20,664 nucleotides of DNA from a virus: positions 1 through 20,664 of the IMG/VR virus record IMGVR_UViG_3300044634_000281. One strand, written 5' to 3'. The notes under the pieces are model-generated. The model did no database searches, was not told where the DNA came from, and was given only the letters and a program-made list of their open reading frames with translations. The translations under genes and the position numbers were made by a program. Of this stretch, positions 1-20,664 are shown piece after piece (position 1 is the stretch's first letter; the number at the start of each line of letters is the position of its first letter).

Positions 1-590
1 ATACAGATGAGGCAGTTGAGAAACACTTAGCTGATTTGAAATCAATGGAATCTGAAAGCATGGACGCAACAGATAAAAAATTCTTGAACGAGCGAATTGC
101 TGGTATCAGTAAAGGAGTTGGTATCATCTATGTTGGTGGTAACTCAGATATTGAGCAGAAAGAAAAGTACGACCGAGTTGACGATGCGGTGAGAGCAGTA
201 GCGGCAGCAGTTGAGGACGGTATTTTGCCAGGCGGTGGAATTGCATTGGCAAACTGTGCTGACGAGATTTCTCACAGATATTCTGACAAGTCGCAAAACT
301 TTATGGCAGCCGTTAGTATTTTAACAAACGCTTTGATTGTACCATTTACGCAAATCATGTTGAACGCAGGGGAAGACCCAAAAGCAATCGGTCAGACGAT
401 ACTTGAGAAGCACGATTTGTTTTTCGGGTATGACGCTAAGAACAGAGTCTTTGGCGACTTGATGAAGTTAGGTGTAGTTGACCCAACGAAAGTAACTAAG
501 AGTGCATTAATTAACGCTGTGTCGGTAGCTACAACAATTGTAAGTACTGAGGCAATAGTAACAAATATGAGAGATGAAAGCAGTAAATAA
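1..590 (+). CDS. groEL: GroEL-type chaperonin, C-terminal part (5' end outside window)
   Basis: Group I chaperonin (Cpn60/GroEL), which folds proteins in an ATP-driven ring chamber. The frame is open from base 3 with no start codon before the window edge, so about 195 C-terminal residues are visible: the end of the apical domain, the second intermediate segment and the equatorial domain. Visible GroEL landmarks are the RIAGISKGVG stretch, RVDDAV (its second Asp, at about 183-185, matches ATPase residue D398 of E. coli GroEL), the PGGG nucleotide-binding turn and VVDPTKVTKSAL (its Asp matches D495). The protein ends shortly after the TEAIVTN segment and lacks the GGM-repeat tail of most bacterial GroELs. 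The stop overlaps the start of a GroES gene by 17 nt, which suggests translational coupling. Surrounding genes are phage genes, so this is a phage-borne copy. Family assignment is very secure; the clients are unknown. Confidence 0.95.
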   Translation, partial: TDEAVEKHLADLKSMESESMDATDKKFLNERIAGISKGVGIIYVGGNSDIEQKEKYDRVDDAVRAVAAAVEDGILPGGGIALANCADEISHRYSDKSQNFMAAVSILTNALIVPFTQIMLNAGEDPKAIGQTILEKHDLFFGYDAKNRVFGDLMKLGVVDPTKVTKSALINAVSVATTIVSTEAIVTNMRDESSK

Positions 591-834
591 ATTTTTGTTG
601 GTTAATAAGATTGTCGAGGAGAAGAAAGGCTCCTCTGGTCTTATTTTAACGGGGGAGGACGTTAATAAAAATAGGTATCAGAACGGTATTGTTTGCGAGG
701 CTGTTGGTAATTTGGTTGACTTTGTGAAAGAGGGCGACAAGATTATGTTCGACCAAGCGAACTCGCATGAGGTGATGATTGACGGAATGATGTACACGGT
801 AATTCAAGAGCGTGACGTAGTGGTAGTATTGTAA
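574..834 (+). CDS. groES: GroES-like co-chaperonin
   Basis: Co-chaperonin that caps the GroEL ring. At 86 residues it is slightly shorter than the usual 95-100. The N-terminal KFLLVNKIVEE strand is followed by a mobile-loop-like segment, KGSSGLILTG, that matches the E. coli loop KSAGGIVLTG; the LIL tripeptide would be the GroEL-docking IVL equivalent. Next come G-I-V-C-E-A-V-G-N, the KEGDKIMF strand and a final RDVVVVL strand, the normal order of the GroES beta barrel. The roof loop seems shortened. The ATG lies inside the 3' end of the chaperonin gene (17-nt overlap), so the two are almost surely co-translated in similar amounts. The gene pair strongly supports the call despite low sequence identity. 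Confidence 0.88.
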   Translation: MKAVNKFLLVNKIVEEKKGSSGLILTGEDVNKNRYQNGIVCEAVGNLVDFVKEGDKIMFDQANSHEVMIDGMMYTVIQERDVVVVL

Positions 835-853
835 ATAATTAAAAATAAATAAA

Positions 854-1114
854 ATGGGACAGTACAGAAAAAAACCAGTAGTAATTGATGCAGTTCAATA
901 TGATGGTAATTTTAGATGTTTGGATATATTTAGTATTCGAGATGTAGGCGATTTCAAGGCAAAAAAAGAAGATGATGGTTCTCCGTATTTACTTATACCT
1001 ACTCTTGAGGGAGACATGAAAGCATCAGTAGGTGATTACATAATCAGAGGAGTAAAAGGAGAATACTACCCTTGCAAACCTGAAATCTTTGAAATCACTT
1101 ACGAAAAAGTGTAA
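854..1114 (+). CDS. Small conserved phage protein (PCKPEIFE type)
   Basis: An 86-residue protein that starts with RKKPVVIDAVQYDG and ends with the block GDYIIRGVKGEYYPCKPEIFE. This N- and C-terminal pattern is common in small proteins of unknown function from many tailed phages and prophages; the C-terminal block is the most constant part. It has no signal peptide or membrane segment and should be cytoplasmic. The start is preceded by an A-rich AAATAAATAAA leader without a Shine-Dalgarno sequence, as is usual in Bacteroidota. It lies 19 nt after the GroES stop and 6 nt before the next frame, in one transcription unit. The function is not known. Confidence 0.75.
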   Translation: MGQYRKKPVVIDAVQYDGNFRCLDIFSIRDVGDFKAKKEDDGSPYLLIPTLEGDMKASVGDYIIRGVKGEYYPCKPEIFEITYEKV

Positions 1115-1120
1115 CTCAAA

Positions 1121-1303
1121 ATGTGTTACTTTTGCGATAAAAACGCCATGATAAAAGAAGGATGCGAAACTTACCCATCAAAAGCAACAATGAAGGCTCA
1201 CGAAGCTAAAGAAAGCAAGAGCACTGAGAAAAAAGAAGATTTGATGTCTAAGATGAGAACAGCAACGCCAAAAACGTTGACGTTCGGTAGAAGAAAGAAG
1301 TAA
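1121..1303 (+). CDS. Small basic hypothetical protein
   Basis: A frame of 60 codons if the first ATG is used, or 51 if translation starts at the ATG at 1148. The first nine residues contain a Cys-x-x-Cys pair. The rest is Lys/Glu/Ala rich, probably helical or disordered, and ends in a strongly basic Gly-Arg-Arg-Lys-Lys tail. A TAnnTTTG box (1127-1134) overlaps the longer start, which would favour the internal start if that promoter is used, but no good upstream TTTG accompanies it. The gene is followed at once by a terminator hairpin. No family recognised; a small nucleic-acid-associated role is conceivable only from its charge. Confidence 0.5.
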   Translation: MCYFCDKNAMIKEGCETYPSKATMKAHEAKESKSTEKKEDLMSKMRTATPKTLTFGRRKK

Positions 1304-1307
1304 AAAG

Positions 1308-1333
1308 AAACCCAGATTAATAGTCTGGGTTTT
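1308..1333. terminator. Bidirectional terminator between convergent genes
   Basis: A perfect 9-bp stem, AAACCCAGA paired with TCTGGGTTT, around a 7-nt loop. The right arm runs into a short T run and the left arm is preceded by an A-rich run, so it can terminate transcription from both directions. It lies 4 nt after the stop of the plus-strand 60-codon gene. The stop codon of the minus-strand gene is in the loop (1317-1319), so one hairpin serves both convergent genes. Confidence 0.85.
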
Positions 1334-1853
1334 CTCGTTTTATCTTATTCTCTCTAATTTTTTTGTTCATGTCCTTGATTGACATAGCGGTCACTTTATC
1401 TGTATATCGCTCACGCTTAAAGATAGGGTTGTTTCTGGGCATCTCCGCTAGTTCTTCCTCACCGTTCAACACTTTATAGATTTTGGTAATCATAAGTCTA
1501 GCGTTTCTAGTAAGCTCATATCTAGGGTAGTCGCCATTTCTTGACCAACCTTTGTACCATGCGTGGATATATCCCTCTTTCTTCATTCTTGTAAAACGCC
1601 CAGGTTCCCATCCGAATATATTACCGTACTTCTGAAAGTCAGTATAAAAGAAAAGCCCTTCGGAATAAAGAAAGAACAGCATATCTAAATCTTGCTGAGA
1701 TATACCGTATTTCATAGTTGCCCACCGCATAACAATCTTGTGATATTTCAGGTAGTCATATTTAGGTTCTCTCCGTATGTACGTTCTAATTAATTTTTTA
1801 ACAACTTTTTTTGGTTTGCCCATTTTACAATTATATTCTGCGAATTTAAACAA
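1317..1853 (-). CDS. Probable winged-helix DNA-binding protein
   Basis: The only gene read on the minus strand here. It encodes 178 residues from the first ATG, or 168 from the ATG at 1823, which opens with the more usual MGKPKKVVKK. The centre (about 55-135) has a winged-helix pattern: helices around ISQQDLDMLFFLYSE, FTDFQ-like and RFTRMKKEGYI segments, then a turn with WSRNGDYPRYELT, which resembles a wing strand, and a long final helix with the ARLMITKIYKVLNGEE run. The C-terminal tail is basic. Related proteins occur in Bacteroidota phages as predicted MarR-like or wHTH proteins (from memory). It diverges from tnpB across 40 nt and could be a regulator acting on the palindrome at 1860-1874. 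Fold call moderate; the role is inferred. Confidence 0.6.
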   Translation of the reverse strand: MFKFAEYNCKMGKPKKVVKKLIRTYIRREPKYDYLKYHKIVMRWATMKYGISQQDLDMLFFLYSEGLFFYTDFQKYGNIFGWEPGRFTRMKKEGYIHAWYKGWSRNGDYPRYELTRNARLMITKIYKVLNGEEELAEMPRNNPIFKRERYTDKVTAMSIKDMNKKIRENKIKRENPDY

Positions 1854-1859
1854 ATATTC

Positions 1860-1874
1860 TATTTTGTCAAAATA
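1860..1874. promoter_or_regulatory. Palindrome in the divergent intergenic region
   Basis: TATTTTG-T-CAAAATA is a perfect 7-bp inverted repeat with a one-base centre, in the 40-nt gap between the minus-strand winged-helix gene and tnpB. It contains a TTTTG that could be part of the upstream promoter box for tnpB. It could be an operator for the neighbouring DNA-binding protein or a left-end hairpin of the TnpB element (6-bp stem, 3-nt loop). Neither reading can be settled from sequence alone. Confidence 0.4.
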
Positions 1875-1880
1875 ATATTG

Positions 1881-1888
1881 TATATTTG
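1881..1888 (+). promoter_or_regulatory. Bacteroidota-type -7 box before tnpB
   Basis: TATATTTG matches the TAnnTTTG consensus of Bacteroidota primary-sigma promoters exactly. It lies 4 nt before the tnpB ATG at 1893, so the transcript would be nearly leaderless. The nearest upstream TTTG (1863-1866) is only 14 nt away, shorter than the 20-21 nt seen at the best promoters in this window, so strength is uncertain. Confidence 0.4.
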
Positions 1889-1892
1889 TAAT

Positions 1893-3041
1893 ATGTTTAA
1901 AGCATATAAATACCGAATTTCACCAACTGATTCTCAAAAAGAATTGATTGCCAAACATATTGGCAGTAGTAGATTCGTGTATAACCTTGCTTTAGAAACA
2001 AAGAATGCCGCATATATAGGCTCTAAAATAAATTTATCCCCTTTTGATTTAACAAAACAATTACCTGAATTAAAAAAAGAATGTGAATGGTTGAAAGAAG
2101 TTAATAGCCAATCATTACAGCAATCAATACATAATATGGACATTGCTTTTAAGAGATTTTTTAAAGGTGCTGGTTTCCCTAAGTTCAAGAAAAAATCAAA
2201 TAGAGGTAGTTTTTCTATTCCTCAAAAAGTAATAGTTAAAAATAATTTACTTTTTATTCCTAAATTTAAAGAAGGAATAGATATTATTTTACATAGGGAA
2301 ATAAAAGGAACAATAAAAAGTGCAACAATAAGTGTCACTCCAACAGGAAAACATTTTGTTTCAATATTAGTTGATAGTAATACTGAAAGACCATTAAAAG
2401 CATCAGTAGATGAAAGTACTACTATCGGGGTCGATTTAGGAATTAAAAATTTTGCAATTATTTCTAATGGTGATGTTTTTGAAAATCCTAGATTTTTACA
2501 AAAAGCACAAAATAAATTAAGATATGCAGAAAGGAAATATTTAAAGCATAAAGGGAAAAAGACAAGACAACGTCTTGATTTAATGCATGAAAAAATAGCA
2601 AATAAACGCAAAGATTTTTTACACAAAACATCCACTAAATTAATTCGTGAGAATCAAACAATTTGTTTAGAGGATTTAGCAGTAAGTAGTATGTTAAAAA
2701 ACCATAAATTAGCACAAGCTATAAGTGATGCAAGCTGGTCTACTTTTGTAAATATGTTAAAATACAAATCTGATTGGTATGGGAAAAACATTTTACAAAT
2801 AGGACGTTTTGCCCCATCGTCTAAAACTTGTTCTTGTTGTGGATATATATACAAAAAACTAACGCCAAGAGATAGAGAATGGACTTGCCCTAAGTGCAAA
2901 TCTATTCTTGAAAGAGATGTTAATGCTGCTATAAATATTAAATCATTTGCTCTTAAAAATATTTTGAGTGGGGAACACACTCTTAAAAATCAAGGTAAGT
3001 TGCCAACATTGGTTGGAGCATTGACCCTTGAAGCTTATTAA
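1893..3041 (+). CDS. tnpB: TnpB RNA-guided nuclease (IS200/IS605 family)
   Basis: A 382-residue TnpB, of normal length. TnpB is the RNA-guided DNA nuclease of IS200/IS605 elements and the ancestor of Cas12. The start is placed at the ATG giving MFKAYKYRISP, the usual TnpB opening; an upstream TTG would add five residues. An N-terminal helical domain (FVYNLALETKN) is followed by the RuvC core with all three acidic positions: Asp in GVDLGIKNFAI, Glu in ICLEDLAV and Asp in ERDVNAAINI. The zinc ribbon has two Cys-x-x-Cys pairs (CSCCG and CPKC). Nothing suggests decay, so it should be active. There is no TnpA nearby. It appears more AT-rich than the surrounding phage genes, with more AGA arginine codons, consistent with recent arrival. 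Its guide RNA would be expected from the 3' end of the gene and the element's right end. Confidence 0.95.
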   Translation: MFKAYKYRISPTDSQKELIAKHIGSSRFVYNLALETKNAAYIGSKINLSPFDLTKQLPELKKECEWLKEVNSQSLQQSIHNMDIAFKRFFKGAGFPKFKKKSNRGSFSIPQKVIVKNNLLFIPKFKEGIDIILHREIKGTIKSATISVTPTGKHFVSILVDSNTERPLKASVDESTTIGVDLGIKNFAIISNGDVFENPRFLQKAQNKLRYAERKYLKHKGKKTRQRLDLMHEKIANKRKDFLHKTSTKLIRENQTICLEDLAVSSMLKNHKLAQAISDASWSTFVNMLKYKSDWYGKNILQIGRFAPSSKTCSCCGYIYKKLTPRDREWTCPKCKSILERDVNAAINIKSFALKNILSGEHTLKNQGKLPTLVGALTLEAY

Positions 3042-3068
3042 GTCGCTTTTGCGTAATAGGTAGTTCAC
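3037..3068 (+). ncRNA. Candidate TnpB element right end / guide-RNA 3' scaffold
   Basis: The tnpB stop lies inside a hairpin: ATTA (3037-3040) pairs with TAAT (3054-3057) and CGC with GCG, with an unpaired AGT on one side and a TTTT loop. Short subterminal hairpins with a bulge are typical of IS200/IS605 ends, and the guide RNA of TnpB normally comes from this part, with the guide in the flanking DNA. A TTCAC pentamer at 3064-3068 is a possible cleavage boundary. The exact end is a guess, since no empty site or second copy is available. Confidence 0.35.
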
Positions 3069-3072
3069 TATA

Positions 3073-3105
3073 TTTGTGGAGATAATATTAAAATCATTAT
3101 ATTTG
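3073..3105 (+). promoter_or_regulatory. Bacteroidota-type promoter for the 3114 gene
   Basis: TTTG at 3073-3076 and TATATTTG at 3098-3105 are 21 nt apart, an excellent match to the TTTG / TAnnTTTG promoter of Bacteroidota. The start codon follows 8 nt later. The upstream TTTG is itself the end of another TATATTTG (3069-3076), which has a TTTG 17 nt before it (3048-3051, in the loop of the TnpB-end hairpin), so two promoters may be interlocked. Confidence 0.75.
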
Positions 3106-3113
3106 CAATTAAT

Positions 3114-3311
3114 ATGCAAGTTCGGATATTAAAAGCTCATAAGGGCATTGGCGACAGTATCGAGGCGGCAATAAAAGTTGCTAAAATTGATAAAGTAGTT
3201 GGTGCAATTACAAATGCAGTTGGAATAGAGGACTGTGGATGTGATAAACGAAAAGAGAAACTAAATAATCCTGATTTGTTGATAAATAAAATATTCTATG
3301 GGCAAGAGTGA
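3114..3311 (+). CDS. Small conserved phage protein (GIGDSIE / CGCDKRKEKLN type)
   Basis: A 65-residue protein with an N-terminal KGIGDSIEAAIKVAKIDKVV helix region and a C-terminal EDCGCDKRKEKLN motif containing a Cys-Gly-Cys. Proteins with the same order (G-x-GD, an amphipathic helix, DCGC-x-KRKE-x-LN) are common in phages of Bacteroidota; their function is not known to me. The Cys pair could bind metal or help assembly, but this is inference. It is the first gene after a strong promoter and heads a run of small co-directional genes; its end overlaps the next gene by 14 nt. Confidence 0.7.
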   Translation: MQVRILKAHKGIGDSIEAAIKVAKIDKVVGAITNAVGIEDCGCDKRKEKLNNPDLLINKIFYGQE

Positions 3312-3558
3312 ATCGTCTAAGTATTACGCAGAGAATCCTAAGGCAGCAGCTAAGAAAAGGGCGTATCAGCGTGATTACAATAAGAAGCCAGGACAGTCGG
3401 AATATCGTTCTGAATTAAATACTGAAAGACGTAAGAGAGGTATTTATGGCAAGGGTGGTCCTGATATGTCGCATACAAAGAAAGGAACGTTGGTCGCTGA
3501 GTCGCCATCAAAGAATAGAGCACGAAATGGTGCAAATGGAAAGAGTACTAAAAAATAG
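3298..3558 (+). CDS. Small basic phage protein (SHTKKG / NRARNGANGKSTKK type)
   Basis: An 86-residue, very basic, glycine- and lysine-rich protein, probably mostly disordered. It begins with SESSKYYAENPKAAAKK, has an RSELNTERRKRGIYGKG centre and ends with NRARNGANGKSTKK. This arrangement is a recurring small-protein family in large marine and T4-like phages as well as in phages of Bacteroidota (from memory); its function is not established. High positive charge suggests contact with DNA or acidic virion proteins. It overlaps the previous gene by 14 nt. Confidence 0.65.
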   Translation: MGKSESSKYYAENPKAAAKKRAYQRDYNKKPGQSEYRSELNTERRKRGIYGKGGPDMSHTKKGTLVAESPSKNRARNGANGKSTKK

Positions 3559-3564
3559 AAAGAT

Positions 3565-3828
3565 ATGAGCAATTTAAAATTACAAGTAGGACGAGCATTG
3601 GCTGTTATACCAAATGATGATGAAGATATTTATTTCGTTGGTTCGGAAGCTGAGAAAGTTATACCTGCCGTTCTTTACGTTGGAGTAGGGGGCAACTTGA
3701 GAGTACTTACAGCTGGAGGAGATGACGTTGTTTTTTACAACTTAAATGACGGTGTATTCTTGCCTGTCAATGTAATAAGAGTTTTTGCGGAAGACACTAC
3801 TGCTGACAGTATTGTAGCACTTTGGTAA
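3565..3828 (+). CDS. Small virion protein, spike-base (Rcc01079)-like
   Basis: An 87-residue all-beta protein. Its pattern is GRALAVIPNDDEDI, then PAVLYVGVGGNLRVLTAGGDDVVF, then GVFLPVNVIRVFAEDTTADSIVALW. This order (GRA-A, LYVG-GG, FLPV-V-RV, TTA-I-ALW) matches the family of the gene transfer agent protein RCAP_rcc01079, named a spike base protein, and many related prophage proteins. Hence a small structural protein at a fibre or spike base is likely. It lies 2 nt before the adhesin gene at 3830, which fits a base-plus-adhesin pair. Recognition is by eye. Confidence 0.6.
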   Translation: MSNLKLQVGRALAVIPNDDEDIYFVGSEAEKVIPAVLYVGVGGNLRVLTAGGDDVVFYNLNDGVFLPVNVIRVFAEDTTADSIVALW

Positions 3829-3829
3829 T

Positions 3830-4636
3830 ATGTCGTTACAGATATCCATATCAAATGTTATAGGTAATCCTGACCTTCGGGAGACACCTCCTGTAACAAA
3901 TACTCCGTTCATATCTGAGTGGAAGACGACAGCTATTGACGAAACTATAACCCTGCCATATCAAACAAATGGCGGTTATAACGGAACAATTGATTGGGGT
4001 GACGGAGAAACATCTGTAAATAAGTATGGAAATAGAACTCATACTTATAAGTTTCCTGGGACATATACGATTACAATAAGTGGTAAAGTTAGAATATTTA
4101 GATTTTCAAATGCTGGTGATAAAGATAAATTATACCGTATTTTTCAATGGGGTAGTCAATTTGATATTGGAGTAGGTGGAGCACATTTTCATGGTTGCTC
4201 AAATCTTGATTTATCAGAAGTAGTAGATGTACTTATATTATATAGACCAAATCAATTATCTAATACTAGGAATTTTAATAATATGTTTAGAGATTGTACT
4301 GCTCTAACAACAATCAATAGATTTGACGAATGGGACACATCTAGGATTATTTTCATGGAGGGTTGTTTCAGAAGTGCTACCTTGTTCAATCAAGATATTG
4401 GAGATTTAAACATTAGCAACGTAACAAATTTCACAAACTTTATGTTGGGCAAAACAGATTCTGATTTCTCAACAGCAAATTATGACGCTTTGTTAATAGG
4501 TTGGGCATCAAGACCAGTTCAACCAAACTTATCAATTAACTTTGGTACAATTAAAAGAACAGCTGCATCAACGGCAGCAAAATCAGTATTAACAAGTGCT
4601 CCAAATAATTGGACAATAGTAGATGGAGGGATATGA
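3830..4636 (+). CDS. BspA/DUF285-like adhesin with a PKD-like domain
   Basis: A 268-residue protein, probably exposed on the virion and involved in receptor binding. Residues about 35-85 resemble a PKD-type beta sandwich, with the IDWGDGE motif and HTYKFPGTYTITISG. Residues about 145-210 have the leucine-rich BspA/DUF285 pattern: NFNNMFRDCTAL, EWDTSRIIFMEGCF, then LFNQDIGDLNISNVTNFTNFM. The C-terminus has the usual cap of this family: NYDALLIGWAS and NNWTIVDGGI. Proteins of this type in Bacteroidota are surface adhesins, and phages often carry short versions. It lies between a probable spike-base protein and a small protein often seen near tail fibres; its stop overlaps the next start as ATGA (4633-4636). 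There is no visible signal peptide, as expected for a virion protein. Confidence 0.75.
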   Translation: MSLQISISNVIGNPDLRETPPVTNTPFISEWKTTAIDETITLPYQTNGGYNGTIDWGDGETSVNKYGNRTHTYKFPGTYTITISGKVRIFRFSNAGDKDKLYRIFQWGSQFDIGVGGAHFHGCSNLDLSEVVDVLILYRPNQLSNTRNFNNMFRDCTALTTINRFDEWDTSRIIFMEGCFRSATLFNQDIGDLNISNVTNFTNFMLGKTDSDFSTANYDALLIGWASRPVQPNLSINFGTIKRTAASTAAKSVLTSAPNNWTIVDGGI

Positions 4637-4800
4637 GATATTTTTTAGCACATAATGGGATTGACGTTTTTTGTTGCGGACAATTAGAGGAAGGTTCAGA
4701 GGTCGTAACAGGTCAACCACATTTAGAGTTCTTTGATGAATTAGAAGGACTGACGGACAGATTAGCTGAGTATGGACAAGAAAAACCTGAAGAGCTATGA
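4633..4800 (+). CDS. Small phage protein next to the adhesin
   Basis: A 55-residue acidic protein starting at the ATG of an ATGA overlap with the adhesin gene; an upstream TTG in the same frame is unlikely. It contains RYFLAHNGIDVFCCGQLEEG followed by VVTGQPHLEFFDELE. Short proteins with this layout (YF-AYNG-DVFH-G-L, TTGQP-L) are frequent beside phage tail-fibre genes. The function is unknown; a chaperone or a small cap protein for the adhesin would fit its position but is unproven. It overlaps the next gene as ATGA at 4797-4800. Confidence 0.7.
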   Translation: MRYFLAHNGIDVFCCGQLEEGSEVVTGQPHLEFFDELEGLTDRLAEYGQEKPEEL

Positions 4801-5045
4801 CAGAATTTGTAACACTTGCGAAAAAATACGGAGGATTTGGAGTTATAGCCATATGGTTATTTATGACAAACAAGCGTGTTGACGTACTAGAGACTGAATT
4901 ACAGGCTTGCAATGACTCCAGAGTAAATATATATCGTGAGTTAACACGACCGATAACAAAAAGACAAGAAGAAAATAGATTGCCATTATTTGCAATTATA
5001 ACGCAACCAATAACCCTTAAAAACATAGAAGATGAAAGAGCTTAA
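4797..5045 (+). CDS. Small membrane protein with coiled coil, possible lysis protein
   Basis: An 82-residue protein with one N-terminal membrane segment (about residues 11-23, GGFGVIAIWLFMT), a helical charged region with a heptad-like RVDVLETELQ run, and a variable tail. One N-terminal anchor plus a coiled coil is typical of Rz-like spanins or of small holin accessory proteins. Position supports a lysis role: the next gene encodes a two-helix membrane protein and an endolysin follows two genes later. There is no lipobox and no recognised family, so the exact class is open. Confidence 0.6.
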   Translation: MTEFVTLAKKYGGFGVIAIWLFMTNKRVDVLETELQACNDSRVNIYRELTRPITKRQEENRLPLFAIITQPITLKNIEDERA

Positions 5046-5307
5046 AAATTTGAATGTATTACAAAGAATGGCAGAACCAACGCCAGACAAATCTAAAAAG
5101 ATTGGTAAAATCGCAACCGCAGTAGCTGGTGCAATGGGAGTACTTTTAACTTTTGGTGGAGTTACAGCACCACTAGGTGTTGCAATTATTTGCGGTGTCG
5201 GTGCAGTAAGTACTGGTGTCGCAGTGTATCACGGTCAGAAGGTCGAGATTAATGGTGGTAAGCCTAATTTCTTGGCACAACTATTTCAGGTCCTAACAAA
5301 GAAATAA
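5032..5307 (+). CDS. Putative holin (two membrane segments)
   Basis: A 91-residue protein with a charged N-terminus, then two hydrophobic glycine/alanine-rich segments at about residues 25-45 and 48-66 separated by a short VTAP turn, and a basic C-terminus (KPNFLAQLFQVLTKK). This size and hairpin topology fit class II-like holins, which form the membrane holes that start lysis. It overlaps the upstream membrane protein gene by 14 nt and is two genes before the M15 endolysin. No sequence family was recognised; the call rests on topology and position. Confidence 0.6.
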   Translation: MKELKNLNVLQRMAEPTPDKSKKIGKIATAVAGAMGVLLTFGGVTAPLGVAIICGVGAVSTGVAVYHGQKVEINGGKPNFLAQLFQVLTKK

Positions 5308-5308
5308 G

Positions 5309-5581
5309 ATGGCAAAGTCAGTATCTTTATCAATTAAAAGAGGAGAGAAATCTAAAAGTGGAGGTTTGACTCAAAAAGGTGTTGATAAATACAACAGAGA
5401 GACAGGTTCAAAATTAAAAATGGCAGTCACGACACCTCCATCAAAACTAGACCCTGACAGTAAGGACGCTAAGAGAAGAAAATCTTTCTGTGCTAGAATG
5501 TCAGGAATGCCTGGACCAATGAAGGACGAAAAAGGAAGACCGACAAGAAAGGCTCTCAGCTTGAAGAAATGGAATTGTTAA
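5309..5581 (+). CDS. DUF6321-like small phage protein
   Basis: A 90-residue basic protein. It contains [20 protein letters not shown], then [35 protein letters not shown] at the C-terminus. The [17 protein letters not shown] block is nearly invariant in a widespread family of phage proteins (I believe DUF6321) found in phages of many hosts. Its function is unknown; the two cysteines in the conserved end may bind metal. Its place between putative holin and endolysin is recurrent in phage genomes but does not show a lysis role. Confidence 0.8.
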
Positions 5582-5594
5582 TAAAAAAAATAAG

Positions 5595-6059
5595 ATGTTA
5601 ACTACAAAACAAATGATTGAAAAGTACGGGCAGCCTAATGAGTTGGGTTCGTATTTAGTTACCATTAAAACGCCTTACCCGATGCGTATTGCTTGGGACA
5701 CAAAAATAACTGTTTCTAAAATTAGATGCCATAAATTAGTTGCTGAAAGACTAAACGCTGTTTTTACTGAATTGCTAGAAGTTTATGGTTTGCCTAAAAT
5801 CAAGGAGCTAGGAATTGATTTATTTGGCGGTTGTTTTAATTTCAGAAAAATGCGTGGCGGTTCTGATTGGTCGAAACATTCTTGGGGAACAGCTATCGAT
5901 TTAGACCCTGCTAGAAATAAATTAAAAGAAACATCTAAGACGGCTAGATTTGCACGACCTGAATATAAGCAAATGATTGATATTTTTTACAAACATGGTT
6001 TTATCAGTTTAGGAAGAGAAAAAAATTACGATTGGATGCACTTTGAAATTGGTTCATGA
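5595..6059 (+). CDS. M15 peptidase endolysin (VanY-like)
   Basis: A 154-residue zinc peptidase of the M15 group, which cuts peptide cross-links or the L-Ala-D-Glu bond of peptidoglycan. The family signature is present: [12 protein letters not shown] with His95 and Asp102 as zinc ligands, and D-W-M-H-F-E with His149 as the third ligand and Asp146 as probable catalytic base. An Arg in the GGCFNFRKM segment is at the usual substrate-binding position. The protein has no signal peptide, so it needs a holin to reach the wall; candidates are just upstream. It is single-domain with no wall-binding module, as is usual for phages of Gram-negative hosts. The ATG follows an A-rich leader. Confidence 0.88.
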
Positions 6060-6060
6060 T

Positions 6061-6576
6061 ATGAATGAGTTAAATAAAAGAAAATGCACAACGTGCAAGG
6101 TAATAAAATTAGCTACAAATGATTTTTTTCATAGGAGTAAAAACTGTTATTTAGGTCTAGAGTATAGGTGCAAGGAGTGTTCTAAACTGAGAAAAGATAA
6201 AAGGAAGTGGAGCGATAGGTGGGATAATATGACTGAATGTCAAAAAAATGCAAGCAGGCTTGCAAAGAATAAATACAACAAATCATTTAAGGGAAGGTGT
6301 TATGCTACACTTAAAGCTTATCAGAAAATAGATAAAATAAAAGGATTTAAAAATGATTTGGATATTCTATATATAGAAAACATTAAAAAACAACCTTGTT
6401 TTTATTGCACATACCCATCTACTGGAGCAGATAGAATAGACAATTCTCTAGGGCATTTAAAATCAAATTGTGTTCCTTGTTGTAAAGAATGCAATATAGC
6501 TAGGAATGATTTGTTTACAATTGATGAGATGATTATTTTAGGTAAGGCAATTAAAAAGATAAAAGATAAAAGATAA
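6061..6576 (+). CDS. HNH endonuclease with zinc-finger N-terminus
   Basis: A 171-residue protein starting at the ATG one base after the endolysin stop; a TTG further upstream is less likely. The N-terminus has a zinc ribbon with Cys9-x-x-Cys12 and Cys37-x-x-Cys40 around an FFHRSK segment. The C-terminus (about 110-160) is an HNH domain of the DRIDNS type: PCFYC, then GADRIDNSLGHLKSNCVPCCKECNIAR, with Cys pairs that hold the zinc and the Asn of the final motif. Proteins like this are free-standing homing endonucleases that spread between phages. Its AT-rich base use and its place between the endolysin and the fibre gene fit a mobile insertion. It is intact and may be active. Confidence 0.85.
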   Translation: MNELNKRKCTTCKVIKLATNDFFHRSKNCYLGLEYRCKECSKLRKDKRKWSDRWDNMTECQKNASRLAKNKYNKSFKGRCYATLKAYQKIDKIKGFKNDLDILYIENIKKQPCFYCTYPSTGADRIDNSLGHLKSNCVPCCKECNIARNDLFTIDEMIILGKAIKKIKDKR

Positions 6577-6604
6577 AATAAAACGGTATAAAATACATAA
6601 CGAT

Positions 6605-7267
6605 ATGAAAATTAAAGATTATACATTAGAGTCACCAGTAAGTGCTGACGATAGATTGTTGGGCACGGCTAATGGTACGAACGCTACAAAGAACTTTAGA
6701 GTTGGAGATATTACAGATGCACTTGTAGCAAACCAAACTCTACAACAAGTTTTAGATAATGGTTCTGACTTGGTTGATGGTAATAACTTCCAAGGCACTG
6801 GTGCAGGAGTAGATAATAACGGAGAGAATGTAATAGGTTTAGGAAGTAATGCTGCGGCAGATAATACGGCAGATAACGTAAATGGATTTGGTTCATCTTC
6901 AGCGGCAGGAAATATTGGCACTGGAGTAAATGCCAGAGGTAGAAACTCGGCACTGAATAATGAAGGAGATTTTGTTAATGCTGACGGACCTGATGCTGCC
7001 AATGGCAATATTGGTAATTATGTTAACGCTATTGGAAGAGGTGCTGCCAAAGACAATGAGGGTAATCACGTGAATGCTTTCGGAGTTGATGCAGGTTTAG
7101 GTAACACACTTAATAATCAAACAATTTTCTCAAACGAATCACTGCCAAGCTACACAAACGCATCAGCAGCAGCGACAGCAATTACTGTTTTGAATGGTGC
7201 ATCTGCTAACTGTACGTACTTGTATTTTGACGATTCAACAGATACAATTAAAGCAATCAGATTGTAA
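6605..7267 (+). CDS. Fibre-like protein with YadA-like 16-residue repeats
   Basis: A 220-residue, glycine-, asparagine- and alanine-rich protein. The N-terminus (IKDYTLESPVSADDRLLGTANGTNATKNFRVGDI) resembles anchoring domains of phage fibres, which often read S-x-D-x-LLGT-...-TKNF-V. Residues 60-171 are seven tandem 16-residue repeats of the form V-N-x-x-G-x-x-A-x-x-x-N-x-G-x-x, similar to the beta-roll heads of YadA-type trimeric adhesins. The C-terminus is a small beta region ending in IKAIRL that may help trimerisation. It is the last gene before a strong terminator. A receptor-binding or head-fibre role is likely; the exact position on the virion is unknown. Confidence 0.75.
   Translation: MKIKDYTLESPVSADDRLLGTANGTNATKNFRVGDITDALVANQTLQQVLDNGSDLVDGNNFQGTGAGVDNNGENVIGLGSNAAADNTADNVNGFGSSSAAGNIGTGVNARGRNSALNNEGDFVNADGPDAANGNIGNYVNAIGRGAAKDNEGNHVNAFGVDAGLGNTLNNQTIFSNESLPSYTNASAAATAITVLNGASANCTYLYFDDSTDTIKAIRL
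6782..7117 (+). repeat. Seven tandem 16-residue (48-nt) repeats in the fibre gene
   Basis: Residues 60-75, 76-91, 92-107, 108-123, 124-139, 140-155 and 156-171 align without gaps. Constant positions are V/N-N at 1-2, G at 5, A (or S) at 8, N at 12 and G at 14 in most units. The first unit is the most degenerate (N-N at 1-2). Because the DNA unit is 48 nt in phase with the codons, copy number could change by recombination or slippage without breaking the frame, although the DNA copies have diverged. Confidence 0.85.
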
Positions 7268-7307
7268 AAATAAAGTTCATCCTACCATTCGGACGAAAGA
7301 AATCGAG

Positions 7308-7338
7308 AAACGTATAGCTTAAATGCTGTGCGTTTTTT
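7308..7338 (+). terminator. Rho-independent terminator after the fibre gene
   Basis: An 11-bp stem (7308-7318 with 7325-7335, including two G-T pairs) closes a TTAAAT loop and is followed by a T run to 7338. It ends the 3114-7267 unit. The T run also provides the TTTG (7336-7339) of the next promoter, so end and restart are fused. Confidence 0.85.
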
Positions 7339-7367
7339 GCTTTTATAAGATATATTGATTACATTTG
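7336..7367 (+). promoter_or_regulatory. Bacteroidota-type promoter for the terminase unit
   Basis: TTTG at 7336-7339 and TACATTTG at 7360-7367 with 20 nt between them, close to ideal for Bacteroidota sigma-ABfr promoters. The next start codon is at 7386. It presumably drives the chain of overlapping genes from 7386 through the portal gene. Confidence 0.8.
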
Positions 7368-7385
7368 CGAATAAAATCTAATAAA

Positions 7386-7622
7386 ATGAATAAAATTACA
7401 GAAGAAGAATTGTCTAAATTGTCATCTTTGAAGATGAGAAGTTTAGAAGTAAAGAGTCACGTTGCTGATATGGCTTTATTTTTAAAACGAGCGACAGAGG
7501 ATATGGACGTTTGCATGATGCAGCTCCAAGAATATCAAGCTGAATTACAAGCCAAATATGGTGATGTAAAAATTAACCTTCAAACAGGAGAGTATGATAC
7601 GAAAGATAACGATAGGTCCTGA
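7386..7622 (+). CDS. Small helical hypothetical protein
   Basis: A 78-residue protein from the ATG at 7386; an in-frame TTG at 7365 lies inside the -7 box and is not used. It is almost entirely alpha-helical with heptad-like spacing (LSKLSSLKMRSLEVKSHVADM, then MMQLQEYQAELQAKYG) and ends with INLQTGEY. A dimeric coiled coil is likely. No family recognised. It is the first gene of the terminase unit and overlaps the next by 29 nt. Confidence 0.65.
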   Translation: MNKITEEELSKLSSLKMRSLEVKSHVADMALFLKRATEDMDVCMMQLQEYQAELQAKYGDVKINLQTGEYDTKDNDRS

Positions 7623-7809
7623 CTATCTTAATTCAATGAAATATGTCTTAGGTCAAATCGTTCTTAATAACTCAAATATTATTGACTTGATTAAAGAAAC
7701 GACTGAAGCGTATGAGATTTGGATAAAGAATAGTAATAACGAAATTATTAAATGGAAACAGTTTAATAAGACAATGCCAATATCAGTAGAATTTAATATC
7801 AACTTTTAA
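7594..7809 (+). CDS. Small conserved phage protein (KITIGPDYLN type)
   Basis: A 71-residue protein beginning RKITIGPDYLNSMKYVLGQ and ending with IIKWKQFNKTMPISVEFNINF. This beginning and end are shared by small proteins near the packaging genes of Bacteroidota phages, including crAss-like ones, from memory; function unknown. It is mostly beta and has no membrane segment. It overlaps both neighbours: by 29 nt upstream and by the TAATG motif at the next start. The GGAG upstream of its start is one of the few Shine-Dalgarno-like sites in this window. Confidence 0.7.
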   Translation: MIRKITIGPDYLNSMKYVLGQIVLNNSNIIDLIKETTEAYEIWIKNSNNEIIKWKQFNKTMPISVEFNINF

Positions 7810-8390
7810 TGCGTTCACCATATTCATTTATCATTACGCCAAAGAACGGTAATAGGTACGACAACAAGAAAATGATTGAAGGACAAGAGATTGTCATGTC
7901 ATCTTCTATGGAGGACCATACCGTTACAAATAGATACGGTTTGGTAAAAGCCTTGCCTATGTATTACACTGGGCATATTGAGGTTGGAGATACAGTTATT
8001 GTTCACCATAATGTTTTTAGGATTTATTATGACATGAAAGGTCGTGAGAAAAGTTCATGGAATCACCTGGTTGATGATTTGTTTATTATTGAGGAAGACC
8101 AACTATATTTATATAGAAAGAATGATGATTGTGAATGGCAAGCACCGAACCCGTTTTGCTTTATTAAACCAATAGCGAACGACAATAAAGATGAGTTGAT
8201 TCAAAAATTAGGACATGATAAAGAGTTGTGGGGTATTGTAAAATATACTGATAGCTTTATGCCTGAGTTTAAAATTGGAGATACTGTTTCTTTTACTCCT
8301 GATTCGGAGTATGAATTTAAAATAGACGATGAACGGTTATTTAGAATGAGATACAAGAACATATGCTTAGTAAAAGACAAGAAATCCTAG
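7809..8390 (+). CDS. Tandem GroES-like beta-barrel protein
   Basis: A 193-residue protein that looks like two GroES-type barrels in tandem. Domain 1 (about 5-103) has SFIITPK, VTNRYGLV, VGDTVIVHHNVFR and DLFIIEEDQLYLY. Domain 2 (about 116-188) has FCFIKPI, WGIVKYTD, FKIGDTVSFTPDSEYEF and ERLFRM-x-x-KNICLV. The second domain aligns by eye with E. coli GroES blocks GEVLAVG, VKVGDIVIF, YGVKSEKIDNEEVL and SDILAIV. The mobile loop seems missing or very different in domain 2. Proteins with VGDTVIVHHNVFR occur in many large phages, usually as hypothetical. It may be a dedicated co-chaperonin or a structural barrel. It begins with a TAATG overlap and its end overlaps the next gene by 28 nt. A second, canonical GroES is at 574. 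Confidence 0.55.
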   Translation: MRSPYSFIITPKNGNRYDNKKMIEGQEIVMSSSMEDHTVTNRYGLVKALPMYYTGHIEVGDTVIVHHNVFRIYYDMKGREKSSWNHLVDDLFIIEEDQLYLYRKNDDCEWQAPNPFCFIKPIANDNKDELIQKLGHDKELWGIVKYTDSFMPEFKIGDTVSFTPDSEYEFKIDDERLFRMRYKNICLVKDKKS

Positions 8391-8647
8391 AAGCAGGACT
8401 TGTCGCAGTAGATGAGTTGGTCAAAATTCTCAGAGAGCCTATTGTGACAAATACGGTAGATGACATATCTGCTGACAAATTAAAAAATGCGGCAGCATCG
8501 AAGCGACTTGCTTTTGATGATGCCCTAGCTATCTTATCGAAGATTGAATCTGAGAAAGAAGCATCTGAAGAACTAAAGAAAGAAAGTAAGGAAGTACCAA
8601 TTACATTCGCAGAAAATCGTGCAAAAAGTAAAGAAAAACGAAACTGA
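8363..8647 (+). CDS. Small helical protein upstream of TerL, possible small terminase
   Basis: A 94-residue helical protein: an N-terminal helix-rich part (RQEILEAGLVAVDELVKIL), the segment ADKLKNAAASKRLAFDDALAILSKIESEKEA, and a tail with FAENRAKSKEKR. Proteins with the K-NAA-A-KRLA-FDA-EIL motif and a FAE-R tail recur just before the large terminase in Bacteroidota phages. TerS recognises DNA for packaging, and this position fits such a role or another packaging partner. There is no clear helix-turn-helix, so the role is inferred from position. It overlaps both neighbours by about 29 nt, which suggests coupling with TerL. Confidence 0.6.
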   Translation: MLSKRQEILEAGLVAVDELVKILREPIVTNTVDDISADKLKNAAASKRLAFDDALAILSKIESEKEASEELKKESKEVPITFAENRAKSKEKRN

Positions 8648-10868
8648 AGTTAGCAACTTATATCAAGTTGTGCATGGAGTCATACCAGACAGATTACTTA
8701 CTAAATATAACAATAGTAAGTCATGGAAGTATGGGTATGATGAGAGGTACGATATTGTTATAATCTCTAAAGACGGAACTATCGGAGAAATTTACGAAAT
8801 CAACAATTTAAAAATCGCACTCCCTAAAGCACCTAAAAGTATATCGAAAGGAATAAATAAATGGAAACCTCAAGAATATCCTAAAGAATTATCTAAATTA
8901 AAAACTATTTTTGAATGGAATAACAAAGATGAAGCATTCAAACAAAAGTGGGTTGACTATATCAATCAACAATTTGACCATCGTGAGGAAGGTTATTGGT
9001 TCACAAATAATGGCAGACCGACATACATAACAGGCTCTCATTGGATGTACCTTCAGTGGTCTAAGATTGATATTGGTCTTCCCGACTTTCGTGAATCGAA
9101 CAGAGTTTTTTACATATTCTGGGAAGCTTGCAAGGCGGACAATCGTTGCTTTGGAATGATATACCTAAAGAACAGACGTTCAGGGTTTTCGTTCATGGCA
9201 TCGGGCGAAACATCAAACATTGGTAGTATTGCAAAGGACGCTCGACTTGGTATTTGTTCTAAAACAGGACCTGATGCTAAGAAGATGTTTACAGACAAGG
9301 TTGTTCCGATTATTAAAAATTACCCATTCTTTTTTAAGCCCGTACAAGACGGTATGGACAATCCAAAGACAGAGCTCGCTTTCCGTGTGCCTGCATCTAA
9401 GATTACCAAGAAGAATATGTACGAGAAGAGCAATATTAATATTGAGGGACTTGATACAACAATTGACTGGAAGAACACAGATGACAACTCTTATGATGGG
9501 GAAAAATTATTGCTACTCGTTGAGGATGAGTCAGGAAAACTTGAGAAGCCGAATAACATTAAAAACGGTTGGAGGGTAAGAAAGACTTGTTTACGTTTGG
9601 GTAGTAGGATTATAGGTAAATGTATGATGGGCTCAACCGTCAACGCACTAGCCAAAGGTGGGGGTAACTTCAAAGATTTGTATTACGACTCTAATCCTAT
9701 CAAGCGTTCATCCAATGGTCAGACCAAAAGTGGGCTTTATAGCTTATTCATACCGATGGACTTTAACTTTGAGGGATTTATTGATGAGTTCGGACACGCT
9801 GTAATCAAAGACCCTGAGCAACCTATTATGGGCTGCGACGGAGAGATAATTAAAATGGGCGTTGTAACTTATTGGAATAATGAGGTCGCATCATTGAAGT
9901 CAGACCCTGACGCATTAAATGAGTTCTATCGTCAGTTCCCTAGAACGGAGTCTCACGCATTTAGAGATGAGTCTAAGCAGTCTTTGTTCAACTTAACAAA
10001 GATATATCAGCAAATCGACTATAACGACTCTCTAGTAAAAGACAGAGTATTAACTCAAGGTTCATTTCATTGGAAGAACGGTATTCAGGACTCAGAGGTT
10101 ATTTGGACGCCAGACCCCAGAGGTAGATTTCTAGTGTCATGGATTCCTCCGCAACACTTGCGAAATAATGTACGTACTTTTAATGGTAGAAAATCACCAG
10201 GCAATGCTGACCTTGGTGCGTTTGGCTGTGACTCCTATGACATATCAGGCACAGTTGGAGGTGGTGGTTCAAATGGAGCACTACACGGACTTACATCGTT
10301 TAATATGCAGGAAGGCGTACCGTCCAATATGTTTTTCTTAGAGTATGTTGCTCGTCCACAGACAGCCGAGATATTTTTTGAAGAGGTACTGATGGCATTG
10401 GTGTTTTATGGTATGCCAATATTAGCAGAGAATAATAAGCCAAGATTACTTTATCACTTAAAGAACAGAGGATATAGAGCATACTCGATGAATCGTCCCG
10501 ACAAGGGAACGGCACAACTATCTAAGACAGAAATTGAATTGGGAGGAATACCTAACTCGTCTGTCGATGTAATGCAGTCGCACGCATCATGTATCGAGTC
10601 ATATATCGAGGAGTATGTTGGATATGACACTGAGGGGACTTATAGAGATAATGAGGAGATAGGTAATATGTTATTTACAAAAACATTAGAGGATTGGGCT
10701 AAATTTGACATTAGAAATAGAACTATGCACGATGCTTCGATTAGCTCAGGTTTAGCTGTTATGGCGAATAGAAAAAACCTATTTAGACCTGAAGTTCAAA
10801 AACCGAAAATAAGTGTTAAATTTGCAAGATACGATAACTCTGGAACAAACAGTCAAATAATAAAATAA
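8619..10868 (+). CDS. Terminase large subunit
   Basis: A 749-residue packaging motor, long for a TerL but like crAss-type enzymes. The GTG at 8619 is the best start: no in-frame ATG precedes the conserved N-terminus. The ATPase part has a deviant Walker A at about 184-192 (KNRRSGFSF, where the usual GKS/GKT is absent), a clear Walker B at 297-304 (LLLLVEDE) and a GST coupling motif at 338-340. The nuclease part has the RNase H-like acids: Asp538 in AFGCDSYD, Glu604 in PILAENN, and Asp705 in HDASISSGLAVMA. It pumps DNA through the portal encoded next; the genes share a TAATG overlap. All-helical N-terminal 150 residues are of unclear role. Family call secure. Confidence 0.93.
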   Translation: MQKVKKNETEVSNLYQVVHGVIPDRLLTKYNNSKSWKYGYDERYDIVIISKDGTIGEIYEINNLKIALPKAPKSISKGINKWKPQEYPKELSKLKTIFEWNNKDEAFKQKWVDYINQQFDHREEGYWFTNNGRPTYITGSHWMYLQWSKIDIGLPDFRESNRVFYIFWEACKADNRCFGMIYLKNRRSGFSFMASGETSNIGSIAKDARLGICSKTGPDAKKMFTDKVVPIIKNYPFFFKPVQDGMDNPKTELAFRVPASKITKKNMYEKSNINIEGLDTTIDWKNTDDNSYDGEKLLLLVEDESGKLEKPNNIKNGWRVRKTCLRLGSRIIGKCMMGSTVNALAKGGGNFKDLYYDSNPIKRSSNGQTKSGLYSLFIPMDFNFEGFIDEFGHAVIKDPEQPIMGCDGEIIKMGVVTYWNNEVASLKSDPDALNEFYRQFPRTESHAFRDESKQSLFNLTKIYQQIDYNDSLVKDRVLTQGSFHWKNGIQDSEVIWTPDPRGRFLVSWIPPQHLRNNVRTFNGRKSPGNADLGAFGCDSYDISGTVGGGGSNGALHGLTSFNMQEGVPSNMFFLEYVARPQTAEIFFEEVLMALVFYGMPILAENNKPRLLYHLKNRGYRAYSMNRPDKGTAQLSKTEIELGGIPNSSVDVMQSHASCIESYIEEYVGYDTEGTYRDNEEIGNMLFTKTLEDWAKFDIRNRTMHDASISSGLAVMANRKNLFRPEVQKPKISVKFARYDNSGTNSQIIK

Positions 10869-13285
10869 TGGATAGTAAGCCATCTATAATAATTAACACA
10901 AATCCGTTTCCTTCTGATGACATGGAAAAAGCGTCAAAGGAATTTGGTTTGTTGACGGGTAAGGCTATTGAGGGAGAATGGTTTAGACGTTCTGGAATCA
11001 GTTGTCGATTTTACGATAAATACGGTTACTTTAATAATTTGAGATTGTACGCCCGTGGAGAACAGTCGATTGCAAAATACAAGGCTGCGTTAGCTCACGA
11101 GGGAGATTTGTCATATCTTAATATCAATTGGGATAATGTGCCTATTGCTGCAAAATTTGTTGACATTGTTGTTAACGGTATGCAGGACAGAATGTATGAA
11201 ATAAAAGCTCAGGCTCAAGACATCATGTCTGCTGACGAAAAGAATATCTTTCAAGAGATGGTTCAAGCGGACATGGTAGCGAAAGATGTGTTATTGGCAA
11301 CTAAAGACGAATTGGGAATTGATATGTTCAATGTACAGCCTGACGATTTGCCTGACAATAATGAGGAGCTGTCTTTATATATGCAGCTTAAATACAAGCC
11401 AAGCATTGAGATTGCTGAGGAGGTTGCTATCAACACTATATTTGAGAATAATGACTACATAAATGTAAAGCGTCAAATTGACTATGACCAAACAGTTTTA
11501 GGTCTAGCTGTCGCTAAACATAGTTTTTATCCGAACGCAGGATTGAAAATTGAATACGTTGACCCTGCTAACTTTATCTTCAGTTATACAGAGATGCCTG
11601 ACTTCTCAGACTGCTACTACTTTGGAGAGATAAAGCAAGTGCATTACAGTGAGCTTATTAAGATTAAGCCTGATTTGACGGACGAAGAAATAACAGAGAT
11701 TAAAGATAGTGGTAGTGCGTGGTATAATTACTACCCTATTACTAGAACGTATTACGACAATGCTTTTACGAAAGACCTTGTTACATTGCTTTTTTTCAAC
11801 TATAAAGCTACAAAGAAATACAAATACAAAAAGAAATATTTAAACAACGGTGGCGAGAGAATTATCAAAAAAGATGAGTCTTTCAACGTTGAGGCAAACG
11901 ATATGTTTGAGGTTGTTGATATGCCTAAGACCGTTTGGTATGAAGGCGTATTAGTTGCAGGGACAAACATTATGTTGAAATGGGAGTTAGCTGAGAATAT
12001 GGTTCGTCCAAAGTCAGCAGCTCAAGATGCTTTCCCTATGTATGTTTGCTATGCACCAAGAATGTATAATGGTAGATTTGATTCTATTGTAAAAAGAATG
12101 ATTCCTTTCATTGATAACATTCAGTTGGTCCATTTGAAATTACAACAGATTCAAGCTAGAGTTGTGCCTGATGGGGTATTTATTGATGCCGATGGTATTA
12201 ACGAGGTCGACTTAGGTACAGGGCAAGCGTACAATCCAGAGGACGCATTGAAGTTATACTTTCAGACGGGTTCTGTTATTGGTCGTTCGTACACTGGCGA
12301 TGGCGAGTTCAATAACGCTAGAGTGCCTATCCAGGAGTTAACAAAATCATCAGGTCAAGATAAAATCAGTTCGTTAGTGTATTCTTATAATCACTATTTG
12401 AATATGATTCGTGATGTGACGGGTCTTAATGAAGCACGAGATGGTTCAACGCCAAGTCCTGACGCATTAGTTGGAGTACAGAAATTAGCTGCACTTAATA
12501 GTAATACGGCTACACGCCACATTCTTGATGCAGGTCTGTCTATGACTAAGAAATTGGCAGAATGTGTATCTATTAGAATATCAGACATTTTAGAGTTTTC
12601 TCCTTATAGAGAGCAATTTGCTATGCAGATTGGTAAATACAACTTGGCTATCTTAGATGATATCAAAGAATTGTACTTGCGTGATTTCGGTATTTTTATT
12701 GACTTAATGCCTGATGAAGAAGAGAAACAAATGCTTGAGAATAATATAGCAATTGCTTTACAGACTCAACAGATATATTTAGATGATGCGATTGATATTC
12801 GTAACGTCAAGAATATTAAACTAGCGAACGAGCTATTGAAAGTTAAACGTAAAAAACGTGAGGTGTTAGTTCAAGAGCAGAAGCAACAAGAAATGCAGAT
12901 GCAAGCTCAAATGAACCAACAGTCGGCTATGGCTGCATCTCAAGGTAGATTACAAGAGGCTGAGATGGGAGCTCAATATAAAGCTCAGTTGAAAGAGATT
13001 GAGACTGCTATGGAGATTAAGAAAATGCAATTTGAAGTTAATGCTAAGAAAGAATTAATGGAGATTGAGTTTAATTACAATATGCAACTTAAAGGCATTG
13101 AGGTAGATGGGATGAAGAAAGTAAATGACGAGAAGGAGCAAGCTAAAGATAAGCGAGTGGACTTACAAGCGTCAAGGCAGTCTGAATTAATCGAGCAACG
13201 TCAGAAAGAACTACCTGCGAAGAACTTTGAATCAACGAATGATTCATTGGGAGATTTTGATTTAGAATCGTTTGCACCGAGGTAG
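10868..13285 (+). CDS. Portal protein
   Basis: An 805-residue protein, the size and position of portal proteins of crAss-like podoviruses, which form the 12-subunit DNA channel of the capsid vertex. Features are an early RFYDKYGYFNNLRLYARGEQS segment, VPIAAKFVDIVVNGMQDR, a long mixed central part with VRDVTGLNE-like (MIRDVTGLNEARDG) and LVGVQKLAAL helices near residue 515-545, a stem/crown region, and a C-terminal coiled coil of about 130 residues very rich in Gln, Met and Lys. The last residues DSLGDFDLESFAPR match a conserved tail in these portals. Its start is a TAATG overlap with TerL. A gap of 53 nt with a possible promoter follows. Confidence 0.88.
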   Translation: MDSKPSIIINTNPFPSDDMEKASKEFGLLTGKAIEGEWFRRSGISCRFYDKYGYFNNLRLYARGEQSIAKYKAALAHEGDLSYLNINWDNVPIAAKFVDIVVNGMQDRMYEIKAQAQDIMSADEKNIFQEMVQADMVAKDVLLATKDELGIDMFNVQPDDLPDNNEELSLYMQLKYKPSIEIAEEVAINTIFENNDYINVKRQIDYDQTVLGLAVAKHSFYPNAGLKIEYVDPANFIFSYTEMPDFSDCYYFGEIKQVHYSELIKIKPDLTDEEITEIKDSGSAWYNYYPITRTYYDNAFTKDLVTLLFFNYKATKKYKYKKKYLNNGGERIIKKDESFNVEANDMFEVVDMPKTVWYEGVLVAGTNIMLKWELAENMVRPKSAAQDAFPMYVCYAPRMYNGRFDSIVKRMIPFIDNIQLVHLKLQQIQARVVPDGVFIDADGINEVDLGTGQAYNPEDALKLYFQTGSVIGRSYTGDGEFNNARVPIQELTKSSGQDKISSLVYSYNHYLNMIRDVTGLNEARDGSTPSPDALVGVQKLAALNSNTATRHILDAGLSMTKKLAECVSIRISDILEFSPYREQFAMQIGKYNLAILDDIKELYLRDFGIFIDLMPDEEEKQMLENNIAIALQTQQIYLDDAIDIRNVKNIKLANELLKVKRKKREVLVQEQKQQEMQMQAQMNQQSAMAASQGRLQEAEMGAQYKAQLKEIETAMEIKKMQFEVNAKKELMEIEFNYNMQLKGIEVDGMKKVNDEKEQAKDKRVDLQASRQSELIEQRQKELPAKNFESTNDSLGDFDLESFAPR

Positions 13286-13309
13286 AAAATTTAAGTGAAA
13301 AATAATGTA

Positions 13310-13317
13310 TAATTTTG
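13310..13317 (+). promoter_or_regulatory. Possible promoter for the scaffold and capsid genes
   Basis: TAATTTTG matches TAnnTTTG and lies 21 nt before the start at 13339, in the only real gap between portal and scaffold genes. No clear TTTG is found at the usual 20-nt distance upstream, so it may be weak or need an activator. Confidence 0.4.
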
Positions 13318-13338
13318 TAACAAATTAAATAAAATATA

Positions 13339-14439
13339 ATGGCTGAATTTACTGTAAAATCGGTTGAGTTCGAGGAACAAAAATCGGTTGCTGAAATTGA
13401 GGAACAATTAATCAATGAGCACGAACAAAAATTAAACGGTGGAGCTCCTGCAATTGTTGAGGCGAATTTCGTTGAAAATGAAATTGTAGAAGAACCTGAG
13501 TTAGACGATAATGTCGTTCTTTCACATATTAACAAAAAGTTCGGAAGAGATTACTCTTCTTTAGATGAATATTCTAAAGAGCCTGAGAGAATTATTGAGA
13601 AAGAAGATTTGCCTGAAGATGTAAATGCTTTCTTACAGTTCAAAAAAGAAACAGGCAGAGGTCTTGAGGACTTTTTAAAGGTTAACAAAAACTTTGATGA
13701 CGTTGATTCAAAGTCACTATTGAAGGATTACTTGAAAGAGCAAAATCCTGAACTAACAAAAGAAGAAATTGATTTCGAGTTTAGAAAGCGTTTCGACTTT
13801 GACGAGGACCTAGATGACGATGATGAGATTAATTCTAAAAAAATAGATTTCAAAAAAGAGCTTAGTAGAGCAAAAGGTTTTTTTGAGGAACAAAAGGAGA
13901 AGTACAAAATCCCTCTTGAGTCAAGAACGGAGAAAACTTTAACGGCTGAACAACAAAAACAATTGGACGACCTACGAGCACAAATGGAATCTTCTGAGAA
14001 AGTAGCTCAGGAAAATGAAAAGCGTTCACAGTTTTTTGCTCAAAAAACAGAAGAACTTTTCTCTAAGGAGTTTGAAGGTTTCAAATTTAAAGCAGGAGAA
14101 AAGGAAATCGTTTATAAACCAGCAGAGGCTGAAAAACTAAAGGAGCAACAATCAGGTCTATCGACATTCGTATCAAAATTCTTGAATGAAGATGGTTACT
14201 TGAAAGACGCTGCTGAATTTCATCGTTCTATCGCTATCGCATCAGACCCAAATGCTTTTGCCAAATTCTTTTATGAGAAAGGGCAAGCTGACATGGCAAC
14301 TGACCATTCAAGAGATTCAAAAAATATTAATATGAATCGAGGTTCAGTGATACCACAGCCAGCTTCAGGTTTTCAAGTAAAAGTTGTTGATGATAATCAA
14401 GGCAGAAGCTATGGAATCAAAAGCAAATTTAAAAACTAA
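13339..14439 (+). CDS. Scaffolding-like protein
   Basis: A 366-residue, very charged, mainly helical protein just upstream of the major capsid gene. An acidic N-terminal half carries EEPELDDNVVLSHINKKFGRDYSSLDE and a DFDEDLDDDDE stretch. A coiled coil follows (about 190-250: TLTAEQQKQLDDLRAQMESS and on). A basic C-terminus ends GIKSKFKN. High charge, coiled coil and a basic C-terminal tail next to MCP are the usual marks of a scaffold that organises capsid assembly and is then expelled or degraded. No sequence family was recognised with certainty, and no protease domain is visible. It ends 13 nt before the MCP start. Confidence 0.7.
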   Translation: MAEFTVKSVEFEEQKSVAEIEEQLINEHEQKLNGGAPAIVEANFVENEIVEEPELDDNVVLSHINKKFGRDYSSLDEYSKEPERIIEKEDLPEDVNAFLQFKKETGRGLEDFLKVNKNFDDVDSKSLLKDYLKEQNPELTKEEIDFEFRKRFDFDEDLDDDDEINSKKIDFKKELSRAKGFFEEQKEKYKIPLESRTEKTLTAEQQKQLDDLRAQMESSEKVAQENEKRSQFFAQKTEELFSKEFEGFKFKAGEKEIVYKPAEAEKLKEQQSGLSTFVSKFLNEDGYLKDAAEFHRSIAIASDPNAFAKFFYEKGQADMATDHSRDSKNINMNRGSVIPQPASGFQVKVVDDNQGRSYGIKSKFKN

Positions 14440-14452
14440 AAATTAAGAAAAA

Positions 14453-15847
14453 ATGGCAGGTTCATTACAAAGCACACCAGGTTTCGACTTACAACCGAGT
14501 GCTAAAAAAGCAACATTACCTACTAACTACATCACTAACTTTGACTTCTTGAATCAGTATCTTCCTGATACTTACGAAGCTGAGTTTGAGCGTTACGGTA
14601 ATCGTACAATTAACTCGTTCTTACGTCAAGTAGGAGCAGAGATTCCATCTAACTCAGATTTGATTAAATGGACAGAAACAGGACGTTTGCATACTAAATA
14701 CGCTAGCGTATCAACAGCAGCTTCAACGAGTGCAGATACAGCGGTAATGACAGTTGCTGATTCAGGGATTACAGAGTGTAACTTCCGTGTTGGTCAAGTA
14801 GTGTTTTTATCAAACAACGCATCTAGCCAATCAGCTAAAGCGATTATCACAGCAGTATCAGGATTGACTTTCACAGTTGCTTTCTATGCAGCAGGTGGTC
14901 AGCCTTCTTCTTTCTCAGGAGCAACATTAACGGCTTTCGTTTATGGTTCTGAGTTCAGAAAAGGTGCAAACGGATTGCAAGGTTCTTTGGAAGCACAACC
15001 GTTGATTTTTGAAGTATCTCCTGTTATCATCAAGAACAAGTATGCAGTTTCAGGTTCCGACATGGCTCAAATTGGTTGGGTTGAAGTTACTACTGAAAAC
15101 GGAGCAACTGGTTACTTATGGTACTTGAAATCAGAGCACGAAGAAAGACTTCGTTTTGACGATTACTTGGAAATGATGATGGTTGAGCACGTTCAAGCTG
15201 AGACTGGTTCAGGTGCAATCGCTACAACTGGTGATATCGGTAACAAAGGAACTGAAGGTTTATTTGACGCTGTTGAAACAAGAGGTAACGTTTGGTCAGG
15301 TGGTGTTCCATCTACATTGAGTGATTTCGATACAATCGTTGGTCGTTTGGACAAACAAGGAGCTATTGCTGAAAACGCATTGTTCTTGAATCGTGATTTC
15401 TCTTTCAGCATTGACGATATGTTAGCTGCTCAAAACTCTTACGGAGTTGGTGGTACGTCTTACGGATTGTTCGACAATGATGAGAAAATGGCTATCAACT
15501 TAGGTTTCACAGGTTTCCGTAGAGGTTACGATTTCTACAAAACTGACTGGAAATACTTGAATGATGCAACTCTTCGTGGAGGTATCGTTGGTGGTGTTGT
15601 AAACGGTGTTTTAGTACCTGCGGGGACAATGAACGTTTATGACCAAGTAATGGGTAAAAACGCAAAACGTCCATTCTTGCACGTACGTTACAGAGCTTCT
15701 GAAGCTGAAAACAGACGTTACAAAACTTGGATTACTGGTTCTGCTGGTGGTGCAATGACAAGTGACTTAGATGCAATGGAGGTTAACTTCTTGTCTGAAA
15801 GAGCACTTTGTACGTTAGGAGCTAATAACTTCTTCATCTTCAAATAA
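14453..15847 (+). CDS. Major capsid protein
   Basis: A 464-residue protein in the normal MCP position (after portal and scaffold, before a strong terminator). The HK97-fold shell protein is suggested by an N-terminal arm (FLNQYLPDTYEAEFERYGNRTI), a spine-like KYAVSGSDMAQIGWVEVTT segment with the helix LWYLKSEHEERLRFDDYLE, and a C-terminal block ENRRYKTWITGSAGGAMTSDLDAMEVNFLSERALCTLGANNFFIF that resembles crAss-like MCPs. Residues about 75-165 look like a beta-rich insertion domain with many Ser/Thr/Ala. By eye, Arg codons are mostly CGT and Phe/Asn codons mostly TTC/AAC, unlike TnpB, consistent with very high expression. The start has a purine-rich AAGAAAA leader. Confidence 0.88.
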   Translation: MAGSLQSTPGFDLQPSAKKATLPTNYITNFDFLNQYLPDTYEAEFERYGNRTINSFLRQVGAEIPSNSDLIKWTETGRLHTKYASVSTAASTSADTAVMTVADSGITECNFRVGQVVFLSNNASSQSAKAIITAVSGLTFTVAFYAAGGQPSSFSGATLTAFVYGSEFRKGANGLQGSLEAQPLIFEVSPVIIKNKYAVSGSDMAQIGWVEVTTENGATGYLWYLKSEHEERLRFDDYLEMMMVEHVQAETGSGAIATTGDIGNKGTEGLFDAVETRGNVWSGGVPSTLSDFDTIVGRLDKQGAIAENALFLNRDFSFSIDDMLAAQNSYGVGGTSYGLFDNDEKMAINLGFTGFRRGYDFYKTDWKYLNDATLRGGIVGGVVNGVLVPAGTMNVYDQVMGKNAKRPFLHVRYRASEAENRRYKTWITGSAGGAMTSDLDAMEVNFLSERALCTLGANNFFIFK

Positions 15848-15854
15848 GAATAAA

Positions 15855-15893
15855 AACAACAGAGCGTCATCAGTGATGCTCTGTTGTTATTTT
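15855..15893 (+). terminator. Strong terminator after the MCP gene
   Basis: A 15-bp stem (15855-15869 with 15874-15888, one G-T pair) closes a TCAG tetraloop and is followed by ATTTT. It lies 7 nt after the capsid stop and should end or attenuate most of the capsid transcript. An AT-only palindrome (ATTTTAATTAAAAT, 15889-15902) follows directly. Confidence 0.85.
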
Positions 15894-15916
15894 AATTAAA
15901 ATCTAAATCAAATATA

Positions 15917-16663
15917 ATGGAAACAAAAGTTAAAGCAAAAGAGAAAAGGTACATCCTAGAGGGAAGAGCACCATTAAGTTTTTTATTACAGGCGAGAGAT
16001 ATGCCTACATCAAGATTGTTATATTTTGATGAAAAGAAAGGCAAAAATCGAAGTCTTAGATATTCAAAAAATCAACAGTCGCCATTTGTCGATGAGCAAG
16101 ATGAGAATGTTGTTTTAGAGCCAATCGTTTTTGAAGACGGTGTATTAACAGTTCCTGCTAATAACCCTGTGTTACAACAATTCTTAGAGATACATCCATT
16201 GAATGGTGATGTATTTAAAGAATGGGACCCAGCAGCTGAAGCAGAGGCTTATGTTAAGCATGAGAATTTAGTGCTTGACGCACAAATCAAAGCAAGAGAA
16301 ATTTCTGTTGAGAAAAAGATTACAATTATCAATATCTTCCAGGGTAAAGATGCTTCTATGTGGGAGAAATCTGAGATTACTAGAGCTGTTATGAATATTG
16401 CAAAATCTCAGCCTGATGATTTCTTGGACGCATTAGATAATCCTGACACTGACATTGAGGATTTAGCTATTCGTTCTATGAAAGACGGTTATGTTTCTCA
16501 AAGAAACAACGGAAGAGATTTCCATTACAACTTGAAAGACAACAAGAAACGTATGTTCTCTGTGCCTTTTGAAGATGACCCAGTGAAATGTTATGTTTCT
16601 TGGTTGAAGTCTCCTGAAGGATATGAGTTCTACCAATATCTTGACAAGAATATTGAGGAATAA
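15917..16663 (+). CDS. Conserved head-region protein (function unknown)
   Basis: A 248-residue protein just after the MCP. Conserved-looking blocks are APLSFLLQARDMPTSRLLYFD, NRSLRYSKNQQSPFVDEQDENVVLEPIVFEDGVLTVP, a helical middle with NPVLQQFLEIHP, and a C-terminal NLKDNKKRMFSVPFEDDP. Phages of marine and gut Bacteroidota have proteins of this layout near the MCP, from memory, without assigned function. The N-terminal 60 residues look like a beta-rich binding module and the C-terminus like a helical bundle. A structural or assembly role is likely from position. It follows the MCP terminator with no clear TAnnTTTG box, so it may depend on readthrough. Confidence 0.65.
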   Translation: METKVKAKEKRYILEGRAPLSFLLQARDMPTSRLLYFDEKKGKNRSLRYSKNQQSPFVDEQDENVVLEPIVFEDGVLTVPANNPVLQQFLEIHPLNGDVFKEWDPAAEAEAYVKHENLVLDAQIKAREISVEKKITIINIFQGKDASMWEKSEITRAVMNIAKSQPDDFLDALDNPDTDIEDLAIRSMKDGYVSQRNNGRDFHYNLKDNKKRMFSVPFEDDPVKCYVSWLKSPEGYEFYQYLDKNIEE

Positions 16664-16674
16664 TATTCTTACTT

Positions 16675-16713
16675 TAAACGCTTTTGGATAGTGGTGTCCG
16701 CTGTCGGCGTTTA
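16675..16713 (+). other. Nested stem-loop element between head genes
   Basis: In the 127-nt gap after the 248-aa gene, TAAACGC (16675-16681) pairs with GCGTTTA (16707-16713). Inside, GGATA (16686-16690) pairs with TGTCC (16695-16699, one G-T pair) around a GTGG loop. It lacks a T run, so it is not an ordinary terminator; a true terminator starts 9 nt downstream. It could protect mRNA ends or bind a protein. No known RNA family recognised. Confidence 0.4.
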
Positions 16714-16721
16714 GTTATATT

Positions 16722-16752
16722 AAAGCACTTCTTAATTGAGGTGCTTTTTTTT
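16722..16752 (+). terminator. Terminator before the 96-aa gene
   Basis: A 10-bp stem (AAAGCACTTC, one G-T pair, with GAGGTGCTTT) around TTAATT, ending in an eight-base T run to 16752. A promoter box starts 3 nt later. Confidence 0.9.
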
Positions 16753-16754
16753 GT

Positions 16755-16762
16755 TATCTTTG
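16755..16762 (+). promoter_or_regulatory. -7 box of a promoter for the 96-aa gene
   Basis: TATCTTTG, a perfect TAnnTTTG, lies directly behind a terminator and 28 nt before the start at 16791. The only upstream TTG (16736-16738) is 16 nt away and inside the terminator hairpin. The same sequence TATCTTTGTA occurs at 17132 in an identical arrangement. Confidence 0.65.
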
Positions 16763-16790
16763 TACTTTATTAATCCAAAAAACAAAAACG

Positions 16791-17081
16791 ATGGAGAAAT
16801 TTTTAAGAATCCCCGTAACAAATGAACAATTTCAATTGGTATCTGCAACAGGTATTGTATTGATTGAGCAAGAATCAGCAACAGTTGTTCATGTTCACTA
16901 CAAAGCTAGTACAGGAACAGATGTTGTAGTAATTACACACGCATCAGCAGGCTCAGGAAATGAAGCTATGCGTGATGCAATCCAAGATGCTGTTATCGCT
17001 GCATTAGGAACACCATGGACAAAACCAGCGTTCACAGTAACAGGTTTACCATTCGCAGTTTCAGGTATCACTGTTTCTTAG
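16791..17081 (+). CDS. Small beta-rich virion protein, own transcription unit
   Basis: A 96-residue protein rich in Val, Thr and Ala: FLRIPVTNEQFQLVSATGIV, then ATVVHVHYKASTGTDVVVITHAS, then EAMRDAIQDAVIAALGTPWTKP, then a beta C-terminus. It has its own promoter and terminator between head genes, which suggests an abundant product such as a capsid decoration protein or a minor head protein. Small proteins of this type lie in the head region of other Bacteroidota phages, from memory, and I know no function. Start clear: the ATG follows an A-rich leader. Confidence 0.75.
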   Translation: MEKFLRIPVTNEQFQLVSATGIVLIEQESATVVHVHYKASTGTDVVVITHASAGSGNEAMRDAIQDAVIAALGTPWTKPAFTVTGLPFAVSGITVS

Positions 17082-17101
17082 TAGATTAAGAATTATTTTG
17101 G

Positions 17102-17129
17102 AAGGGCACTTTAATGAGTGCCCTTTTTT
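17102..17129 (+). terminator. Terminator after the 96-aa gene
   Basis: A perfect 9-bp stem, AAGGGCACT with AGTGCCCTT, around a TTAATG loop and followed by a T run to 17129. Two nt later a promoter box begins. Confidence 0.92.
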
Positions 17130-17131
17130 AT

Positions 17132-17139
17132 TATCTTTG
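17132..17139 (+). promoter_or_regulatory. -7 box of a promoter for the ring-protein genes
   Basis: TATCTTTG directly behind the terminator and 17 nt before the ATG at 17157. No good upstream TTTG at 19-22 nt is seen; the nearest is 31 nt away. It probably drives the ring and muzzle genes. Confidence 0.6.
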
Positions 17140-17156
17140 TATTAAAATGTAAAGCA

Positions 17157-17882
17157 ATGATAAATACAGTTAGAAACGCAGTATTGACTATCTTATCTAA
17201 AGACAATAGAGGCTACGTAACTCCTGAAGAATTTAACTTAATGGCAAAGCAGGCTCAAGTTGACCTTTTTGAGCAAATGTTTTATAGTTATAGCTCAGCA
17301 ATAGTTAAGCGTAACGCACGTATTTACAATACTGGTCATGCGAATATTCCTGAGACAATGGAGATAGACATTGATGGATTTATAGTTAATGATACATTGC
17401 AATATAATTCAACAACTGATACTTTCTTTTTGCCAGGGACTAACCCCGCCAATCCAACGCAACCAACATTGTATAAGATTACAGATATGTTGTACAATAA
17501 TAATATTGAGGTTGAGAAAGTTAACTACACTAAGCTAAACAGTTTGTTGAACTCAAACTTTATGGCTCCAAACGTAACAAGACCTGTTTACAGTCTAAAG
17601 AACGATGGGATTAAAGTTTACCCTGACATTATAGTGAGTGGTATGACTATCAATTATATCAGAAATCCTAAAGACCCTAAATGGACTTACTCAGTTTTAT
17701 CTAACGGTGAGCCGTTATTTAATCAGTCTGCTTCTGACTACCAAGATTTCGAGTTGCCTGAAAGTGATTTCCCTAAGATTGTAGCAAAGATTTTGCAGTA
17801 CGCAGGATTGTCTATTAGAGAAAATGATGTTGTACAGTTGGTAAATCAGGAGGAAATGCAAAATAACCAACAAAAACAGTAA
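17157..17882 (+). CDS. Connector/ring protein (crAss-like tail)
   Basis: A 241-residue protein from the ATG at 17157; the in-frame GTG at 17118 lies inside the terminator and is not the start. It opens with MINTVRNAVLTILSKDNRGYVTPEEFNLMAKQAQ-type helices (VRN-VL-IL-K-N-GY-TP-EFN), then a beta-rich middle, and ends in a Gln/Asn-rich tail with acidic residues. The opening is shared with proteins next to the connector in crAss-like phages and other Bacteroidota podoviruses, where ring proteins lie between portal and muzzle. It sits 3 nt before a second connector gene in the same unit, which fits. Exact ring number cannot be given. Confidence 0.65.
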   Translation: MINTVRNAVLTILSKDNRGYVTPEEFNLMAKQAQVDLFEQMFYSYSSAIVKRNARIYNTGHANIPETMEIDIDGFIVNDTLQYNSTTDTFFLPGTNPANPTQPTLYKITDMLYNNNIEVEKVNYTKLNSLLNSNFMAPNVTRPVYSLKNDGIKVYPDIIVSGMTINYIRNPKDPKWTYSVLSNGEPLFNQSASDYQDFELPESDFPKIVAKILQYAGLSIRENDVVQLVNQEEMQNNQQKQ

Positions 17883-17885
17883 CAA

Positions 17886-18773
17886 ATGGAATACATAAGT
17901 AACTATCAATATTACACAAATAATGGTAATATCCCTGAAGATACAAATTGGGGGAGCTATCAATATCTTTCTTTGAAGGATATTGTTAATAATTTCATGC
18001 TGTTTGATGTTGGTGCTGACAAGTTGGTTGACAATGTACCAAGATATGAGGTCGTTTACCACGCAAAGAGAGCTATACAAGAGCTTAATTACGATGCACT
18101 AAAGAATATAAAGGTAGTCGATATGGAGGTCGGTGACAACCTTAAATTCATCTTACCTGCTGACTACATTAATTACGTCCGTATGTCTATTCTTGTGGAC
18201 GGACATTTGAACGTTATTAATGAAAACCGTCAGGCAAATTCATCGAACGCTTATTTGCAAGATAATAATAACGACTTTTTGTTTGACTTAGACGGTCAAG
18301 TGATTACGGGGCAGTCCGCTTTGGATATCAAACGACTTGAACAAAGTCAGTACTTTGGTCCAGGCGAATACTGTGGTAGTTATGGTTGGCTATATGACGA
18401 TAGTTGGTACTTCAGGTATCAATTGATTGGATTCCGTGATGACGACAAAGACGGTCCGACATTCAGAATTAACAACGGAGTGATTGACTTTACATCAGGT
18501 GCTAGAAACCGAACTATCGTCCTAGAGTATATCTCTGACGGTATGGAGAACGGTGATGAATCATTAATGACTGTTAATAAATTGGCAGAAGAATTTATCT
18601 ACGCATATATTAGTTATTCTATCTTATCAAGAAAAGTCGGTATTCCTGAGTATCAGGTTAAACGATTGAGAGATAAAAAGACCGCTATGTGGCGTAATGC
18701 TAAAATCAGAATGTCTAATTTGCATCCTGCGAGAATTGCAATGAGAATGAATAATAGATTCCAAAATAGATAA
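17886..18773 (+). CDS. Connector/ring protein, tail-tubular-like
   Basis: A 295-residue protein with SLKDIVNNFMLFDVGADKLVD, VPRYEVVYHAKRAIQELNYDALK, LPADYINYVRMSILVDG, a beta-rich middle and RTIVLEYISDGMENGDESL near residue 220. It ends with helices LAEEFIYAYISYSILSRK and a very basic AMWRNAKIRMSNLHPARIAMRMNN. This order (helical AIQEL-YD, LP-DY-NYV, VLEYISDG, RRNAK-R-SN) is typical of the tail-tubular or ring proteins of crAss-like and other podoviruses. It would bind to the portal assembly and lengthen the channel. It is followed 3 nt later by the muzzle gene. Confidence 0.75.
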   Translation: MEYISNYQYYTNNGNIPEDTNWGSYQYLSLKDIVNNFMLFDVGADKLVDNVPRYEVVYHAKRAIQELNYDALKNIKVVDMEVGDNLKFILPADYINYVRMSILVDGHLNVINENRQANSSNAYLQDNNNDFLFDLDGQVITGQSALDIKRLEQSQYFGPGEYCGSYGWLYDDSWYFRYQLIGFRDDDKDGPTFRINNGVIDFTSGARNRTIVLEYISDGMENGDESLMTVNKLAEEFIYAYISYSILSRKVGIPEYQVKRLRDKKTAMWRNAKIRMSNLHPARIAMRMNNRFQNR

Positions 18774-18776
18774 GAT

Positions 18777-20664
18777 ATGATGAAAGACCAAACTAAAAAT
18801 TTCTCTAGCGGAACAATGAACAAGGATTTTGACGAAAGGCTTGTGCCTAACGGTCAATATCGTGATGCGTTGAACTTTAGAGTTGGTACTTCAGACGGGT
18901 CTGACGTTGGAGCAGGTCAAAATATTAAAGGGAACTTGAATGTTGCTGATATTGAGGAGTTATCAGGTCGTGAGATTGACGGTGCAAGAACTATTGGTGC
19001 TATTGAATATGATGCTCGAAGTGTCATTTATTGGTTCGTTGCAGGAGATTTCTTTGATGGAATTTATGAATACAGCGAATCAACTGGCATATCAACAAGA
19101 GTTTTACAATGCAATAAGCCTGACGCTGATACGCCTAGTTTGTTGAATTTCAGTAAAGATTATATTATCACTGGGTTGAGCTATGTCGCTATAAATGCAC
19201 AGAACGGATTTTTGTTTTGGACTGACAATCTAAATCAACCACGTAAGGTAAATATTGAGAGAGCAAAATCATACGATGTAGATGACGCTAGAATTGAGAA
19301 AGATATACCCGTTATACTTACTCCGCCTTTATACTCTCCACACGTTGAGTTATTTAACGATTCGTCAGACCCTCAGTCAAATAATATGTCTGAGAAGTTT
19401 TTGTACTTTTCTTATAGATACAAATATATTGACGGTCAGTTCAGTAGTATGTCGCCATTCTCCGCTGTGTCGTTCGGTGCAAAAGAATTTGCGTATGACT
19501 TTGGTGAGGGATTTAATAAAGCCATGGTCAATAAATTTAACGCTGTAAGAGTTTCTTTTGAGACTGGCGATGAGTTTGTTGAGGCTATTCAAGTATTAGT
19601 CAGAGATACAAGCAATATCAACGTAAGTATTGTTGATACATATTCTAAATCAGAGTTAGTTATTGGTGACAATACTAGCAGTACGATTGAGTTTAAGAAC
19701 AACAAAATATACGCAGTACTGCCTGACGAGCAGGTGTTAAGACTATTTGATAATGTGCCTTTACTTGCGAAAGCACAAAGCACTGTCGGTAATAGATTGG
19801 CATACGGGAATTACGTTCAATTTAGAGATATTACAGATTGCAATAATCAGCCTATTAAGATAGATTATTTCTTGGACTTAAAGACTGAGGCTGTTGCTGT
19901 TAATTCTGCCGCACAAACTTTCAGAAGTGATAGAGATTATGAGGTTGTCATGTTCTATACTGATGGTAAAGGTCGAATGACTACTGCATTAACTTCAGTA
20001 CATACAGATGCGTCTCAATCTAAGACAGATACACTTTATATTCCGCCTCAAAACTCTGTGACGGCAAACAGTATAATGGTCAATATTAGGCATAATCCGC
20101 CATGCTGGGCGACCAACTATCGTTTTGGTATTAAGCAGTCTAAGAATTTGTACTATAACATCTTTCCTATATTGTTTTATGCAGACGGGCTATTTAGATA
20201 TTTTTTGATTAACCAATCTGACATTGACAAATTTAAAGTTGGCGAGTACATTATATTTAAGTCTGACGGTTCAGGACCAACACTAACTAATAAGAAATAT
20301 AAAGTTTTAGAGCTTGAGAACAAACCCGCTGGTTTTATTACAGGTAATGCTTCAACTGAGCTTGAGGGTCTTTATTTTAAGATTAAAGTAAACACTGTTT
20401 CAGAGTTCAATCCTAACTCATTGGTTATATTTAATGAAGAAGAAGAGGGAGATTCTTATAGCCTTCCTATGAATCAATCGGCTGCAACCTCCTTTTGTGA
20501 ACAACCTATTTATTATGGAAATTCAAATCCTAATGGGCTTCAATTATTTAATAATACTTTCACGGGAGACACAGATTTAAGAATAACTATTGAGGTTCAA
20601 ACATCTACGACTTTTAGATATACGATTGACGTATCAGCAACTGGCGGCTGGATAGAAAACATAC
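18777..20664 (+). CDS. Muzzle/stabilisation-type tail protein (3' end outside window)
   Basis: The frame is open without stop from the ATG at 18777 (ATGATG) to the window end: 629 full codons. It begins with KNFSSGTMNKDFDERLVPNG, then QYRDALNFRVGTSDGSDVGAGQNIKGN, a signature shared by the large muzzle or tail-stabilisation proteins of crAss-like phages and many other podoviruses. The rest is beta-rich with many repeated hydrophobic strands, e.g. FVAGDFFDGIYEY and LYFSYRYKYIDG-like segments (FLYFSYRYKYIDGQFSSMSPF), a pattern of propeller-like tail knobs. It is likely the largest tail protein, closing the DNA channel. The C-terminal part is not seen, so total size and any fused domains are unknown. 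Confidence 0.75.
   Translation, partial: MMKDQTKNFSSGTMNKDFDERLVPNGQYRDALNFRVGTSDGSDVGAGQNIKGNLNVADIEELSGREIDGARTIGAIEYDARSVIYWFVAGDFFDGIYEYSESTGISTRVLQCNKPDADTPSLLNFSKDYIITGLSYVAINAQNGFLFWTDNLNQPRKVNIERAKSYDVDDARIEKDIPVILTPPLYSPHVELFNDSSDPQSNNMSEKFLYFSYRYKYIDGQFSSMSPFSAVSFGAKEFAYDFGEGFNKAMVNKFNAVRVSFETGDEFVEAIQVLVRDTSNINVSIVDTYSKSELVIGDNTSSTIEFKNNKIYAVLPDEQVLRLFDNVPLLAKAQSTVGNRLAYGNYVQFRDITDCNNQPIKIDYFLDLKTEAVAVNSAAQTFRSDRDYEVVMFYTDGKGRMTTALTSVHTDASQSKTDTLYIPPQNSVTANSIMVNIRHNPPCWATNYRFGIKQSKNLYYNIFPILFYADGLFRYFLINQSDIDKFKVGEYIIFKSDGSGPTLTNKKYKVLELENKPAGFITGNASTELEGLYFKIKVNTVSEFNPNSLVIFNEEEEGDSYSLPMNQSAATSFCEQPIYYGNSNPNGLQLFNNTFTGDTDLRITIEVQTSTTFRYTIDVSATGGWIENI

Follow-up and report, generated by a model that had tools for sequence, protein, structure and literature searches.

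Introduction

Group I chaperonins bind unfolded protein at their apical rim, after which ATP and GroES close the folding chamber. Bacteriophage T4 has no GroEL of its own, uses that of its host, and supplies gp31, a roofless co-chaperonin that lets host GroEL fold the T4 coat protein. The giant phages EL, OBP, and AR9 encode GroEL homologues (gp146, gp246, and gp228, respectively) that form single rings or ATP-labile double rings and are reported to work independently of a co-chaperonin (PMC7185714, PMC9598537). Phage GroEL-GroES pairs are also known, if little studied. They are annotated in Flavobacterium elemo phage, Cellulophaga phi40:1 (Callevirus), immuto, and MW202828; an unannotated GroES adjoins GroEL in Bacteroides phage DAC19; and of a group of 78 genomes related to phi38:1 and phi40:1, 36 were found to encode GroEL (Nishimura et al. 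2017; PMC5332604).

The pair that we describe lies at the left edge of a 20,664-nucleotide stretch of viral DNA (positions 1 to 20,664 of IMG/VR record IMGVR_UViG_3300044634_000281; hereafter the window) and is of this already known kind; what is new is the anatomy shared across its clade, in which tail, inter-ring contacts, groove, and roof are changed and the ATP site is kept. Like the window pair, those of elemo, phi40:1, and MW202828 are encoded by Bacteroidota podoviruses with related terminases (identity of the window terminase is 66% with its counterpart in MW202828, a podovirus of 60.9 kb, and 44% with those of Flavobacterium elemo phages), but their GroELs are only 36-45% identical to the GroEL of the window lineage. 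In elemo and MW202828 groEL precedes groES, as in the window, whereas in phi40:1 the order is reversed and a gene lies between the two. EL, OBP, and AR9 resemble the window lineage in encoding GroEL homologues and have the ring form predicted for it; unlike them, the window lineage has its own GroES, and its GroEL is 37-39% identical to cellular GroELs compared with 21-27% to the proteins of Bacillus and Pseudomonas jumbo phages. The window GroES lacks a roof hairpin, as does T4 gp31, but unlike in T4 a phage GroEL is encoded beside it. With the GroEL-GroES systems of E. coli and Bacteroidota the window lineage shares the group I fold, the ATP residues, and a Cpn10 lid with a mobile loop, whereas it lacks their GGM tail, inter-ring residues, and roof hairpin, has an altered groove, and carries the two genes in the opposite order.

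The chaperonin pair

The original prediction was of a phage-borne chaperonin and co-chaperonin overlapping by 17 nt, and both the coordinates and the profile matches to Pfam and PHROG families bear this out. The frame at positions 3-590 (+ strand) is open at its 5' end, the gene being truncated by the contig edge, and encodes the C-terminal 195 aa of a GroEL that matches Pfam Cpn60_TCP1 (PF00118; E = 2.7e-25, 89.5 bits, cut-off 34.3) and the PHROG family "chaperonin groEL" (phrog_5725; 1.6e-40). This piece corresponds to about residues 335-529 of full-length relatives, drawn from a set of 65 viral loci from IMG/VR, so that the first 334 residues or so can be inferred from those relatives only; it is 92-99% identical to the full-length GroELs of loci L002-L007. 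The full-length GroEL of L003 exceeds the cut-offs of PF00118 (199 bits against 34.3) and NF009487 (473.7 against 352) and falls under that of TIGR02348, the cellular GroEL equivalog (448.8 against 582.1), and by these profile scores GroELs of the L003 type are homologues standing outside the cellular equivalog. The predicted GroEL structure (pLDDT 85) has an ordinary GroEL fold, and the top TM-score among the matches listed (0.90-0.91) was to ADP-bound human Hsp60 in single-ring form, although ring number is not readable from a monomer model.

The GroES gene (574-834, + strand) is complete and encodes 86 aa that match Pfam Cpn10 (PF00166; 2.7e-10, 40.6 bits, cut-off 21.1). By alignment the protein has a mobile loop (GLIL) and no roof hairpin, and Foldseek matched its AlphaFold2 model (pLDDT 81) to Cpn10 chains with E down to 1.5e-5 and also to the gp31 structure 1g31. 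The hydrophobic tripeptide of the mobile loop is present (GLILTG), and on alignment the mobile-loop region of the phage GroES proteins is about two residues longer than in cellular ones. The overlap spans 574-590 (+ strand), from the GroES ATG at 574 to the end of the GroEL stop codon at 590, with the two genes in different frames; an identical 17-nt overlap is found in L002-L007, L012, L015, L038, L039, and L061, which suggests translational coupling of GroEL and GroES. Directly after GroES lies a gene (854-1114, + strand) for another 86-aa protein, which matches several PHROG families of unknown function (best 3.5e-34); genes for small proteins resembling it start between GroEL and GroES in L046 and L055.

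Distribution and gene order

The original prediction also treated a coupled pair as unusual, and on this point the census of phage records, including the annotated pairs cited above, rules out a rare arrangement. Of 17 longer records whose coat protein is related, each of the 10 that reach 56 kb or more, and one shorter record, has one GroEL and one GroES, and both are absent from the remaining six (at most 54 kb, and possibly incomplete), amounting to co-presence in 11/11 and co-absence in 6/6. Judged from these records, the two genes behave as one core module, inherited together and long resident in the phage lineage.

A tree of 85 GroELs places the window piece inside a phage-only set of 31 (SH-aLRT 100), which is separate from all 43 cellular GroELs in the tree, those of Bacteroidota included; the tree was made quickly, its outlying phages sit on long branches, and we rely on only the clade that holds the window. 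The best identity of a full-length relative's GroEL to any cellular GroEL is 39%. The order is groEL to groES in 64/64 relatives with sequence on that side, where GroES adjoins GroEL as in the window (the count leaves out L066, which ends inside GroEL), as opposed to groES to groEL in 49/49 bacterial loci. Viral GroEL phylogeny was reportedly already linked to subunit gene order by Marine et al. 2017 (ISME J), and we therefore do not claim the reversed order alone as new.

Retained and altered anatomy

In alignment with cellular GroELs, the ATP-site residues T30, K51, D52, D87, T89, T91, D398, and D495 are invariant across the phage clade, D398 and D495 being visible in the window itself and the rest in its relatives. 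The nucleotide-site motif GDGTTT (86-91) is conserved, with S in place of T90 in two members, and N479 is mostly D in the clade. As originally predicted, the window GroEL has no GGM tail: it ends in ...TEAIVTNMRDESSK, with five residues (DESSK) past the equivalent of E. coli residue 525 and neither G nor M among them. Tails beyond this point are 0-7 residues long in the phage relatives versus 14-28 in cellular GroELs, and across the aligned sequences the missing tail is a trait of the whole clade rather than one particular to the window phage.

Changes are also found where rings touch, where clients and lid bind, and in the lid itself. The inter-ring sites R452, E461, S463, and V464, which are the ones mutated in SR1, the classic single-ring form of E. 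coli GroEL, read T, D, K, and A in the window, and A109 is D in L003. At four inter-ring sites that are invariant in cellular GroELs, the cellular residue is kept in 6% of phages on average; in a control with equatorial sites that are likewise invariant in cellular GroELs, 0.9% of randomly drawn sets had retention this low. In the apical groove, E takes the place of L234 in 29/30, no member of the clade has V at position 263 or 264, and F204 and L237 are retained; changes of the L234E type would abolish lid binding in E. coli GroEL. The roof segment of GroES has 13-14 residues in 65/65 phage proteins versus 15-22 in 49 cellular ones. Because roofs of Bacteroidota GroES are already short (often 17 residues), the gain in chamber volume over a plausible host would be modest. 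Taken across the alignments, the reductions in tail, roof, and ring contacts run together through the whole clade. The clade is thus a natural experiment in which floor tail, lid roof, and ring contacts have been dropped and the ATP engine and a matching lid kept, and through it both the need for two rings and chamber volume as a determinant of client choice could be tested.

Function, client, and partner

We propose that the overlapping genes specify a private group I system whose two parts, a GroEL ring driven by ATP and the GroES lid that fits it, are made together, and the conserved residues and paired genes make a functional private pair probable. The phage GroEL would partner its own GroES, on the assumption that the latter compensates for changes of the L234E type. 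With floor tail and roof hairpin both cut back, the chamber would by geometry be larger, which could let a phage structural protein, the coat first, fold when host GroEL-GroES is insufficient or unsuited. A double ring of 14 subunits is doubtful given the replacement of the contact residues R452, E461, S463, V464, and A109; because inter-ring residues are lost, the ring is likely either single or double but weakly joined and ATP-labile, by analogy with EL, OBP, and AR9, and for the strictly single form we consider the chances evenly balanced. The original prediction had drawn its ring-form idea from the absent tail, for which the loss of inter-ring residues, as read from the alignment, is a better footing.

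As main client the coat protein is our leading guess, held at slightly under even confidence. The candidate is a major virion structural (coat-like) protein of 464 aa (14453-15847, + strand; phrog_13704, 9.2e-106), one of a series of genes that lie downstream of the pair on the same strand and encode an endolysin-like peptidase, terminase, portal, coat-like, and other virion proteins. A "muzzle" client, which the original prediction had also raised, is unlikely by size alone if folding occurs within a closed chamber. The client may instead be another phage enzyme, such as an endolysin, or many proteins of the infected cell, the pair then being a general helper in late infection; the chaperonins of giant phages EL and AR9 act on endolysin in vitro (PMC9598537), and an M15 peptidase/endolysin-like gene is nearby (5595-6059). 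We regard this as possible but rather unlikely, as a second Cpn10-like gene just upstream of the terminase, portal, and coat genes points, indirectly, to virion assembly.

This second gene (7809-8390, + strand) encodes a GroES-like protein of 193 aa, carrying a HHNVFRIYYDMKG motif, that matches the PHROG family "co-chaperonin GroES" (phrog_13932; 3e-23 over 1-196/200). Its C-terminal half aligns with phage GroES (hhalign E = 8.5e-5, probability 60%), and a reading of its N-terminal half as a second Cpn10 domain was unsupported by profile comparison; Pfam Cpn10 is reached by 7/21 members of the family, the window protein being below the cut-off. The gene lies upstream of the terminase in the window, in elemo phages, and in MW202828, and members of the family already bear the label cpn10 or GroES in elemo and Calle phages, so that the annotation as such is known. 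That the 193-aa protein is part of the folding system is conjecture.

Alternatively, one could envision the phage proteins acting mainly with host parts, the phage GroES capping host GroEL in the style of gp31 or the GroEL subunits co-assembling with those of the host. The gp31 precedent, the equally roofless phage GroES with its fold match to 1g31, and the retained hydrophobic residues of the mobile loop would all fit, but every long genome of the lineage retains, next to GroES, a full GroEL that would be superfluous if host GroEL served, and the groove is changed at L234, V263, and V264, as expected for a lid partner unlike that of the host; we therefore think such mixed assemblies improbable and retain the private pair as our reading. 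An origin of the left edge from the host or from a chimeric assembly, as might be suspected of a gene touching a contig edge, where misjoins occur, in view of the universal presence of GroEL in hosts, has a vanishingly small probability and is ruled out by the phage-only clade, by the gene order opposite to the bacterial one, and by synteny, since L002-L007 are 89-97% identical to the window in DNA over the pair and then continue into the same downstream genes. Phage ownership, assumed in the original prediction, is thus upheld, with phage flanking genes and a phage-only clade found in place of bacterial flanks and a GroEL within one host genus.

An intein in the GroEL of related phages

In the relative L002, which is 97% identical to the window in DNA over the pair, GroEL has 858 residues, of which 530 are the usual complement and 328 form an insert that splits the ATP loop between GDG and TST (GDG^TST). 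The insert (L002:4282-5265) is a class 3 intein by the published definition (PMC7891396), with the WCT triplet (HLW, MQC, PTHN^T), P as first residue and no N-terminal Cys, and a C-terminal HN followed by the nucleophile T; it carries a LAGLIDADG domain. In triplet and LAGLIDADG domain it is like the class 3 inteins of phage terminases and helicases and of mycobacterial DnaB (6rix), to which it gave full-length matches; unlike these, its host protein is GroEL, at GDG^T. From the intact motifs and open frame we infer that the insert splices, and in sister phages it should leave GroEL after translation.

A single-sequence search with this intein returned L002 only. When the viral collection was scanned with two junction patterns, inteins of 146-339 aa were found at exactly GDG^T(T/S)(T/S) of GroEL in 22 viral contigs (L002, L158-L165, L167, L169, L171, L172, L209, and L212-L219), after matches that were not GroEL had been discarded (L166 and L168, 2/15 for the N-junction; L210, 1/21 for the C-junction). 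Two are 146-residue forms without an endonuclease, and several of the contigs have phage-type flanking genes, e.g., portal, terminase, and ribonucleotide reductase. In the isolate collection, no phage GroEL among the matches listed was split into pieces. Members of the family are 41-60% identical to the L002 intein, compared to 33-37% for the best phage inteins elsewhere, and by this measure the GroEL inteins are an allele family of their own. In 145/150 pairs of diverged hosts the inteins are more alike than the GroELs that carry them (mean 51% versus 34%), which points to horizontal homing, and the family thus appears to spread horizontally. When L002 is compared with L003, which has no intein, substitutions are most crowded in a 120-nt stretch that begins at the insertion point (22/87), a cluster such as co-conversion would leave and, from a single pair, weak evidence of it.

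For 19/21 intein-bearing GroELs no GroES was detectable on the contig, records of 160-204 kb included, and these may be co-chaperonin-independent chaperonins. The phrases for a GroEL or chaperonin intein were not found in the openly accessible papers searched, and priority is uncertain. With its recurrent ATP-loop intein, GroEL would join the proteins colonized by phage inteins, with the insertion in a block essential for ATP turnover by the ring, and would be a natural switchable chaperonin; this widespread family is the most surprising result, and it lies in relatives. The window starts at about GroEL residue 335, past the intein site at residue 90. At its most speculative, and in our estimate very improbable, the system would be a private single-ring chamber that the phage equips with a pair of distinct lids, one being the roofless 86-aa GroES and the other the double-length Cpn10-like protein encoded upstream of the terminase, and in which GroEL of some members, possibly including the window phage, stays inactive until the ATP-loop intein splices, splicing thereby timing chamber activity in infection.

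Other features of the window

A search of the window against Rfam gave no match. An insertion of about 1.26 kb (about 1826-3082) carries an orphan IS605 OrfB/TnpB-like transposase gene (1878-3041) and is missing at the same place in L002, L003, L004, L005, and L007. Adjoining the M15 peptidase gene is one for a 177-aa endonuclease VII-like protein (6043-6576, + strand; PHROG 1.7e-16), possibly a free-standing homing endonuclease.
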